From NCBI RefSeq assembly GCF_000383975.1, contig NZ_KB913017.1:2779527-2843526 (forward strand): a DNA stretch of 64,000 nt. Direction: 5' to 3'. The notes under the pieces are model-generated. The model was not told where the DNA came from. It saw only the letters and a program-made list of their open reading frames with translations, and ran no database searches. A program made the position numbers and the translations under genes. Positions within the stretch are counted from its first letter, which is position 1; every line of letters starts with the position of its first letter. The DNA comes from Natronorubrum tibetense GA33 (lineage in GTDB: Archaea > Halobacteriota > Halobacteria > Halobacteriales > Natrialbaceae). Positions 1-64,000 of this stretch are shown one piece after another.

Positions 1-2
1 AC

Positions 3-2240
3 GACGGACTCGTCTACGAGGAGGGCGTCGACGGATCGTTCGCCCTCGATGACGGACAGACGGAGTTTACCCTCGAGATCTTCGCCGAAGGCTACGAGGA
101 CTACTCAGAGATGGTCGAGGTCGATCAGTCACGTGCCGTGATACTCACGCCGGAAGATGACGCGGCGCTCGACGAGCTCGAATCGGACGCAGGGATATTC
201 GATCATCTCGAGGATCCGGATATCCAGGAGAGTATCTGTGATGAGTACCGGGACTATATCTTCGGTGACAAAGACGGAGATCTCCCGGACGCACCGTCGT
301 TAGCTGAGATCATCGATAGTCTGTTCGGCGATATGGATCCACTGACTGCAGAAGAGGAGATTACGCCGAACGATATGGCGGATATCGCGTACTACGAGCT
401 GATCGGTGTCGACTTGCTGACCGACGAACTGGGCGAACTACCCGGCGCGATGAATCCAGGCGAGATCGACGGCAGTGAGTCGCCGATCGGGTACGACGAG
501 AGCTTTCCCGGCAGTTCCATGGAGGACGAGTACATTGATAGGATATACGATGTCGACGTCGAGCGAACGACGAGCACGTCGCCTTGGTCGCTTCCGACAA
601 ACCGGAGCGGGTCACCGGAGAACTACTCGTATGAGTACTCGGAGTACAGCTCCGAGGGGATCGAGGACGTCGACGTCTCGTTGTCCCAAGACTGGCAAAC
701 CACTCAGGGCGAGTACTCCGATCGTGACATCCACAGTCTCGATATCAACGTCGAGTTCGAGTATCAGGAGCGATCGGTCTTCGAAAATAGCACGGAAAAC
801 GGAAGCGACACGATAACCGAACTCCGATCGCCTGAGACGCAAACGGTCTCGGTCAGTGTCGATATCGACGCCGATCCCGTGGACGACCTCGAGGTCCCCG
901 AGAGTCGGATCCACGACGATTTCGAAGCCGGTGAGGGGTACGACGACCGTGGCGCTATTGCCGGACTTTCGGACCCAGATAACTTCGAACCCGTCGTCGT
1001 CGATTCACTGGAAACGTTGCTCAACGTCGGCTCGCTCGATTCGGGAGACGATCTCGAAGACCAGATCGAAGCCGAGATCAACGATTCGATATCGATCAGA
1101 CACATTCCGGATTCCGACGACTCTCCCGAGGAGGAGGTCGAGAGCACGATCGAAAGCTCGATCAACGGAGCCAGTTCGACGAGCTACGACTTCAGTGATC
1201 TCGAGCGCGGATCCGATCTCGACATGGACGAACTCGAGACGTGGCTGAAAGACGACCTTTACGAGATAAACGCGCTCGTCAAGAAAGACGTTGAGCCGGT
1301 AACAGAAGAGCGAGTCGAGTTCCTGAGTGGGGACTCGCCGTTCAGGGAGTTGGAAAAAAACGTCTTAGCGTTCGAAGACGAGATCATGGCGACGGGGTCG
1401 TACGATAACGTTCCGGACCTGATTCGAATGGCGGTTCGACAGGCCTACTTCGACAGCCTCACCGATCGGATCGAGGAGATGGCAGAGTTCCACGAGGAGA
1501 CGGTCGAGGACGTCGACGACGCGATGTCCACCGGTGATGGTGCACTCGACGACTCCCTCGGGTTCATTCAGGATATCTTCGCCGGGGATGTCGAGGAACG
1601 CAACGGTCATCTCGAGGGATCGGCGCTCATGGAAGAGATGGAGTTTGAAGTCTCCGGGTCACCGACGTATATGGACCTCGAGACGGTCGACAATAGTGAA
1701 GTGCCGTCGGTTCGTCCGCCGGGCTCTACGGTGATGGATAACGATATCGCCGGCGAGCACGCGGCGCTCGGAGCCGAATACAACCAGCGGCTTCCGACAC
1801 CCGGGCTGCCGCTGATTCCGTGGCCACCGGCGCTGTACGTCTTGCAACTTAATAGCTACAATCTCGATCTCGAGGGCGAGTACTCTCGGTTCGAGATCAG
1901 TGCGACGGCGGGTGGTCCAGCCAACGGTGAGAGTACGACATACGTTCGCGATCGGATGGATGTTGACATTGATCTCGGAAACGGTAACGAGCGGAAAATC
2001 GGCGAGGTCGAACCGATCGAGTTCGACACCTCCCTCGAAATCGTGATCATCATGCCCGGGCTCATGCCGATGCAAACGGGTGCGCCGCCGAATACCGGCG
2101 ATCCATCGTTCGCAGATCCTGATGAAATCGGGTTCAGTGAGTTATTGGGAGCGATCGAGGATGCTCTCGATGAAGACGAGGCAGCAGCGCTGGGTCCATC
2201 TGAAGACAGTACCGAATACGACGATATAGGGCCACAGTGA
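3..2240 (+). CDS. Large acidic haloarchaeal protein, 5' end outside window (DUF7286-like)
   Basis: The reading frame is open from base 3 to a TGA at 2240, so the gene begins upstream of the window; at least 745 residues are visible. The protein is very rich in Asp, Glu and Ser, with an Asp/Glu-rich central part and a C-terminal Pro-rich stretch (LPTPGLPLIPWPPALY) followed by another acidic tail. I see no enzymatic motif. The composition and length recall the DUF7286-type proteins that accompany haloarchaeal type IV pilus/secretion gene sets, but the decisive upstream genes are not in the window, so this name is tentative. Part of it (1604-1691) is duplicated as a decayed fragment at 3872-3958. 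Confidence 0.7.
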   Translation, partial: DGLVYEEGVDGSFALDDGQTEFTLEIFAEGYEDYSEMVEVDQSRAVILTPEDDAALDELESDAGIFDHLEDPDIQESICDEYRDYIFGDKDGDLPDAPSLAEIIDSLFGDMDPLTAEEEITPNDMADIAYYELIGVDLLTDELGELPGAMNPGEIDGSESPIGYDESFPGSSMEDEYIDRIYDVDVERTTSTSPWSLPTNRSGSPENYSYEYSEYSSEGIEDVDVSLSQDWQTTQGEYSDRDIHSLDINVEFEYQERSVFENSTENGSDTITELRSPETQTVSVSVDIDADPVDDLEVPESRIHDDFEAGEGYDDRGAIAGLSDPDNFEPVVVDSLETLLNVGSLDSGDDLEDQIEAEINDSISIRHIPDSDDSPEEEVESTIESSINGASSTSYDFSDLERGSDLDMDELETWLKDDLYEINALVKKDVEPVTEERVEFLSGDSPFRELEKNVLAFEDEIMATGSYDNVPDLIRMAVRQAYFDSLTDRIEEMAEFHEETVEDVDDAMSTGDGALDDSLGFIQDIFAGDVEERNGHLEGSALMEEMEFEVSGSPTYMDLETVDNSEVPSVRPPGSTVMDNDIAGEHAALGAEYNQRLPTPGLPLIPWPPALYVLQLNSYNLDLEGEYSRFEISATAGGPANGESTTYVRDRMDVDIDLGNGNERKIGEVEPIEFDTSLEIVIIMPGLMPMQTGAPPNTGDPSFADPDEIGFSELLGAIEDALDEDEAAALGPSEDSTEYDDIGPQ

Positions 2241-2460
2241 TCTATCAGCTGGAATTAGATTAATTCAGCGAAATTTTCGATGGATGCACAAAAACTCCGT
2301 TCTCATGAAACCAGTAGTTCTGTCATGCTAACCGATTTACACACCAACAAATACGACACCCGCGACATAGGAAGTTCCGGCGTCGTCGAGATACGCCCGG
2401 CTGATTGAGGGAGCGAAGCTTCCTCTCCGTTTATTATGGGGAGGAGATCACTACTGGTCG

Positions 2461-3783
2461 TTACGGTTCAAGTGTTACGATAACTTGACCGGTATTACTG
2501 TTGATGGTTAGTACGATAGAATCCTCGAGAACCGCATACCCCTCAACCATAGATCCGTGGAGACTTGTCTCTATGTGATCGAGTGTATACGTCGTCCACT
2601 GTTCCGCTCCCGTTTCTGGATCGAGAGCATGCAGATGTGTATATCCAAGATCACGCCAGATATAGAGCGTATCATCTGAGACGAATGGTTGAAGCCCATT
2701 TGGGCCGTTTTCAATATTTCCAGACTTCCATTCCTCGGGTTCTTCACCGGTATCTAACTCTGTGGCGTACACTGCCGGATAGTTGTATGTCCCTCCAGAA
2801 TAGACAACTCCGTTTGCAATCGACGGTGGAGCAGTGTTTGCTGGGTGTGTCTCTTCTGTTTTCTCGAACTCAGCCACTGTTTCTGAATTACCTGTTTCTG
2901 CATCGATTGCCGTAACACTGGCTGGGTCGTGAGTGTATATTGTTTTGTCCTGTACCATCAACGAAAACCCTGACCGGATATTCCCCGATGGTGAATACGT
3001 CATCAGTGACTCATCTTCGAAGACATCGAAGGCCAACGCCTCGTAATCGTTTCCGTTGTTCGTACGCCGGATTACAAAGAGTGTTCCATCGTCTCCAACC
3101 GCGATATCTTCTGTTCCACTGGCTTCGTTCTCCCAGATAATGTCCTCGTCGTCGGTATCAATCGCGTACAGCTCTCCGTCGTTGTTGACGTACACGATCC
3201 CGTCGAAGACTCGAATGTCACCAGCGTACAACGACCCGAGTTCGATGGACCACAACTCCTCGCCTTCGTCCGGGTCAATCGCGTAGAGTTTGTCGGTGAG
3301 GAAATACACGGCGTCGTCGGTCACTGCTGGTGTCGTCGGATCCCATTGGGGGTTCGACGGTGCTCGTGGCGGTAGTTCGGCCTCAAACGTCCACTCGATT
3401 TCGCCGCTCGCTAGATCGACTGCGTGCAGCGTTGGGGTTTCGTCGGCGACGACAATTAGTCCGTGATCGACGACGGGAGCCGACAACGTCACATCTTCTA
3501 CTTCGGTCGTCCAACGTTCCTCGAGGGGGCCATCGGGACCGCTCCGATCGTCGGCGACCATCTGATTGTCGGCGGTAAACCGGTCCATTGGCCACGAACC
3601 GCTCGCTGTTTCAGTGGACTCGCCGTTGTCAGTTTCCTCCGTCTCGTCGTCTTCATCGTCACCATTGCCGGTCTCCGACTCGTCGTCACTGCTCATACAG
3701 CCGGCAAGTGTTGACAGACCCACCGTTGCACCGCCACAGACGGCGAGCCACTGTCGGCGTGTTCGATTCGATCGCTCTTCCAT
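2461..3783 (-). CDS. Tat-exported lipoprotein with PQQ-type beta-propeller repeats
   Basis: The product is about 440 residues. The start at 3783 (MEERSNRTRRQWL) is preferred over an upstream ATG at 3810 because it places the twin-arginine motif close to the N terminus. The signal ends in a lipobox, LAGC, followed by an acidic Ser/Glu/Thr linker, as in haloarchaeal lipoproteins. The rest consists of repeats of the type 'GxVYxxxxxxLYAIDxxxGxxxW', for example LYAIDPDEGEELW and LHALDPETGAEQW, which mark PQQ-like (BamB-like) propeller blades. It is expected on the outer face of the membrane as a scaffold or binding protein; no ligand can be inferred. An AT-rich box about 30 bases upstream on the minus strand fits a promoter. 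Confidence 0.85.
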   Translation of the reverse strand: MEERSNRTRRQWLAVCGGATVGLSTLAGCMSSDDESETGNGDDEDDETEETDNGESTETASGSWPMDRFTADNQMVADDRSGPDGPLEERWTTEVEDVTLSAPVVDHGLIVVADETPTLHAVDLASGEIEWTFEAELPPRAPSNPQWDPTTPAVTDDAVYFLTDKLYAIDPDEGEELWSIELGSLYAGDIRVFDGIVYVNNDGELYAIDTDDEDIIWENEASGTEDIAVGDDGTLFVIRRTNNGNDYEALAFDVFEDESLMTYSPSGNIRSGFSLMVQDKTIYTHDPASVTAIDAETGNSETVAEFEKTEETHPANTAPPSIANGVVYSGGTYNYPAVYATELDTGEEPEEWKSGNIENGPNGLQPFVSDDTLYIWRDLGYTHLHALDPETGAEQWTTYTLDHIETSLHGSMVEGYAVLEDSIVLTINSNTGQVIVTLEP

Positions 3784-3871
3784 CTTATACGAACTATCTG
3801 AACCAATCAACTAAATATGTTCTCACACGGAGATATTGTCTTCAAAACGTATGCTATGGTCGAAGACGGAG

Positions 3872-3958
3872 CGGTCATCTCGAAGGATCGGCACTCATGG
3901 ACGAGATGGAGTTCGACGTCTCCGGGTCGCCGAGAATCTGGGCCTCGAGACGCTCGAC
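3872..3958 (+). pseudogene. Decayed fragment duplicated from the 3-2240 gene
   Basis: This stretch is closely similar to 1604-1691. Translated, it reads GHLEGSALMDEMEFDVSGSP against GHLEGSALMEEMEFEVSGSP in the intact gene. Most differences are at third codon positions, so it diverged while still under coding constraint. One base is missing near 3935, after which the frame is lost, though the DNA match resumes (CTCGAGACG). No start or continuous frame surrounds it. It lies between the lipoprotein gene and the LOR/SDH gene and is best read as the remnant of a second copy of the upstream gene. Confidence 0.75.
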
Positions 3959-3991
3959 GAGCGAGACGGACGATGAGCGGACGGGCAACCG

Positions 3992-5275
3992 TTACTCGAG
4001 CAACTCGTCGCGCAACATCGGGATGAACGTCCCGATGTCGGTCACCATACCGATGGCCTGTGCGCTGCCGCGGTCGAGCAGTTGGGTGACGGTTGCGGGA
4101 TTGATGTCGACGCAGACGGTTTTGGTGGTCGAAGGGAGGCAGTTCCCGACGGCGACGGAGTGCAACAGCGTCGAGAGCATAAGCACGAGATCGGCCTCCT
4201 GGGCCTGCTCGCGGATCGCGTCCTGGGCCTCGAGCGAGTCGGTGATCGTGTCCGGCAGCGGCCCGTCGTCGCGGATCGAGCCCGCGAGGACGTAGGGAAC
4301 CTCGTTTTCGATACACTCGTACATCACGCCCTCGTCGATGATCCCGTCGTCGACGGCGGCTTCGATCCCGCCGAGGCGGGCGATTTCGCTGATCGTGTAG
4401 ATGTGGTGTTTGTGGCCCTTTCGCGGGTGCTCTAAACTCTCCGTGTCGACGCCCAGCGACGTGCCGTAGAGGTCCCTCTCCAAGTCGTGGACGGCAAAGC
4501 CGTTCCCGGCGCTCAGGCCGTCGATGTAGCCCGCACGGACGATGTCGGCCAGCGCGTTCCGCCCTCCGGAGTGGACGATCGCCGGGCCGCAGACGACGAG
4601 CACGTTGCCGTCGTTCTCGCGTACCTCTCGCATCTCGTTGGCGATCTCCTCGATCAGCGACGCGGAGGGGCGTTCGCTCGAGACCCCGCCCTGCATGAAC
4701 CCAAAGGAGCCGCCGCCGTTCCGGGGCCGTTCGGGCGGTTCGACGCGAATACCCGTCTCGCCGGTGACGACGAGGTCGCCCTCCTCGACGGCGTTGAGGA
4801 CTTTCGTGTACACGCGCGTGCCGTCATCGCTTTCTCCGTCGTCGGCATCGTCGCCGTCGCCGACTTCCTGTGGGTACTCCGGACCCGCTCGTTCGACGAT
4901 CAACGCACAGTCCATCTCGACGTCCTCGACCTCGACGTACTCGCCGTCGACGCGGACGTAGGTCGGGTGGTTCGTCGTCGAGTAGAACTCGACCGGGACG
5001 ACCCCGTCCTCGGGGGCCGCCTCGAGCGTCGCGTCCCGCGGATCGGCCACGGTCGCGCCCTGTTGGTTGAGTTCGTGGAGGATGGCCCGAAGTTCCTCCT
5101 CGGTCTCGGCCATCACCCGCATCCGGCAGTACGTCTCGGCGTGCTTGTGGCGGCCGACCTCGAACTCCTCGACCTCGAACTCGCCGCCCATATCCATCAC
5201 GACCCCGAAACACATGCCCATCGTCCCCGAGTCGATGATGTGCCCCTCGAGTTCGACGGTTCGCGCAACTGTCAT
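3992..5275 (-). CDS. LOR/SDH-domain protein, archaeal ornithine cyclodeaminase family (TIGR00300)
   Basis: The 427-residue protein starts MTVARTVELEGHIIDSGTM. The N-terminal third is the LOR/SDH domain (GTMGMCFGVVMDMGGEFEVEEF region), and the C-terminal part carries a dinucleotide-type segment (VLVVCGPAIVHSGG, about residues 225-240) and a conserved 'GHKHH' motif. This arrangement matches the archaeal family annotated as bifunctional LOR/SDH or ornithine cyclodeaminase. Family knowledge suggests a role in arginine/ornithine to proline metabolism; a methanogen member has been reported as an ornithine cyclodeaminase. No arginine or proline gene is adjacent, so the substrate is inferred from family only. 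Confidence 0.85.
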   Translation of the reverse strand: MTVARTVELEGHIIDSGTMGMCFGVVMDMGGEFEVEEFEVGRHKHAETYCRMRVMAETEEELRAILHELNQQGATVADPRDATLEAAPEDGVVPVEFYSTTNHPTYVRVDGEYVEVEDVEMDCALIVERAGPEYPQEVGDGDDADDGESDDGTRVYTKVLNAVEEGDLVVTGETGIRVEPPERPRNGGGSFGFMQGGVSSERPSASLIEEIANEMREVRENDGNVLVVCGPAIVHSGGRNALADIVRAGYIDGLSAGNGFAVHDLERDLYGTSLGVDTESLEHPRKGHKHHIYTISEIARLGGIEAAVDDGIIDEGVMYECIENEVPYVLAGSIRDDGPLPDTITDSLEAQDAIREQAQEADLVLMLSTLLHSVAVGNCLPSTTKTVCVDINPATVTQLLDRGSAQAIGMVTDIGTFIPMLRDELLE

Positions 5276-5579
5276 CGGTGATGGGTTGGCGACCAGGGAC
5301 CGTGAATGTGTGCGTTGTGGGCCGACGAGCCAGCGATTCGGCGTCGGTCACTGATCGTTGTCGGATGGGATCGTCGGTGGACGATTCCTTTTGGTTACCG
5401 ACTGCCTATTGTGAGTGGCAATCACGGATTCCCACACGCAGCGCTGATTGTCGATATCGGCTTCGCATCGTTATCCCTCGAGTGACTGATATTCCCCACA
5501 GAACGCTTGAAGCGGTATTTCAGGGAGGTTGATAGCTGCGCCAACACTTTTGTACGTTTCCGACGACAGCAAGCACAAC
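5276..5579. other. Intergenic region without recognisable gene
   Basis: The region lies between the divergent starts of the LOR/SDH gene and the HTH-type gene. It should carry both promoters. Short open frames here have no family resemblance. A T-rich box (CTTTTGTAC, about 5547-5555) lies some 30 bases before the GTG at 5580. Confidence 0.4.
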
Positions 5580-6155
5580 GTGTCGAACCATACTCCTACC
5601 CCCACGACCGTCGAGCTCTGGATCCGATCGTTTACGCCCACCAGCGCGGGACCCACCCAAAAACGCGCCCTCGAGCGACTCGAGGAACTCGAGTCGAGCG
5701 ACCCGATCGAGTCGGTCGAGGTCGGCGTCTGGGGCAAAGAAATCGAACAGACGGACCACGCCTTTCGGATCCCACAGCTCCAGCGAATCGAAACGCGCCT
5801 CGAAGCGTTCGAGCGGTGGGCGGCTTCCACCGGCCGACAGCTCGATCCGTTCTTCCGGAACGCACATATCGAGTCGACGATAACCGGGAACTCTCACGAT
5901 GTCTGGCGGCTCCCGACGGTCGCGCTTGCGGAGTTCGACGAGGACGGCGAACTGCTTCACGTTGCGCCGTGTCAGGCCGGCGAGCGAACGATCGACGTCT
6001 TCGACCGGTTCGAAGCGCTCCTCGAGCGTACGGACCGGAATTTGACCGTCGACGGTGATCGCCGACGGGACGAGGTGACGACCGACCGACCGTCCGGCCA
6101 CACTGTCAGCTACGGACGGGGCCGTATCGAACCGTTCTCACCGAGCTCCGACTGA
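5580..6155 (+). CDS. Haloarchaeal HTH-domain-type protein
   Basis: About 191 residues from a GTG at 5580 (SNHTPTPTTVELWIRSF). A TTG at 5529 would give a longer form, but the family begins close to the 'VELWIRSF' motif and a TATA-like box sits at the right distance for 5580. Characteristic segments are TVELWIRSFTPTSAGPTQ, ALERLEELESSD and VEVGVWGKEI, seen in a widespread haloarchaeal family annotated as HTH-domain proteins. The middle reads as a conserved alpha/beta region, and the last 30 residues look disordered. Probably a cytoplasmic regulator of unknown target. Confidence 0.7.
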   Translation: MSNHTPTPTTVELWIRSFTPTSAGPTQKRALERLEELESSDPIESVEVGVWGKEIEQTDHAFRIPQLQRIETRLEAFERWAASTGRQLDPFFRNAHIESTITGNSHDVWRLPTVALAEFDEDGELLHVAPCQAGERTIDVFDRFEALLERTDRNLTVDGDRRRDEVTTDRPSGHTVSYGRGRIEPFSPSSD

Positions 6156-6305
6156 CGACTGTCGATCGACCGTGGGGGGTCGTTCGTTCTCCAGCGTCCA
6201 CTCGCTCTCGAGCCGACTCTGAAATACTGCACCTACAGTACGGCTATCGGAACGTTCACTACCGTCGTGGACAATTACTATGCCATTACATAGCATACAC
6301 CGCGT

Positions 6306-6467
6306 ATGGTGAGCGAATCAGTCACGTTCGGTCCGTCACGGTGTCGAAACTGCGGCTTCGAAGCCCCCGGCGGTGACGATGCCTGGCGTCGGATCGATGT
6401 CCCGAAGCTGGGTCGAATGACTCAGTGTCCCGACTGCGAGAGCACGGACGTTATCACGAGCCGATAA
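6306..6467 (+). CDS. 53-residue zinc-ribbon protein
   Basis: The frame ATG 6306 to TAA 6467 encodes 53 residues with two CxxC knuckles, CRNC (residues 13-16) and CPDC (41-44), separated by a region with WRRIDVPKLGRMTQ. This is the layout of the numerous haloarchaeal zinc-finger microproteins. A TATA-like box (TTACTA, 6275-6280) lies about 26 to 31 bases before the start, fitting a leaderless transcript. Function unknown; such proteins often act as small regulators or complex partners. Confidence 0.75.
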   Translation: MVSESVTFGPSRCRNCGFEAPGGDDAWRRIDVPKLGRMTQCPDCESTDVITSR

Positions 6468-6527
6468 AGACGCCGTTGGACGGGCGGGAACGAATGCGGA
6501 CAGACTCTTGAGTCTCTCGCCCGTAGG

Positions 6528-6965
6528 ATGCGTATGGAACACGACGCTGACGAGCAATCCCGAGACCGCCAGTCCGACGCCGACCTCCCATCGAGCGACG
6601 CCGAGTGGCGAGCGGAACTGAGCGAGGAACAGTACCGAATCCTGCGCGAGGCCGGGACCGAAGCCCCGTTCAGCGGCGAGTACGTCGACCACAAGGACGA
6701 CGGCAGCTACACCTGTGCCGGCTGCGGGACCGAGCTGTTCGACTCGGAGACGAAGTTCGAATCCGGCTGCGGCTGGCCGAGTTTCTACGACGCCGACGAC
6801 GACATCGTCGAGACCCGACCGGACAACAGCCACGGGATGCAACGCACCGAGGTCCTCTGTGCGAACTGCGGCGGTCACCTCGGTCACGTCTTCGAGGACG
6901 GTCCCGAACCCACCGGAAAACGCTACTGTATCAACTCCGCGGCACTCGAGTTCGACGACGAGTAG
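6528..6965 (+). CDS. msrB: Peptide-methionine (R)-S-oxide reductase
   Basis: MsrB repairs the R epimer of methionine sulfoxide in oxidised proteins. The 145-residue protein has the two zinc-binding CxxC pairs (C63/C66 in YTCAGC and C111/C114 in CANC), the family motif SGCGWPSFY (79-87), GGHLGHVF, and the catalytic cysteine C134 in [10 protein letters not shown] 30-residue acidic N-terminal extension is typical of halophilic versions. The start could also be the ATG two codons later. No msrA is adjacent. Confidence 0.95.
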
Positions 6966-7197
6966 TTGATCGACGATCGGTTCTCTGGAACTGGTGCTTA
7001 GTGGTTGGGCTTACTTGTCGGTCACGTGATCGGCGTGAATGCGATAAAATAAGCGTTCTGCCGTCGCTGGCGGTGGTGAGTGCCACGTCCTCCCCAACCG
7101 ATTCGCTCGCGCCAGAAGCGCTCATTCATCCAAAGGAAGACGCTCCGCGTCTTCCACGCAGTCGCTCGTCGCACTCACGACGACCTCTGCCGAGGAG

Positions 7198-7374
7198 TTG
7201 CGACAGGGGGTCACCGTCGAGGACGTCCAGGGCGACCAGGACGTCCAATCCGAGGATCAGGAGCCGATCATCGGCGAGGTTGCGACGATCTGCGGCGACG
7301 AACCCGACGGACCGGAGGTCGAACTCAAAAACGGTGTCGTCGGTCACGTGCAGTCGATCCGTCCCGACGAATAA
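7198..7374 (+). CDS. DUF2196/YwbE-like small protein, start codon problem
   Basis: The frame reads RQGVTVEDVQGDQDVQ ... GEVATICGDEPDGPEVELKNG ... GHVQSIRPDE and stops at 7374. This is the small DUF2196 (YwbE) layout: an N-terminal 'LRxGxxVxxVQ' and a C-terminal 'VEL.xGxVGxVQ'. The frame is open back to 7048 but has no ATG or GTG. The only usual start is a TTG at 7198, inside the conserved 'EELRQG' motif, with GAGGAG directly against it. Either this TTG is used, a non-standard codon further up is used, or the 5' end has been lost. Confidence 0.55.
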   Translation: MRQGVTVEDVQGDQDVQSEDQEPIIGEVATICGDEPDGPEVELKNGVVGHVQSIRPDE

Positions 7375-7476
7375 CACCTCCCCTCGCTCGTTTTCACCGC
7401 TTCAGTGCCGCGCCGAGACGCGCTCTGACCCGCCTGCCGGCCCAATCGATATCCGGCGCGCCGTCGATATCGAACC

Positions 7477-8331
7477 ATGGCCGACTCGAGTCTCTCCTCA
7501 CTTGTCCGAGATGTCGCCGCGGTCGCTCGCGAACGACAGATCAGCGTCAAGTCCGCGGGGCTGGCCTACCACGGGTTCAATACGCTGGTCCCGCTGGTCA
7601 TCCTGGCCCTCGTCGCCGTGACGCTCGCCGACGCATTCGAGCCCTTGGTGACCGCACTGGAGTCGGCGGCGGGTCTCGAGGGCGTCGTGACGGACGAGGG
7701 TCTCGAGGAAATGGCCGGCAGCGGGGCCGACCGGATGCGAGCGGCGTTGCTCGCGTTGATTATTTTGCTGTGGAGCGCAGTCCGGCTGTTTCAGGCAGTC
7801 AACAGCGCGTTTACGGACGTCTACGGCTCCCGGAAGCGCGAATCGTACGTTAACACGGCCGCGACGGTGACGCTCGTGACGGCGCTCAACGTCGTGTTCG
7901 TGACGGCGACGCTCGCGATCGGTGTGGCGCTGGTCAGCGTCGTCGGAATCAGCTTCTCGATACTGGTTGGGGGTGTCCTGGCGACGGCCGCTAGCGCCGT
8001 AGTCCTTGCGGGCCTCTTGCTGGCAGTCTTTCTCCCGATGTACTACTTCTTCCCCCAGCCCGACGTCTCGGTCGGCGAGGTCCTACCGGGAACGGCGTTC
8101 GCCGCCCTCTCGTGGACCGTCCTGGCGGTCAGCTTCAGAATCTACGTCGCGACCTCCGAGAGCATCGCACTCTTCGGTATCGCCGGCGCGATCCTGATCA
8201 TCCTGACGTGGGTCTACCTCGGCGGGCTCTGTCTCCTGCTGGGAGCCGTCCTCAACGCCGTCCTCGCGGACCACGTCGACCCCGAAGACGGGTGGGTTCC
8301 GATGCGAGAAGTGTGGCAGAAGTACGCCTGA
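7477..8331 (+). CDS. YihY/UPF0761 family membrane protein
   Basis: 284 residues with about six hydrophobic segments (for example LVPLVILALVAVTLADA near 30-47, ALLALIILLWSAVRLFQAV near 90-108, and ILIILTWVYLGGLCLLLGAVLNAVLAD near the C terminus). The motifs 'SAGLAYHGFNTLVPL' and 'LWSAVRLFQAVNSAF..VYG' are those of the YihY/BrkB family of integral membrane proteins, often loosely called ribonuclease BN or virulence factor BrkB. Function in archaea is unknown. Its TGA (8329-8331) overlaps the first possible ATG of the following regulator, so the two may be cotranscribed. Confidence 0.9.
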   Translation: MADSSLSSLVRDVAAVARERQISVKSAGLAYHGFNTLVPLVILALVAVTLADAFEPLVTALESAAGLEGVVTDEGLEEMAGSGADRMRAALLALIILLWSAVRLFQAVNSAFTDVYGSRKRESYVNTAATVTLVTALNVVFVTATLAIGVALVSVVGISFSILVGGVLATAASAVVLAGLLLAVFLPMYYFFPQPDVSVGEVLPGTAFAALSWTVLAVSFRIYVATSESIALFGIAGAILIILTWVYLGGLCLLLGAVLNAVLADHVDPEDGWVPMREVWQKYA

Positions 8332-11300
8332 TGGACCATTCGTTTGGCGAATCGATGGGTTCTACCACCTCGCGTCCGTATACGAGACGAATGGCTCCCG
8401 AAGGGACCGCCGACGACGCGCGAGTACTCGCCGTCGGATTCGACGCCGAGCACGCGGGAACGGCCACGGGCTGGTGGACGGACCGAACGGAAACCACGAC
8501 CGAGAGTATCGGCGACATCGAGACGGTTTCGAGCATAGCCGCGGCTCTCGAGGCGCTCGAGGAACGCCCCGTTGACTGCGTCCTGACCGCTCAGACGCTG
8601 TCGGACGGGAACGGAATCGATCTCGTCGAGCGGATTCGCGAGCGCGATCCCGATCTGCCGATCGTCTACGCCGCACGTGACGGTGACGAATTGCTCGCCG
8701 CCGAGGCCGTCGCGGCGGGGGCGACGGAGTACGTCCCGAGCGAGTGGTCCGGAACGGCTCTCACAGCGGCGCTCGAGCGGGCAATCGAACGGGGGACGGA
8801 TCGACGTAACTGTCGGGCGCGAGCGCGCCAGTTCGGCGCGGTGTTCGACGACCCGGGGACGTACGCGTGGGTGTTGGACCCCGACGGCAGCGTTCGACGG
8901 GCCAACGAGCCCGCACTCGAGGCGATCGATGTCCCCGAGGCCGACGTGCGCGGACGGCCGTTTCCGGAACTGGTGTGGTGGCAGCGTGTCGAAGCCGGGC
9001 CGACGAGACTCCGGAGTGCGGTCGAACGAGCGGCGAACGGAACGGTCGTCCATCGGGAGGTGGAGATCCACGTCGGCGATGTGAACGGGCTCAGTGACGA
9101 GTCGGCCGGGAACGACGACGGCTCAGAGCCGCAACCGCGAACCCTCGAGGTGACGGTTCGTCCGGTTCGAGACGATTCGGATACCGTCGTCTCGCTGCTC
9201 GCGCAGGCGAGCGATGTCACCGAACGCGCCGAACTCGAACAAGAGCTACGCGAGTCCGAGGAACTGCACCGCGTGACGCTGAACAATATGACCGACACGA
9301 TCCTCATCACGAACGACGCGGGCGAGTTTACCTACGTCTGCCCGAACGTCCACTTCATCTTCGGGTACGACGACGACGCGATCCACGAGATGGGGACGAT
9401 CGACGAACTGCTCGGCCCGGAGCTGTACGACCGCGAGGATCTCGAGGCCGAGGGCGTGCTGACGAACATCGAGTGTACGGCGACCGATCGGGCCGGTCGG
9501 GAACACACGCTGTTAGTCAACGTCCGTGAGGTCTCGATTCAGGACGGGACGATCCTCTACAGCTGTCGGGACGTGACGAAACGCAAGCGCCGCGAGGAGG
9601 CGTTGACGGCGCTCCACCGTACGGCACGGGAACTCCTCTACGCCGAGAGCGAGCGCGAGATCGCCGACATCGTCGTCGGCGACGCGACCGACGTCCTCGA
9701 CCTCGAGGCCAGCGGCGCGTACTTGTTCGATAGGGACGAGAACGTCCTCGAGCCGGTCGCCTCGTCTCCAGGTCTGAATCGACTCAACGGCCCGCTCGCG
9801 CCGCGACGAGCGAATGCCGACAGCATCTCGGGACGAGTCTTCGTCGAGGGCGACGCCGAGTTCTTCGCGGACGTCGCCGATTCGGCGGCGCTGGCGAACC
9901 CGGCGACCGACATCAGGAGCGCGGGCGTCGTCCCGCTGGGCGATCACGGTGTCTTCCTCGTCGGCTCATCCGAGATCGACGCCTTCGACGACGTCACACG
10001 CGAACTGACCGACCTGCTCGCGGCGACGGCCGAAGCGGCCCTCGATCGCGTCGCGCGGGAGCGAACCCTCCGCGAACGCGACCGGGAACTCCAGCGACAG
10101 AACCGCAAACTCACCAGGCTCGACCGGGTGAACGAGATTATCCGTGAGATAGACGTGGCGCTGGTTCGGGCCGAGACCCGCGAGGAGATCGAGGCGGCCG
10201 TCTGCGAGCGACTCACCTCGGCCGATCGCTTCTCGTTCGCCTGGATCGGCACCACTGACGTCGCGGACGAGCGACTCGAGGCGAACACCCACGGTGGCAC
10301 GGGCCGCGGACGGGACTACCTCGACAGCGTCTCGCTCTCGCTGGCGGACGCAACCGAGCCCGCGGCCCGGACGGCGGCCACCCGCGAGGTGACGGTGGTC
10401 TCGAACGTCGTCGACCGGCTTCGTGACGAGCCGTGGCGCTCCGAAGCGCTGTCGCGGGAGTACCAGTCCGTCGCCGGCGTCCCGCTGGCGTACGACGAGT
10501 TTATTTACGGCGTGTTGACCGTCTACGCCGACCAACCCGACGCGTTCGACGAGGTGACGCGCACGGTACTCGCGGAACTCGGCGAGACGATCGCCTCCGC
10601 TATCGCCGCCGTCGAACGGAAACAGGCGCTGTTGACCGACTCTCGGACCCGTCTCGAGTTCGATGTCCGCGACGAGAGCTTCGTCTTTTCTCGACTCGCC
10701 CGTCGGGCCGACTGCACGCTCTCGTTCGACGGTGGCGTTCGGCTACACGAGGACGGCGCGTCGGTGTTTACGACCGTCGAGGGCGGCTCCCCGCAGGCCG
10801 TCGTGGACGCAGCCGCCGATCTCGTCGCCGTCGAAGGCGTACAGGTTATCGATGGCGGTGATGTCGACGCTGGCGATCACCGTGACAGCGACCACGAGGG
10901 CGACGGCGGCGACGACACCCATCGCAACGGTGCTGCAGAGATCGCGAGCGGAACGGTGCTCATCGAACTCTCGCCGCCGTTTCTGGCGCTGCAACTTGCG
11001 GATCACGGCGTCGTGTTGCGCAGCGTCGAGGCGACACCAACGGAGACCCGCGTCGTCGTCGACGTGCCGCGGACAGTCGACCCGGGCGGCAGCGTGGATG
11101 TCGTCTCGAGCGCATTCGCAGACGTCGACTTGCACGCCAAACGGAGCGTCGACCGGACGACGACACGCGATCTCCGGACGGAACTCCTCGAGCGCCTCAC
11201 GGAGCGACAGCTCGAGGTCGTCCAACTGGCGTACTACGGCGGCTACTTCACCTCGCCCCGGGAGCGCTCGGGTGAGGACGTTGCCGATACGCTGGGTATC

Positions 11301-11408
11301 TCGCCGGCCGCGTTCTACCGTCATATCCGGACCGTTCAGCGCAAACTCTTCACGATCCTGTTCGACGAGATCGGTCTTCCGGCAAATACTGTGGCAGTGG
11401 TTGAATAG
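8331..11408 (+). CDS. Bat-type (bacterio-opsin activator-like) PAS/GAF regulator
   Basis: About 1025 residues from the ATG at 8331; ATGs at 8355 and 8391 are alternatives, the latter right before conserved sequence. Domains in order: a response-regulator-like domain (about 20-150; VDCVLTAQTLSDGNGIDLVERI), a first PAS (about 165-300), a second PAS (about 310-420; ITNDAGEFTYVCPNVHFIFGY), a GAF domain (about 425-580), a second GAF (about 600-760; FAWIGTTDV), a bacterioopsin-activator domain, and a C-terminal HTH_10 (LTERQLEVVQLAYYGGYF ... ISPAAFYRHIRTVQRKL). There is no histidine-kinase domain, so it likely couples a cytosolic signal directly to DNA binding. The overlap with the YihY gene is the only context clue. 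Confidence 0.9.
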   Translation: MDHSFGESMGSTTSRPYTRRMAPEGTADDARVLAVGFDAEHAGTATGWWTDRTETTTESIGDIETVSSIAAALEALEERPVDCVLTAQTLSDGNGIDLVERIRERDPDLPIVYAARDGDELLAAEAVAAGATEYVPSEWSGTALTAALERAIERGTDRRNCRARARQFGAVFDDPGTYAWVLDPDGSVRRANEPALEAIDVPEADVRGRPFPELVWWQRVEAGPTRLRSAVERAANGTVVHREVEIHVGDVNGLSDESAGNDDGSEPQPRTLEVTVRPVRDDSDTVVSLLAQASDVTERAELEQELRESEELHRVTLNNMTDTILITNDAGEFTYVCPNVHFIFGYDDDAIHEMGTIDELLGPELYDREDLEAEGVLTNIECTATDRAGREHTLLVNVREVSIQDGTILYSCRDVTKRKRREEALTALHRTARELLYAESEREIADIVVGDATDVLDLEASGAYLFDRDENVLEPVASSPGLNRLNGPLAPRRANADSISGRVFVEGDAEFFADVADSAALANPATDIRSAGVVPLGDHGVFLVGSSEIDAFDDVTRELTDLLAATAEAALDRVARERTLRERDRELQRQNRKLTRLDRVNEIIREIDVALVRAETREEIEAAVCERLTSADRFSFAWIGTTDVADERLEANTHGGTGRGRDYLDSVSLSLADATEPAARTAATREVTVVSNVVDRLRDEPWRSEALSREYQSVAGVPLAYDEFIYGVLTVYADQPDAFDEVTRTVLAELGETIASAIAAVERKQALLTDSRTRLEFDVRDESFVFSRLARRADCTLSFDGGVRLHEDGASVFTTVEGGSPQAVVDAAADLVAVEGVQVIDGGDVDAGDHRDSDHEGDGGDDTHRNGAAEIASGTVLIELSPPFLALQLADHGVVLRSVEATPTETRVVVDVPRTVDPGGSVDVVSSAFADVDLHAKRSVDRTTTRDLRTELLERLTERQLEVVQLAYYGGYFTSPRERSGEDVADTLGISPAAFYRHIRTVQRKLFTILFDEIGLPANTVAVVE

Positions 11409-11499
11409 TGAACCCTACAATTTCGCCGACGCTAGTTATCTGACGAATATGCCTTTCCTAATATCCCTATTATTCCTAAGTACAATATCCGCCTCTCCC

Positions 11500-11640
11500 A
11501 TGAAAGACGTCCAGTTCAACCCCGACGATGTATCGAGCTACGAGTGTTTCGATTGCGGAACCGTCGTCCGCGCGACGACGGCCGCCTGCTGTCCCGACTG
11601 CGGCGCCGATATGCGCAATCGTCGAACACCGATCGAGTAA
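11500..11640 (+). CDS. Rubrerythrin-like zinc-ribbon protein, 46 aa
   Basis: ATG 11500 to TAA 11640. The sequence MKDVQFNPDDVSSYECFDCG ... CCPDCGADMRNR matches the small haloarchaeal 'rubrerythrin-like domain' proteins: two CxxC knuckles (C16/C19 and C31/C34 approximately) forming one metal site, and a conserved 'MRNRxTPxE' tail. The start lies just 15 bases before the glutamate dehydrogenase gene region, suggesting a common transcript. AT-rich sequence 25 to 50 bases upstream fits a promoter. Confidence 0.8.
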   Translation: MKDVQFNPDDVSSYECFDCGTVVRATTAACCPDCGADMRNRRTPIE

Positions 11641-11655
11641 TCCAGTTTTGATCTC

Positions 11656-12972
11656 ATGGCATCACACCAACAGTCCGCAGTGTCTACCGAGGAGCAGCAG
11701 GCGACCGAGACGGCCGAACCCGAAACCGCACTCGAGACCGCACGCAGACAACTCGAGCGCGCCGCGGCCCACCTCGAGATCGATGATTCCGTCTTAGAGC
11801 GCCTCGAACACCCGGCGAAGGTTTCGGAAGTGAGCGTCCCGCTCGAGCGCGACGATGGCGAGGTAGAGGTCTTCACCGGCTATCGCGCTCAGCACGACAG
11901 TGTCCGCGGCCCCTACAAGGGCGGACTGCGCTACCACCCCGAGGTCACGCGCGACGAGTGCGTCGGCCTCTCGATGTGGATGACCTGGAAGTGCGCCGTC
12001 ATGGACCTCCCCTTCGGCGGCGCGAAGGGTGGCGTCGTCGTCAACCCCAAATCGCTGAGTGACGGCGAGAAGGAGCGACTCACGCGCCGGTTCACGCAGG
12101 AAATCCGGTCGGTCATCGGTCCGACGACGGACATCCCCGCACCTGACATGGGAACCGATCCCGAGACGATGGCCTGGATCATGGACGCTTACAGTATGCA
12201 GGAAGGGGAGACTATCCCCGGCGTCGTCACCGGCAAACCGCCCGTCGTCGGCGGCTCTTACGGCCGCGAGGAAGCACCAGGTCGCAGCGTCGCCATCGTT
12301 ACGCGCGAGACCTGCGACTACTACGACTACCCGCTCTCCGATACGACGGTGGCCGTCCAGGGCTTCGGGAGCGTCGGCGCGAACGCCGCCCGCCTGCTCG
12401 AGGAGTGGGGCGCGACCATCGTCGCCGTCAGCGACGTCAACAGCGCGATCTACGACGCCGACGGGATCGACGTCGGGGCGATCCCCTCCCACGACGAGGA
12501 GCCGGAGGCGGTTACCGCGTACGCGACCGAGACCCCCGACATCACCCGGATATCGAACGAAGCGCTGCTCGAACTCGACGTTGATGTTCTCGTCCCCGCC
12601 GCTGTCGGCAACGTTCTCACCGCGGACAACGCCGCCGATGTCGCGGCCGACATCGTCGTCGAAGGCGCGAACGGTCCGACGACGTTCGCCGCCGCCGCCA
12701 TCCTTGAGGAGCGCGGCGTCCACGTGATCCCCGATATCCTCGCCAACGCGGGCGGGGTGACGGTGAGCTATTTCGAGTGGCTCCAGGACATCAACCGCCG
12801 GAAGTGGAGCCTCGAGCGCGTCCACGAGGAACTCGAATCCGAGATGGTCGGCGCTTGGTCGGCCGTTCGAGACGAGGTCGAGTCGAAGAACGTGACCTGG
12901 CGCGACGCCGCCTACGTCGTCGCGCTGTCGCGGGTCGCCGAGGCCCACGAGATGCGTGGACTCTGGCCCTGA
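11656..12972 (+). CDS. gdhB: Glutamate dehydrogenase (Glu/Leu/Phe/Val family)
   Basis: 438 residues. The family catalytic core is visible: [11 protein letters not shown] (substrate lysine), [11 protein letters not shown] (catalytic lysine), then the Rossmann motif [17 protein letters not shown] (about 235-250), and [14 protein letters not shown] near 370. Haloarchaea carry several paralogues; length and the extended Gln/Glu-rich N terminus fit the GdhB-type proteins. The reaction is reversible deamination of glutamate to 2-oxoglutarate; NAD or NADP preference cannot be decided from sequence by eye. Confidence 0.92.
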
Positions 12973-13005
12973 TTGGGGCTCCAACTCGAGACCCCCCATG
13001 GGGAA

Positions 13006-13635
13006 CTAACCGTTCCGCTCGAGGTACTCGAGGGCCTCCGCGTCAGTCACCTGCCCGAACCTCCGGTAGCACTGCCCGACCGCGCGGAACGACTGGGGCT
13101 GCTCGAGTGCGATCACGTCGTCGGCTTCGGCCTCGAGGTCCTCGAGACCGCGCGGCGAGCCGACCGGAACGGCGAGCGTGACGTGTTCGGCACCGGACTC
13201 ACGAATCTGCCGGAGGCAGGCCCTCGCGGTCGCACCCGTTGCGACGCCGTCGTCGACGACCACCACGCGTTTCCCCTCGAGATCGGGTAGTCCGGAGGTC
13301 TCGCGATAGCGATCCGCCTTCTGGCTAGCGTTGTTCGCCTCCGACGCCCGTACCTCCTCGAGGTAGTCGTCCGAGACGCCGAGTCGATCGATGAGGTCCT
13401 CGTTGTACCAGACGCTGCCGTCGCTGGCGACCGCTCCGAGCGCCAGCTCGGGATTCTTTGGCGCACCCATCTTCCGGGCGACAACCACGTCGAGGTCGGC
13501 GTCCAGCGCGTCCGCAACCGGCCGGGCGACGGGGAGCGCACCGCGTGGAATTCCGAGCACGATATCGGCCTCGAGGCCGCGGGTCTCGAGTTCGGCGGCG
13601 AGTCGATTGCCGGCACCGGTTCTGTCGTCGAACAT
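13006..13635 (-). CDS. Phosphoribosyltransferase family protein
   Basis: About 209 residues starting MFDDRTGAGNRLAAEL at 13635; an in-frame ATG at 13656 would add seven residues. The PRPP-binding loop is VVVVDDGVATGATARACL (about 120-140) and the N-terminal part reads ADIVLGIPRGALPVARPVA. This is the standalone 'predicted phosphoribosyltransferase' family, not PyrE, Apt or Hpt. The substrate is unknown. The gene is convergent with gdhB, whose 3' end is only about 30 bases away. Confidence 0.88.
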   Translation of the reverse strand: MFDDRTGAGNRLAAELETRGLEADIVLGIPRGALPVARPVADALDADLDVVVARKMGAPKNPELALGAVASDGSVWYNEDLIDRLGVSDDYLEEVRASEANNASQKADRYRETSGLPDLEGKRVVVVDDGVATGATARACLRQIRESGAEHVTLAVPVGSPRGLEDLEAEADDVIALEQPQSFRAVGQCYRRFGQVTDAEALEYLERNG

Positions 13636-13874
13636 ATGCCGAAGTATGGCGGCCACCCACTATGGCTTGTCGTGGCACACGACGGGGTTCGAACTTGAAC
13701 CGATCCGCGGTCGGATGTGATCGGCCATGTTCGGTGGCGCAGACTCTCGCGTGCTCAAGCGATTCTGCACAGATCAGTCCGCCGGGGTGTGTATTCGGTC
13801 GTTTCGTACAGCGTCCCAAAGCGACCAGAACACGCCTGCCGAACGGCTACCCGTCGCCGTTCGGGAATGGATGT

Positions 13875-14198
13875 ATGGGACGTCTTCAGCGGACGCTATC
13901 GAATATCTCCGAGGAGACCGGCGCCGTCGTGACGCTGACCGGGAACGTCGACGAGATCGTCGCCGACGGCGAACGCGAGCGCAACGAGACGGGGACCTCG
14001 GCGCTGACGGTCGCCGGAACGGGCGACACGATGGCCGGAATCACCGCCTCGCTGCTCGGGCAGGGAATGGATCGCGGCGACGCGGCGGAGCTTGGCGCGT
14101 GGATCCTCGGCAAGAGCGGGGAATTGGCGACGGCCGAGTACGGCCCAGGCGTCCTCGCGACCGATGTGATCGACCGGATCCCGGACACGATCCGCTGA
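13875..14198 (+). pseudogene. 3' fragment of NAD(P)H-hydrate dehydratase gene
   Basis: The 107-residue frame from the ATG at 13875 reads EETGAVVTLTGNVDEIVADG ... GTSALTVAGTGDTMAGITASLL ... GAWILGKSGELATAEYGPG. This is the C-terminal end of the ADP-dependent NAD(P)H-hydrate dehydratase domain (NnrD/YjeF C-terminal), including the GTGDxxAGI catalytic/nucleotide motif. The family domain is about 270 residues and in archaea is usually fused to an epimerase domain (total about 480), so most of the gene is missing. Sequence just upstream does not resemble the family. It is probably inactive unless expressed as a short paralogue. Confidence 0.75.
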
Positions 14199-14258
14199 GT
14201 TGTACCCCCTACTGGGACGGGAAACCATTACTTTTCGCGCGTCGTCACGTATACTGAA

Positions 14259-14933
14259 ATGTCCGAACAGCGCTCTCGATCCGCGGCGACGACGCACGGC
14301 GAGATCTCCCACCCCGTCTTCGCCGCGGTCTACGATCTGTGTCCGGAACCGGCGGTAGTCGAGGCCGAGCGAGCGTACCTCGCGCGCGACCTCTCGGGTC
14401 GGGTGCTCGAACTCGGCTGTGGCACCGGCGATATGTTCCCGTTCGCCGTCGACGCCGCCGCGGACGACCTCGAGTACCACGCGATCGAACCGGATCCACA
14501 CATGCGCAAACGGGCAGCAAACGCTGCTCGTGAGACCGGTCTCGCTGTCGACCTCCGAGACGCGCGGGCCGAATCGCTGCCCTACCCCGACGAGAGCTTC
14601 GACATCGTCCTCGCCGGCGTCGTCTTCTGTACGATACAGGATCCGGACGCGGCGCTCGAGGAGGTCGTCCGGGTGTTGAAACCGGGCGGCGAGTTCCGCT
14701 TTCTCGAGCACGTCCACGCCGACGGCTGGCGCGGGACCGGCCAGGAACTGCTCGATCCGCTTTGGAAGCGCGGGGCCGGCGGCTGTCATCTCACCCGCGA
14801 GACCGTCGCGCGGTTCGTCAGCCACGACGGGCTCGCCGTCGAGGAGATAGACCGGCTCGATATCGGCGTCTTCCCGGCGACGCCGATTGTCCGGGGAACG
14901 TTGCGCCGCCGGCAGAGCGGCGTTCTCGGATAG
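14259..14933 (+). CDS. Class I SAM-dependent methyltransferase
   Basis: 224 residues with motif I VLELGCGTGDMFPF (about 46-60), an acidic motif II (YHAIEPDPHMRKRA), and post-motif 'LPYPDESFDIVLAGVVFCTIQDPDAALEEVVRVLKPGGEFRFLEHV', which is the Methyltransf_11/UbiE-like pattern. The C terminus contains WxR-type repeats near RGTLRRRQ. The substrate cannot be inferred. A TATA-like element lies before the start. Confidence 0.85.
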   Translation: MSEQRSRSAATTHGEISHPVFAAVYDLCPEPAVVEAERAYLARDLSGRVLELGCGTGDMFPFAVDAAADDLEYHAIEPDPHMRKRAANAARETGLAVDLRDARAESLPYPDESFDIVLAGVVFCTIQDPDAALEEVVRVLKPGGEFRFLEHVHADGWRGTGQELLDPLWKRGAGGCHLTRETVARFVSHDGLAVEEIDRLDIGVFPATPIVRGTLRRRQSGVLG

Positions 14934-15059
14934 GGGCTCTGATTCGGTGTTCTCGAAGGGGGCCGGGCTCGAGAGCGGGCACTCGCTTCGCCGTCGAAAT
15001 TACCGAACCCGGAGTCTGCAGGTGGAACCGTTTCCCGCGAGTCCGCACAAGAGCAGTGT

Positions 15060-15338
15060 ATGTCCGAACCAGATCGAGAGCCAACGGAGACGACCACAAC
15101 CTCCAAGCAAGAGGCCGAAGAGGAGGGGCAGTGGATGGCCCGGAACTGGATCGGGATCGCCGTCGTCTCGATCTTCTCGCTGCTGTTGATCATGCTCGCG
15201 GCGATGCAGTTTACCGGTCTCATCGATATCTTCGCACCGATCGCAGAGACCGAAGGTCAGCAGTGGGGCGTGTTCTTCGTCCTCGCGCTGATCGTCATCA
15301 TCGTCGGCGGCTGGAGCTGGAAAGCGATTATGAGCTGA
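15060..15338 (+). CDS. Small two-helix membrane protein
   Basis: 92 residues: a charged N-terminal 30 residues rich in Thr/Glu, then two hydrophobic helices, WIGIAVVSIFSLLLIMLAAM (about 30-50) and WGVFFVLALIVIIVGGWSW (about 69-87). The protein resembles unnamed haloarchaeal membrane proteins; no functional motif is visible. Confidence 0.7.
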   Translation: MSEPDREPTETTTTSKQEAEEEGQWMARNWIGIAVVSIFSLLLIMLAAMQFTGLIDIFAPIAETEGQQWGVFFVLALIVIIVGGWSWKAIMS

Positions 15339-15457
15339 ACAGGTGCGATTCGCTCGTCGTCGACGAACCAACCCGCTATCGTCCCACGGTGTGGCTCGAG
15401 CCGATCCCCGTTTTCCGATCGATTACTGACCCCGAGCCACGGCACCGCCCGCGGGAG

Positions 15458-16294
15458 TCACCGTTCGGTCGCCTCGAGGACCTCCCGATTCCGGATCCAG
15501 CCGTCGGCGCCAAACTTCCGGTCGGCGAGCTCATGGGCAGCCTCGAGCTCGCCCTCGCGCCATCCCGATTCGTCGGCGTCGCACCATTCCCCGAGCGCCG
15601 TCGCGAGCGTGTCGACGGCCTCCTCGCGGTCGATCCCCGCTTCCTCACGGATGCTCGTCACCCGATCGGTGAACGTCTCGCGCTCGAGATCCGTGTCGAA
15701 GACGCCGACGTGGTGGGCGGGCTCGAGGTCGTAACTGATCGAGCCGTGCTGGATGACGACATTGCGCTGGCGGTACTGGGCGTTGCCGCTGATCTTCTTT
15801 GCGTCCGCCCCCTCCCCCGCCGGTGCGACGACATCGTGGGCCGGGTTGATATCCCGGAGGTAGCAGGAGGGCTGGTAGATCGACGACTGTTCGGCGCCCG
15901 CGAAGTCGGCGTCGACACCCATGCGCTGGAGTCCCTCGAGCACGGGCTGGCAGAACAGGTCGTAACAGTCCATCAGGTTCCCGGGCACCTCGTCGGCCGG
16001 CGCGACGATCGTGTAGGAGATGTCGGCGTTGCGATCGTGGTAGATGCCGCCGCCGCCGGTCTGGCGGCGCGTAACGCCGATTCCTTCGCGCTCGCAGTAG
16101 TCCCAGTCGACCGTCTCGGGGTCCTGGCGGTACCCCAGCGATAACGTACTCGGCTCCCACGAGTAGACGCGGACGGTTCGCAGGTCGTCCTCGAGTGCCG
16201 TCCGCGCGGCGATTTCCTCGACGGCCATCTGTACGTCGCCAGCACGAGGGTCGTCTCGAATCAGCCGCCACTCCTGATCGGCGAGGTCGCTCAT
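15458..16294 (-). CDS. Lipoate-protein ligase A-like protein (BPL/LplA family)
   Basis: 278 residues starting MSDLADQEWRLIRDDPRAGD at 16294. Motifs of the biotin/lipoate ligase fold are clear: an RVYSWEPSTLSLGYRQ segment (about 40-55), the signature VTRRQTGGGGIYHD (about 72-85), and the lysine motif DAKKISGNAQYRQRNVVIQHGSI (about 165-190). It may attach lipoate or octanoate to 2-oxoacid dehydrogenase E2 or GcvH; an E1 component gene lies about 4.5 kb away (20820-22928). The exact role is inferred from family. Confidence 0.85.
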   Translation of the reverse strand: MSDLADQEWRLIRDDPRAGDVQMAVEEIAARTALEDDLRTVRVYSWEPSTLSLGYRQDPETVDWDYCEREGIGVTRRQTGGGGIYHDRNADISYTIVAPADEVPGNLMDCYDLFCQPVLEGLQRMGVDADFAGAEQSSIYQPSCYLRDINPAHDVVAPAGEGADAKKISGNAQYRQRNVVIQHGSISYDLEPAHHVGVFDTDLERETFTDRVTSIREEAGIDREEAVDTLATALGEWCDADESGWREGELEAAHELADRKFGADGWIRNREVLEATER

Positions 16295-16411
16295 ACCCGT
16301 TCGGTCATCCGCAACCGAGTTAGTGATTGCGACCCGACGAGCGAACCGACTACGCACCCGATTCGTCTCGATGTCGATCAGACCGGAAACGCAGTGCAGT
16401 ATCGACAGCCG

Positions 16412-16870
16412 TTACGGACTCGGACGAGGCATCGCTTCGATCTCCTCGATCTCACCCGTCTTCTGCACTCGTTCGTACTGTCGCGTCCACGCGTCCTCGG
16501 GGAAGAGATCGTTCCGGTCGAACAGCTCCCGCGCCGCCTCGCTTACGCGGTAGAACTTGTACGGATAGCCTCGAACTCGCGTTCCGGGTTCGACCTCGAG
16601 TTCCTCCAGGACCCCGACTTCCTGCAGCGTCTTGAGGTGGCGGCGAATTGCATCCGCCTCGAGGCTGGGATTCATGTAGTCCAGTTCCTTGACGCTCGGC
16701 GCGCCCTTCGGGTGACCAACGATATCCGCGAGGAGGTTCGCACGAGTCCTATCCGTCGATTTCTGGAGGGCAAGCCACGTGTCGAACCCGTCCGTGGGCC
16801 CTCGCTCACCGCCGTCGGTTGGTTGGGTCGTTTCCGGGTGCATATCGGACACTACGGTGGCATCTCTCAT
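16412..16870 (-). CDS. Winged-helix regulator (DUF7342-like, ArsR-type fold)
   Basis: About 152 residues from ATG 16870, or 143 from ATG 16843 (MHPETTQ). A winged helix-turn-helix is visible: RANLLADIVGHPKGAPSVKELDY followed by AIRRHLKTLQEVGVLEEL and a wing around RVRGYPYKFYRVSEAAREL. This is a haloarchaeal transcription-regulator family that commonly sits next to a second conserved gene. Here it is divergent from the gene at 16969, with about 98 bases between the starts, so it may control both promoters. Confidence 0.75.
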   Translation of the reverse strand: MRDATVVSDMHPETTQPTDGGERGPTDGFDTWLALQKSTDRTRANLLADIVGHPKGAPSVKELDYMNPSLEADAIRRHLKTLQEVGVLEELEVEPGTRVRGYPYKFYRVSEAARELFDRNDLFPEDAWTRQYERVQKTGEIEEIEAMPRPSP

Positions 16871-16968
16871 AAACACTCGGTCGATAGAATCAACTGTTTC
16901 ACTAACCGTTCCCGAAATGTTCCATCGAACAGTACCTATATTAGTTGTCCGACTGATTATGAAATAGC

Positions 16969-17580
16969 GTGACGAATAGCGAAGACCCCCCGCGAGACGA
17001 ACCGATCGATTCGTACCTCGACGGCGTCGATTCCGACGAACTCGTCGACGACGATCAGTTACAGCCGACACCCGAACAGCACGAACAGTTGAAAAACGGG
17101 TTACACGGAGATCGGTTCACGGCGATCAAACGTTCGGAACGACGGTATCTGGTAATCGGGCGTGGCGGTGACGACGGTCCTGGAAAGCGGCGGACCGAGG
17201 TCTGTACACTCCTCGACGAACGGCGGGCAGCGGCTGCGTTTCGGCTCGAGGACTTCGGCTTCACGGGCGAGGAACTCGAACTGTGGGCTCCCGCCTTCGA
17301 CATCCTCTCCGAGATGGCGACCCACATCGTCGGGGTCCTCGAGGACTACAACGGCGGGCACGTCTGGGAACTCGGGTATCTGTACCGGTACCAAACTCGT
17401 ATTCGGGACGCGCTCTGGCTGCTAAAGCGAATCTACGATACCGAGGCGGAAACGCGAGAGCGCTACGATAACGGTATGGCTGCCTCCCATCTGGCAGCAC
17501 TCGAGGAAGCTGCCGGTGGCCGAGTCCTCGAGTGGGAAGTTCCTGCTGACCTCCCGGATGCAGTCGGATCGATTCCGTGA
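16969..17580 (+). CDS. Conserved haloarchaeal protein of unknown function, partner of divergent regulator
   Basis: 203 residues from a GTG start at 16969. The first 40 residues are acidic and probably flexible. The rest is a compact alpha-rich domain with conserved-looking segments RYLVIGRGG, EVCTLLDERRAAAAFRLE, ATHIVGVLEDYNGGHVWELGYLYRYQTRIRDALWLL and a likely coiled stretch ending LEEAAGGRVLEWEVP. I do not recognise the family. The divergent pairing with a winged-helix gene suggests the two act together, for example as a two-gene regulatory or toxin-antitoxin-like module, but no toxin motif is visible. Confidence 0.65.
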   Translation: MTNSEDPPRDEPIDSYLDGVDSDELVDDDQLQPTPEQHEQLKNGLHGDRFTAIKRSERRYLVIGRGGDDGPGKRRTEVCTLLDERRAAAAFRLEDFGFTGEELELWAPAFDILSEMATHIVGVLEDYNGGHVWELGYLYRYQTRIRDALWLLKRIYDTEAETRERYDNGMAASHLAALEEAAGGRVLEWEVPADLPDAVGSIP

Positions 17581-17901
17581 GTAGGCGAGACCACTTGTCT
17601 GACCCGTTGTGATAGCGCTAGAGCTGAACTCGGCAATGATCCTGTAGCTCGCACCAGTGAAGAGATACCGCTCGTAGCGTGAGTTCCGCCGACCGGAATG
17701 CGGTTTGATATCGCAAAATACGATTTATCTTGGCGGCAGTGACGATACGACGCATGGCCTGAACAGCAGGTAGAACTGGATGAAAGGCCGAGAACGGCCG
17801 ATCGAACGACGGTCGAAGACGAACGTTCTCGGGCAGACCGATCACGACAGTGCAATCCGCACGTCACGACGTTTTTACGTACACGCCGGCTACCACGCGC
17901 T
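17581..17901. other. Intergenic region without recognisable gene
   Basis: This 321-base stretch precedes rio2. Open frames in it are short and lack family resemblance. An AT-rich box around 17716-17732 (ATATCGCAAAATACGATTTA) could be a promoter, but it is about 170 bases from the rio2 start. Confidence 0.35.
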
Positions 17902-18807
17902 ATGGTGCGGAACGTCGCCGGATTACTTCCGGAACTCGAGACCGAAGACTTCTATCTCCTATCGGGGGTCGAGCAGGGAATGCGCTTCTCCGAGTGGGTT
18001 CAACGGGAGAAACTCCCGAAGTTCTCGAGCCTAACCGAGGAGGAAGTCGATTACCGGCTCGAACGCTGTCTCAAACGGGGGTTGGTCGAGAAGAAAACGA
18101 TCCAGTACGAGGGCTACACGCTCCAGTTCGAGGGGTACGATATCCTCGCGCTGCGAGCGCTCGTCGAGCAGGACACGATCAGCGAGTTCGGCTCGCCGCT
18201 GGGCGTCGGCAAGGAGAGCGACGTCTACGAGGTCAAATCCTACAAACCCCACGCGCTGAAGTACCACCGCGAGGGGTACACGAACTTCCGGGAAGTCCAC
18301 AAGGAACGGGACTACACCTCGGACAACGAGCACGTCTCCTGGATGTACACCGCTCGGAAAGCCGCCGAACGGGAGTACGACATCTTAGAAGAGCTGTATC
18401 CAGACGTCTCGGTCCCCCGTCCGATCGGTCAGAACCGCCACGCCATCGTCATGGAGAAGATGGACGGCGTCGAACTCTCGCGAACGAAACTCGAGGACGC
18501 ACAGGTGCTCGGCGTTCTCGACCTGCTCGTTCGCGAGGTCGCGCGCGCGTACGAAGAGGGGTACGTCCACGCGGACATGAGCGAGTACAACGTCTTCGTC
18601 AGCGAGGCAGGCGTGAAAGTCTTCGACTGGCCCCAGGCGGTCCCGACCGACCACGAGAACGCCGACGAGTTCCTCCGGCGCGATCTCACGAACATCGTGG
18701 GCTACTTCCGGCGGAAGTACCCCAAGCACGTGCCCGACGAACTCGAGAGCGACGACGTCGCGGAATCGGTCGCCGACGGGTCGTTCGAGACGGTGACTGA
18801 CGTCTGA
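17902..18807 (+). CDS. rio2: RIO-type serine/threonine protein kinase Rio2
   Basis: 301 residues. The N terminus (about 1-85) is the Rio2-specific winged helix (LEKxxVxxxL-type pattern SLTEEEVDYRLERCLKRGLV). The kinase part has the Rio nucleotide loop SPLGVGKESDVYEV (about 97-110), the catalytic loop HADMSEYNV with Asp and Asn (about 219-227), and the metal-binding FDWPQAV. Rio2 takes part in late maturation of the small ribosomal subunit in archaea and eukaryotes. The L15e gene lies about 1.2 kb downstream on the same strand. Confidence 0.95.
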   Translation: MVRNVAGLLPELETEDFYLLSGVEQGMRFSEWVQREKLPKFSSLTEEEVDYRLERCLKRGLVEKKTIQYEGYTLQFEGYDILALRALVEQDTISEFGSPLGVGKESDVYEVKSYKPHALKYHREGYTNFREVHKERDYTSDNEHVSWMYTARKAAEREYDILEELYPDVSVPRPIGQNRHAIVMEKMDGVELSRTKLEDAQVLGVLDLLVREVARAYEEGYVHADMSEYNVFVSEAGVKVFDWPQAVPTDHENADEFLRRDLTNIVGYFRRKYPKHVPDELESDDVAESVADGSFETVTDV

Positions 18808-18854
18808 TCGGCGTCGGAAGTCGTAAAAACGGGTGCTGGTGGATCGAACTGTTC

Positions 18855-19586
18855 TCAGGCCGGCGTGCCGGCGGCACCCGGTCGCGGCTCGGCTTCCGGT
18901 GGCTCCTCGAGCGTGTGCAGTTGATCGTACGCGCGAGCGGTTGTCGCGAGGGCGTACACCGTGACGACGGCACCCCCGATCTGGACGAGGGTCGTGCCGA
19001 TAACCCCGCCGGCCAGAACCGCTGGCACGCCGACGGCGACGTTGACGATGAAGCCGAGGAAGACGACGGCGACGCCGAGACCGAACAGTCGGAGTCGACT
19101 GCCGCGAGTCAGCGCCCAACTGCTGCGAAACGCCTCGACGAAGTTCTGGTCTTCGACCGCGACGAACACGCTCCAGTAGTAGAGGCTGACGAGGATGAAC
19201 AGCCCCGGAACGATCAGAAAGATGCTCCCGACGGCGACGGCGAGGGCGAAGACAATCGCCCCGACGAAGAGGTTGAGCGTGGCCAGCCCGATATTTCTGC
19301 GCTGGAACTCACGCGGGATGATCTCTCGCTCGTCGGAGGCGAACGTTCGCAGCGCAACGATCGCGAGGACCAGCGTCGCAATTGTGATGGCGAACGAAAC
19401 CAGGCCCGTAGCAACGTCGACGAGGCCGATCGCCGGTGCGGTTTCTGCGGCAGGGCCGAGATTCGTGGGTGCGACAAGGGCGTTCACCACGGCAAGTACG
19501 GCAAATACGGCGACGAAGATGAGCCCGTTCCGCTCTCGGGTGCGGTCGAACCCATCAGTCATCGCGTCGATGATGCTGAAGACCAT
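18855..19586 (-). CDS. Polytopic membrane protein, DUF7847-like
   Basis: About 243 residues (start MVFSIIDAMTDGFDRTRER at 19586). Five or six hydrophobic segments are visible, including FVAVFAVLAVVNALVAP, VSFAITIATLVLAIVALRTFA, LNLFVGAIVFALAVAVGSIFLIVPGLFILVSLYYWSVFVAV and LGVAVVFLGFIVNVAVGVPAVLAGG. The 'VPGLFILVSLYYWSVFVAVEDQNFVEAFRSSWALT' region recalls the glycerophosphoryl-diester-phosphodiesterase membrane/DUF7847 haloarchaeal families. The tail is Pro/Glu-rich. Function unknown. Confidence 0.75.
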   Translation of the reverse strand: MVFSIIDAMTDGFDRTRERNGLIFVAVFAVLAVVNALVAPTNLGPAAETAPAIGLVDVATGLVSFAITIATLVLAIVALRTFASDEREIIPREFQRRNIGLATLNLFVGAIVFALAVAVGSIFLIVPGLFILVSLYYWSVFVAVEDQNFVEAFRSSWALTRGSRLRLFGLGVAVVFLGFIVNVAVGVPAVLAGGVIGTTLVQIGGAVVTVYALATTARAYDQLHTLEEPPEAEPRPGAAGTPA

Positions 19587-19592
19587 GCACAT

Positions 19593-20037
19593 AGTACGCG
19601 TCCTGAGGAGATATAGTTATGTTAGCATCGTTAGATAAATCGGACGATCCTGAGGGAGAGACCCTCTCGACACCGTGTGTGGGGCTCTGGTCGTATCGGA
19701 CTCGAGCGGCCGTACTCCAAGCATCAACCTAATATCGATATACAAAATAGCCCACTCACTTCGACTGACGCCAGAGTCGGTGAGCGGTGGCGGCGATCCG
19801 CGCGAGTGGGGTTCTCTGTCGGCCTACTCGAGCACGCCGGTTCCCCTTTTCGACGTCAAGCACGCTCCCGGAGTTCGAAGCCCTTATACTCGAGAGTTGG
19901 GTAGACTGTCGTAGACTCGCTGAGTCGCGGGCATCAGCGGGCACCTGTTCGGCGTCGACGCCACCACAGGTCGGGATGTGATCCGCGGGGACCGGCCCCG
20001 GTCGGGATTGAACCAGGAAACGCCCGCGGTGATAGCT
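19593..20037 (+). promoter_or_regulatory. Non-coding region with structured leader of the L15e gene
   Basis: No protein gene is visible in these 445 bases. A TATA-like box (CTTATAC, about 19883-19889) would start transcription near 19912, giving an unusually long leader of about 125 bases before the L15e ATG. The leader holds at least two stem-loops: GACTC/GAGTC (19914-19926) and GACCG/CGGTC in the run of bases just before 20010. Long structured leaders on ribosomal protein genes often serve autoregulation; that use here is inference. Confidence 0.4.
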
Positions 20038-20628
20038 ATGGCAAAAAGCTTCTACTCCCACATCAAGGACGCATGGAAAGACCCCGACGACGGTAAGCTC
20101 GGGGAGCTGCAGTGGCAGCGAAAACAGGAATGGCGAAAGGAAGGCGCAATCGAGCGAATCGAGCGCCCGACCCGCCTCGACAAGGCGCGCGAACTCGGCT
20201 ACAAGGCCAAGCAGGGCATCATCGTGACCCGGGTCTCGGTCCGCAAGGGGACCGCCCGGAAGGAACGATTCACGGCCGGTCGCCGATCCAAGCGCCAGGG
20301 TGTCAACCGCATCGGGCGGCGTAAGAACATCCAGCGTATCGGCGAGGAGCGCGTCTCCCGAAAGTACCCCAACCTGCGCGTGCTCAACAGCTACTGGGTC
20401 GGGGAAGACGGCTCGCAGAAGTGGTTCGAAGTGATCCTCGTGGATCCCGAACACCCCGCCATCCAGAACGACGACGATCTCAACTGGATCTGCGACGACG
20501 CACACAAGAACCGCGCGTTCCGTGGCCTCACCAACGCTGGCAAGGCCAACCGCGGTCTCAACAACCGCGGCAAGGGCGCCGAGAAGGTCCGCCCGTCGAA
20601 CAACGGCGGCAAAGGCCGCGGCAAGTAA
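20038..20628 (+). CDS. rpl15e: Large ribosomal subunit protein L15e
   Basis: 196 residues, MAKSFYSHIKDAWKDP at the start and the highly basic family body (KAKQGIIVTRVSVRKGTARKERFTAGRRSKRQG) with the conserved LRVLNSYWVGEDGSQKWFEVILVDP near 120-145. The tail is Gly/Asn/Lys-rich. An in-frame ATG 20 codons upstream is not used by the family. It is a structural protein of the 50S subunit. Confidence 0.97.
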   Translation: MAKSFYSHIKDAWKDPDDGKLGELQWQRKQEWRKEGAIERIERPTRLDKARELGYKAKQGIIVTRVSVRKGTARKERFTAGRRSKRQGVNRIGRRKNIQRIGEERVSRKYPNLRVLNSYWVGEDGSQKWFEVILVDPEHPAIQNDDDLNWICDDAHKNRAFRGLTNAGKANRGLNNRGKGAEKVRPSNNGGKGRGK

Positions 20629-20819
20629 CCCGTTCCGCCGATCACAGTCGGCTTTACACCAACTGCTTCGATTTTTGGCGACTCGTCCGCACTCGAGAGC
20701 GACGGCGTCCTGAGACGGCGGTGTGGCTCTCGGAGTGAGTAGCGATCGCTCCGCGTTGCAGTCTCACTCTGCGCGATATCCGAGACGGACACTAAGTAGC
20801 TGTCCGTGGTACGGCGGGT

Positions 20820-22928
20820 ATGCCACGATCACCGGTCGCCGAGTTCACGATCGATCGCGTGCAGGTGCTCGATCAGGAGGGCCGCGTCGACGAATCTCTG
20901 GAGCCCGATATCGACGACGAGCGGCTGCTCGAGTGGTACCGGACGATGAAACACGCCCGCCGACTCGACCGGCGGGTGATCGCCCTCCAGCGGCGGGGCG
21001 AACTGGGGACGTACGCGCCGTCGACGGGGCAGGAAGCCGCTCAGGTGGGGAGCACCGCGGCGCTCTCGGACGACGACTGGACGGTGCCCGCGTTCCGCGA
21101 ACACCCGTCGGCGCTCGCCCGCGGGCTGTCCGCACAGGGGATCTTCGAGTACGCAATGGGGCTCGAGGAGGGCGGCGAACCGCCCGATGACGTGCCGATC
21201 ATGCCGCCGTCGATCGCCGTCGGCACCCAGCCGCTCCACGCCGCCGGAATCGGCTGGGCCGAAGCGATGAACGGCAGCGACACCGTCGCGCTCACCTACT
21301 TCGGCGACGGGGCGACCAGCGAGGGCGAGGTGTACGAGGCGATGAATCTGGCGGGGGTCTACGAGGCCCAGACGATTTTCTTCTGCCAGAACAACCAGTA
21401 CGCGATTTCGACGCCGCTGTCGAAACAGACACGGGCCGCCACCCTCGCCCAGAAGGCCGTCGCCGCGGGTATCGAGCCGATTCAGGTGGATGGGAACGAC
21501 ATCCTTGGCGTCTACACGGTCACGCGGGAGGCGATCGAGCGCGCTCGACGCGGCGTTCCGACGCTCATCGAGGCGACGACCTACCGCCGGGAGATGCACA
21601 CCACCGCGGACGACCCCTCAGTCTACCGGACGGTCGAAGAGGAAGAGGAGTGGGAACCGTTAGATCCCATCCTCCGGTTCGAGCGCTACCTCCGCGACCG
21701 CGGGATCCTCGACGACGAGACCGTCACGGAGGTCGAGCGCGAGATCGAGGAGATCCTCGAGAACGATCTGGAGGCGGCCCGGGAGACCGCCGCAAACGCC
21801 GATCCCGCGGACATGTTCGAGACGGCCTATGGCGATCCGCCGGAGTTCCTCGAGCGCCAGCGCGAGGCGTTCGTCAGCGATTCGGGACGCGAGGTAGCCC
21901 CCGCAGACGGGAGTCAGCGTGGCGATGGCGGCTCGACGGCGACTGTATCGGGAACCACGGAGGGTGTCGAACGGCTGAATATGGTCGAGGCGATCCGGGA
22001 GACGCTGGGCGCGGAGCTAGAACGAGACGAGGACGTCCTCGTCTACGGGCAGGACGTCGGGGTCGACGGCGGCGTCTTCCGGGCGACGCAAGGCTTGCTC
22101 GACACGTTTCCGGGACGGGTCCACGACGCCCCGGTCGCAGAAGCCGGCATCGTCGGGCTCGGCGTCGGCCTCTCGGTAGCCGGCTACCGGCCGGTCGCGG
22201 AGATCCAGTTCGCCGGGTTCAGCTTTCAGGCGTTCTCTCAGATCCACCAGCACGTCTCGCGAATTCGAAGCCGTTCCCGTGGAAAACTCACCTGTCCGAT
22301 GGTGATCCGGGCTCCCTACGGACTCGGGGTGAAAGCCCTCGAGCACCACTCCGAGAGCTACGAGGCCGGTTACGCCCACGTGCCGGGACTCAAGGTCGCG
22401 ATTCCCGCCACCGCAGGTGATGCGGCCGGGTTGCTCCGGTCCGCGATTCGGAACCCCGATCCCGTACTCTTCCTCGAGCCGATGCCGCTGTATCGGGCGG
22501 CCCGGCGGCCGGTTCCAGAGGATCATACCGTTCCCCTCGGCGAGGCACGCGTCGTCGAGGAGGGGTCCGACGTCACCGTCGTCACCTGGGGGGCGATGGT
22601 CCGCGAGGTCGAGGGGGCCGTCGACACGAGCGAGCTGTCGGCCGACGTGATCGACCTGCGATCGATTAGCCCGATGGACGCCGAGACGGTTCTCGAGTCG
22701 GTCCGGAAGACGGGCCGCTGCGTCGTCGTCCACGAAGCGCCGCGGACGGGCGGCTTCGGCGCCGAGATCGCGGCCCGCATCTCTGACGAAGCGGTCTGGC
22801 ACCTCGAGGCCCCGATCGAACGCGTCGCGGGCTACGACGTTCCGGTGCCGCTGTTCGGTCGCGAGGACGCGTACCGACCCGACGAGAAGCGAATTCGGAC
22901 CGCGATCGAACGGGTCGCCTCACAGTAA
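20820..22928 (+). CDS. Fused alpha-beta E1 component of a 2-oxoacid dehydrogenase
   Basis: 702 residues. Residues about 15-345 are a complete E1 alpha subunit with the thiamine-diphosphate motif GDGATSEGEVYEAMNLAG and FFCQNNQYAISTP. A Ser/Gly/Thr-rich linker (about 352-382) leads to a complete E1 beta subunit (NMVEAIRETLGAELERDEDVLVYGQDVGVDGGVFRATQGL ...) ending in the transketolase C domain. Separate alpha and beta genes are usual in haloarchaea. No E2 or E3 gene is nearby, so the partner subunits must be elsewhere. The substrate (pyruvate, branched-chain or acetoin) cannot be decided by eye. Confidence 0.9.
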   Translation: MPRSPVAEFTIDRVQVLDQEGRVDESLEPDIDDERLLEWYRTMKHARRLDRRVIALQRRGELGTYAPSTGQEAAQVGSTAALSDDDWTVPAFREHPSALARGLSAQGIFEYAMGLEEGGEPPDDVPIMPPSIAVGTQPLHAAGIGWAEAMNGSDTVALTYFGDGATSEGEVYEAMNLAGVYEAQTIFFCQNNQYAISTPLSKQTRAATLAQKAVAAGIEPIQVDGNDILGVYTVTREAIERARRGVPTLIEATTYRREMHTTADDPSVYRTVEEEEEWEPLDPILRFERYLRDRGILDDETVTEVEREIEEILENDLEAARETAANADPADMFETAYGDPPEFLERQREAFVSDSGREVAPADGSQRGDGGSTATVSGTTEGVERLNMVEAIRETLGAELERDEDVLVYGQDVGVDGGVFRATQGLLDTFPGRVHDAPVAEAGIVGLGVGLSVAGYRPVAEIQFAGFSFQAFSQIHQHVSRIRSRSRGKLTCPMVIRAPYGLGVKALEHHSESYEAGYAHVPGLKVAIPATAGDAAGLLRSAIRNPDPVLFLEPMPLYRAARRPVPEDHTVPLGEARVVEEGSDVTVVTWGAMVREVEGAVDTSELSADVIDLRSISPMDAETVLESVRKTGRCVVVHEAPRTGGFGAEIAARISDEAVWHLEAPIERVAGYDVPVPLFGREDAYRPDEKRIRTAIERVASQ

Positions 22929-22990
22929 GCGTCGGGTTCCAGCCCTCCTCCAGGCCGAAGCTTATTTTGGAGGCCGGCGTAGGTCGAGAT

Positions 22991-23425
22991 ATGGTAGATC
23001 ATGTACTCGTTCCCGTTGATGACTCGGATCGGTCGACGCAAGCCCTCGAATTCGCCTGCAGGGATTATCCTGAGGCACGAATCACGGCGTTGCACGTCCT
23101 CGATCCGGGCGATTTCTACGCTGCAACGGGGATCGAAGGGGGTGCGATGGCCAACTACGAGGAGATTCAGGACGCTCACGAGAGTCGGGCGGAGGAGATT
23201 CTGAAACACGCACGCGAGGTGGGGGCCGAACACGGCGTCGAGATCGAGACGGACCACATCGTCGGTGGCATCTCGCGATCGATCGTCGGGTACGCTGACG
23301 ACAACGACGTCGACCACATCGCCATCGGCAGCCACGGACGGACGGGCGCGAGTCGTATCCTGCTTGGCAGCGTTGCCGAGAAGGTCGCCCGCCGATCGTC
23401 CGTTCCGGTGACAATCGTTCGGTAA
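22991..23425 (+). CDS. Universal stress protein UspA family
   Basis: 144 residues starting MVDHVLVPVDDSDRSTQALEFA. The nucleotide-binding signature GSHGRTGASRILLGSVAEKVARRS lies near 112-135, followed by PVTIVR. Proteins of this type bind ATP and are found in many copies in haloarchaea. An AT-rich box (CTTATTTTGG) lies about 25 bases upstream, consistent with a leaderless transcript. Confidence 0.92.
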   Translation: MVDHVLVPVDDSDRSTQALEFACRDYPEARITALHVLDPGDFYAATGIEGGAMANYEEIQDAHESRAEEILKHAREVGAEHGVEIETDHIVGGISRSIVGYADDNDVDHIAIGSHGRTGASRILLGSVAEKVARRSSVPVTIVR

Positions 23426-23543
23426 CTCCGGTCACGCGACGACGAGTCGGCCCGGCCGCGTCTCGCGGCCAGTACCTACGTGTATAGTTCTCACAGGAGC
23501 CCACATACGAACGATTAGGGCGTCCCAGCGTCTCCTCCCGAGT

Positions 23544-23972
23544 ATGACTGATGACGACACTCACGTTGCGTTCGTCTGCGTCCAGAACGCTGGCCGAAGC
23601 CAGATGGCGACCGCATACGCCGAACGCGAGCGAGAGGCGCGCGGTCTCACCGACGCGGTCGTGATCCACACCGGCGGCACGCACCCCGCGGACGCCGTCC
23701 ACGATATCGTCCGCGAGGCGATGGGCGAGAACGGGATCGACCTGGCCGGGCGCGAGCCACGGTACATCGACGACGAGACGCTCGAGTCCTGTGATTACGT
23801 CGCGACGATGGGTTGTTCGACGCTCTCGCTCGAGGCCGAGACGAGCGTCCGCGACTGGGATCTGCCCGATCCCCACGGCGAAGACCTCGAGACGGTCCAC
23901 GAGATCCGCGAGGAGATTCGAACGCGAGTCGAGTCGCTGTTCGACGAACTCGAAGCGACTCGCGACGAATAA
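23544..23972 (+). CDS. Low-molecular-weight phosphatase / arsenate reductase-like
   Basis: 142 residues. The active-site loop CVQNAGRS (C12, R18) follows the strand VAFV as in the LMW protein-tyrosine phosphatase fold, and the general-acid motif WDLPDPHGED is near the C terminus. The 'CxQNAGRSQMA' variant is that of thioredoxin-linked arsenate reductases (ArsC type), whose two extra cysteines would be needed; C80 and C87 in ESCDYVATMGC are candidates. No ars genes are adjacent, so a phosphatase role remains possible. Confidence 0.82.
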   Translation: MTDDDTHVAFVCVQNAGRSQMATAYAEREREARGLTDAVVIHTGGTHPADAVHDIVREAMGENGIDLAGREPRYIDDETLESCDYVATMGCSTLSLEAETSVRDWDLPDPHGEDLETVHEIREEIRTRVESLFDELEATRDE

Positions 23973-24044
23973 CTGATCGACATCGGGAGCACCGAAGCTC
24001 CCGGTCTTACAGTGAGAAAACGCGCCGGCAGCTCAGGGACTTGA

Positions 24045-24494
24045 TTACGCGGAGATGGTCTGGCTCTCCCGCTCGGTTTCCGACGGGCGAACGTCCAGAT
24101 CGGCCCGAAGCGCTTCGATGGCGTCCTCCGGATCGGTCTTGGAGTCGAAGACGCGGTCGAAGCCCATCTCGCGGAACAGCGTGCGGGTCTCGTCAAAGTC
24201 GTCCTGCCCGACGGCGAGGTTGCCGCCGATGTAGGTCGTAACGTCCTCGAGATCGGCGTCCTGCATCTCCTGGTGGAGTCCCTCACAGTCTTGCTCCGCG
24301 TGACCGTAGAGCGAGGAGACGAGTACAGCCTCGGCGTCGTGGGCGGTTGCGGCGTCGACGAACTCGTCTTGGGAGGTCTGCACTCCGAGGTTGACGACGT
24401 TGAATCCGGCCGCCTCAAACGCTTGTTCCAGGATGGTAATCCCGACAACGTGGGCATCGGACCCGATCACGCCGAGGATGACTGTCTTCGTCAT
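24045..24494 (-). CDS. glmS: Methylaspartate mutase small (sigma) subunit
   Basis: 149 residues from ATG 24494 (MTKTVILGVIGSDAHVVG). The cobalamin-binding DxHxxG motif (D13, H15, G18) and the second motif 'VSSLYGHAEQDC' are clear. With the large subunit it interconverts glutamate and methylaspartate, a step of the methylaspartate cycle used by many haloarchaea for acetyl-CoA assimilation. In other haloarchaea the large subunit and methylaspartate ammonia-lyase genes are usually close by; neither is visible here. Confidence 0.93.
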   Translation of the reverse strand: MTKTVILGVIGSDAHVVGITILEQAFEAAGFNVVNLGVQTSQDEFVDAATAHDAEAVLVSSLYGHAEQDCEGLHQEMQDADLEDVTTYIGGNLAVGQDDFDETRTLFREMGFDRVFDSKTDPEDAIEALRADLDVRPSETERESQTISA

Positions 24495-24816
24495 GTTCGT
24501 ACTCCCACCGAATACGGCGACCACCATAAACCTAATGATTAATAATGTGGCAACGGTTCGCACGGTTTCAGTCGTGCGATTGAGCCACCCGAACGGAATC
24601 GTTATTCGATTCGGTCGTCTGCGCACCCGCTCGAGGCGAAATCCCGCCGTTCGACTTGCGTCAGCCGGTTCCCGTCCGTTCAGGCTGAGACGAACGTCGC
24701 GATTCGAAAGTCGCTCACGTCGATACGTGATCGCGAGATGGTCGATCGCTCGAACGCGACCGCAGAACTAATAGTAGCAGTCTCGAGGCGGTTGCTAAGA
24801 CGACAAGCGGGGGCGA
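24495..24816. other. Intergenic region between glmS and gfcR
   Basis: Holds the glmS promoter: on the minus strand an AT-rich stretch with ATTAATCATTAGGTTTATGG lies about 30 to 50 bases before the glmS ATG. The remainder (about 24550-24816) shows no gene that I can support. Confidence 0.4.
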
Positions 24817-25527
24817 TCAGACGGTCGTCAGCGCACCGATCGGTGCGTCGGTTCGGCCTCGAGCGCGCTCGATGCCGTCCTCGCCCGCGGCGATGAGCGC
24901 GAAGACGCCGGCGACGTCGGCGTCGGCGGTTTCGACGATGTCGAGGAGGAGTTCCTGTGTCTCGCCCGAGCGGATGAGGTCGTCGACGACGAGTACCGAC
25001 TCGCCCTCCTCGATGGCGGATTCGGGGAGATAGTAGGTGAGTTCGATCCCCGACTGGAGCCGTTCGCGCGCCTCGATGAATTCCTCGACGGCGGTCTCCT
25101 TGCGCTTTTTCGCGTAGGCACAGCGGGTCCCGTAATAGCTCGCGAGCGACGCGGCGAGGGTGATGCCGTCGGTCGCAGCCGTCAGCACCACGTCGGGGCG
25201 ATCAAACTCGAACCCGTTGGCGACGACGGGAGCGACGAGGTCGAGAAACGGCTGGTCGAAGACGGCCGAACTGTTGTCGACGTAGCCCTCGTCGTCGACC
25301 CGGATACGGGCCTCGAGTTCCTGCCCGAGCGCCTCTCGGCCGAGGTCTTCGACGACCTCGCGTGCGCGTTCGGTCCCGGGAAGGACGTGGCCGTTGACGT
25401 ATCGGTTGAGGTCGCCCGCCGGAAGGGCCGTGGTTTCGGCGAGTTCGTCGTAGGTCCGCGTCTCTTTCAACATCCGCAACACGTCGACGGCCCGCAGCTG
25501 AAGGGCGGCCTTCTCGGCTCTGTTCAT
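24817..25527 (-). CDS. gfcR: Transcriptional regulator GfcR (PRTase-like)
   Basis: 236 residues from ATG 25527 (MNRAEKAALQLRAVDVLRMLKETRTY). The N-terminal 60 residues form a helix-turn-helix-like region (LAETTALPAGDLNRYVNGHVLP), followed by an orotate-phosphoribosyltransferase-like domain with the PRPP loop VLVVDDLIRSGET and DVVLTAATDGITLAASLA. This is the haloarchaeal family described as GfcR, an activator of sugar-degradation genes in Haloferax. It is not a catabolic PyrE; a separate pyrE is present at 30046-30573. Confidence 0.88.
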   Translation of the reverse strand: MNRAEKAALQLRAVDVLRMLKETRTYDELAETTALPAGDLNRYVNGHVLPGTERAREVVEDLGREALGQELEARIRVDDEGYVDNSSAVFDQPFLDLVAPVVANGFEFDRPDVVLTAATDGITLAASLASYYGTRCAYAKKRKETAVEEFIEARERLQSGIELTYYLPESAIEEGESVLVVDDLIRSGETQELLLDIVETADADVAGVFALIAAGEDGIERARGRTDAPIGALTTV

Positions 25528-25689
25528 ACAGATATGCATGATTCCGCAACTATGGATATTTCGATCGAAATCAGCGCTCGAGATCACCACAGACGTGGGT
25601 TCACCTGTGATACGATCGGTAGCCAGTCGTCGAGACGGACGACGGCTATTCGAGCGCGTGAGAAACGTCAGAATCGACTGATAACAGAT

Positions 25690-27645
25690 TCAGCCCTGCA
25701 GGAAGTCCGGCTCCGTTCGCTGTTCGTCGCGTTCGGCCTCGAGATGCGCTCTGAACGCCTCGATCTCGACGTCGTACTCTTGGTCCTCGAAGCGGTCCCG
25801 AACCGAGATATTGCCGTCGTCTTCCTCGTTGTCGCCGACGATGATCTGATAGGGGACACGGTCGTCGTGGGCCGCGCGGATCTTTCGCTCGAGCGTGGAG
25901 TCGCGGCCGTCGACCTCGACGCGGAAGTCGTCGAACTCGTTGGCGACGCGGTGGGCGTAGCCGAGGTTGTCGTCCGAAATCGGGAGCACGCGGACCTGCT
26001 CGGGCGCGAGCCACAGCGGGAAGCGACCCTCGTAGTGCTCGATGAGCATCATGAAGAACCGCTCGTAGCTGCCGTACAGTGCACGGTGGATCATCACCGG
26101 CTCGTGTTCCTCGTTGTCCTCGCCCACGTAAGAGAGGTCGAACCGGTCGGGCATGTTGAAGTCAAGTTGGACCGTCGGGCCGTCCCAGCTCCGGCCGATG
26201 GCGTCCTCGAACGCGAAGTCGATCTTCGGCCCGTAGAACGCACCGTCGCCCTCCTCGAGTTCGTAGTCTAAGTTGCGCTTCTCGAGGACGTTCTCGAGTT
26301 GCTCTTCTGCGTGCTCCCAGATCTCGTCGCTGCCGACGGACTTCTCTGGACGCGTCGCCAGCGCCATCTCGTAGTCGAGGTCGAACGTCTCCAAGACGTC
26401 CGTGATCATGTCCATGATCTCCTCGACCTCGCGTTCGATCTGGTCGGGCCGGATGAACAGGTGGCCGTCGTCGATCGTAAACGCCCAGACCCGAGACAGG
26501 CCGGAGAGTTCGCCGCGCTGCTCTTTTCGGTACACCTTCCCGTTCTCTGCGTATCTGATGGGGAGGTCGCGGTAGCTCCAGGACTGATCCTGGAAGATGG
26601 CTGCGTGGCCCGGGCAGTTCATGGGCTTCAGGCCGAACTCGTCGTCGCCGACGTCGAAGATGAACATGTCGTCGGCGTAGTTCTGGTAATGGCCCGAGCG
26701 GTGCCAGAGGTCCGTCTTGAAGACGTGGGGCGTTTCGACGTAGTCGTAGCCCGCGTCCTGATTCAGGTCCTCGACGAAGTCCTCGAGTTCCTTGAGCACC
26801 GTCTTCCCCGGCGGGTGATACAGCGGCAGTCCGGGGCCGGTGACGTCCTGAATCGAGAACAGATTCATCTCGTTGCCGATCTTCCGGTGGTCGCGCTTCT
26901 TGGCTTCCTGCTTGCGCTCGAGGAAGGCCTCGAGGTCGCTCTCGTCCTCGAAGGCCGTGCCGTAGATCCGCGTCTGCATCGTGTTTGCCTCGTCGCCGCG
27001 CCAGTAGGCGCCGGCGATCTCCAACAGCTCGACGGCGCCGATCTCGCCCGTCGACTCGACGTGTGGACCGGCACAGAGGTCTTCCCACTCGCCCTGGCTG
27101 TAGAAGGTGACCTGCTGGCCTTCGTCGGCGAGTTCCTCTAAGAGTTCGAGCTTGTACGGCTCGTCGGCGAGTCGCTCCTCGGCCTCCTCGATCGAGACGT
27201 CCTCGCGCTCGATCTCGTAGTCTTCGGCGATGATCGACTCGATTTCGTCCTCGATCTCCGCGAGGTCTGCCTCGTCGACGTCGAGATTGTCGAAGTCGTA
27301 GTAGAAGCCGTCGTCCGTCGGCGGGCCGATGGCGAGTTTGACCTCCTCGGCGTCGAACAGCCGTTCGACGGCCTGGGCGAGACAGTGCGACGCGGAGTGG
27401 CGCATGACTCGGAGATACTCTTCGGACTGGTCCGTGATGATCTCGAGTTCGGCGCCGTCGTAGGCTGGCTGTTCTTTCGCGACGAGTTCGCCGTCGAGTT
27501 TGCCGGCGATCGTGTCGCGGCCGAGACCGGGGCCGATCTCGTAGGCGCAGTCCTCGACCGTCGCGTCGGCGGCGACCTCGAGTTCCGAGCCGTCTGGCAG
27601 TACAACTACTATTCGTTCCTGTGATTGGGAATCTGATTCTGACAT
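25690..27645 (-). CDS. thrS: Threonyl-tRNA synthetase
   Basis: 651 residues. An N-terminal TGS domain (1-65) is followed by the editing-type SAD domain ([16 protein letters not shown], about 88-103), then the class II core with motif 2 ([25 protein letters not shown]), zinc ligands including MNCPGHA, motif 3 near [21 protein letters not shown], and an anticodon-binding domain at the C terminus. It has the bacterial-type layout, as in most haloarchaea, rather than the archaeal DTD-like editing domain. Confidence 0.97.
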
Positions 27646-27741
27646 GGGTAGCGCTGTGGCTGGTTGGTGAACTTCACACAGAAGTTCGGTCGGGCGTCCG
27701 CCTTGGCCGCTCGGCTGTGCGTTCGGGCCGACACAGCGAGC

Positions 27742-27793
27742 GGTAGGTGTGGGTTAGAAGCGGGCGAAAGCCCCTGTAAAGCGGACACCTACC
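27742..27793 (-). promoter_or_regulatory. Stem-loop in the thrS 5' leader
   Basis: GGTAGGTGT (27742-27750) and ACACCTACC (27785-27793) form a perfect 9-bp stem. Inside it GGGC/GCCC (27762-27773) forms a second stem with a 4-base loop. On the minus strand a TATA-like box (TTTTTATCC, about 27821-27829) would start RNA just ahead of the structure, giving thrS a leader of about 150 bases. The loop on the plus strand is GAAA, so a plus-strand RNA cannot be excluded. Confidence 0.5.
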
Positions 27794-27960
27794 ATCGTGG
27801 ATTCGAATTGTCTCGAGCGGGATAAAAACCTTCTGATGGTGTGGCGCCCACGTCAGAGTTCGGCGGGTTCGCTCGCGACCGGACTTGGAGAACACCCCCA
27901 ATCGTGTGGCAACTCGGAGACGAGCGAACAATTTTGTCGCTACATCCCGTAGCTCGGGTG

Positions 27961-28287
27961 GTGTTGTTCGATCCTTTAGGAGACGACGATCCGCTCGAGG
28001 ATCCGTTTTCCGACGACCCCTTCGAAGACCCGTTCGACGACGATCCTATCGGAGGTGACGGGGACGACGACCTCGAGGATGCCCTCGAAAAGACGTCGCC
28101 ATCGACGTTGCTCGCGTTCATCACCGCCGTAGTACTCGTTCACGTCGGTCTTTTCGGTGCCAGCATCGGGGCGATGCTGATCGGGTTTCGAGGACGGTGG
28201 ACCCTCGGAAGTGCGCTGGTAATCGGCGGCGTTTTCGCACTCGTTCTCGCAGTCGTGACCTATCGACGGTACCGAAACCGACGGTGA
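27961..28287 (+). CDS. Acidic small membrane protein
   Basis: About 108 residues from GTG 27961 (LFDPLGDDDPLEDPF); a longer frame exists but a TATA-like box (ACAATTTTG, about 27928-27936) fits this start. The first 50 residues are repeats of 'DDPFEDPF' type, followed by two hydrophobic helices (STLLAFITAVVLVHVGLFGASIGAMLIGF and LGSALVIGGVFALVLAVVTYRRY). It looks like the haloarchaeal DUF7322-type proteins, with low certainty. Confidence 0.6.
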   Translation: MLFDPLGDDDPLEDPFSDDPFEDPFDDDPIGGDGDDDLEDALEKTSPSTLLAFITAVVLVHVGLFGASIGAMLIGFRGRWTLGSALVIGGVFALVLAVVTYRRYRNRR

Positions 28288-28388
28288 GTCCATCCGAACG
28301 AGCCGACAGCCTCGGTCCGACGTCTGCTCGAGGCCGTCTCGCCGTTTCGGACCGATACTCGTTTTTCGCTTCCCCATGATATCGAGGT

Positions 28389-29099
28389 ATGACCGTCGAC
28401 GCCGTCCTCTTCGACTTCGACGACACGTTCTATCCCTACTCGCCGTGCAACGAGGCGGGGAAGGAGGCCGCCCTCGAGACCGCTCGCAAACTGGGCTACG
28501 AGTTCGACCGCGACTCGTTCGAGGCGTTCTATCAGACGGGACGCCGCGCAGTCAAGCGCGAGATTTCCGGCACGGCAGCGTCCCACGAGCGCTTTCTCTA
28601 CTTCAAACAGGCCCTCGAACAGCACGCGGGGCGTCCGAAACCGGCCGACGCGCTCGCACTGGGCGAAGCTTACTGGGGGGCGTACGTCGAGGAGATGGCG
28701 CTCTTCCCCGGCGTCGAGGAGACCCTCGAGACCCTCCGCGAGAACGGCATCGACGTCGCCATCGTCACGAATCTCACGACGCGCATCCAGCTCGAGAAAC
28801 TCGCGGCGCTGGGGCTCGAAGCGCACATCGACTTGTTGCTGACCTCCGAGGAGACGGGACAGGAGAAACCGGGCTCGGTCATGTTCTCGCTCCCGCTAGC
28901 GCGCCTCGAGTGTTGTCCGTCGCAGGCGGTGATGGTCGGTGACAACGTCGAGGCGGACATCGTGGGTGCCAACGCCGTCGGACTCGAGACCGTGTTGTTC
29001 AACGCCGATATCGACGAGCACGATGAGCCGCTCGAGGGCCACCGAGCGCCCGACCACAGGATAGATGCGTTCGGCGAGATAACGGAGGTGGTCGAATGA
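28389..29099 (+). CDS. HAD-family hydrolase
   Basis: 236 residues. The HAD nucleophile motif is [10 protein letters not shown] (D9 and D11), motif II is VAIVTNLT, and motif IV is [23 protein letters not shown]. The cap between residues about 20 and 100 is helical, so a subfamily I enzyme is likely. The substrate is not predictable. The gene is followed by a class II aldolase gene 46 bases downstream, probably in one transcript. Confidence 0.88.
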
Positions 29100-29145
29100 G
29101 CGTAGCGAATTCGAGTACGCCGGAGCTCGCTCCGGAGGTAGTACT

Positions 29146-29787
29146 GTGATCCTCGAGAGCCAGCGACGACAGGTGGTCGAGCACGCGCCGGACCTCGCCG
29201 CGTTGACGCCCGGCCGGACGGGAAATCTAAGCGTTCGCGACGGGAATACCGGTGACGCCTTCGCGGTCACGCCGACCGGCGTCCCCTACGACAGTTTCGA
29301 CATCGAGGACACCCCGGTGGTCGGCGTCGACGGCGACCAACGTGGCGGCGCGATGGCGCCGAGCAGCGAGGTGCCCATGCACGCCGCGATCTACCGGCGC
29401 GAGGATGTCGGCGCCATCGTCCACACCCACTCGCCGTGGTCGACGGCGATGGCAGTCGCCCACGAGCCCCTGCCGCCGATCCACTACATGATCGTCGCCG
29501 TCGGGAAGTCGGTTCCGGTCGCCGAGTACGCCCCCTACGGCACCGACGCGCTCGCCGAGAACATCGTGACGGCGATGGACGAGGCCGACGCGACGGCGTC
29601 GTTCATCGAGAACCACGGGTTGGTCGTGACGGCGTCGGATCTCGAGACCGCCCTCGAGAACACCCATCACGTCGAGAGCCTGGCTCGGCTGTATCTGCAG
29701 ACGAGAGCGGCCGGGATGGAACCGCGGACGCTCTCGAACGAGCAGTTGGAGACGGTGCTCGAGCAGTTCGAGTCCTACGGGCAGTAA
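29146..29787 (+). CDS. Class II aldolase/adducin family protein
   Basis: 213 residues from a GTG start. The metal site of the family is visible: the first ligands in [15 protein letters not shown] (HxH) and the third in [10 protein letters not shown]. The N-terminal [10 protein letters not shown] is the phosphate-binding loop. Fuculose/ribulose-phosphate aldolases belong here; the family also contains enzymes of methionine salvage. With the HAD hydrolase just upstream, a two-step pathway such as DHAP recycling from a 5-deoxy sugar is a reasonable guess. Confidence 0.85.
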
Positions 29788-29925
29788 TTTCGAGTCCCGG
29801 TCTCGTATCGATTCACACGCCGGAGAACGAGACGACCGCGAACACCTCGAAAGCCCACCCGCAGCCTCGTCCTCCCCACCCGACTCGTTCGTTCTCTCCG
29901 TTCACTCACTCGCCCCTCGCGATTC

Positions 29926-29961
29926 GGCGAGGCGTTCTCGCAGTCGCTCGAACGCCTCGCC
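29926..29961. terminator. Perfect 12-bp inverted repeat between convergent genes
   Basis: GGCGAGGCGTTC (29926-29937) and GAACGCCTCGCC (29950-29961) are exact reverse complements separated by 12 bases. The element lies between the 3' ends of the aldolase gene and pyrE, which converge here, so it may end transcription in both directions. There is no flanking T tract, so termination is a guess. Confidence 0.45.
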
Positions 29962-30045
29962 AGCGCGCCAGTCGAGCAGAATCCAGATGCGGTGAACTCT
30001 CAACGCGCTACCGTGATCGGTCACTACGAAACAGGTGACCGACAC

Positions 30046-30573
30046 CTACTCTCGGTCCGCCAGCAACTCGCTCGCGGTCACGAGCGCCTCCATCTCGACG
30101 CCGGCGTTCTCGACGTTCTCGCGGCCGCCCTCCTCGCGGTCGACGACGACCAGCGCGCGGTCGACGGTCGCGCCCGCTTCTCGAAGTGCTTCGATAGCGT
30201 CGACCAGACTCGTCCCCGTGGTCACGATGTCCTCGAGCACCACGACCTCCTCGCCGTCCTCGAGTCGGCCCTCGATCAGGTTCCCGGTGCCGTACTCCTT
30301 GCGCTGCTTGCGTGCGATGACGTAGGGAACCCCGGCCGCGACGCTGGTGGCGGCCGCGAGCGGGACGCCGCCGAGGGCGACGCCGCCGAGTTTGTCGTCG
30401 GCGTCGACGCGCTCCGCGAAGGCGTCGGCGATGGCCTCGAGGCAGTCGGGATCGGTCTCGAAGAGGTACTTGTCGACGTAGTACTCGCTGGTGCCGCCGT
30501 GGGAGAGTTCGAACTCGCCGAACTGGACGGCCTCCGCCTCGCGCAGGGCGTCGATGAGTGCCTGATTCGTCAT
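30046..30573 (-). CDS. pyrE: Orotate phosphoribosyltransferase
   Basis: 175 residues starting [21 protein letters not shown] at 30573. The PRPP loop [18 protein letters not shown] (about 110-127), the lysine/arginine stretch [14 protein letters not shown] and [14 protein letters not shown] are those of PyrE. It converts orotate and PRPP to OMP in pyrimidine synthesis. No other pyr gene is adjacent. Confidence 0.95.
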
Positions 30574-30744
30574 TGCTCGAAGGGGCGCACCGAACCGAAA
30601 TAAGCGGTGTGGAACGGCGCGGTGGCGAGCGTGGCAGACCGACGCGATACCAATCCGGTGGCGACCCGGTACGCCCAGCCCGTCGGCGTCGGCCCGTCCT
30701 CCGCGGACGAAGCTTTTTGTCCTCGTCGATGAGTGTACTGAGTT

Positions 30745-31731
30745 ATGACACCATCCCGCGCACCAGAACCGCACCCTGACGTGAAAACGTTCCTCGAGCT
30801 GTACAACTCCCTCGACACGCCTTCGTTCGACGAGGTCTCGGCCGAGGAGGCGCGCCGGATGTTCGACAAGATGCAGATCGGGGGCGACCCGGTGGTCGCC
30901 CTCGAGTCCGTCGAAGATCGGACGATCGACGGCCCGAACGGGGAGATCCCGATCCGGATCTACGAACCCGGAACGGGCGACGGATCGAGCGACGACACCG
31001 GTGCGGAGGGAGACCGCCCGCTGATCCTCTACTTCCACGGCGGGGGCTGGGTGATCGGGAGCGTCGAGACGCACGATGATACGTGCCGAAAGCTCGCCGC
31101 AGACTCGGGCTACCCCGTCGTCAGCGTCGACTACCGCCTCGCGCCCGAACACCCCTTCCCCGCCGGTCTCGAGGATTGCTACGCCGCCCTCGAGTGGGCC
31201 GAAGATGCGGCACCCGCCCTCGAGACCGATTCGGGCCGGATCGTGCTCGCGGGCGACAGTGCGGGTGGGAATCTGGCGACAGCGACGGCACTGCTCTCGC
31301 GTGACCGTGGCGGCCCCGAGGTTGCCTATCAGCTACTCGTCTACCCCGGAACGGGCGACCCGGCCGAGACGGATTCCTACGAGGAGAACGGGGAGGGCTA
31401 CGTCCTCAGCGCCGACGATATGAGCTGGTTCCGCGAGCAGTATCTCGGCCGCGAGATCGACCAAGGAAACGTCTACGCCTGGCCGCGACTCGCGAACGAT
31501 CTCTCCGGACTGCCGCCCGCAACGGTGCTGACCGCCGGATTCGATCCCCTGCGAGACGACGGCGCGGCCTACGCGAAGCGACTCGAGGACGCCGGCGTTT
31601 CCGTCACCTATCGCAACTACGACGACATGGTCCACGGCTTCTTCGGCATGATCTCGGAGCCAGTGAACCTCGACCGCGCCCACGCGGCCCACGAGGACGC
31701 CGTGAGCGATTTGCGGCGTGCGCTCGAGTGA
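30745..31731 (+). CDS. Alpha/beta hydrolase, HSL-type esterase
   Basis: 328 residues. The oxyanion-hole motif [11 protein letters not shown] (about 93-103), the nucleophile GDSAGGN (about 172-178), and the catalytic histidine in MVHGFFG near the C terminus give the hormone-sensitive-lipase family of carboxylesterases. The acidic linker ([14 protein letters not shown]) before HGGG is typical of halophiles. Substrate unknown. Confidence 0.88.
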
Positions 31732-31776
31732 CGGGTTGATCCGCCTCCCGGTCGCTCCCGTCATTTTAAGCGGGAT

Positions 31777-31902
31777 CTACGGCTCGTCAGAATCGTCGTC
31801 GTCCGGCTCTCGCGTCGAGTACCGAAAGAGTGCCCAGCCTTTGGCAGCGGCGGTGAGTAGCATGATCACGACGGCCAGAGTCAGTACGAGCGTCTCGATC
31901 AT
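31777..31902 (-). CDS. 41-residue single-helix membrane protein
   Basis: ATG at 31902, stop at 31777. The product is MIETLVLTLAVVIMLLTAAA then KGWALFRYSTREPDDDDSDEP: one hydrophobic helix (about 5-25) followed by a short acidic tail. It is coding-like and has a TATA-like sequence (AACTATAC) about 40 bases upstream on the minus strand. It is too short for most gene finders. Function unknown. Confidence 0.6.
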   Translation of the reverse strand: MIETLVLTLAVVIMLLTAAAKGWALFRYSTREPDDDDSDEP

Positions 31903-32103
31903 CGCCGTTTGACAGCGTAGGCTGTCTCGCTCCGTATAGTTTCCGACACTATCGTGGCCACTGGAAGTCAGTGCACACTCGATCGCACGACAGCTGTGCG
32001 ATCGGCGTGTAAATAGTTCCAGTTGTTACGAGAGAAAGATGCGATCCCTCCACCGATCGACCAATCCAAAACCATCTAACGACGGGCGTCCATCACTTAC
32101 AGC

Positions 32104-33399
32104 ATGCACGTTTCTATCGTCGGCAGCGGCTATGTGGGAACGACCGTCGCCGCCTGTCTCGCGGATCTCGGCCACGACGTGGTCAACATCGAAATCGACG
32201 AGGGGATCGTCGAGACGATCAACGCCGGCGAGGCCCCGATCCATGAGTCGGGCCTCGAGGAACGCATCGCCGAGCACGCGGGCACAAATCTTCGAGCGAC
32301 AAGCGACTACGCGGCGGTCCGGGATACCGATGTCACCTTTCTCTGTCTGCCGACGCCACAGGCCGACGACGGGAGCCTCGATCTGGCGATCATGCAGGCC
32401 GGTTCGGAGTCCCTCGGTCGGGCGCTCGCCGAGAAGGACGACGACCACCTCGTCGTCGTCAAGTCCACCGTTCTCCCCGGAACCACCGAGGACGTCGTCG
32501 GCCCGATCCTCGAGGAGGAGTCCGGGAAACGGATCGGAAGCGGTCTCGAGCTGGCGATGAACCCCGAGTTCCTGCGGATGGGGACCGCCGTTTCCGACTT
32601 CCTCGAGCCGGACAAGGTCGTCGTCGGCGCGACGAGCGAGGGGGCTGCGGCGACGTTGCGGGAACTGTATTCACCCATCATAGCACGCGAGGGGACCGAC
32701 CTCGTCGAGACGGACATCCGCGAAGCCGAACTCATCAAGTACGCCAACAACGCCTTCCTCGCGTCGAAGGTCTCGCTGGTGAACGAACTGGGTAACATCG
32801 CCAAAGAGTACGCCGCGGACGCCTACGAGGTGCTCGAGGCAGTCGGCCTCGACGACCGCATTTCGGCACGATTCATGCGTTCGGGGCTGGGGTGGGGCGG
32901 CTCCTGTTTCCCGAAGGACGTCGACGCCCTGCGGGCCGGCGCGCGCGATCAGGGCTACGACCCCGCGTTGCTCGACGCCGTCGTCGCGGTCAACGACGCT
33001 CAGCCGCAGCGGCTCGTGGACCTGCTCGAGAATCACGTTTCGCTTGAGGGTGCCCACATCGCGGTGCTCGGCCTCTCCTTCAAGCCCGGCACGGACGACA
33101 TCCGGAAGTCCCGCGCGCTTGATGTCCTCGAGCACCTCGACGCACGCGGCGCGCGACCCGTCGCCTACGATCCGGTCGCGGTCGAGAACGTCCGCGAGAA
33201 GCACCCGGATCTCGAGGTCGAGTACGCCGATTCCGCGGCCGCAGCGCTCGAGGGTGCCGACGGCGCAGTCGTTGCGACGGACTGGCCGGAGTTCGACGAA
33301 CTCACGTTCGACGGCATGGCCAAGCGGGTAGTGGTCGACGGCCGTCGGATCGATGTCGATGAAGCGGACCTCGAGGTCTACGAGGGTCTGACCTGGTAG
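32104..33399 (+). CDS. aglM: UDP-glucose 6-dehydrogenase (AglM type)
   Basis: 431 residues. The NAD fold begins at once with SIVGSGYVGTTVAACLA. The catalytic cysteine lies in GWGGSCFPKDVDAL (about 262-275), and the C-terminal domain carries VLGLSFKPGTDDIRKSRALDV. In Haloferax AglM makes UDP-glucuronic acid for the N-glycan, and the next gene here is AglJ-like, supporting the same role. Confidence 0.92.
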   Translation: MHVSIVGSGYVGTTVAACLADLGHDVVNIEIDEGIVETINAGEAPIHESGLEERIAEHAGTNLRATSDYAAVRDTDVTFLCLPTPQADDGSLDLAIMQAGSESLGRALAEKDDDHLVVVKSTVLPGTTEDVVGPILEEESGKRIGSGLELAMNPEFLRMGTAVSDFLEPDKVVVGATSEGAAATLRELYSPIIAREGTDLVETDIREAELIKYANNAFLASKVSLVNELGNIAKEYAADAYEVLEAVGLDDRISARFMRSGLGWGGSCFPKDVDALRAGARDQGYDPALLDAVVAVNDAQPQRLVDLLENHVSLEGAHIAVLGLSFKPGTDDIRKSRALDVLEHLDARGARPVAYDPVAVENVREKHPDLEVEYADSAAAALEGADGAVVATDWPEFDELTFDGMAKRVVVDGRRIDVDEADLEVYEGLTW

Positions 33400-33517
33400 G
33401 CTGATCGATCAACGGGTGGCCGATCGCCGACTGACCGTCGCCCGATGGTCGCTCCCTGATAAATCGAGCACCGGTCAATCAGTAATTTTTTGCGGTCACG
33501 GGGGAGAGTGCCTGCCG

Positions 33518-34537
33518 ATGGACAATGACGCGGTTCGTGCGGACTCGAATGTCACCGTCGGCGACGGCGAGGTTATCGCCATGAGTCACGAAACGCGCGA
33601 GATCACTGCCGACGAGGTCTGCATCCTCATTCCGACGCTCGACGAAGCGGCCACGATCGGCGACGTTATCGACGGCTTCTACGAGGAGGGGTTCACGAAC
33701 GTCTTCGTCGTCGACGGTGACTCGAGCGACGAGACGCGCGAGATTGCCCGCGACCGCGGGGCCCACGTCCTCGTCCAGTCCGGAGACGGGAAAGGACAGG
33801 CCGTCCGCGAGGCGCTCGAGTACATCAACGTCCCCTACGTGTTGATGCTCGACGGCGACGGGACGTACGACCCGGCCGACGCGGATCGGATGCTCGAGCC
33901 CCTCTCGCGGGGGTACGACCACGTCATCGGCAACCGCTTCGCGGAGATGGATGACGACGCGATGAAGGCGCTGAACGGCTTCGGGAACCGGCTGATCAAC
34001 AAGTCGTTCCGGTTCATTCACGGGGCCGACTACGACGACATCCTCTCGGGGTACCGTGCGTTCACCGTCGACTCGTTCGAGCGACTCGGACTCGATTCGG
34101 ACGGCTTTACCATCGAGACGGAGCTCGCGGTCGAGTGCGTCAAACACGGGATCGAGACAACGGTTGTCCCGGTCAGTTACGCCGCTCGGCCGGAGGAGTC
34201 GGAAACGAACCTCCACCCGCTGAAAGACGGCGGGACGATCGTCCTCGCGCTGTACTCGCTCGCGAAGACGAACAACCCGCTCTTTTATTTCGGCAGCCTC
34301 GGTGTCGCCGGCATCGCCTCCGGCGGCGTCGTCGCGTCGTACGTCCTCTGGCAGTGGGTGCAGCACGGCATCGGCCACGAAATTCTCGCGATGGTTTCGG
34401 CGGCCGCGATCTTGCTCGGCGTGCAGTTGCTCATGTTCGGCGTTCTCTCCGACATGCTCGTCACGCTTCACCGCGAGCAGCGGCGCCGTCTCGAGCAGAT
34501 CACTCGAAACTCTCGAGAGCGAGACGACGACGAGTAG
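33518..34537 (+). CDS. aglJ: Dolichol-phosphate hexosyltransferase AglJ-like (GT2)
   Basis: About 339 residues from ATG 33518 (MDNDAVRADSNVTVGDGEVI); ATG 33581 would remove a 21-residue extension. A GT-A domain (CILIPTLDEAATIGDVIDGFYEEGFTNVFVVDGDS ... MLDGDGTYDPADADRM, with the DxD-type motif) is followed by two transmembrane segments (YFGSLGVAGIASGGVVASYVLWQWV and ILAMVSAAAILLGVQLLMFGVLSDM). It most resembles AglJ, which adds the first sugar to dolichol phosphate in haloarchaeal N-glycosylation; aglM is directly upstream. Confidence 0.88.
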   Translation: MDNDAVRADSNVTVGDGEVIAMSHETREITADEVCILIPTLDEAATIGDVIDGFYEEGFTNVFVVDGDSSDETREIARDRGAHVLVQSGDGKGQAVREALEYINVPYVLMLDGDGTYDPADADRMLEPLSRGYDHVIGNRFAEMDDDAMKALNGFGNRLINKSFRFIHGADYDDILSGYRAFTVDSFERLGLDSDGFTIETELAVECVKHGIETTVVPVSYAARPEESETNLHPLKDGGTIVLALYSLAKTNNPLFYFGSLGVAGIASGGVVASYVLWQWVQHGIGHEILAMVSAAAILLGVQLLMFGVLSDMLVTLHREQRRRLEQITRNSRERDDDE

Positions 34538-34549
34538 CGACGGTCGAGG

Positions 34550-34879
34550 TTAGAAGGGAAGCATCGAGCGGACTTGCTGGAAGACGCCGCCGGAGTTGTT
34601 CCGACGGTACTCCTCGAAGGGCTCGTGGAGCTGGTTGAGGAGCTCCTGGCGCGAGCGAAACTCCACCGTGTGCAGTTCGTCGAGCATCTCGCCCAGCGCG
34701 ACGGTGTTCCCGTGGACATCGTAGGGGATCTGTTCGTGGCCGAGTTCCGCAGCGACGTCGTCTTTTGTCGCCGGAAACGAGAGGTCGGACCGTCTGAGCC
34801 GCGCGTCGATCGCGGCGATTCCGAACTCGACACTCTCCGGTTCGTCGTCGTCTCCGCCCGATGGTGGCCGAACTCCCAT
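34550..34879 (-). CDS. DUF5789-family haloarchaeal protein
   Basis: About 109 residues starting MGVRPPSGGDDDEP at 34879. The middle reads LRRSDLSFPATKDDVAAELGHEQIPYDVHGNTVALGEMLDELHTVEFRSRQELLNQLHEPFEEYRR, the pattern of the DUF5789 family. The 3' end of aglJ, on the other strand, is 12 bases away. Function unknown. Confidence 0.65.
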   Translation of the reverse strand: MGVRPPSGGDDDEPESVEFGIAAIDARLRRSDLSFPATKDDVAAELGHEQIPYDVHGNTVALGEMLDELHTVEFRSRQELLNQLHEPFEEYRRNNSGGVFQQVRSMLPF

Positions 34880-35015
34880 ACCGACTCGTAGGGAGTCCGA
34901 TAGCAAAACCGCTACGAAGACTGGCGGCAGAAACTATGTGGGGAAGTGACAGGGGGCCGCTGCGCTCTGTGCCGATTGTCGACACGCATTTGACGGCGGC
35001 GACGGAGTATCGTGT

Positions 35016-35225
35016 ATGACCGAGTACACCACGGTGTCGATCCCAAAGGATCTCGCCGAGCGCGTCGAGGACACGATCGAAGGCACCAGCTTCCAGAGCA
35101 CGAGCGACCTCACGCGATTCCTGCTTCGCAGTATCGTTATCCAACACCAGAAGCGAGGCGAACTTACCGAGGCCGAGTTCGAGGAGATCACCGAACAGCT
35201 TCGCGGACTGGGCTATCTTGAGTAG
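35016..35225 (+). CDS. Ribbon-helix-helix (CopG-like) protein
   Basis: 69 residues. The N-terminal strand TEYTTVSIPKDLAERV and the helices ESTSF-type SFQSTSDLTRFLLRSIVIQ form an RHH fold; the C terminus (GELTEAEFEEITEQLRGLGYLE) looks like a dimer tail. It is probably a DNA-binding regulator. No partner toxin gene is adjacent. Confidence 0.75.
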   Translation: MTEYTTVSIPKDLAERVEDTIEGTSFQSTSDLTRFLLRSIVIQHQKRGELTEAEFEEITEQLRGLGYLE

Positions 35226-35318
35226 CCGACGTTCGTCGCCGCTGGTCGTTTCACTCCACCGACGGGCCGGCCGCTTATCCGACTCGAGGCGGCTAGTTCC
35301 GCCCGGAGGTCGAAACCC

Positions 35319-35438
35319 GTGCCACACATTCCCGACTTCCCATCGAAATCGAACGACGATGAGGATGGACGAGAGTCGAACCGCGGCGGCATCATCGACC
35401 GGATAATCGGCGACGGACCGTCGACGCCCAGCGGCTGA
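35319..35438 (+). CDS. 39-residue acidic microprotein with a strong Shine-Dalgarno
   Basis: GTG at 35319, TGA at 35438. The product reads MPHIPDFPSKSNDDEDGRES then NRGGIIDRIIGDGPSTPSG. The motif GGAGGT (35305-35310) sits 8 bases before the start, an exact complement of the 16S 3' end. Most genes here have no such motif, so it supports translation. The flanking sequence (35226-35318 and 35439-35531) has no other gene. Confidence 0.5.
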   Translation: MPHIPDFPSKSNDDEDGRESNRGGIIDRIIGDGPSTPSG

Positions 35439-35531
35439 GCAGTAGCGACTCGCTCAGCCCACACTGTCGCAGTTGCCCCGAACTTCCCGTTTTTCGGAGA
35501 GCTACTCCACAGCGGCTCGCTTCATGGCGAC

Positions 35532-35954
35532 TTAGCTGGGCAGCGACTGGTCCGGCGGTCGGGCGTCGATGACCTCGAGCGGCTGTCGCTCGCCACGGCG
35601 GTCGAAGGCGGCGAACGTCCGCTCGTCGAGTTTCCACGGCGGGACGGCGACGAAGATGACCTCCGCAAGGTCGTCCCGTTTGGTCACCTCAAGCTCTCGG
35701 ACCGGATGGGAGACGAACCGTCCCTGCGCCTGTCTGGCGGGCGTCGAGAGGTCGACGCCGAAGACGGCGTTGACAGCGTTGCCGGGATCGGGGAGGAAGA
35801 AGTCCGTAAAGACCGGCGTCTCGGGTGCGAGTCCGGATGCGCCCTCGAGTTCGCCCGCGGGCGTAATCGAGACGCCGGTCGCCACGCGATCCGGGTCGGC
35901 GTCGCTGGCCAGGTCGAGCAGAACGTCGACGAGGGCGCGCGTGATGTAGACCAC
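35532..35954 (-). CDS. Conserved haloarchaeal hypothetical protein
   Basis: 140 residues with clear coding bias: MVYITRALVDVLLDLASDAD, TGVSITPAGELEGA, PVFTDFFLPDPGNAVNAVFGVDLSTPARQAQGRFVSHP and ELEVTKRDDLAEVIFVAVPPW. It is alpha/beta in appearance and has no catalytic motif. I do not recognise the family. The neighbouring gene on the same strand is the metallo-beta-lactamase-fold-like protein at 36005. Confidence 0.65.
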   Translation of the reverse strand: MVYITRALVDVLLDLASDADPDRVATGVSITPAGELEGASGLAPETPVFTDFFLPDPGNAVNAVFGVDLSTPARQAQGRFVSHPVRELEVTKRDDLAEVIFVAVPPWKLDERTFAAFDRRGERQPLEVIDARPPDQSLPS

Positions 35955-36004
35955 ACCGAGGGTACGTTCGGAGCGTAATTAGCTGTATCCCCCGCAGGTG
36001 TCGA

Positions 36005-36688
36005 CTACAGCGGAGCGAACTGCCGGAACATCCCGGCGACGAGCCGCGGGGTCCCCCGGCGGGAGTTCTCGAGGGCCTCCTCGAGTGCGCCGGGTGCGTC
36101 GGTCGTGATCCCGGACCCGTGACCCACGAGAATGCGGTCGGGCGAGAAGCCGCCGAGGGCGTCTTGCGGTGGCACGAGTCGACGCATCGGGTGGACGCCC
36201 AGCCGTTCGTCGCCGGCGACAAAGTAGTCGACCGTCCCGAGCGACTCGGGGACGACGAGGGTGCCGTTCTCGCGATCGTAGAGCACGACTTCCCGCCAGA
36301 AGCGGTTGTCGACGACGGCGTGGGCCTCGAGACCGGTGTCGGAGAGTTCGTCCGTAAAGCGGGCGACCGGCGCGTCGATCTCCTCGGTGACGCCCTCGAA
36401 GATTCGCGGCAGGTAGACCGGGACGTTGTGCCGGTTTGCGATCTCCGCGGCGTCGCGTTTGTGCCGATCGAGCAGGACGACGACGCCGGCGACGTCGCCG
36501 AACTCGGCGAACAGGTCGTCGATCCCTGCGGCGTCGACGGGGTCGATGACCCAGGCCTCGCCGTCGATCTCGAGGACGTGGCTCGCTCGCTGCATCGTCT
36601 CGTCGGGGTGGGCGATCCAGCTGACGCCGCCGTCGAAGCGGTTGCACTCCGCGAAATCCGTCGCTTCCTCGTCGGCGCGAATAGTCAT
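36005..36688 (-). CDS. Metallo-beta-lactamase-fold-like protein lacking the HxHxDH motif
   Basis: 227 residues. The layout is that of an MBL-fold hydrolase: SWIAHPDE start, ASHVLEIDGEAWVIDPVDAAGIDDLF, then the position of the metal motif reads VVVLLDRHKRDAAEIA, and the C terminus has FVAGDERLG and ILVGHGSGI. HxHxDH is missing, and only single histidines (DRHKRD and GHGSG) are left. It may be a non-enzymatic or altered-metal member. It likely lies in one transcript with the 35532 gene. Confidence 0.7.
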   Translation of the reverse strand: MTIRADEEATDFAECNRFDGGVSWIAHPDETMQRASHVLEIDGEAWVIDPVDAAGIDDLFAEFGDVAGVVVLLDRHKRDAAEIANRHNVPVYLPRIFEGVTEEIDAPVARFTDELSDTGLEAHAVVDNRFWREVVLYDRENGTLVVPESLGTVDYFVAGDERLGVHPMRRLVPPQDALGGFSPDRILVGHGSGITTDAPGALEEALENSRRGTPRLVAGMFRQFAPL

Positions 36689-36796
36689 ATCCGACTGCTA
36701 CGGCCGTTTCGGGCATAAACGTGGGTGTCCCGGAAGGGGTTCTCCCGGAGCGATGCCGGCGACGCCTCTATGTCCCTCCCGAAAGTACGTTCAGCT

Positions 36797-37480
36797 ATGC
36801 TTACTGGGCTGTCCTGGCTCGCACTCGAGGCCAAGTATCTCGACCGAGCACGGTCGTTCTACGAGGGGACGCTGGACCTGACCCCGCTCGAGCGCGGTGA
36901 CGGCGAACTCGCGTTCGAGGCGGGCGAGACCGATCTCGTTCTGCGACGGCCCGACGGGGTTCCTCGCGGCGGACTCCACACCCACTACGCGTTCTCGATC
37001 CCCGAGGCCGAGTACGACGACTGGTGGGATCGCTTGAGCGAGGACTACGACCTCGAGGAGGCCCAGTTCGGTCCGGCCAGTTCGCTCTACCTCTACGATC
37101 CCGACGGCAACTGCGTCGAACTCGGCCAGCAGGACGTCGCGGGGCCGGGGATCGACGGCATCTTCGAGGTCGTCCTCGAGGTCGAAGATCTCGAGCGCGC
37201 GGAGTCGTTCTACGCGGATCTCGGCTTCGAGACCGTCGATACCGGGTCGGACCGCAACCGCGTCCGGATGAACGGCCCGATGGCGCTGGAGCTATGGGAG
37301 CCACACCTCGGAATCGCGGACGCCCGCGGCGGTGTCCACGTCGATCTGGGGTTCGAGACCAGCGAGCCGACGGCGGCGCTCGAGGCGGTCTCGGGTCGCG
37401 TCCAGCGTGTCGACCACGTCGACGACGAGCGGGTCGTCGTTCGTGATCCGGACGGACATTTCCTGACGTTTACGACGTGA
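36797..37480 (+). CDS. Two-domain VOC (glyoxalase/dioxygenase-like) protein
   Basis: About 227 residues from ATG 36797 (MLTGLSWLALEAKYLDRARS); an ATG at 36770 would add nine. Two vicinal-oxygen-chelate modules follow each other. The first has YLDRARSFYEGTLDL ... YLYDPDGNCVELGQ, the second has VEDLERAESFYADLGFETVD ... VVRDPDGHFLTF. Each supplies a 'SFY...LG' and 'DPDGN/H' pair. Substrate unknown. Confidence 0.85.
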   Translation: MLTGLSWLALEAKYLDRARSFYEGTLDLTPLERGDGELAFEAGETDLVLRRPDGVPRGGLHTHYAFSIPEAEYDDWWDRLSEDYDLEEAQFGPASSLYLYDPDGNCVELGQQDVAGPGIDGIFEVVLEVEDLERAESFYADLGFETVDTGSDRNRVRMNGPMALELWEPHLGIADARGGVHVDLGFETSEPTAALEAVSGRVQRVDHVDDERVVVRDPDGHFLTFTT

Positions 37481-37542
37481 CCGTCGGTCGGTGTGGGCGA
37501 ACGGCGGATCGTCTGGACGACGTTCGGTGGTCCACCTGTTGA

Positions 37543-37833
37543 CTAGAGTCGATCCGTACTTACGTCAACGCCCGGCGGCGTCACGAGCAGGAAGCCCCGG
37601 AAGTGGACGAGGTTGCCGCCCGACTCCTTGATGTCGCGGGCGAAGCCCGACGCCAGTTCGTTCACGTCGCCGTCGACATTGAGCACGAGTACGTTCCCCT
37701 TCGAAATCGCCTCGAGCCACTCCTCGGCCGGCGTCGTTCCATCGAGCATTCCGAGGATGATACTTCCCTCGATGTCGAGTTCTTCGTCGATGTGCTCCTC
37801 GACGGTCCGTAAGTCGAGGTCGAAATCGCTCAT
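37543..37833 (-). CDS. DUF5779-family haloarchaeal protein
   Basis: 96 residues: MSDFDLDLRTVEEHIDEELD, IEGSIILGMLDGTTPAEEWLEAISKGNVLVLNVDGDVNELASGFARDIKESGGNLVHFRGFLLVTPPGVDV. This matches a small family found in most haloarchaea (DUF5779). The sequence looks like one alpha/beta domain. Function unknown. Confidence 0.7.
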   Translation of the reverse strand: MSDFDLDLRTVEEHIDEELDIEGSIILGMLDGTTPAEEWLEAISKGNVLVLNVDGDVNELASGFARDIKESGGNLVHFRGFLLVTPPGVDVSTDRL

Positions 37834-37932
37834 ACCGGGTGGGTCGAACCGGGGTGAGAAAAACGTTCGCCTCCAACCCTCTACGCTTCGCTCGTTCGCT
37901 CGGCAAAAGGTTGATCAAAAGCACAGCGTCAC

Positions 37933-37967
37933 ACCCTCAGCCGTGCCATCGGCACGGCTTCGAGGGT
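37933..37967. repeat. Strong stem-loop with compound arms
   Basis: ACCCTC, then AGCCGTGCC with loop ATC and GGCACGGCT, then TC and GAGGGT: a 9-bp perfect hairpin extended by a 6-bp outer stem with a 2-base bulge. It follows the 3' end of the ferritin-like gene (minus strand) with a T-rich run (CTTTT) beyond it, so it may terminate that gene. Confidence 0.5.
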
Positions 37968-38036
37968 TCCTTGGCCCGCTCGCTCACTTCATTCGTTCGC
38001 GGATGAATCCCCTGGCTCGCGCTAACGGAGCGACGG

Positions 38037-38492
38037 TTAGTTCTGCGGGAACTCCTTGTGGAACCCGCGGAACTCCGTGTGGTGGGCTTCCTCGTCGGCG
38101 AGAATCGTCACCGCGACATCTTCGGTGACGGGGTCGTTCGCCTCCGAGGCGGCCTTGTGGAGCGCGCGGTAGGTCTCCATCGCGTCGTCTTCGGCCTCGA
38201 GCACCCCCTCGATAACCGACTGGACGTCCGTCGTGTCCTCGGGCGGCTGGAGGCTGTGCTGGTTGGCCTCGAACGCTTCCGAACCTGGCGGCGATTCGTC
38301 GAGTTGCTTCAGGCGCTCGCCGAGCATCTGTGCGTGCTCGAGTTCCTCCTGGACGTCTTCCTCGAGACTCGTTTTGACCTCCTCGGCGTGGACGCCGTCG
38401 AGAACGATGGCGTTGGTCAGGTAGTTCATCACGGTCTCGAGTTCGTCGATGTAGGCCTCCGTCAGGAGGTCGGTGATTTCGTCGGTCGTCAT
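38037..38492 (-). CDS. Ferritin-like domain protein
   Basis: 151 residues. Diiron-type helices are visible: DELETVMNYLTNAIV, EELEHAQMLGERLKQL (ExxH), AEDDAMETYRALHKAA and LADEEAHHTEFRGF (ExxH). This is the four-helix pattern of rubrerythrin/ferritin-like proteins, with two carboxylate-histidine pairs. It likely stores or oxidises iron, or is involved in oxidative-stress defence. Confidence 0.82.
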   Translation of the reverse strand: MTTDEITDLLTEAYIDELETVMNYLTNAIVLDGVHAEEVKTSLEEDVQEELEHAQMLGERLKQLDESPPGSEAFEANQHSLQPPEDTTDVQSVIEGVLEAEDDAMETYRALHKAASEANDPVTEDVAVTILADEEAHHTEFRGFHKEFPQN

Positions 38493-38600
38493 GCCGAGAT
38501 TGCTACTACGCGTGGGTCCTAAGTACTCACACCCGCGCGTGCCTGTCGCTTTGCTATAGCCGATCGGTTGGTCAGGTGCGGTGGCGCGCGCTGGGTTCGA

Positions 38601-38715
38601 GGGGCGAGACGAAGTGAGCGCCCCAAGGGTGCGAATAGCCCGGGACCGGCGGTCCCGCGTACCACGCGAACGGCGGCAAAGCCGCCGTGAGCAGACGGGG
38701 AACGAAGTGACCCGT
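38601..38715. repeat. Cluster of four consecutive short stem-loops
   Basis: GGGGCG/CGCCCC (38601-38624), CGGGACC/GGTCCCG (38641-38657), ACGGCGGC/GCCGCCGT (38670-38688, loop AAA) and ACGGG/CCCGT (38695-38715). The loops of the first and last share 'ACGAAGTGA'. They lie between the ferritin-like and Lrp/AsnC genes, which diverge here, and no coding frame explains them. Confidence 0.5.
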
Positions 38716-38887
38716 GAGCGACGTGGAACTCATCGTTGCCAGTGCAACAGGTTGCTCACCCTCGTTCCCGGCCGTCAGCGTCTGCAGTCGATCGACGCCT
38801 CACCAAACCCAGCACTTCGAGCTCGCAGCTTCGAGTCCGCACGCTCGAGACCGTACACTCTTGCCTGCATTGTCCGTATCACCGTTC

Positions 38888-39481
38888 ATGCGCGAACTCG
38901 ACGACACGGACCTCGAGATCCTCGAACTCCTCCTCGAGAATGCCCGTCGACCGTACAAGGAGATCGCCGAGCAGGTCGATCTCACGCCGCCGGCCGTCTC
39001 GGACCGTATCTCGCGACTCGAAGAGCAGGGCATCGTTCAGGGCTTTACGATCGACGTCGACCGGGAGAAACTGCAGGGCGAGGTGCCCGTCCTGGTCGAA
39101 CTCGAGGCGAAGCCCGAGACCGTCGACGATGTGTACGCGGCCGCGGCCGAGTTGCCGGGCGTCGACTCCGTTTCCGAGGCGATGGACGGCCGCGTCATCG
39201 TCCGCGCGACGGTGCCCGACGCGACCGCGAGATCCTGGCTCGAGTCGGAACTCGACCTCGCGTGGCTCTCGGGGTACGACGTCACGCTGCTCGCGCGCTC
39301 GGATCGCGTCGCCGGCCTCTCGGCGGCGGGCTTCTCGCTCGAGTGCGTCGTCTGTGACAAGCGGATTACCGGCGACGGCGTCACGCGGACCGTCGGGGGC
39401 GAAGTGAAGACGTTCTGTTGTACGTCGTGTGAGGCCCGGTACGTCGAGGAGTACGAGTCGCATCAGAATGCCCTCGAGTGA
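38888..39481 (+). CDS. Lrp/AsnC-family regulator with C-terminal TRASH metal-binding domain
   Basis: 197 residues from ATG 38888 (MRELDDTDLEILELLLENAR). The winged helix is RPYKEIAEQVDLTPPAVSDRISRLEEQGIVQGF; the RAM-like domain follows (LVELEAKPETVDDVYAAAAELPGVDSVSEAMDGRVIV). The C terminus is a TRASH domain with CVVCDKR and FCCTSCEARY, giving four or five Cys for metal (copper or zinc). A metal-responsive regulator is likely. The preceding region 38493-38887 carries the hairpin cluster. Confidence 0.87.
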   Translation: MRELDDTDLEILELLLENARRPYKEIAEQVDLTPPAVSDRISRLEEQGIVQGFTIDVDREKLQGEVPVLVELEAKPETVDDVYAAAAELPGVDSVSEAMDGRVIVRATVPDATARSWLESELDLAWLSGYDVTLLARSDRVAGLSAAGFSLECVVCDKRITGDGVTRTVGGEVKTFCCTSCEARYVEEYESHQNALE

Positions 39482-39768
39482 ACGAGTTCGAACACCGCTT
39501 TGTGGCACTGCGTTCCCGTTCGCTCGACGTTCGGACGGCTGCCCCGGTGGACGAACGAACGATCGATTCCGCTAGTTCGTGAAAATCTGTACTCGAGTGC
39601 GACATTTACCGCAACTTTGTGCCCACACGTCCACTGGAGTGCGCGCGCCAGCACTGAGGTGGCTGTTTGGGCGAAGTTCCGGGCCGACTCGAAGAATGAA
39701 CGGCCCGTCTTCCGAACGAAAAACAGTATGATACTAGGATCATGATCCTGTATTAGGTCGTTGATGTC
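39482..39768. promoter_or_regulatory. Non-coding region upstream of leuA with a perfect palindrome
   Basis: AGGATCATGATCCT (39736-39749) is a perfect 14-base palindrome, flanked by ATAC at 39731-39734 and GTAT at 39750-39753. This is operator-like. It is about 95 bases before the TATA-like box of leuA. Its protein is unknown; the Lrp-type regulator 250 bases upstream is a candidate. No protein gene is visible in the stretch. Confidence 0.45.
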
Positions 39769-41112
39769 GTGCGGTTTTTCGACCCAGACGGCGGTCCGTG
39801 TGAATGTCTTACAGCAGTGATCGCCTCTCACAGCGTCAAGTTTATATACGACGTCGCACCTCGGGTTCAGATACAATGTCTTCACCAGACAACCCGTCCT
39901 CTGACACCAGTCAGGGGGGTCGAGTTCTTCCAGGGCACGTTAGATTCCACTGACGAAATAGAGTCAGCACGTGTTTTCGATACGACCCTCCGGGACGGCG
40001 AACAGTCGCCCGGGACTTCGTTCTCCTACGACGATAAACGGCAGATTGCGTCCATCCTGGACGAAATGGGTACCCACGTCATCGAGGCTGGGTTCCCGGT
40101 CAACTCGGACGCCGAGTTCGAGGCCGTTCGTGATATCGCGTCATCGACCCAGACGACGACCTGCGGGTTAGCCCGCGTCGTCGACGGTGATATCGAAGCC
40201 GCACTGGATTCCGGTGTCGAAATGGTGCACACGTTCGTCAGCACCAGCGACGTCCAGATCGAGGATTCGATGCACGCGACCAGGGACGAAGTTGTACAGC
40301 GCGCAGTCGACTCGGTCGAACGCGTCGTCGAAACGGGAACCACCTGCATGTTCTCACCGATGGACGCGACGCGAACCGACGAGGCGTTCCTGATGGACGT
40401 GATCGAAGCGGTCACGGACGCGGGAGTCGACTGGATCAACATTCCGGACACGTGTGGCGTCGCCACGCCGACGCGGTTTAAGGCCATGATCGAGAAGGTC
40501 TGTGCCCACACCGACGCGCGGATCGACGTCCACACGCACGACGACTTCGGGCTGGCCACTGCCAACGCACTGGCCGGCATCGAAGCGGGAGCGGATCAGG
40601 CCCAGGTCTCGGTCAACTCCATCGGCGAGCGGGCCGGTAACGCCGCCTACGAGGAGTATGTGATGGCCATCGAGTCGCTCTACCAGACTGATACGGGGAT
40701 CGACACGACGCGAATCACCGAACTCTCCGAGATCGTCGAGGAGAAAAGCCAGATGGAGACGCCGGGCAACAAGCCGATCGTCGGTAACAACGCCTTCTCC
40801 CACGAGAGCGGGATCCACGCCGCTGGCGTTATCGAAAACTCCGACACCTTCGAACCCGGCGTGATGACGCCGGAGATGGTCGGTGCCACGCGAAAGCTCG
40901 TCATGGGCAAACACACCGGTACCCACTCTGTCCGCGAGCGACTGGTCGAGCGCGGCTTCGACCCGTCGGAAGACCAGGTCAGAGCGGTCACCCGCCGCGT
41001 CAAAGACTACGGCGCCGAGAAGCGCCGCGTCACGGTCGACGACTTAGAGCGCTTCGCCGAAGAGGCGGGCGTCGAACGCGGGCAACAGGAGGAAGAGGAG
41101 GTGCGCGTCTGA
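39769..41112 (+). CDS. leuA: 2-isopropylmalate synthase, 5' end probably frameshifted
   Basis: LeuA joins acetyl-CoA and 2-oxoisovalerate in leucine synthesis. The catalytic signature FDTTLRDGEQSPGTSF, VIEAGFPVNSDAEF, the metal motif DVHTHDDFGLATANALAGIEAGADQ, and KPIVGNNAFSHESGIHAAGV are present; citramalate synthase is a possible alternative, but the leuCD neighbours favour LeuA. The only conventional in-frame start is a GTG at 39769, which lies upstream of the TATA box. The ATG at the right distance from that box, 39876 (MSSPDNPSSDTSQGG), is out of frame; removing one G from the G6 run at 39914-39919 joins it to GVEFFQGTLDS. One extra G is therefore the likely defect. Confidence 0.93.
   Translation: MRFFDPDGGPCECLTAVIASHSVKFIYDVAPRVQIQCLHQTTRPLTPVRGVEFFQGTLDSTDEIESARVFDTTLRDGEQSPGTSFSYDDKRQIASILDEMGTHVIEAGFPVNSDAEFEAVRDIASSTQTTTCGLARVVDGDIEAALDSGVEMVHTFVSTSDVQIEDSMHATRDEVVQRAVDSVERVVETGTTCMFSPMDATRTDEAFLMDVIEAVTDAGVDWINIPDTCGVATPTRFKAMIEKVCAHTDARIDVHTHDDFGLATANALAGIEAGADQAQVSVNSIGERAGNAAYEEYVMAIESLYQTDTGIDTTRITELSEIVEEKSQMETPGNKPIVGNNAFSHESGIHAAGVIENSDTFEPGVMTPEMVGATRKLVMGKHTGTHSVRERLVERGFDPSEDQVRAVTRRVKDYGAEKRRVTVDDLERFAEEAGVERGQQEEEEVRV
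39841..39850 (+). promoter_or_regulatory. TATA box of the leuA transcript
   Basis: TTTATATACG lies 28 to 35 bases before the ATG at 39876, which is the standard spacing for a leaderless haloarchaeal gene. The ATG, however, is not in the leuA frame (see leuA). Confidence 0.65.
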
Positions 41113-41195
41113 GGGATGTCCGTTTCGTTTGCCACCGGCCGCGAGCCCTTGCTGTCGCGCTCGAGCGGTCGAACGTCCGCGATTCGCGGCTCGCG

Positions 41196-41205
41196 CAAAA
41201 ATTGC
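41196..41205 (+). promoter_or_regulatory. AT-rich promoter element before the ilv leader peptide
   Basis: CAAAAATTGC lies 26 to 35 bases before the ATG at 41231, the right place for a TATA box of a leaderless transcript. It is about 280 bases before ilvB, so the ilvB message would have a long leader. Confidence 0.4.
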
Positions 41206-41230
41206 AAGATCCGTGGGACTCGCAACCATT

Positions 41231-41359
41231 ATGACCCTCGAGCAACCTACGGTAACAGTAATGACGGTCCGCGCTTCGCAGTCGGCTCGCACGCACGCAG
41301 CCGGCGGCAGCGCGCTCGCTCCGATTCGTATTGTAGGGGCGCTCTTGCCCCACTTCTAG
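41231..41359 (+). CDS. Candidate leader peptide of the ilvB operon, 42 aa
   Basis: ATG at 41231, TAG at 41359. The product begins MTLEQPTVTVMTVRASQS and ends APIRIVGALLPHF. Its last 15 residues are rich in the products of the operon: Ile, Ile, Val, Leu, Leu in a row of eight. That placement near the end is the mark of leader peptides in branched-chain operons. It sits 127 bases before ilvB and starts about 26 bases after an AT-rich box. Confidence 0.45.
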   Translation: MTLEQPTVTVMTVRASQSARTHAAGGSALAPIRIVGALLPHF

Positions 41360-41421
41360 TACCTCGTAGCTCCCGACCGGAATTCGTCGCATCGTTTTCA
41401 GAGCGACACGTAACCCAGCAG

Positions 41422-41490
41422 ATGACAGCATACCACACACCCAGCGCACGCACAACGGATCGCCGCACGGCGGCGGGAGGCAATCGATGA
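41422..41490 (+). CDS. 22-residue upstream ORF overlapping the ilvB start
   Basis: ATG at 41422; product MTAYHTPSARTTDRRTAAGG NR. Its TGA (41488-41490) overlaps the ilvB ATG (41487-41489) as ATGA, a coupling arrangement. GGGAGG about 8 bases before ilvB could serve ilvB directly. It may be chance, but a similar micro-ORF stands before ilvN. Confidence 0.35.
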   Translation: MTAYHTPSARTTDRRTAAGGNR

Positions 41491-43307
41491 GCGAACGTGC
41501 AGCAAAAATAACCCCAGCGGACTCGGAGAAAGAGGCGGACGAACAGATCACCGACAGCGCGGCACCGGACGCGGCTACCGAGGTCGACGAGGACGCCGAC
41601 ACGACGTCGACCCCTGAGCCGGTCACGACCGGTGCGGAATCCGTCGTTCGCGCGCTAGAGAATGCCGGCGTCGAGTACGCTTTCGGCGTGCAAGGCGGGG
41701 CGATCATGCCCGTCTACGACGCGCTGTACGATTCGGAGATCTCCCACGTGACGATGGCCCACGAACAGGGCGCATCCCACGCGGCGGACGCCTACGGCAT
41801 CGTCTCGGGCGAGCCGGGCGTCTGTCTGGCCACGTCGGGCCCGGGCGCGACGAACCTCGTGACCGGCATCGCGGACGCCGACATGGACTCGGATCCGATG
41901 CTCGCGCTCACGGGCCAGGTGCCGACGGAGTTCGTCGGCAACGACGCCTTCCAGGAGACCGACACGACGGGCGTCACGACGCCGGTCACGAAGGACAACA
42001 CCTTCGCGTCGGATCCGGACAGCGTCGGCAGCGACGTCAGCGAGGCGTTCGCGCTCGCTCGCGAAGGACGACCTGGACCGACGCTGGTCGACCTGCCGAA
42101 AGACATCACGAACGCCGAGACGGACCGCGAACCTGACGCGCCGAAGACGCCCGACACCTACCACGTCCAGGAGCGGGCCGACCCGGAGATCGTCGCTGAC
42201 GCGGCCGAGCGTATCGAGAACGCCGATCGTCCGGTCATGCTGCTCGGCGGCGGCGTGATCAAGGGCGAGGCCAGCGAGGCCTGCCGCGAGTTCGCCATCG
42301 AACACGAGATTCCGGTCATCACCACGATGCCCGGGATCGGATCCTTCCCCGAGGACCACGAGCTCGCGATGGAGATGGCCGGCATGCACGGCACCGGCTA
42401 CGCCAACATGGCGATCACGCACTGTGACACCATGCTGGCGATCGGGACCCGATTCGACGACCGCCTGACTGGCGGCATCGAGACCTTCGCGCCCGACGCG
42501 GAGGTCATCCACGTCGACATCGATCCCGCGGAGATCAGCAAGAACATCCACGCGGACTATCCGCTGATCGGCGACGCCGAGACCGTCGTCGGCCAACTCA
42601 GCGAGGCCGTTGAGTCCGCGCCGGCAGCCAAGAAGTGGCGCGTGCAGTGCCAGCAGTGGAAGTCCGATTACTCGATGGCCTACGACGCGCCCGAGGACAG
42701 GCCGGTCCAGCCGGAGTTCGTCGTCGAGGCGTTAGACGAGGCCACCGACGACGACACCATCGTCACCACCGGCGTCGGCCAACACCAGATGTGGGCCTGC
42801 CAGTACTGGACCTACACCGAGCCCCGCACGTGGGTCTCGAGTCACGGTCTCGGAACAATGGGGTACGGGCTGCCGGCCGCTATCGGGGCGCGACTCGCCG
42901 CCGACGACGACCAGGACGTCGTCTGTATCGACGGCGACGGCTCGTTCCTGATGACGCTGCAGGGGCTCTCCGTGGCCGTCCGCGAGAATCTGGACATCAC
43001 GGTCGCCGTGCTCAACAACGAGTATATCGGCATGGTTCGACAGTGGCAGGACGCCTTCTTTGAGGGACGACACTCCGCGTCGAACTACAACTGGATGCCG
43101 GAGTTCGACAAGCTCGCCGAAGCGTTCGGCGCGGCCGGCTTCCGCATCGACGAGTACGACGATGTCGCGGACACCATCGAGGAGGCGCTCGCCTACGACG
43201 GCCCCTCGGTCATCGACGTCCACATCGACCCGCAGGCGAACGTCTACCCGATGGTGCCGTCCGGCGGCGACAACGGCCAGTTCGCACTGGAGGATGATCA
43301 CCTATGA
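41487..43307 (+). CDS. ilvB: Acetolactate synthase, catalytic subunit
   Basis: 606 residues. An acidic 45-residue extension is followed by the TPP-binding N domain (YAFGVQGGAIMPVYDAL ... MAHEQGASHAADAYG, with the catalytic Glu), and the C-terminal TPP motif CIDGDGSFLMTLQGLSVAVRENLDITVAVLNNEYIGM. GGGAGG about 8 bases before the ATG is a good ribosome-binding site. It catalyses the first common step of valine, leucine and isoleucine synthesis. The upstream region holds a candidate leader peptide. Confidence 0.97.
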   Translation: MSERAAKITPADSEKEADEQITDSAAPDAATEVDEDADTTSTPEPVTTGAESVVRALENAGVEYAFGVQGGAIMPVYDALYDSEISHVTMAHEQGASHAADAYGIVSGEPGVCLATSGPGATNLVTGIADADMDSDPMLALTGQVPTEFVGNDAFQETDTTGVTTPVTKDNTFASDPDSVGSDVSEAFALAREGRPGPTLVDLPKDITNAETDREPDAPKTPDTYHVQERADPEIVADAAERIENADRPVMLLGGGVIKGEASEACREFAIEHEIPVITTMPGIGSFPEDHELAMEMAGMHGTGYANMAITHCDTMLAIGTRFDDRLTGGIETFAPDAEVIHVDIDPAEISKNIHADYPLIGDAETVVGQLSEAVESAPAAKKWRVQCQQWKSDYSMAYDAPEDRPVQPEFVVEALDEATDDDTIVTTGVGQHQMWACQYWTYTEPRTWVSSHGLGTMGYGLPAAIGARLAADDDQDVVCIDGDGSFLMTLQGLSVAVRENLDITVAVLNNEYIGMVRQWQDAFFEGRHSASNYNWMPEFDKLAEAFGAAGFRIDEYDDVADTIEEALAYDGPSVIDVHIDPQANVYPMVPSGGDNGQFALEDDHL

Positions 43308-43363
43308 ATTCCGAAAGAGCAAGCTCTCTCGTCTTCACACGAACCACGAGGTGGTTCGCGTGA
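43304..43363 (+). CDS. 19-residue micro-ORF bridging ilvB and ilvN
   Basis: ATG at 43304 overlaps the ilvB TGA (ATGA). The product is [19 protein letters not shown]. Its TGA (43361-43363) overlaps the GTG start of ilvN (43360) as GTGA. It exactly fills the gap between the two genes. Whether it is translated is not known; the overlaps on both sides suggest termination-reinitiation. Confidence 0.4.
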   Translation: MNSERASSLVFTRTTRWFA

Positions 43364-44028
43364 AACGAGGGCTAGACGGCCCCGCCCCGGAAGAGCGACC
43401 GACTCCCGACGGTCGGCGCAACAAGCAGGGGATCCGGATCGACCCGGTGGTCGAGGCGAAACACGAGCCGCGCCGAACGGTTATCTCGGCGCTGGTCACC
43501 CACGAGCCCGGCGTGCTCTCGGACGTCTCGGGACTGTTCTCGAGGCGGCAGTTCAATATCGAGAGCCTGACCGTCGGACCGACGGAAGACGACGAGCGCG
43601 CGCGTATCACGGTCGTCGTCGAAGAGCCCGACCCCGGCATCGACCAGATCAAGAAACAGCTCCGGAAGCTCGTGCCGGTGATCTCGGTGCGAGAGCTCGA
43701 GCCCGACGCGATGCGTCGGGAGTTGGCGCTGATCAAAGTCACCGCCGACGACCCCGCACAGGTCAACGCCGTCGCGGACATGTACGATGCGACGACCGTC
43801 GACTCGAGTCCCGAGACGGCGACCTTCGAGATCACGGGGTCACGCCAGAAGATCGAAGCCGCCATCGAGACGTTCGGCCAGTTCGGCGTTCGAGAGATCT
43901 CCCGAACCGGCACGACGGCGCTCGCCCGTGGCACTGAAGAGACTGCCGCGACCGTGAGCGCGACCGAATCGGCCGCCGACGGGGCGAATCAAGACGGAAC
44001 CTACACACAGACAGCTGACGATGACTGA
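43360..44028 (+). CDS. ilvN: Acetolactate synthase, small (regulatory) subunit
   Basis: 222 residues from GTG 43360 ([20 protein letters not shown]). An ATG at 43294 would overlap ilvB by 14 bases and add MITYEFRKSKLSRLHTNHEV to the N terminus, which does not look like the family. The ACT domain [40 protein letters not shown] (with T in the chain RRTVISALV) is followed by the C domain [12 protein letters not shown]. It gives feedback control by valine. The 3' end overlaps ilvC by 8 bases. Confidence 0.93.
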
Positions 44029-45076
44029 CGAATTCACCACCGAGATTTATTACGACGACGACGCAGACGTATCGACGCTCGACGACGAGACCGTGGCCGT
44101 GCTGGGCTACGGCAGCCAGGGTCACGCCCACGCGCTGAACCTCCACGAGAGCGGGGTCGACGTGATCGTTGGCCTCCGCGAGGGATCGGCCTCGCGCGAC
44201 GCCGCCGAAGCGGACGGGCTGACGGTCGCGACGCCCGCCGAGGCAGTCAAACAGGCCGGCTACATCTCCGTGCTCGTCCCCGACACCGTCCAGGCGTCGG
44301 TCTACGAGAACGCGATCGAGCCGAACCTCGAGGCGGGCGACACGCTGCAGTTCGCCCACGGCTTGAACATCCACTACGGCCAGATCGAGCCCCCGGAGGA
44401 CGTCGATGTCTCGATGGTCGCCCCGAAGAGTCCGGGCCACCTCGTGCGCCGGAACTACGAGAACGACGAGGGAACGCCGGGGCTGCTGGCGGTCTATCAG
44501 GACACGACCGGCGACGCAGAAAAGCGCGCCCTCGCGTACGCGAAGGCGATCGGCTGTACCCGCGCCGGCGTCATTGAGACGAACTTCCAGGAGGAAGTCG
44601 AGTCCGACCTCTTCGGCGAGCAGGCCGTCCTCTGTGGCGGCGTTACCTCGCTGGTCAAACACGGCTACGAGACGCTCGTCGACGCGGGCTACTCGCCCGA
44701 AATCGCCTACTTCGAGTGTCTGAACGAGCTCAAACTGATCGTCGACCTGATGTACGAGGGTGGCCACGCCGAGATGTGGGATTCCGTGAGCGACACGGCG
44801 GAGTACGGCGGTCTCTCCCGCGGCGACCGCATCGTCGACGAGCACGTTCGCGAGAACATGGAGGAGACGCTCGAGGAGATTCAAAACGGCGAGTTCACGC
44901 GCGAGTGGATCCTCGAGAACCAGGCGGGCCGACCGAGCTACACTCAGCTTCGCCAGGCCGAAAAGAACCACGAAATCGAGGAGGTCGGTGCCCGACTGCG
45001 CGACCTGTTCGCGTGGGCAGAGGAGGACAGCCCGGAAGAAGAAGACGACTCCGTCCGCGTGCAGGCGGACGACTGA
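44021..45076 (+). CDS. ilvC: Ketol-acid reductoisomerase
   Basis: 351 residues. The NADPH-binding loop is [19 protein letters not shown] (about 28-46), and the knotted C-terminal domain includes [21 protein letters not shown] and the acidic ligand region [22 protein letters not shown]. The enzyme reduces and isomerises acetolactate. The ATG overlaps the end of ilvN by 8 bases. Confidence 0.97.
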
Positions 45077-45098
45077 GATCGAACACGATTAGCAACCC

Positions 45099-45374
45099 AT
45101 GAACCAGAACGAGAACACGGACACGATGGCCAACGTCAGCCACAAGAACCCACTCACCGGAGAAACTGCTGGGCGGCTGTTCAGCCGCGGCCCGACCGTC
45201 GTCACCGACGGGGGGACCGACGGTGAAGAGCCGGCGGCGACCGATCCGACCGAACGCACAGACGAGGAGCCGGAGACGATGGCAGACATCGAACATACGC
45301 CGCCACAGGACGCCGACGACGCGAACCGCGTCTTCGAGCGCGGCCGAGAACCCGACCCAGAGGACACAGAATGA
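45099..45374 (+). CDS. Small protein with two repeats, between ilvC and leuC
   Basis: 91 residues, acidic. It contains two copies of one 22-residue pattern with no gaps: [20 protein letters not shown] (10-31) and [20 protein letters not shown] (61-82), both MAxxxHxxPxxxxxAxRxFxRG. The stop overlaps the leuC ATG (ATGA), so it is translated with the operon. No known domain; a role in regulation or assembly of the pathway is an inference from position. Confidence 0.75.
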
Positions 45375-46792
45375 GCGAGGGCACGCTGTACGACAAGGTC
45401 TGGGATCGACACACGGTAACCCGCCTGCCGACCGGACAGGACCAGCTGTTCGTCGGCCTTCACCTCATCCACGAGGTCACGAGCCCACAGGCGTTCGGGA
45501 TGCTCCGCGAGCGCGACCTCGAGGTCGCCTATCCGAAGCTGACCCATGCGACGGTCGACCACATCGTCCCGACGGCCGATCAGTCTCGCCCGTACAAGGA
45601 GGACGCGGCCGAGGAGATGATGTCCGAACTCGAGGCAAACGTCCGCGACGCAGGCATCGACTTTTCGGACCCGACGACGGGCGATCAGGGGATCGTCCAC
45701 GTCATCGGTCCGGAGCAGGGACTCACCCAGCCCGGCAAGACGATCGTCTGTGGCGACAGCCACACCTCCACCCACGGTGCGTTCGGGGCGCTCGCGTTCG
45801 GAATCGGCACCAGCCAGATCCGGGACGTGCTCGCGACGGGCACCGTCGCGATGGAGAAACAGAAGGTCCGCAAAATCGAAGTCGACGGCGAACTCGGCGA
45901 GGGCGTCGAAGCGAAAGACATCGTCCTCGAGATTATCCGCCGACTCGGAACCGAAGGCGGCGTCGGCTACGTCTACGAGTACGCCGGCGAGGCCATCGAG
46001 AGCCTCGGCATGGAGGGTCGGATGTCGATCTGTAACATGTCCATCGAGGGCGGCGCTCGCGCGGGCTACGTCAACCCCGACGAGACCACCTACGAGTGGA
46101 TGAAAGAGACGGACTACTTCCAGGAGAACCCGGAGAAGTTCGACGAACTCAAACCCTACTGGGAGTCGATCCGCAGCGACGAGACGGCAGAGTACGACGA
46201 CGTCGTGACGATCGACGCGAACGAACTCGAGCCGGTCGTCACCTGGGGCACCACGCCCGGCCAGGGGATCGGCATCACGGATCCGATTCCGGAACCCGAA
46301 TCGCTGCCCGCGGACAAACAGGACACCGCGCGACGCGCTCAGGAACACATGCGCGTCGAGCCCGGGGAGACGATGGAGGGCTACGAGATCGACGTCGCCT
46401 TCCTCGGCTCCTGTACGAACGCCCGACTGCCCGACCTGCGCCGTGCGGCGGCGCTCGTCGAGGGCCAGCAGGTCCACGACGACGTCCGCGCGCTCGTCGT
46501 TCCCGGCAGCCAGCGTGTCCAGGAGACCGCCGAGCAGGAAGGCCTCAAAGACACCTTCGAGGAGGCCGGATTCGAGTGGCGAAACGCCGGCTGTTCGATG
46601 TGTCTGGGGATGAACGAGGACCAACTCGAGGGCGACGAGGCCTGTGCCTCCTCCTCGAACCGGAACTTCGTCGGCCGTCAGGGCAGCAAGGACGGACGGA
46701 CCGTCCTGATGAGCCCGGGAATGGTCGCCGCGGCGGCGATCAACGGGGAAGTCTCTGACGTGCGCGAATTGAAGGAGGTGACTTCAGTATGA
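45371..46792 (+). CDS. leuC: 3-isopropylmalate dehydratase, large subunit
   Basis: 473 residues. The aconitase-fold signature with the cluster Cys is visible: [37 protein letters not shown] and [14 protein letters not shown]. The start overlaps the upstream gene (ATGA) and the end overlaps leuD by 4 bases. With LeuD it isomerises 2- and 3-isopropylmalate. Confidence 0.96.
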
Positions 46793-47430
46793 CCGCCGGC
46801 GACGAAGTAGAAATTCCCGAAGTAAACTACGTCTCCGGCTCCGGCGTCCCGATTCGGGGCAACGACATCGACACCGACCAGATCATCCCCGCACGGTTCA
46901 TGAAGGTCGTCACCTTCGACGGACTGGGCGAGTTCGCGTTCTTCGATCTGCGGTTCGACGACGACGACAACCAGAAAGAACACCCGTTCAACGAGGAGCG
47001 CTTCCAGGACTCCTCGGTGATGGTCGTCAACAGCAACTTCGGCTGTGGCTCCTCGAGAGAGCACGCCCCCCAGGCCCTGATGCGCTGGGGGATCGACGCG
47101 GTCATCGGCGAGAGCTTCGCCGAAATCTTCGCGGGTAACTGTCTCGCGCTCGGCATCCCGACCGTGACAGCGGACAGCGAGACGATCCAGGCCCTGCAGG
47201 ACTGGGTCGACGCGAACCCCGACGGCGAGATCGATATCGACGTCGAGGCCGAACAGGTTACGTACGGCGACGAGACGATCGACGTCACCGTCGACGACGC
47301 CCAGCGCAAGGCCTTAGTCGAGGGCGTCTGGGACACGACGGCGCTGATGAAGTCCAACGCCGGCGAGGTTCGAAAGAAGGCCGAGGAACTGCCGTACGTC
47401 GAGGACGCGGCGATTCCCGACGCCGAGTAA
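46789..47430 (+). CDS. leuD: 3-isopropylmalate dehydratase, small subunit
   Basis: 213 residues. [16 protein letters not shown] and [26 protein letters not shown] are the family motifs of the swivel domain. It is translationally coupled to leuC through ATGA. leuB lies about 1.36 kb further on, beyond an EamA transporter gene. Confidence 0.96.
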
Positions 47431-47599
47431 CCTCGAGTCGACAACCCCGAAATCGAGCGAGTCGACGGTTCGTTTTTCTCACCGTCTTCCGCCGTCGAGT
47501 GGCTACCTCGCTCGAGCCGTGACTCCTGCTATCACGCCGGAAGCGGCAGAACGCACGGCAGACCGTCATCGATTTCGGCACCTGTCCGAAAGCCAGTGT

Positions 47600-48514
47600 A
47601 TGTCCCCGAACCGTGACGTCGCGTTGTTTCTCTCGCTGGCGGTGCTCTGGGGCCTCTCCTTTCCGGCGATTACGGTCGGACTCGAGTCGCTCCCGCCGCT
47701 ACTCTTTGCGGCCGCCCGGTACGACATCGCGGCGATCTTGTTGCTAGTGGCGGCTGTCGTTCGCGTCGATCAGTGGCGACCGACCGCGCGGAACGATCTG
47801 GCGGCCATTGTCGGCGGCGGGATCTTTCTCGTCGCCGGCAACGGGTTGCTCTTTATCGGCCAGCAGACGGTTCCCAGCGGGGTCGCCGCGATCTTACAGG
47901 GGCTGGTGCCGATCGTCACCGCGCTGTGGGCGATCCCGCTGCTGGGCGAGCGACTGTCGGCGATCGGTGCCGTCGGCGCTGCGATCGGGTTTCTGGGCGT
48001 CGGACTGATCGTCCAGCCCGATCCCGCCAATCTGCTGGCCGGCGATACCGCCGCACGCTTGCTCGTCGTTGGGCAGGTCTGTAGCGTCGCGCTCGGCGGC
48101 GTCCTGATCCAGCGAGCCGGTCCGACCCTGCCGCAGCTGCCGCTTGTCGGCTGGTCGATGCTCGTCGGGGCCGTCGTCTTACACCTCGTGAGCCTCGGCA
48201 CTGGCGAGTTCTCACGCGTCGGCGCGATCGAGCCCGCCTCGTTCGGTGCCGTGGTCTACCTCGGCGTGTTCGCGACCGCGATCGCCTTTATGATCTACTT
48301 CACCATCCTCGAGAAACACGGCGCGTTCGAGGCGGCGCTGATCGGCTATCTGGTGCCGATCGTCGCGACGATTGCCGGCGTCGTCCTGCTCAATGAGTCG
48401 ATCGGCGCGCTGACGGTCGCCGGCTTCGGACTGGTCGCGATCGGGTTCGCCCTGCTCAAGCGTCGGGCGATCGCGGACGCGGTCGGGGTCTCGACGGGCG
48501 TCGGCAGCCCCTGA
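47600..48514 (+). CDS. EamA/DMT-superfamily transporter
   Basis: About 304 residues from ATG 47600 (MSPNRDVALFLSLAVLWGLS); ten hydrophobic segments in two 5-helix halves. Family motifs FLSLAVLWGLSFPAITVGL and VPSGVAAILQGLVPIVTALWAIPLLGERLS, and the second repeat VFATAIAFMIYFTILEKHGAFEAALIGYLVPIVATIAGVVLLNESIG. Some members export amino acids or their analogues. Lying inside the leu cluster, an export role for branched-chain intermediates is plausible but not shown. Confidence 0.88.
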   Translation: MSPNRDVALFLSLAVLWGLSFPAITVGLESLPPLLFAAARYDIAAILLLVAAVVRVDQWRPTARNDLAAIVGGGIFLVAGNGLLFIGQQTVPSGVAAILQGLVPIVTALWAIPLLGERLSAIGAVGAAIGFLGVGLIVQPDPANLLAGDTAARLLVVGQVCSVALGGVLIQRAGPTLPQLPLVGWSMLVGAVVLHLVSLGTGEFSRVGAIEPASFGAVVYLGVFATAIAFMIYFTILEKHGAFEAALIGYLVPIVATIAGVVLLNESIGALTVAGFGLVAIGFALLKRRAIADAVGVSTGVGSP

Positions 48515-48676
48515 TCGCGGCTCGCCTCGAGCGCCACATCTCTATTATTGGAGATTTGACAGTCTCCTCGACGGTCGCCCGTTCGACGGCTTTGCCCTCG
48601 ATCTCGAGTTCTCCCACTAACTCGCTATCGACGCGTTCACGACTTGTGTAGTCTGTACCCGGTACGGCATTCGCAC

Positions 48677-48700
48677 TGAACAATTTTCACAGTGAACAAT
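48677..48700 (+). repeat. Direct repeat upstream of leuB
   Basis: TGAACAAT occurs at 48677-48684 and 48693-48700, 16 bases apart, with CACTG/CAGTG half-sites inverted at 48674-48678 and 48690-48694. They are about 88 to 111 bases before leuB and could be a regulator site. No other gene lies in 48515-48787. Confidence 0.3.
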
Positions 48701-48787
48701 CCAGTCGTGTGACAGCATCGGACCGTGCCTCGCGTTCACAATGTTGGTATCGATACCCTCTTTTCGGCCGCCGCGAGATGGTTGCAC

Positions 48788-49771
48788 ATGACTCACGAAA
48801 TCGCCGTTATCCCGGGCGACGGAATCGGACAGGAAGTCACCCCCGCCGCGGTCGACGTCCTCGAGGCGCTCGAGATCGACTTCGAGTTCGTCGAAGCGGA
48901 CGCGGGCGACGCCGTCCTCGAGGAGACGGGCGAGGCGCTGCCACAGGAAACGTACGACCTCGCGGCGTCGGCCGACGCGACGCTGTTCGGTGCGGCCGGC
49001 GAGACCGCCGCGGACGTTATCCTCCCGCTCCGAGACGCCGTCGACTCCTTCGTTAACATTCGCCCCGCGAAGGCGTATCCGGGGATCGACGCCGTCCGTC
49101 CCGAGACGGATCTCGTCTTCCTCCGGGAGAACACGGAGGGCGTCTACTCGGGGCTCGAGGATCGACTCACGCAGGACGTGTCGACGCTCACTCGCGTCGT
49201 CACGGAGACCGCCTCGAGGGATCTCGCGGAGTTCGCCTGTGACTACGTCTCGGAGGCCGACGAGCACGACGGCTTCTCCATCGTCCACAAGGCCAACGTG
49301 ATGCGCGAGACGGACGGATTGTTCCGCGACACTGTGAAATCGGTCGCCGACGAGGAAGGCGTCGAGACGGATGAGGTGCTGATGGACGCCTTCGCGACGC
49401 GGGTCTGTCTCGACCCCGAGCAGTTCGACGTGATCGTCTGCCCGAACCTCGCGGGCGACGTGCTTTCGGACCTCGCCGCGGGTCTCGTTGGCGGACTCGG
49501 CTTGCTCCCCTCGGCGAACGTCGGCCCCGACCGCGCGCTGTTCGAACCGGTCCACGGCACCGCACCCGATATCGCCGGCGAGGGCGTCGCGAACCCGGCC
49601 GCGACGATCATCTCCGCCGCGATGTTGCTCGAGTACCTCGGCTACGACGAGGAGAGCGAGGCGGTCCACGAGGCCGTCGAAGCGACGCTCGAGGAGGGGC
49701 CACGAACCGCGGATCTGGGCGGCGACGCTTCGACCGAAGACGTGACGAACGCCGTCATCGATCGGCTGTAA
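48788..49771 (+). CDS. leuB: 3-isopropylmalate dehydrogenase
   Basis: 327 residues from ATG 48788 ([17 protein letters not shown]); an upstream ATG (48725) would add 21 unrelated residues. Isocitrate/isopropylmalate motifs: [30 protein letters not shown], and [27 protein letters not shown]. It finishes leucine synthesis in this cluster. It has its own upstream region and is probably transcribed separately from leuCD. Confidence 0.95.
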
Positions 49772-49946
49772 CGCTCGCGCCGCGTTTTTCGGTCGGGTAC
49801 GGTTCCCCAACGAAGGCAACGCTGGGACACAGATTCAAGTGGGATCGCTGCTTCTGTCTGCATATCTTCGCCGTGATACTGACTGTCGTTCGACCCGTCC
49901 GAGTGCCCTCGAGTCCGCTCGAGAAGCAACAGACTGGGTCGAGCCG

Positions 49947-50441
49947 ATGACCTCCGCGAACTTCGGCCGGATCGTCGACGGTGGGCCGCTCTTCGGAGCC
50001 TGTCGGCCCGGGCACCTCGGCGGCGACCTCGGGGAGTGGACCGAGATACTCGAGACCAACGGCGTTTCCGCGGTCCTCTGTCTCCTCTCGGAACGCGAGG
50101 CCTCTCGGTGGGGGATGCCCGCGAGCTACGACGCGACGTTCGATACCGCCCACGTGCCCATTCGGGACCGTCATCTTCCCGACGTCGACCGACTCAGAAA
50201 CGCCGTCGAATTCGTCGAGGGAACGACGGCCGACGGCGGTCGCGTCGTGCTCCACTGCAACGCTGGCCTCGGTCGTACGGGTGTGGTCGCCGCCGGCTGG
50301 GTGGCTCGCAGCTGGGACTGCTCCCCGGAGGCCGCAATCGAAGCCGTCGAGGCGCGACCGTGGCCTCGCGCGCCGCGGGAGGCGATCAGGGACGGGAACG
50401 CGACCAAGGAGGAGTTGTACGAATTGCTCGAGCGAATATAA
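49947..50441 (+). CDS. Dual-specificity-like protein phosphatase
   Basis: 164 residues from ATG 49947 (MTSANFGRIVDGGPLFGACR). The catalytic loop is LHCNAGLGRTGVVAAGW (CX5R), with the general-acid loop VPIRDRHLPDVDR. Upstream frames are open but unlike the family. It should remove phosphate from Tyr or Ser/Thr; target unknown. Confidence 0.85.
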   Translation: MTSANFGRIVDGGPLFGACRPGHLGGDLGEWTEILETNGVSAVLCLLSEREASRWGMPASYDATFDTAHVPIRDRHLPDVDRLRNAVEFVEGTTADGGRVVLHCNAGLGRTGVVAAGWVARSWDCSPEAAIEAVEARPWPRAPREAIRDGNATKEELYELLERI

Positions 50442-50497
50442 TCCGGCGCGGCCTGCCGGACGGACAATTAACACGGATCGCGTGGTAGCCGTTGTCG

Positions 50498-51574
50498 ATG
50501 ACTCGAGACGACACCCTCGCCGGCGTCCAGTCCCGAACCGTCGACACCGACCGCCTCGAGACGCACTTCCTCGAGTCGGGTGCCGAGTCCGATACGACCG
50601 ACGGGACGGTCGTCTTCGTCCACGGAAACGTCTCTTCCTCCCGGTTTTTCGAGGACACGATGGCCGACCTGCCGGATCGATACCGCGCGATCGCTCCCGA
50701 CCTGCGCGGCTACGGCGATTCGGAGACGAAGCCGGTCGACGCGACGAACGGACTCGGGGATTTCGAAGCGGACCTTCACGCGCTGTTCGACGAACTCGAC
50801 GTCGAGGACCCCCTCACGCTCGTCGGCTGGTCAAACGGCGGCGGGGCCGCGATGCGGTACACGATCGACAACCCCGAGGCGGTCGACTCGCTCGTGCTGA
50901 TCAACCCGCTCTCGCCGCACGGCTTCGGCGGCACGAAAGACGAGGACGGAACGCCGTGTTTCGACGACTACGCCGGCTCCGGCGGCGGCCTCGGCAACGA
51001 CGAGTTCGTTGCAGGTCTCGCCGAGCGTGAACGGAGCGAGGGTGGTGAATCCTCGCCGCGGAAGGTGCTGCGGACGTTCTACGTCGACCCGACCCACGAG
51101 TTCGACGAGGACCGCGAGGAGTCGTACCTGACGGGGATGCTCGACACCGCGACCGGGGACGAGAACTACCCCGGGAATGCAATCCCGAGCGAGAAATGGC
51201 CCGGTGTTGCGCCGGGCGATACCGGCGTGAACAACGCCATCTCGCCGAAGTACTGCTCGCTCGCGGAGATCACCGACATCGATCCCGGCGAGAAACCGCC
51301 CGTCCTGTGGATCCGCGGCGATTCCGACCAGATCGTCTCCAACGAATCCTTTTTCGATGTCGGCACGCTCGGGCAGATGGGCGAGGTGCCGGGCTGGCCC
51401 GGCGAAGACGTCTTCCCGCCCCAGCCGATGGTCGACCAGACCCGCGCGGTTCTCGAGGAGTACGCGAACGCTGGCGGTGAGTACGAGGAGATCGTTTTCA
51501 GAAACACTGGACATACGCCCCACCTCGAGGTGCCCGGGGAGTTCATGGCCGAACTCGAGGGTGCCCTCGAGTGA
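50498..51574 (+). CDS. Alpha/beta hydrolase
   Basis: 358 residues. The oxyanion/strand motif VVFVHGNVSSSRFFEDTM, the lid strand RAIAPDLRGYGDSETK, nucleophile GWSNGGGAAMRYT (Ser in GWSNG), an acid in LWIRGDSDQIV, and the catalytic histidine GHTPHLEVP. The family is large and the substrate unknown; it is longer than average because of a large cap at about 135-260. Confidence 0.85.
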   Translation: MTRDDTLAGVQSRTVDTDRLETHFLESGAESDTTDGTVVFVHGNVSSSRFFEDTMADLPDRYRAIAPDLRGYGDSETKPVDATNGLGDFEADLHALFDELDVEDPLTLVGWSNGGGAAMRYTIDNPEAVDSLVLINPLSPHGFGGTKDEDGTPCFDDYAGSGGGLGNDEFVAGLAERERSEGGESSPRKVLRTFYVDPTHEFDEDREESYLTGMLDTATGDENYPGNAIPSEKWPGVAPGDTGVNNAISPKYCSLAEITDIDPGEKPPVLWIRGDSDQIVSNESFFDVGTLGQMGEVPGWPGEDVFPPQPMVDQTRAVLEEYANAGGEYEEIVFRNTGHTPHLEVPGEFMAELEGALE

Positions 51575-51605
51575 GGAGGCGGTCGTCGCGGGCCGCAAGC
51601 GGCGG

Positions 51606-52418
51606 TCAGACCACGTCGAGGTCGTCCCGGTCCGCGCCTGCGAGTTCGACCAGTGCGTCGGCCTCGAGCAGGTGGCAGTCGCCGGGGACGACGAGCAGGT
51701 GCAGCGGGTCGCCGAACTCCCGTTCGGCGAGGTCGGCCATCGTCCCGGCCTCGACGAGCGGGTCGGGACTGCCCGCGCGGGCGACGACGACGCCCGCGAG
51801 GTCGGGGTATTCCTCGGCGAGGAGTTCGGCGCCGACGTCGGCGGTCATGTACTCCTCGAGCGTCTCGTCCGTCTCGAGGCGATTCGTCGCGGCCTCGTTG
51901 TCCACCTTGATGTCGAGGTAGACGACCGTGTGGAGCCCGTCTGCGCGATTGTCGTCGATCGTGTTCGAGACGCTCGCGGGGTGCCCGTCCGCGCCGTGAG
52001 CGTAGGGAAACGGAAGCGTCGTCGCCTTGCCGAACCGGTAGTTCTGGAGTCCGGTGAGCGCGCTCGTGGCCGTCTGTGCCGTGACGCCGTGAATGACTCG
52101 CGTTTCGATGCCCCGTTCGTGGGCTCGCAGACGGAGGTCGACGTGGGTCGTCGAAATCATCGTATCTCCCGCGGTCAGAAAGGCGACGTCCTCGGTCTCG
52201 GCGGCCTCGAGGATATCCTCGGGATGCTGTTCGACGCCAGCACGGTCCCGAACTTCGATCTCGACGTCGTGGTGGGACTCGAGGTCCTCGACGCTCGTCC
52301 CGATCAGCTTGCTGGTGTAGAACTCGGCGTAGGCTCGGTCGGCGTTCCGGAGCTCCGACCGGCCCTCGACGGTGATCGACCGTTCGTCGTAGAGCCCGAG
52401 ACCGATGAAAGTGAGCAT
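51606..52418 (-). CDS. dph5: Diphthine synthase
   Basis: 270 residues starting MLTFIGLGLYDERSITVEGR at 52418; longer frames exist upstream but do not resemble the family. The methyltransferase motifs VAFLTAGDTMISTTHVDLRLRAHERGI, VIHGVTAQTATSALTGLQNYRFGKATTLPF and VVYLDIKVDNE are those of Dph5. It methylates the diphthamide precursor on elongation factor 2. Confidence 0.96.
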   Translation of the reverse strand: MLTFIGLGLYDERSITVEGRSELRNADRAYAEFYTSKLIGTSVEDLESHHDVEIEVRDRAGVEQHPEDILEAAETEDVAFLTAGDTMISTTHVDLRLRAHERGIETRVIHGVTAQTATSALTGLQNYRFGKATTLPFPYAHGADGHPASVSNTIDDNRADGLHTVVYLDIKVDNEAATNRLETDETLEEYMTADVGAELLAEEYPDLAGVVVARAGSPDPLVEAGTMADLAEREFGDPLHLLVVPGDCHLLEADALVELAGADRDDLDVV

Positions 52419-52561
52419 GAGCGCTCTAGTTTCAGGCGCCGTTATAAGGTTTCGAGTCGACTCCGACGAGTCCCACTCGAGGTGTATTTGTTCCATTTAT
52501 CGCTGCTGGCACGTGGTCAGACTGACGAACGAGAAGACCTCTCTTCTGCCACTAGCTATTA

Positions 52562-52575
52562 TTAGACTGGTCTAA
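52562..52575 (+). promoter_or_regulatory. Operator-like inverted repeat before the DtxR gene
   Basis: TTAGACTGGTCTAA, an inverted repeat with two 6-base perfect arms (TTAGAC/GTCTAA) separated by TG. A TATA-like box (CTATTTAG) follows at about 52599-52606, and the DtxR ATG is at 52630. It is the best copy of a motif that recurs at 53361 and 56292. DtxR-family proteins bind such inverted repeats; autoregulation is likely. Confidence 0.7.
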
Positions 52576-52629
52576 TCCTATGAGTGGTTTTGGAAAATCT
52601 ATTTAGTTACCTACTCGAAGTCTCGGACG

Positions 52630-53301
52630 ATGGATCTCAGTCCGGTTGCAGAGGACTATCTCAAAGCTATCTACCACCTCGAGGACGAGTACCAACGGCC
52701 GATTCGAACGACCGAAATCAGTGAGGAACTCGACGTAACTTCGCCCACCGTGACGAGCATGCTCGACTCGCTCGCCGAACGTGAACTCGTCGACTACACG
52801 CCCTACCAGGGCGTCGAATTGACGGACTGCGGTGAAGAAATCGTCCTGAAACTCATCAGGAACCACCGGTTGTTGGAGACGTTTCTGATGGAGCATCTCG
52901 ATTACTCGTGGTCGACGGTTCACGACGAAGCCGATCGCCTCGAGCATCACGTCAGCGACGAATTCACACAACGTCTCGCGACGTTTCTCGGTGAACCGGC
53001 GATGGATCCCCACGGCGATCCCATTCCGGATTCGGATCTGGTGATTCCCGAGGAGACGCCGTACACGGCGCTTACCGAGTACGAGTCCGGAGAGACGGTA
53101 ACCGTCGAACAGGTACCACATCGAGATCCGGACATTCGCGACTACTTGTCTCAACATCGAATCGGTCCGGGAACGCGACTCGTCGTCGACGAAGTGTTGT
53201 CTATCGATCTGGTGACCGTCGTACCGTCGTCTACGGAGACGCCCGTCGCGTTACCGACTCACGTCGCACGCCGTATCGGCGCTCGAGCCGTCACGAAGTA
53301 G
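52630..53301 (+). CDS. DtxR/MntR-family metal-dependent transcriptional regulator
   Basis: 223 residues. N-terminal winged helix with LSPVAEDYLKAIYHLEDEYQRPIRTTEISEELDVTSPTVTSMLDSLAERELVDY; metal-binding and dimerisation domain with NHRLLETFLMEHLDYSWSTVHDEADRLEHHVSDEFTQRL; C-terminal SH3-like (FeoA) domain. It would bind DNA when loaded with Fe2+, Mn2+ or Zn2+. It stands directly before a metal ABC transporter and has the TTAGAC operator in its own promoter. Confidence 0.93.
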   Translation: MDLSPVAEDYLKAIYHLEDEYQRPIRTTEISEELDVTSPTVTSMLDSLAERELVDYTPYQGVELTDCGEEIVLKLIRNHRLLETFLMEHLDYSWSTVHDEADRLEHHVSDEFTQRLATFLGEPAMDPHGDPIPDSDLVIPEETPYTALTEYESGETVTVEQVPHRDPDIRDYLSQHRIGPGTRLVVDEVLSIDLVTVVPSSTETPVALPTHVARRIGARAVTK

Positions 53302-53360
53302 AACAAAAGATGCCGACGTCGACGTGTGGAATTGCTCGGCTGGATGGTCCTGCAACCGAA

Positions 53361-53374
53361 TTAGACTAGACTAA
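53361..53374 (+). promoter_or_regulatory. Operator-like site before the metal ABC transporter
   Basis: TTAGACTAGACTAA, the same motif as upstream of the DtxR gene, followed at once by an AT-rich promoter region (TATTATTATTTTATCC). The transporter gene starts at 53428. Binding of the metal-loaded repressor here would block the promoter. Confidence 0.7.
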
Positions 53375-53427
53375 TATTATTATTTTATCCGAAAAACTCA
53401 TATGTTAGTTGCCGAAAGGTAGCGGTA

Positions 53428-54402
53428 ATGACAGCGGATTCGAACCAACGCGCTGGCACACTATCACGCAGAGATTTCACGGTCTTGAGCGGTGGGACAC
53501 TCGTTGCGGGACTAGCTGGCTGTCTCGGGGGCGACGACTCGAACCTCGACGTCGGCGAGAACACCGTCATTGCATCGATGCCAGCGCTTTGGGATTTTAC
53601 CCGGCAGGTTGTGGGAGAGGACGAAACACTCGAGTCGTTCGACATCGTCCCGGTCGGTGAACACGGCCACGACTGGAATCCCGAACCGGCGACGGTCGAA
53701 GACATCGATCACGCTGGCGGCTTCGTCTATATGCGGGATTTCGCTTCCTGGCAAGACGACGCTGCTGAACAGCTCGAGGCGGACGATGATACGACCGTGA
53801 TCGATGCCTCGGCGGGAATCGAATTCTTCGACAGTCCCGCGGAAGATAACGACGAACACTGGTGGATGGATCCCGTCTACTGTCAGGATGGGGTCGACAA
53901 CATCGCTGACGGGATCGCCGGGATGGATCCCGATAACGAAGCGTACTACCGGGACAACGCGACAGCGTTCAACGAGGAACTCCAAGAGCTGCACGAGGAC
54001 ATACAGGACGTCGTCGAGCGCGCGGAACTCGATACAATCGTCGTCGCGACACACGACTCCTTCCAGTGGTGGAACCGACAGTACGACATCCAGGTGGAGT
54101 CGCCCGTCGGGACGTCGCCGGACGACTCGGCGAGTCCGGATGAGGTCGAGAAGATCGAAGAGCTCATGGACGAACGGGACATCGATCACGTTCTCTACGA
54201 TGTCGGTGAACCGGCACAACTCGCCGAGTCCCTGGCCGAAGAGACGGATGCCGAGATATTGCCACTGACACCCGTCGAAACACAGATCGACGGGGCGCCG
54301 GAACTCGACACCGGAATAACGATGGAGCCGGACTGGGGCTACGTGGATCACTTCTACGAAATTAACCTCCCGTCGCTCGAAACAGCCCTGCGAGCCGAGT
54401 AA
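53428..54402 (+). CDS. Metal ABC transporter, substrate-binding lipoprotein (ZnuA/TroA-like)
   Basis: 324 residues. Tat signal SRRDFTVLSGGTLVAGLAGC with lipobox LAGC, then the cluster-A-I fold. Candidate metal ligands: His in VGEHGHDWNPEP, His in NDEHWWMDPVY, and His in ATHDSFQWW. The ligand pattern and no His-rich loop leave zinc or manganese both possible. It acts on the outer face of the membrane with the ATPase and permease genes that follow. Confidence 0.9.
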   Translation: MTADSNQRAGTLSRRDFTVLSGGTLVAGLAGCLGGDDSNLDVGENTVIASMPALWDFTRQVVGEDETLESFDIVPVGEHGHDWNPEPATVEDIDHAGGFVYMRDFASWQDDAAEQLEADDDTTVIDASAGIEFFDSPAEDNDEHWWMDPVYCQDGVDNIADGIAGMDPDNEAYYRDNATAFNEELQELHEDIQDVVERAELDTIVVATHDSFQWWNRQYDIQVESPVGTSPDDSASPDEVEKIEELMDERDIDHVLYDVGEPAQLAESLAEETDAEILPLTPVETQIDGAPELDTGITMEPDWGYVDHFYEINLPSLETALRAE

Positions 54403-54467
54403 TTTTTAGATGGGATACAACTTCATCGTTATAGTGACCAAAAATCGACTAAGCCGATACCGCCACA

Positions 54468-55220
54468 ATGACACCTGCTATTTCAGCCGAGAACGTTAGT
54501 TTCGCCTACAACGATCACCCAGTGCTGAGAGAGATCTCCATGTCGATCGAGGAAGGGGAGTTTCTGGGGTTGGTCGGCCCGAACGGATCGGGAAAGACGA
54601 CGCTGTTGGAGATCATGCTCGGATTACGGTCGCCGGATTCCGGCCACGTCGAGTTGTTCGAAACGCCCGTCGCGGAGTTTACTGAAGGTACACGGCTCGG
54701 ATACGTCTCACAACACTCGACGGATGCCGACTCAATGATGCCAGTTACCGTCCGTGAGGTCGTAGAGATGGGACGATATCCACACGCGGGCCTTAGACGT
54801 CTCACGACGGAAGACTACACCATCATCGACGAGGCGATGGCGAAAGTCGGAGTGGATGCGTTCGCCGATCGACGGATAAGCAACCTGTCGGGTGGGCAGC
54901 GACAGCGAGCGTACATCGCCCGTGCGCTGGCGTCGGAGGCCGACCTGCTCGCACTCGACGAACCGACAGTCGGTGTCGACGCTGATGTCGTCGAACAGTT
55001 CTACGATCTCCTCAGCGAGCTCAACGAAGACGGTATCACGATCGTACTAATCGAACACGATATCAACACCGTCAGCGAGTACGCGGACACGATGGCCTGT
55101 CTGGACGGTGAACTGTACGAACACTGTGAGACGGGGAGATTCCTCGAGAGCGGGGCGCTCGAGCAGGCGTTTAGCTCGGCGAGAGCGGTCAGCTCGAGGC
55201 CCGTCGCGGGTGGTGACTGA
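54468..55220 (+). CDS. Metal ABC transporter, ATP-binding protein
   Basis: 250 residues. Walker A GPNGSGKTTLLE, signature LSGGQRQRAYIARALA, Walker B LLALDEPTVGVD, and the H-loop VLIEHDINTV. The family is ZnuC/MntB-like. The start follows the binding-protein gene by 65 bases; the permease starts 2 bases after the stop. Confidence 0.94.
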   Translation: MTPAISAENVSFAYNDHPVLREISMSIEEGEFLGLVGPNGSGKTTLLEIMLGLRSPDSGHVELFETPVAEFTEGTRLGYVSQHSTDADSMMPVTVREVVEMGRYPHAGLRRLTTEDYTIIDEAMAKVGVDAFADRRISNLSGGQRQRAYIARALASEADLLALDEPTVGVDADVVEQFYDLLSELNEDGITIVLIEHDINTVSEYADTMACLDGELYEHCETGRFLESGALEQAFSSARAVSSRPVAGGD

Positions 55221-55222
55221 CG

Positions 55223-56179
55223 ATGGCGGTCGAACGGATCCGTCAGCGTCGGGATATCGCGTTCCTGTCAGCGGGAATCCCGCTCGTGTTGCTCGCGTTT
55301 GGCGCGTTTATCGTCTGGGTGTTCCCGCTGCTTTTCGAGTTGTTCTGGGGCGGAATGGAAACGATATTCGACGGACACTGGCTGGTCAGGAGTTCCTTCA
55401 TCCAACACGGGTTCACCGCAGGCGTGCTGATCGGCTTTACGGCACCGGTTGTCGGCGCATACCTCGTCAACCGTCAGATGGCGCTCATCGGTGAAGCCCT
55501 CGCACATACGGCGTTCGCGGGCGTCGCGATCGGATTGTTCGTCGGTGCGTCCGTCCCGGCGTTAGACTACCCGCTGGCGTGGGCGATGGTCATTGCGGCT
55601 ATCGCTGCACTGGGCATGCAGTACATCGCAGTGAATACGGAGGGATATGCGGATATCCCGATCGCGATCATGCTCACCGGCGGGTTCGCCGTCGGGATCG
55701 CGGTGATTTCCTACGGTGTCGTATTCAGTGCAACCGTCGAGAGCTACCTGTTTGGCGATATTTTGTTCGTTCCCTTCGAGAACGTCCAGCTCATGGTCGG
55801 GCTCACGCTACTCGTCGGTCTCACCGTCGGATTGACCCACAAACAGCTAAAATTCATCACCTTCGACCGTGAGGCGGCACGACTCGCGCGGATCAACGTC
55901 TGGTTCTACGACACGCTGTTGATCGTCCTGACGGCGCTGGTCGTCGTCGCGGCGATGCAGATCCTCGGGGCCATTCTCGTGGCTGGCATGCTCGTTATTC
56001 CGGTTGCGGCAGCGATGCAGCTCACCGACAGCTTCAATCGTGGACTCGTCCTCTCGGTCGTTTTCGGCCAGGTTGCCGTGCTCGGTGGGATTCTCTTGTC
56101 CTACGATCTGGGTATTGCGACCGGACCGATGATTATCATTACTGCAATCATCATCTATCTCGGCTCACTCCTGCGTTGA
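55223..56179 (+). CDS. Metal ABC transporter, permease
   Basis: 318 residues with about eight or nine transmembrane helices; ZnuB/TroC-family motifs VNRQMALIGEALAHTAFAGVAIGLF and LGAILVAGMLVIPVAAAMQLTDSFNRGLVLSVVFGQVAV. The gene is directly after the ATPase gene. It ends the operon. Confidence 0.93.
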   Translation: MAVERIRQRRDIAFLSAGIPLVLLAFGAFIVWVFPLLFELFWGGMETIFDGHWLVRSSFIQHGFTAGVLIGFTAPVVGAYLVNRQMALIGEALAHTAFAGVAIGLFVGASVPALDYPLAWAMVIAAIAALGMQYIAVNTEGYADIPIAIMLTGGFAVGIAVISYGVVFSATVESYLFGDILFVPFENVQLMVGLTLLVGLTVGLTHKQLKFITFDREAARLARINVWFYDTLLIVLTALVVVAAMQILGAILVAGMLVIPVAAAMQLTDSFNRGLVLSVVFGQVAVLGGILLSYDLGIATGPMIIITAIIIYLGSLLR

Positions 56180-56291
56180 GGCCGTCAGTAGTACAAGATT
56201 GGCCGGGTCTGATGACTCGACGAATTGCTGTGTATGACACTCTTCGAATTGGCTGACTGCTGTTTGTCTCATTATTGGGCCAATACCGAAG

Positions 56292-56305
56292 TTAGACTTG
56301 ACTAA
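56292..56305 (+). promoter_or_regulatory. Third copy of the metal-regulator site, no protein gene downstream
   Basis: TTAGACTTGACTAA, matching the motif at 52562 and 53361, 113 bases beyond the permease stop. A TATA-like stretch (TATTTTATT, 56307-56315) follows. On the plus strand the nearest gene is 1.2 kb away; the opposite-strand RidA gene ends 264 bases beyond. It could drive an RNA or be a decoy or remnant. Confidence 0.6.
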
Positions 56306-56337
56306 ATATTTTATTCCCACACCCTAGATTTATTAGG

Positions 56338-56400
56338 TAGTTCGGTATAGGAACGACTGCACTCCGGGATGACCGGAGTGTCGAATCGAATCGTGATCTC
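56338..56400 (+). ncRNA. Candidate small RNA with a hairpin downstream of the orphan operator
   Basis: If transcription begins about 25 bases after the TATA-like box, the RNA starts near 56338. It contains CACTCCGG (56360-56367), loop GATGA, CCGGAGTG (56373-56380), a perfect 8-bp stem. No convincing protein frame is present in 56180-56568. End not defined. Proposed as a metal-regulated sRNA; a short peptide from ATG 56369 is the alternative. Confidence 0.3.
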
Positions 56401-56568
56401 CCATTGGATCACTCGAAACGCCAGGTGAGTTCCTGCAACACGGAAACGGGAGCTTCGTGGTCAGTCTCTGCTCTCGTCCCTCGTCAGACAGCCGGACGGT
56501 CTCTCTGCTGTCATCTTCAGTACTCCGACGACGAAACCGATCGGTCTTACAAACCGACCACACCCTTG

Positions 56569-56967
56569 TCACTCGTCCCCAGTACCGATGACCGCGATCG
56601 CCTCGATCTCAACCAGATGGTCGGGATCGATCAACCGCTGCACTTCGACCATGCTGGCTGCGGGCCGGATCTCCCCGAAAACCTCGCCGTGAGCCCGCCC
56701 GATCTCCTCCCAGTCGTCGATATCGGTGACGTATATTCTGGTCCGGACGACGTCCTCGAGCGACCCACCGGCGTCTTCGAGTGCGTTCGCGACGATCTCG
56801 AGGGCGCGTTTCGTCTGTTCGTACGGCTCTCCGGGTGCCACGACCTCGCCATCGTCGTCGGTTGCCGTCGTCCCCGCGACGTGGATCTGCGAGCCGGCGC
56901 GGACTGCTCGGGAGTAGCCGACGGTCGATTCCCACTCGGTGCCACTCGAGACGCGTCTTCGGTCCAT
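56569..56967 (-). CDS. RidA-family protein
   Basis: 132 residues. Family motifs GYSRAVRAGSQIHVAGTTATDDDGEVV, EQTKRALEIVANALEDAGGSLEDVVRTRIYVTDIDDWEEIG and MVEVQRLIDPDHLVEIEAIAV; the substrate Arg is in VVRTRIYVTD. RidA proteins hydrolyse reactive enamines/imines produced by PLP enzymes. Gene order (with the Rieske gene next, same strand) does not suggest a pathway. Confidence 0.9.
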   Translation of the reverse strand: MDRRRVSSGTEWESTVGYSRAVRAGSQIHVAGTTATDDDGEVVAPGEPYEQTKRALEIVANALEDAGGSLEDVVRTRIYVTDIDDWEEIGRAHGEVFGEIRPAASMVEVQRLIDPDHLVEIEAIAVIGTGDE

Positions 56968-57017
56968 GCGGTGAACAGACGGCCCGCCCTCAAAAGCGTC
57001 TCTCGGGCCGTGGCGCG

Positions 57018-57473
57018 TCAGAGCGAGATGTGCGACGTCGAGTCGGGACCGCCGTCGTCGTCGATTCCGCCTTCGTGGACGAACGTCGCGTCGTCGTCGG
57101 TGAGAAAGACAGTGCCATCGGTGTGGACGGTAATATCAACCGACGGGAGCGTCGTGTCGGCGGCCTCGCCGTTGTCGCAGTGGCCCGAACAGGAGTCGAA
57201 CAGCGAGCCGTGGCGGGGACAGATGAGCTGGCCGTCGCGCATGGGGACGCCACGGCCCGTATCGAACCGCTGGGCCTCGTGCGTACAGCGGTTGATCCAG
57301 GCCTCGACGCCATCGTCAGAACGGTTCCCGTTCTGACTGCTTGTCGAGCTCTGCTCGACACCGTCGTCACAGGGGACGAGGATCACCTCTTCTCGCTCGC
57401 CGTGTCGATCCTGTACCGTGAACAGCCACGACCTCTCCTCGTGGACCGTCTCCACGGTGGTGAGTTTGTGCAT
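57018..57473 (-). CDS. Rieske [2Fe-2S] protein
   Basis: 151 residues from ATG 57473. Rieske ligands are CTHEAQRFD and CPRHGSLFDSCSG. The insert between them and the acidic Asn/Ser stretch (SSTSSQNGNRSDDG) are halophile-like. This type of small soluble Rieske protein often serves as a ferredoxin subunit; the partner is unknown. Confidence 0.85.
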   Translation of the reverse strand: MHKLTTVETVHEERSWLFTVQDRHGEREEVILVPCDDGVEQSSTSSQNGNRSDDGVEAWINRCTHEAQRFDTGRGVPMRDGQLICPRHGSLFDSCSGHCDNGEAADTTLPSVDITVHTDGTVFLTDDDATFVHEGGIDDDGGPDSTSHISL

Positions 57474-57564
57474 AGGCACAGATTGGCTCGAGACCTGAAA
57501 ACGTTACATGGCCGCCGGTCAGGAAAACGTCACCGTTACGGCCACCCGTCGGCTTCGTCACGGT

Positions 57565-58545
57565 ATGGAAGTGCCGTGCGTCCGCGTCCCCCGCGAGGAG
57601 GGCGAAGCCACGCGCCGCGAACTCGCGGACGCGGACCTGATCGACGACGAGTACGAGATTTCGGTGGCCGAGGGCAGTCTCTACGTGCCGATCACGGATC
57701 CCGACGCGGTTTCGGACGGCCTCGAGGTCGTCGCCCGGCCCGTCGAGGAACGCGAGACGCAGACGACGCCGGCCGACATCCTGGGAGCCGAGCCGTCCTA
57801 CGAGCGACTCGGGCGCGCCGCCCTGCTCGACGAGGACGACGACGAGCGCGCCCGCGAGATCGCCGACGCCGTCCTCGAGTCCGACCTCCCCCTCGAGACG
57901 GTACTCAACAAGGCGTCGAAAGTCAAAGGTGAGACGCGGATCCGCGACTGGGATATCCTCGCCGGCGACGACACGGAGGTCGTCCACCGCGAGTACGGTT
58001 GTGAGTTCGCCCTCGACCTCGCCTCCGTCTACTTCTCGCCGCGGCTCGCAACTGAGCGCCACCGGGTCACAAAGCAGGTCAGCGACGGCGAGCGGGCGCT
58101 CGACATGTTCGCCGGCGTCGGCCCGTTCGTGATTCCGTTCGCGAAACGCGGCGCGGAGTGCGTCGGCGTGGACGTCAACGAAGACGCGATCAGCTATCTA
58201 CGCGAGAACGCGCGCCGGAACGGCGTCGCGGATCGTGTGACGGCGATCTGCGACGATATTCGGGCGGTGGCCGACGAGTACGCAAACTGGGCCGACCGGC
58301 TCGTGATGAATCTGCCCCACAGCGCGGACGAGTTCCTCGAGAGCGCCGTTACCCTCGCGGGCGACGATTGCGTGATCCATTATTACGACATCCAGCACGA
58401 GGATGATCCATTCGGGCCTGGTGAGCGGGCTATTCGGGATGCGGCCGAACCGGAGTACGAGGTTACCGTCGAGACGCGACGGACGGTCCGCTCCTACGCG
58501 CCACACGAGTTGAACGTGTGTCTGGACGTGCGACTCGAGCGGTAA
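57565..58545 (+). CDS. trm5: tRNA (guanine37-N1)-methyltransferase Trm5
   Basis: About 326 residues from ATG 57565 (MEVPCVRVPREEGEATRREL); an ATG at 57508 would add a 19-residue N-terminal segment. The Met10/Trm5 core with VYFSPRLATERHRV, motif I ALDMFAGVGPFVIPFAKRG, CVGVDVNEDAISYLRENARRNGV, and the conserved NLPHSADEFL. The enzyme makes m1G37 in tRNA and prevents frameshifting. Confidence 0.93.
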   Translation: MEVPCVRVPREEGEATRRELADADLIDDEYEISVAEGSLYVPITDPDAVSDGLEVVARPVEERETQTTPADILGAEPSYERLGRAALLDEDDDERAREIADAVLESDLPLETVLNKASKVKGETRIRDWDILAGDDTEVVHREYGCEFALDLASVYFSPRLATERHRVTKQVSDGERALDMFAGVGPFVIPFAKRGAECVGVDVNEDAISYLRENARRNGVADRVTAICDDIRAVADEYANWADRLVMNLPHSADEFLESAVTLAGDDCVIHYYDIQHEDDPFGPGERAIRDAAEPEYEVTVETRRTVRSYAPHELNVCLDVRLER

Positions 58546-58636
58546 CTCGAGGCGCGTGAACCGCTCTCACGTCGGCGACGATTCGCAATCCTTATGGCTG
58601 GTATCAGCCCTACGAATAAACGCACACAACGAGCGT

Positions 58637-58710
58637 GCCGGTGTAGCTCAGACTGGCAGAGCGAATCCTTCGTAAGGATTAGGTCGAGGGTTCAAATCCC
58701 TCCACCGGCT
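58637..58710 (+). tRNA. tRNA-Thr(CGT)
   Basis: 74 bases. Acceptor GCCGGTG pairs CACCGGC with discriminator T; D arm GCTC/GAGC; anticodon stem AATCC/GGATT with loop TTCGTAA giving anticodon CGT, reading ACG (Thr); T arm GAGGG/CCCTC with loop TTCAAAT. No CCA is encoded; TTTTT follows directly (58711-58715), a likely terminator. No intron. Confidence 0.95.
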
Positions 58711-58916
58711 TTTTGCTGCGAACAACACGTGAGCAGCAACAGCTGTCGAGGGATTTGCATTAGACCACGAGTGAGTACAGCGAGCGAAGTGGGCGTCGTT
58801 CACAATCCGCTCTACCGGCTCTTTTTGAGCGAACGTCGCGACGACGCGTTCGGTCGTGTGTGAGGCGTGCACGAGCAGGCAATGGTTTACGGCGACTCGA
58901 GTCGAAAGGGCAAGCA
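58711..58916. other. tRNA-downstream region with partial tRNA 3'-end-like sequence
   Basis: AATCCGCTCTACCGGCTCTT (58804-58823) resembles the tRNA 3' end plus terminator (AATCCCTCCACCGGCTTTTT) with short insertions. GTCGAGGGA (58745-58753) is similar to part of the T-arm. This could mark an old att site or a truncated second tRNA copy. Confidence 0.35.
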
Positions 58917-59174
58917 ATGGAGCCAGCTTCAGAGACGTTATCCGACCTTCCGCCGAGCGCGAAACTGGTATTCAAAGTGCTCGAGTACAACGGCTCGCTA
59001 ACCCAAGGTGAGATCGCCGACGAGACGATGCTGCCGCGCCGGACCGCTCGGTTCGGTCTCTCTCGGCTGAAAGAGGGCGGGTTGGTCGAGGATCAGGTCT
59101 CGTTCAGGGACGCGCGCCAATCGGTGTACTCGTTGACGGAAACCGGCGAGCAAATACGCGCGCCTTCCAACTGA
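58917..59174 (+). CDS. Small winged-helix DNA-binding protein
   Basis: 85 residues from ATG 58917 (MEPASETLSDLPPSAKLVFK). A MarR-like helix-turn-helix: VLEYNGSLTQGEIADETMLPRRTARFGLSRLKEGGLVEDQVSFRDARQSVYSLTETGEQI. It stands 20 bases before the flavoprotein gene and could control it. Confidence 0.8.
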   Translation: MEPASETLSDLPPSAKLVFKVLEYNGSLTQGEIADETMLPRRTARFGLSRLKEGGLVEDQVSFRDARQSVYSLTETGEQIRAPSN

Positions 59175-59193
59175 TGGCCGACGCTACCTATCT

Positions 59194-60636
59194 ATGACGG
59201 ACATCTTCGTCGTCGTCGGCGGTGACGCAGCGGGCATGTCCGCGGCGAGCAAAGCGAAGCGCGACGATCCGGATCTCGAGGTCGTCGTCTTCGAGAAGGG
59301 GGAATGGGTCTCCTACGGCGCCTGCGGCTTGCCCTACTACGTCAAGGGGGAGATTCAGTCGCTCGAGGCGCTCGTCTCGGTCACCCCCGAGGAGTTCCGC
59401 GAGGAGCGCGATATCGACCTGCGAACGGGCCACGAGGTCGTCGCGATCGATCCCGACGAGCGGACTGTCACCGCCGAGAGCGAGTCTGGGAGCGTCGTCC
59501 AATCCTATGATCACCTGTTGCTCGCCACCGGTGCCGAGGCGGTCGTTCCGCCGATCGACGGCATCGACCGCGAGGGCGTCTACACCCTCGGCTCGATGAG
59601 CGACGGGAAGGAACTCCGGGAGTACGTCGCTCGAGCGCGCGAAGGCGAGTCGCTCCAGCAGCCGGACCGCGGCCCGGCCTGCCGGTATCTCGAGGATTGT
59701 ACCGGCCCCGTCGGCATCGTCGGCGGCGGCTACATCGGGCTCGAGATGGCCGAGGCGCTGGCGGCGAACGGCTTCGAGGTCCACCTGTTCCAGCGCGGCG
59801 ACCGCGTGTTGACGGGATTCAGCGAGGCGACGAGCGAGGCGGTCGCCGACCACCTCCGGGAGCAGGATGTCGTCGTCTATCTCGAGAGCGAGGTGGTGGC
59901 ACTCGAGGGCGGGGAGGCCGATGAGGACGAGGAGAAAGACAGCGCCGTCGAGACCGTCGTCGCCGCCGACGAGCGAGTCGACGTGGAAATGGTGCTCGTC
60001 GGAACCGGCGTTCGACCGCGGACCGACCTCGCCGAAGCTGCCGGAATCGATCTCGGGCCGACGGGCGCGGTCGCGACGGACGCCTATCGCGAAACCAACG
60101 TCCCCGATGTCTACGCAGCGGGAGACTGCGCCGAAGCGACACACACCGTCACGGGCGATCCGGTCTACGTCCCGCTGGCGCTCACTGCGAACCGCCACGG
60201 TCGCGCAATCGGTCAGACTGTCGCCGGACAGCTAACCGAAGGCGGCGCCGTCGCCGGGACGGCGGCCGTCAAGGCGTTCGAGGTCGAGGCGGCGCGAACC
60301 GGCATTCTGGACCACGACGACGCGCGCGAGGCTGGGTTCGAGCCGGTCACCGAGACGATCGACGCGAAATCGCGCGCGGGCTACTACCCCAAGGGGGGCA
60401 CCGTTACCGTCACGCTCACTGCGGATCGCGACTCCGGACGCGTACTCGGCGCGAGCCTCGTCAGCGAGTACGGCGAGGGCGCGGTCCACCGGAGTCACGC
60501 GATCGTGGGGGCTCTCGAGGCCGAGGCGACCGTCTTCGAACTGGAAAACTACGATCTCGCGTACGCCCCGCCGTTCAACACGACGTGGGATCCGGTGCTC
60601 GTCGCCGCGAAGGTGCTCGCCGGGAAACTGCGGTAG
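59194..60636 (+). CDS. CoA-disulfide reductase/NADH oxidase-like flavoprotein
   Basis: 480 residues. FAD-binding VVVGGDAAGMSAASKAKR and NAD-binding VGIVGGGYIGLEMAEALAANGF; the active-site Cys C44 in YGACGLPYYVKG is that of CoADR/Nox family enzymes. The C-terminal dimerisation domain is present (VKAFEVEAARTGILD ... AYAPPFNTTWDPVLVAAKVL). It may reduce CoA disulfide or thiols, or polysulfide. An acidic insert (GGEADEDEEKD) is unusual. Confidence 0.9.
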   Translation: MTDIFVVVGGDAAGMSAASKAKRDDPDLEVVVFEKGEWVSYGACGLPYYVKGEIQSLEALVSVTPEEFREERDIDLRTGHEVVAIDPDERTVTAESESGSVVQSYDHLLLATGAEAVVPPIDGIDREGVYTLGSMSDGKELREYVARAREGESLQQPDRGPACRYLEDCTGPVGIVGGGYIGLEMAEALAANGFEVHLFQRGDRVLTGFSEATSEAVADHLREQDVVVYLESEVVALEGGEADEDEEKDSAVETVVAADERVDVEMVLVGTGVRPRTDLAEAAGIDLGPTGAVATDAYRETNVPDVYAAGDCAEATHTVTGDPVYVPLALTANRHGRAIGQTVAGQLTEGGAVAGTAAVKAFEVEAARTGILDHDDAREAGFEPVTETIDAKSRAGYYPKGGTVTVTLTADRDSGRVLGASLVSEYGEGAVHRSHAIVGALEAEATVFELENYDLAYAPPFNTTWDPVLVAAKVLAGKLR

Positions 60637-60667
60637 TCGGGTCTGGCAACGTCTGACCGACGGTCGA

Positions 60668-61504
60668 CTACTCGCTCAGAAACGCCTCGAGGTGCTCGAG
60701 GTACGCTTCGGGGCGGTCCTCCGGCACCCAGTGGGTAGCCTCCTCGAGTCCGACGACGTCGGCGTCCGAGATGTCGTCCTCGAGGCGCTCGGCGTACTCG
60801 ATGGGCTGGAACTCGTCCTCGGCCCCCCAGAGCATGAGCGTCTCGGCCGTGATCTCGCTCGGATCGATCTCGGTGGTGTGGCTCGTGTTCGTCCCGATGG
60901 CGTTGCGGGAGAGCGAGACCATCGCCTCTTCCGAATCCCACTGGGCGACCATGCCGTCGACGAATTCGTCGCTCGGATCGTCGCCGTAGAGCGTGTTTCG
61001 GTACATCTTGCGGAGCATCTCTCGGAGTCCATCGACGCCCATGTTTTCGACGGTATCCGGCAGTCCGAGATCGAGGATCGTGTCGACGGGCCAGGAATCG
61101 TAGCAGACGGCGTTCGAGAGAACCAGTTTCGGGATCGAATCGGGCTGATGCGCCGCGTACCGAAGGCCAACGCCGCCGCCGAGGTCGTGGCCGACGAACG
61201 AGACGGACTCGAGGTTCAGTTCCTCGAGGAGGCCGTCGATCATCTCCTCCTGAGCCCTGATCGAGCGGTCGAAGCCGTCGTGCATGGCCGACTGTCCGTA
61301 GCCGACCATATCCGGGACGATGACGCGATACTCGTCGGTCAACTCGGGCGCGATGCGGTGCCAGAGGTACGACGAGGTCGGAATGCCGTGGCAGAACACC
61401 ACCGGTTCTCCGTCTCCCTCATCGTAGTAGGCGACCTCGAGGTCGTGCTCGTCGACCGTAACCGTCGTCGATTCCTGTCGGTCGGCCCAGGTCTCGTAGT
61501 CCAT
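60668..61504 (-). CDS. Alpha/beta hydrolase, haloalkane dehalogenase/epoxide hydrolase type
   Basis: 278 residues starting MDYETWADRQESTTVTVDEH at 61504. Oxyanion motif VVFCHGIPTSSYLWHRIAPEL, nucleophile VGHDLGGGVGLRYAAHQP with Asp (GHDLGG) in place of Ser, and catalytic His in EEATHWVPEDRPE. An Asp nucleophile marks haloalkane dehalogenases and epoxide hydrolases; which of the two cannot be read by eye. Confidence 0.87.
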   Translation of the reverse strand: MDYETWADRQESTTVTVDEHDLEVAYYDEGDGEPVVFCHGIPTSSYLWHRIAPELTDEYRVIVPDMVGYGQSAMHDGFDRSIRAQEEMIDGLLEELNLESVSFVGHDLGGGVGLRYAAHQPDSIPKLVLSNAVCYDSWPVDTILDLGLPDTVENMGVDGLREMLRKMYRNTLYGDDPSDEFVDGMVAQWDSEEAMVSLSRNAIGTNTSHTTEIDPSEITAETLMLWGAEDEFQPIEYAERLEDDISDADVVGLEEATHWVPEDRPEAYLEHLEAFLSE

Positions 61505-61703
61505 ATCGCTAGTCGCAGTACCCGGCCGGAAAGGGGTTGGCGCGGCGATTGCGTGCTCGAGGCGCGGAGGGCAATCAGCGGAAGTGTGACCGCACTTGAC
61601 CCCGTCAGCAGTACACTCAGGAGTTCGATTCGACGTCAGTCGCGTCTGATTGCCCTCCGATCTGTGGTCCGGCTTTTTTGTTCTGGTCATCGTACGATCG
61701 TCC

Positions 61704-63557
61704 GTGCACGAGTACCCACCGATCGAATCCTACGGCGTCGTCGGCAACCTCGAGACCTGCGCGCTCGTCGCGCCTGACGGTTCGGTCGACTGGTTTCCGT
61801 TCCCGCACCTCGAGTCGCCGAGCATCTTCGCCGCGATCCTCGATACGGACCGGGGCGGTCGGTTTCGGATCGCGCCGACCGATTCCTTCGAGACGAGTCG
61901 GCGCTACGTCGACGACACGAACGTCCTCGAGACGACCTTCCACGCCGACGAGGGAACCGCGACAGTGACGGACTTCCTGCCCCCGGCCGGCCAGGTCGAC
62001 CACCCGAAGAAGGTCATCTATCGCAAGGTCGACTGTACGGACGGCGTCGTCGACCTCGCGGTCGACCTCGAACCGCGGTTCGATTACGGACGCGCGGAGA
62101 TGTCGATCGAGTCAGTCGAGAACGGGATTCTCGCCGAGGGCGGGGAGGAACGGACGCTGCTCGAGAGTCCAGTCGATCTCGCGATCGAAGACGGCCGGAT
62201 CACCGGCGAGTTCTCGCTCGAGGCCGGCGAGACGGCCTGGTTCCTGCTCCGGTGTACGGGTGCCGAGGACGCGAATACGGATCCGGAGGCTGCGCTGGAA
62301 GAGACGATCGAATACTGGACCGACTGGGCCCACACTTGCGATCCCGGGGACGACTGCGCGTTCGAGGGACCGTGGCACGATCACGTCGTCCGTTCCGAAC
62401 TCGTCCTCAAACTCCTCACGCACGCCGAATCGGGGGCGATCGCCGCCGCACCGACCACCTCGCTGCCGGAGGATATCGGCGGCGTTCGAAACTGGGATTA
62501 CCGGTTCAACTGGCTCCGGGACGCCGGCTTCACCGTGCAGGCCCTGATGAACCTCGGCACCGCCGAGGAGGCGAACGATTACGTCGATTGGTTCATGGAC
62601 CTCTGTCAGGCGGACGACCCCGAAGCGATTCAACCGCTGTACGGCCTCCACGGCGAGTCCGACCTCAAGGAGCGGGAAATTGAGGGGTTCGAGGGCTATC
62701 GCAGTTCCTCCCCGGTCCGAATCGGGAACGGCGCCGCGGACCAGCGACAGCTCGACATCTACGGCGAACTGCTGCTTGCCGTCGACGAGATGTGCCAGCA
62801 CGGCCGGACGCTGGACGACGACGAGTGGGCGACGATCCGCGGTATCGTCGAGTACGTTCGCGAGGTCTGGGACGAACCGGACGCGGGTATCTGGGAAGTC
62901 CGCGGCGGGGACGAACACTTCGTCTATTCGAAGGTGCTGTGCTGGGTCGCGCTGGACCGTGGCATCGCGATCGCGACCGACGGCGACCACGACGCGCCGC
63001 TGGAGGACTGGCAAGAAACCCGCGAACGGATTCGGGACAACGTCCTCGAGAACGGCTACGACGAAGACGTCGGTGCGTTCGTCCAGTCCTACGGGTCGGA
63101 CGCGCTCGACGCGACGGGACTGTTACTTCCCGTCGTCGGCTTTCTCCCGTTCGACGACGACCGCGTGCAGGGAACGATCGACGCGACCGAGCGGGAGCTA
63201 CTCGAGGACGACGTGTTCGTCAAGCGGTACGACGGCGACGACGGCCTCCCGGGAGACGAAGGGGCGTTCGTCCTCTGTTCGTGCTGGCTGATCGACGCGC
63301 TCGCGCTCTCCGGACGCGTCGAGGAAGCCGAGTCCCGATTCGAGACGCTACTCTCGTACCTGAATCCGCTGGGACTCGTCGCGGAAGAGATCGATACGGA
63401 AACCGGCGCTCACCTCGGGAACTTCCCGCAGGCGTTCAGTCACATCGGGATCGTCAACAGCGCGCTCTACCTCGGTTTCGCGCGGGGCCACGAGACGCGT
63501 GGACCACCGCCGATGGGGATTCGGCTCGGCGAGCCGGTGGTCTCGAGCGGCGAGTAA
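61704..63557 (+). CDS. Glycoside hydrolase family 15 (glucoamylase/trehalase-like)
   Basis: 617 residues from a GTG at 61704 (HEYPPIESYGVVGNLETCAL); an upstream ATG gives an N terminus unlike the family. The GH15 N-terminal beta domain is followed by the (alpha/alpha)6 barrel: GGVRNWDYRFNWLRDAGFTVQAL, WEVRGGDEHFVYSK (first catalytic Glu in WEVR), and EEIDTETGAHLGNFPQAFSH (second Glu). No signal peptide, so cytoplasmic; trehalase or glucan 1,4-alpha-glucosidase are the candidate activities. Confidence 0.9.
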   Translation: MHEYPPIESYGVVGNLETCALVAPDGSVDWFPFPHLESPSIFAAILDTDRGGRFRIAPTDSFETSRRYVDDTNVLETTFHADEGTATVTDFLPPAGQVDHPKKVIYRKVDCTDGVVDLAVDLEPRFDYGRAEMSIESVENGILAEGGEERTLLESPVDLAIEDGRITGEFSLEAGETAWFLLRCTGAEDANTDPEAALEETIEYWTDWAHTCDPGDDCAFEGPWHDHVVRSELVLKLLTHAESGAIAAAPTTSLPEDIGGVRNWDYRFNWLRDAGFTVQALMNLGTAEEANDYVDWFMDLCQADDPEAIQPLYGLHGESDLKEREIEGFEGYRSSSPVRIGNGAADQRQLDIYGELLLAVDEMCQHGRTLDDDEWATIRGIVEYVREVWDEPDAGIWEVRGGDEHFVYSKVLCWVALDRGIAIATDGDHDAPLEDWQETRERIRDNVLENGYDEDVGAFVQSYGSDALDATGLLLPVVGFLPFDDDRVQGTIDATERELLEDDVFVKRYDGDDGLPGDEGAFVLCSCWLIDALALSGRVEEAESRFETLLSYLNPLGLVAEEIDTETGAHLGNFPQAFSHIGIVNSALYLGFARGHETRGPPPMGIRLGEPVVSSGE

Positions 63558-63583
63558 TCGATCGAGGAGAACCCGACGGCGTC

Positions 63584-63940
63584 TCAGAACGTGATGATCT
63601 CGTAATCGTCGCTGACCAGCGACCGAATGCTGGGATGTCCATCGTTCTCGTCGATCTGGACGATCCCCGCATCCTCGACGGCAGCGTCGGCGTCGAACGC
63701 GCTGGCACAGTAGTCACAGACGGCCGCTTCATCCTTTACGGACCGGTAGAGGTCGTGATAGTCGTGGTCCTCGTCCTCGAGTTCTTCGATCCACTGCGTG
63801 CCGGCGCCGTCGAAGATGAGTTCCAGTTCGTCGTCTTCGTTCTCGGCGAACTCCCGCGCCGCCTCGAGACCGTTGACCAGCCGACCGGTGTCACTGTGCG
63901 ATTCGGTACCCGCCAGAACGACGATCGCTGCGTTTACCAT
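63584..63940 (-). CDS. DsrE/DsrF-like protein
   Basis: 118 residues starting MVNAAIVVLAGTESHSDTGR at 63940. The family pattern GRLVNGLEAAREFAENEDDELELIFDGAGTQWIEELEDEDHDYHDLYRSVKDEAAVCDYCASAF has a Cys pair (CDYC), as in the sulfur-relay-like DsrE fold. Function unknown. Convergent with GH15; 26 bases separate the ends. Confidence 0.82.
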   Translation of the reverse strand: MVNAAIVVLAGTESHSDTGRLVNGLEAAREFAENEDDELELIFDGAGTQWIEELEDEDHDYHDLYRSVKDEAAVCDYCASAFDADAAVEDAGIVQIDENDGHPSIRSLVSDDYEIITF

Positions 63941-64000
63941 TACACTCGAGACCATGGCACGACGCCACAAAAGGGGACAGCGGGAGTGCGTGTGCGGTGC

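Follow-up and report, generated by a model that had tools for sequence, protein, structure and literature searches.

The threonyl-tRNA synthetase gene thrS of Natronorubrum tibetense GA33 is preceded by a conserved leader that probably acts through ribosome-mediated leader-peptide control, responding to charged tRNA-Thr. As far as sequence comparison can tell, this leader contains a conserved upstream ORF (uORF) with its frame, a Thr codon ACA, an outer helix (P1) that covaries and, in one family, an alternative pairing (P_alt), and the arrangement recurs before valS and ilvB with codons cognate to those genes. Transcription start, translation, pausing, ribosome footprint, direction of control and output step are what we infer for the thrS leader.

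We analysed a window of 64,000 nt (assembly GCF_000383975.1, contig NZ_KB913017.1, positions 2,779,527-2,843,526 of the forward strand). An initial annotation of this DNA had described a structured leader of thrS, in which a 9-bp outer stem encloses a GGGC/GCCC hairpin and a TATA-like box fits transcription on the minus strand. Stem, hairpin and box all lie where they had been placed, with the minus-strand sequences given in Table 1, and thrS does have a folded minus-strand leader. That description overlooked a conserved short ORF that takes in the stem's 5' arm (the P1 5' arm) as well as the hairpin. Because the ATG of this ORF (27795) follows the TATA-like box by 26 nt, the leader is probably translated and more than a folded UTR. 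Nor is it an isolated thrS element, given that valS and ilvB are preceded by the same layout. Neither a tRNA nor an Rfam family was detected at the thrS leader, with no match even at E<=10 in 27600-27900. Elsewhere in the window, the Rfam eL15-Euryarchaeota ribosomal protein leader was found at 19944-20019 on the plus strand (40.3 bits).

Table 1 Features of the thrS, valS and ilvB leaders (window positions unless a genome contig is named)
Feature	Position	Strand	Evidence
thrS, threonyl-tRNA synthetase	25690-27645	-	TIGR00418, 660 bits (cut-off 383.65)
TATA-like box TTTTTAT, thrS leader promoter	27822-27828	-	sequence
Upstream ORF (putative leader peptide) MVGVRFTGAFARF and stop, 13 codons, ATG at 27795	27754-27795	-	found in 102 distinct leaders
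Codon 7, the conserved Thr codon ACA following TTT	27775-27777	-	38/38 ThrRS-defined loci (L111-L148)
P1 5' arm GGTAGGTGT, last base of ATG to codon 4	27785-27793	-	covariation with 3' arm
P1 3' arm ACACCTACC, just past uORF stop	27742-27750	-	covariation; sequence
GC hairpin GGGC-TTTC-GCCC, inside uORF, begins one base past ACA	27762-27773	-	sequence; 95/102 leaders
P_alt 5' arm, codons 3-6, overlaps P1	27778-27789	-	duplex analysis
P_alt 3' arm AAGGCGGACGCC, 12 pairs with 27778-27789 in the window	27693-27704	-	sequence; duplex analysis
Candidate hairpin P2 (CCGCTCGCTGTG..CACAGCCGAGCGG)	27707-27743	-	inspection of leaders
Candidate hairpin P3 (GAACTTC..GAAGTTC), ahead of thrS start	27669-27687	-	inspection of close relatives
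Val leader loci	L265-L289, L291-L309; in N. tibetense G000:C1 about 2358720-2358936		valS upstream
ilvB leader uORF MTVRASQSARTHAAGGSALAPIRIVGALLPHF and stop, ending ..IRIVGALLPHF	41261-41359	+	ORF in 30/30 loci read
ilvB leader GTA (Val) codon and hairpin GGGGC-GCTCTT-GCCCC	41333-41351	+	sequence; layout-based window scan

On the minus strand the uORF reads ATG GTA GGT GTC CGC TTT ACA GGG GCT TTC GCC CGC TTC TAA. A short ORF with TTT-ACA (Phe-Thr) before thrS, retaining ATG, frame and stop, was found in 102 distinct leaders from seven haloarchaeal families, with a length of 10-17 codons in 100 leaders and 30 codons in the other two, TAA (91), TGA (9) or TAG (2) as the stop, and a single Thr codon in 95. 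Since 99 of the 102 leaders were picked with a pattern containing ATG and TTTACA, this agreement is partly by construction and sets assembled in other ways therefore matter. All 38 loci defined by ThrRS (L111-L148) had the uORF, which fitted the exact pattern in 36 and was longer in L119 and L123; it was likewise present at 29/29 loci collected by DNA similarity (L082-L110) and in all nine named relatives with readable upstream DNA. Within the sets not chosen by the uORF pattern, TTT and ACA were unvarying including the third base, though they are minor codons in the window (13.4% of Phe and 7.6% of Thr codons, respectively, in 28 long ORFs). The 30-codon uORFs of L119 and L123 have unrelated N-termini, share the C-terminal motif RFTRAxARF and stop in frame (RFTRAVARF and RFTRAFARF), and again start shortly past a TATA-like box. 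In L178, a locus from family f3, one additional codon stands ahead of the core (MYVGDRFTPRSE and stop). Preservation of the frame despite new N-termini and an extra codon is hard to explain without translation. The thrS leader ORF thus appears to be conserved as coding sequence and is presumably translated.

Relative to the uORF ATG, the best TATA-like match starts at -32/-33 in 85 of the 102 leaders; in regions lacking a uORF, scored with a slightly different motif, its start relative to the thrS ATG was -29 to -31 in 26 of 31. Because the spacing to the uORF ATG resembles that to the thrS ATG where no uORF intervenes, transcription of thrS probably begins at the uORF ATG or a few bases upstream of it. 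The distance from the uORF stop to the thrS start ranges from 39 to 327 nt. Some family f6 leaders carry a Shine-Dalgarno-like GGAGGT before thrS; this motif is absent before thrS in the window.

Covariation in relatives, the check proposed with the initial annotation, was assessed on its structure in a MAFFT alignment (A1) of 60 of the 102 leaders. Pairing was retained in 82.4% of 852 cells. Both-sided changes were observed in 29 cells versus 11.9 +/- 2.6 in shuffles (0/500 as high) and at most 17 for slid versions of the structure, so the compensatory changes whose absence was to refute the initial annotation are present. Six pairs showed such changes versus 3.6 in shuffles (11/500 as high), and further pair types were not raised in this alignment (16 versus 17.0). 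The clearest covarying pair involves the second base of codon 2 (U-A 35, C-G 14, U-G 9). RNAalifold on A1 returned a weak unrelated hairpin and no P1, probably owing to poor alignment of the gapped 3' arms by MAFFT. In individual leaders, P1 was better than 98% of shuffles (p<=0.02) in just 34/102, with shuffles that preserve base composition only and not dinucleotides; L119 has no clear P1 (p 0.35), yet its peptide is kept. Cross-pairing of P1 arms between clades gave means of -17.4 kcal/mol for own and -15.3 kcal/mol for crossed arms, which is mildly informative only, because the search stretch takes in other partners. A hairpin with at least four GC pairs starting 0-6 nt after ACA was found in 95/102 leaders versus 6.8% of shuffles. 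This inner hairpin has a variable apical loop across 60 leaders, and TTTACA is placed in the internal loop between it and P1.

P_alt and P1 share bases and are mutually exclusive; P1 covaries across families, while P_alt is supported mainly in family f1, whose named members are Natrialbaceae. With shuffles preserving base composition within 10-nt blocks, not dinucleotides, P_alt reached p<=0.02 in 34/66 leaders of f1, 0/10 of f12 and 1/23 of the rest (1/33 outside f1). Its partner in f1 mostly tracks codon changes (GTCCGC-GCGGAC, GTCCGT-ACGGAC, GTCTGC-GCAGAC), and when partners were swapped between codon types, native and foreign combinations were clearly separated for the GTCCGC type only. 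P1 was also considered as a terminator and rejected, as a T-run of at least five within 45 nt of the uORF stop is missing in 101/102 leaders and present in one; an intrinsic terminator in the thrS leader is unlikely on these sequences.

In the thrS, valS and ilvB leaders alike, a cognate codon ending in A comes before a GC hairpin placed at the stop. Among the upstream regions of N. tibetense synthetase genes examined, which covered three Pfam families and not all synthetases, valS stood out. Its upstream DNA has matches in 55/61 genomes of the family, and a short ORF of 21-32 codons ending ..VFVGA.. and stop was present in 25/25 loci (a pattern recount caught 24; L267, with TTT for TTC, was read directly), its GTA codon lying directly ahead of a GC hairpin that overlaps the stop. 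The wider Val-leader set comprises 41 rows of 45 loci, with L273, L274 and L276 off pattern though read and L305 without an in-frame ATG. At the valS loci inspected, a second short ORF, with an end such as ..RAVRA, extends over the valS start codon. L290 (1447-1662, plus strand), from the family f3 genome G202, has the Val leader ahead of ilvB and not of valS. The same genome also carries the thrS uORF at L178.

The ilvB (acetolactate synthase) gene of N. tibetense itself lies within the window, at 41487. Its leader holds ATT CGT ATT GTA followed by the GGGGC..GCCCC hairpin, the ORF with IRIVGA was present in 30/30 loci, and the leader DNA has matches in 47/61 family genomes. A scan of the window based on the layout gave three matches, namely the thrS leader, the ilvB leader and one short ORF with a poor TATA match. 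In all three leaders tested for conservation, the codon preceding the hairpin specifies an amino acid that fits the gene, and IlvB serves both Ile and Val, both of which its leader encodes. Leader codons thus appear cognate to the gene they would regulate: Thr ACA for thrS, Val GTA for valS and Ile/Val for ilvB. Judged by eye, no such leader precedes the N. tibetense genes that, from their sequence, putatively encode the Ile, Leu, Ser and Pro synthetases.

DNA of the thrS leader region has matches in 112/121 genomes of the same family, and a ThrRS of this type occurs in 203/214 genomes of the order. The uORF pattern occurs in 137/392 genomes and, by our count, a backward control pattern in 6/392; further matches to the uORF pattern in G043, G050 and G125 lie outside the leaders read. 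Three extra matches (L191, L202 and L203) were dismissed as chance on reading. The uORF was present in 8/8 fetched thrS upstream regions of families f6 and f8 and missing in 31/32 of families f3, f4, f5, f10 and f12, the exception being L178; the device is therefore dispensable. Several f12 genomes carry two ThrRS genes (L181-L190), and in the two with both copies on our ThrRS tree, the uORF precedes the divergent copy and the other gene is leaderless. On this tree (30 rows; L019 left out, L046 included), the uORF label needs three changes, two of them forced by well-supported branches, so gain, loss or movement of the uORF occurred more than once.

In the mechanism we propose, ribosomes would start at the 13-codon uORF and reach one Thr codon, the rare ACA, directly ahead of the GC hairpin and the uORF stop. 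Under a shortage of charged tRNA-Thr, the ribosome would pause at ACA and cover approximately codons 2-11, so that segments past the stop could not pair with the P1 or P_alt 5' arm. With charged tRNA-Thr in good supply, the ribosome would finish and leave, and P1 could form. This switch would set the level of thrS expression, in the simplest direction with more expression when threonine is short. Because no U-tract terminator was found, the output would probably be at translation or at factor-dependent termination.

Single-sequence folding cannot choose the strand, because the 52-nt element beats nearly all shuffles on both: -21.4 kcal/mol on the minus strand (z -3.35, 1/200 shuffles as good) and -25.5 kcal/mol on the plus strand (z -4.12, 0/200). 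For the 201-nt leader, z was -3.10 on the minus and -1.73 on the plus strand, and the best minus-strand fold is P_alt and not P1. The slightly better folding of the isolated element on the plus strand would suit a plus-strand RNA or a DNA-level element in place of a thrS leader. We consider this hardly credible, since 61 pair cells in the alignment of 60 leaders (our sum) form G-U pairs when read on the minus strand but would become A.C mismatches in an RNA from the plus strand, the TATA-like box and the ORF fit the minus strand, and all 102 leaders are followed by a ThrRS start in the same orientation. Together, these observations fix the minus strand, on which the initial annotation had placed transcription. 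A T-box-like reading has TTTACA pair with the anticodon loop of uncharged tRNA-Thr(UGU), with no translation. The codon-like ACA in the internal loop would fit such pairing; however, the Rfam search of 27600-27900, through which a second tRNA contact was also sought, gave no match to the T-box model even at E<=10, and the conserved ATG and frame would be left unexplained, which makes this reading very improbable.

Autogenous control is a further possibility. E. coli ThrRS binds its own leader, where the apical loop of the thrS operator mimics the tRNA-Thr anticodon, and the haloarchaeal gene likewise has a structured leader. ThrRS could bind the folded leader, whose internal loop would expose TTTACA, and thereby repress its own translation, the ORF being incidental; both the invariance of TTTACA, wobble positions included, and the covariation of P1 would agree with this. 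An incidental frame would not be expected to outlast replacement of the N-terminus, as in L119 and L123, however, and the same layout precedes valS and ilvB, although IlvB is no synthetase. Moreover, unlike the E. coli operator, the leader has no conserved anticodon-arm-like apical loop, its apical loop being variable, and has a conserved ORF instead. We regard autogenous control as unlikely. Alternatively, the uORF could be translated without acting as an amino-acid sensor and tune basal expression of thrS, valS and ilvB, for example by 5'-end occupancy or re-initiation. The mostly single Thr codon, the variable distance between uORF stop and thrS, and the 31 regions of other families that manage without a uORF speak for such tuning. 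It would, however, make a coincidence of the rare codons that match the gene in three gene families and of the Val leader before ilvB at L290, and we hold it to be rather unlikely. Control by a leader peptide that senses charged tRNA-Thr is the reading we prefer.

Bacterial gene regulation offers classic cases of control by amino acid supply through leader peptides, among them the ribosome-mediated attenuators trpL, ilvL, thrL and pheM of E. coli. Like these, the haloarchaeal leaders have a short ORF whose codons include the amino acid that the gene serves, and they stand before synthetase genes and a gene of branched-chain amino acid synthesis. Alternative pairings that involve the leader ORF, as in the bacterial systems, are candidates here, with P_alt supported mainly in family f1. 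In contrast to the bacterial systems, the thrS leader is archaeal and probably leaderless or nearly so, has a helix arm within the first ORF codons and has no detectable U-tract terminator. Whereas bacterial attenuators usually have several cognate codons, it usually has one Thr codon, just before the GC hairpin. To our knowledge, there is no established archaeal case of leader-peptide control by amino acid supply.

A haloarchaeal cis-regulatory RNA before an amino-acid gene has a precedent in leuA-Halobacteria RNA (RF03001), which was reportedly described in a 2017 paper. Even at E<=10, the RF03001 covariance model did not match the thrS leader. It matched elsewhere in the N. tibetense genome (L317, 2338-2390, minus strand, 71.1 bits), within a short ORF (MAREPFSTPESEDRGSRGNPAGREIQR and stop) that is without a Leu codon and is perhaps another leader ORF. 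In the window, at about 39876-39960 on the plus strand, a leuA-like gene has an ATG past its TATA-like box (39876) that does not share the frame of the gene body, and six Gs in a row occupy 39914-39919; the mismatch may reflect an assembly indel, a frameshift or another start.

Judged by title or the start of the abstract, no archaeal leader-peptide attenuator came up in searches of an open-access library, which lacks most subscription papers. The accessible portions of PMC11456600, PMC12482152, PMC7531240 and PMC13158618 describe no such archaeal control, the first of them reporting uORF candidates in Methanosarcina mazei. A bacterial counterpart is the ilvBNC leader of Corynebacterium glutamicum, presented as a leader-peptide attenuator in the part of the article available (PMC11857589). 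For Haloferax volcanii, transcription start mapping identified 16 uORFs in long 5'-UTRs, including uORFs before trpS and pheS (PMC4983044, Table 2). As with thrS, these stand ahead of synthetase genes in a haloarchaeon; unlike the thrS leader, they are framed, in the portion of that article available, as ORFs for small proteins, with no link to cognate codons or control, and the uORF table does not include thrS, valS or ilvB. To the extent that this portion of the article shows, the trpS and pheS uORFs independently support uORFs as such and are an earlier description of them.

More broadly, and with somewhat less than even confidence, we suggest that leader-peptide attenuation exists in haloarchaea as a general system of their own, in which a leaderless uORF would carry a rare cognate codon ending in A directly ahead of a GC hairpin located at the stop. 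Such a device, found before thrS, valS and ilvB, would be exchangeable between genes of one amino acid and, with no intrinsic terminator involved, would let the archaeal ribosome sense charged tRNA. With three genes whose codons match, the leader-peptide idea is directly testable in tractable haloarchaea. Such tests would show how transcription, leaderless translation and amino acid supply connect in a domain with a eukaryote-like RNA polymerase. The layout before thrS, valS and branched-chain genes suggests that archaea, like bacteria, may sense amino-acid shortage via translation of a leader peptide.
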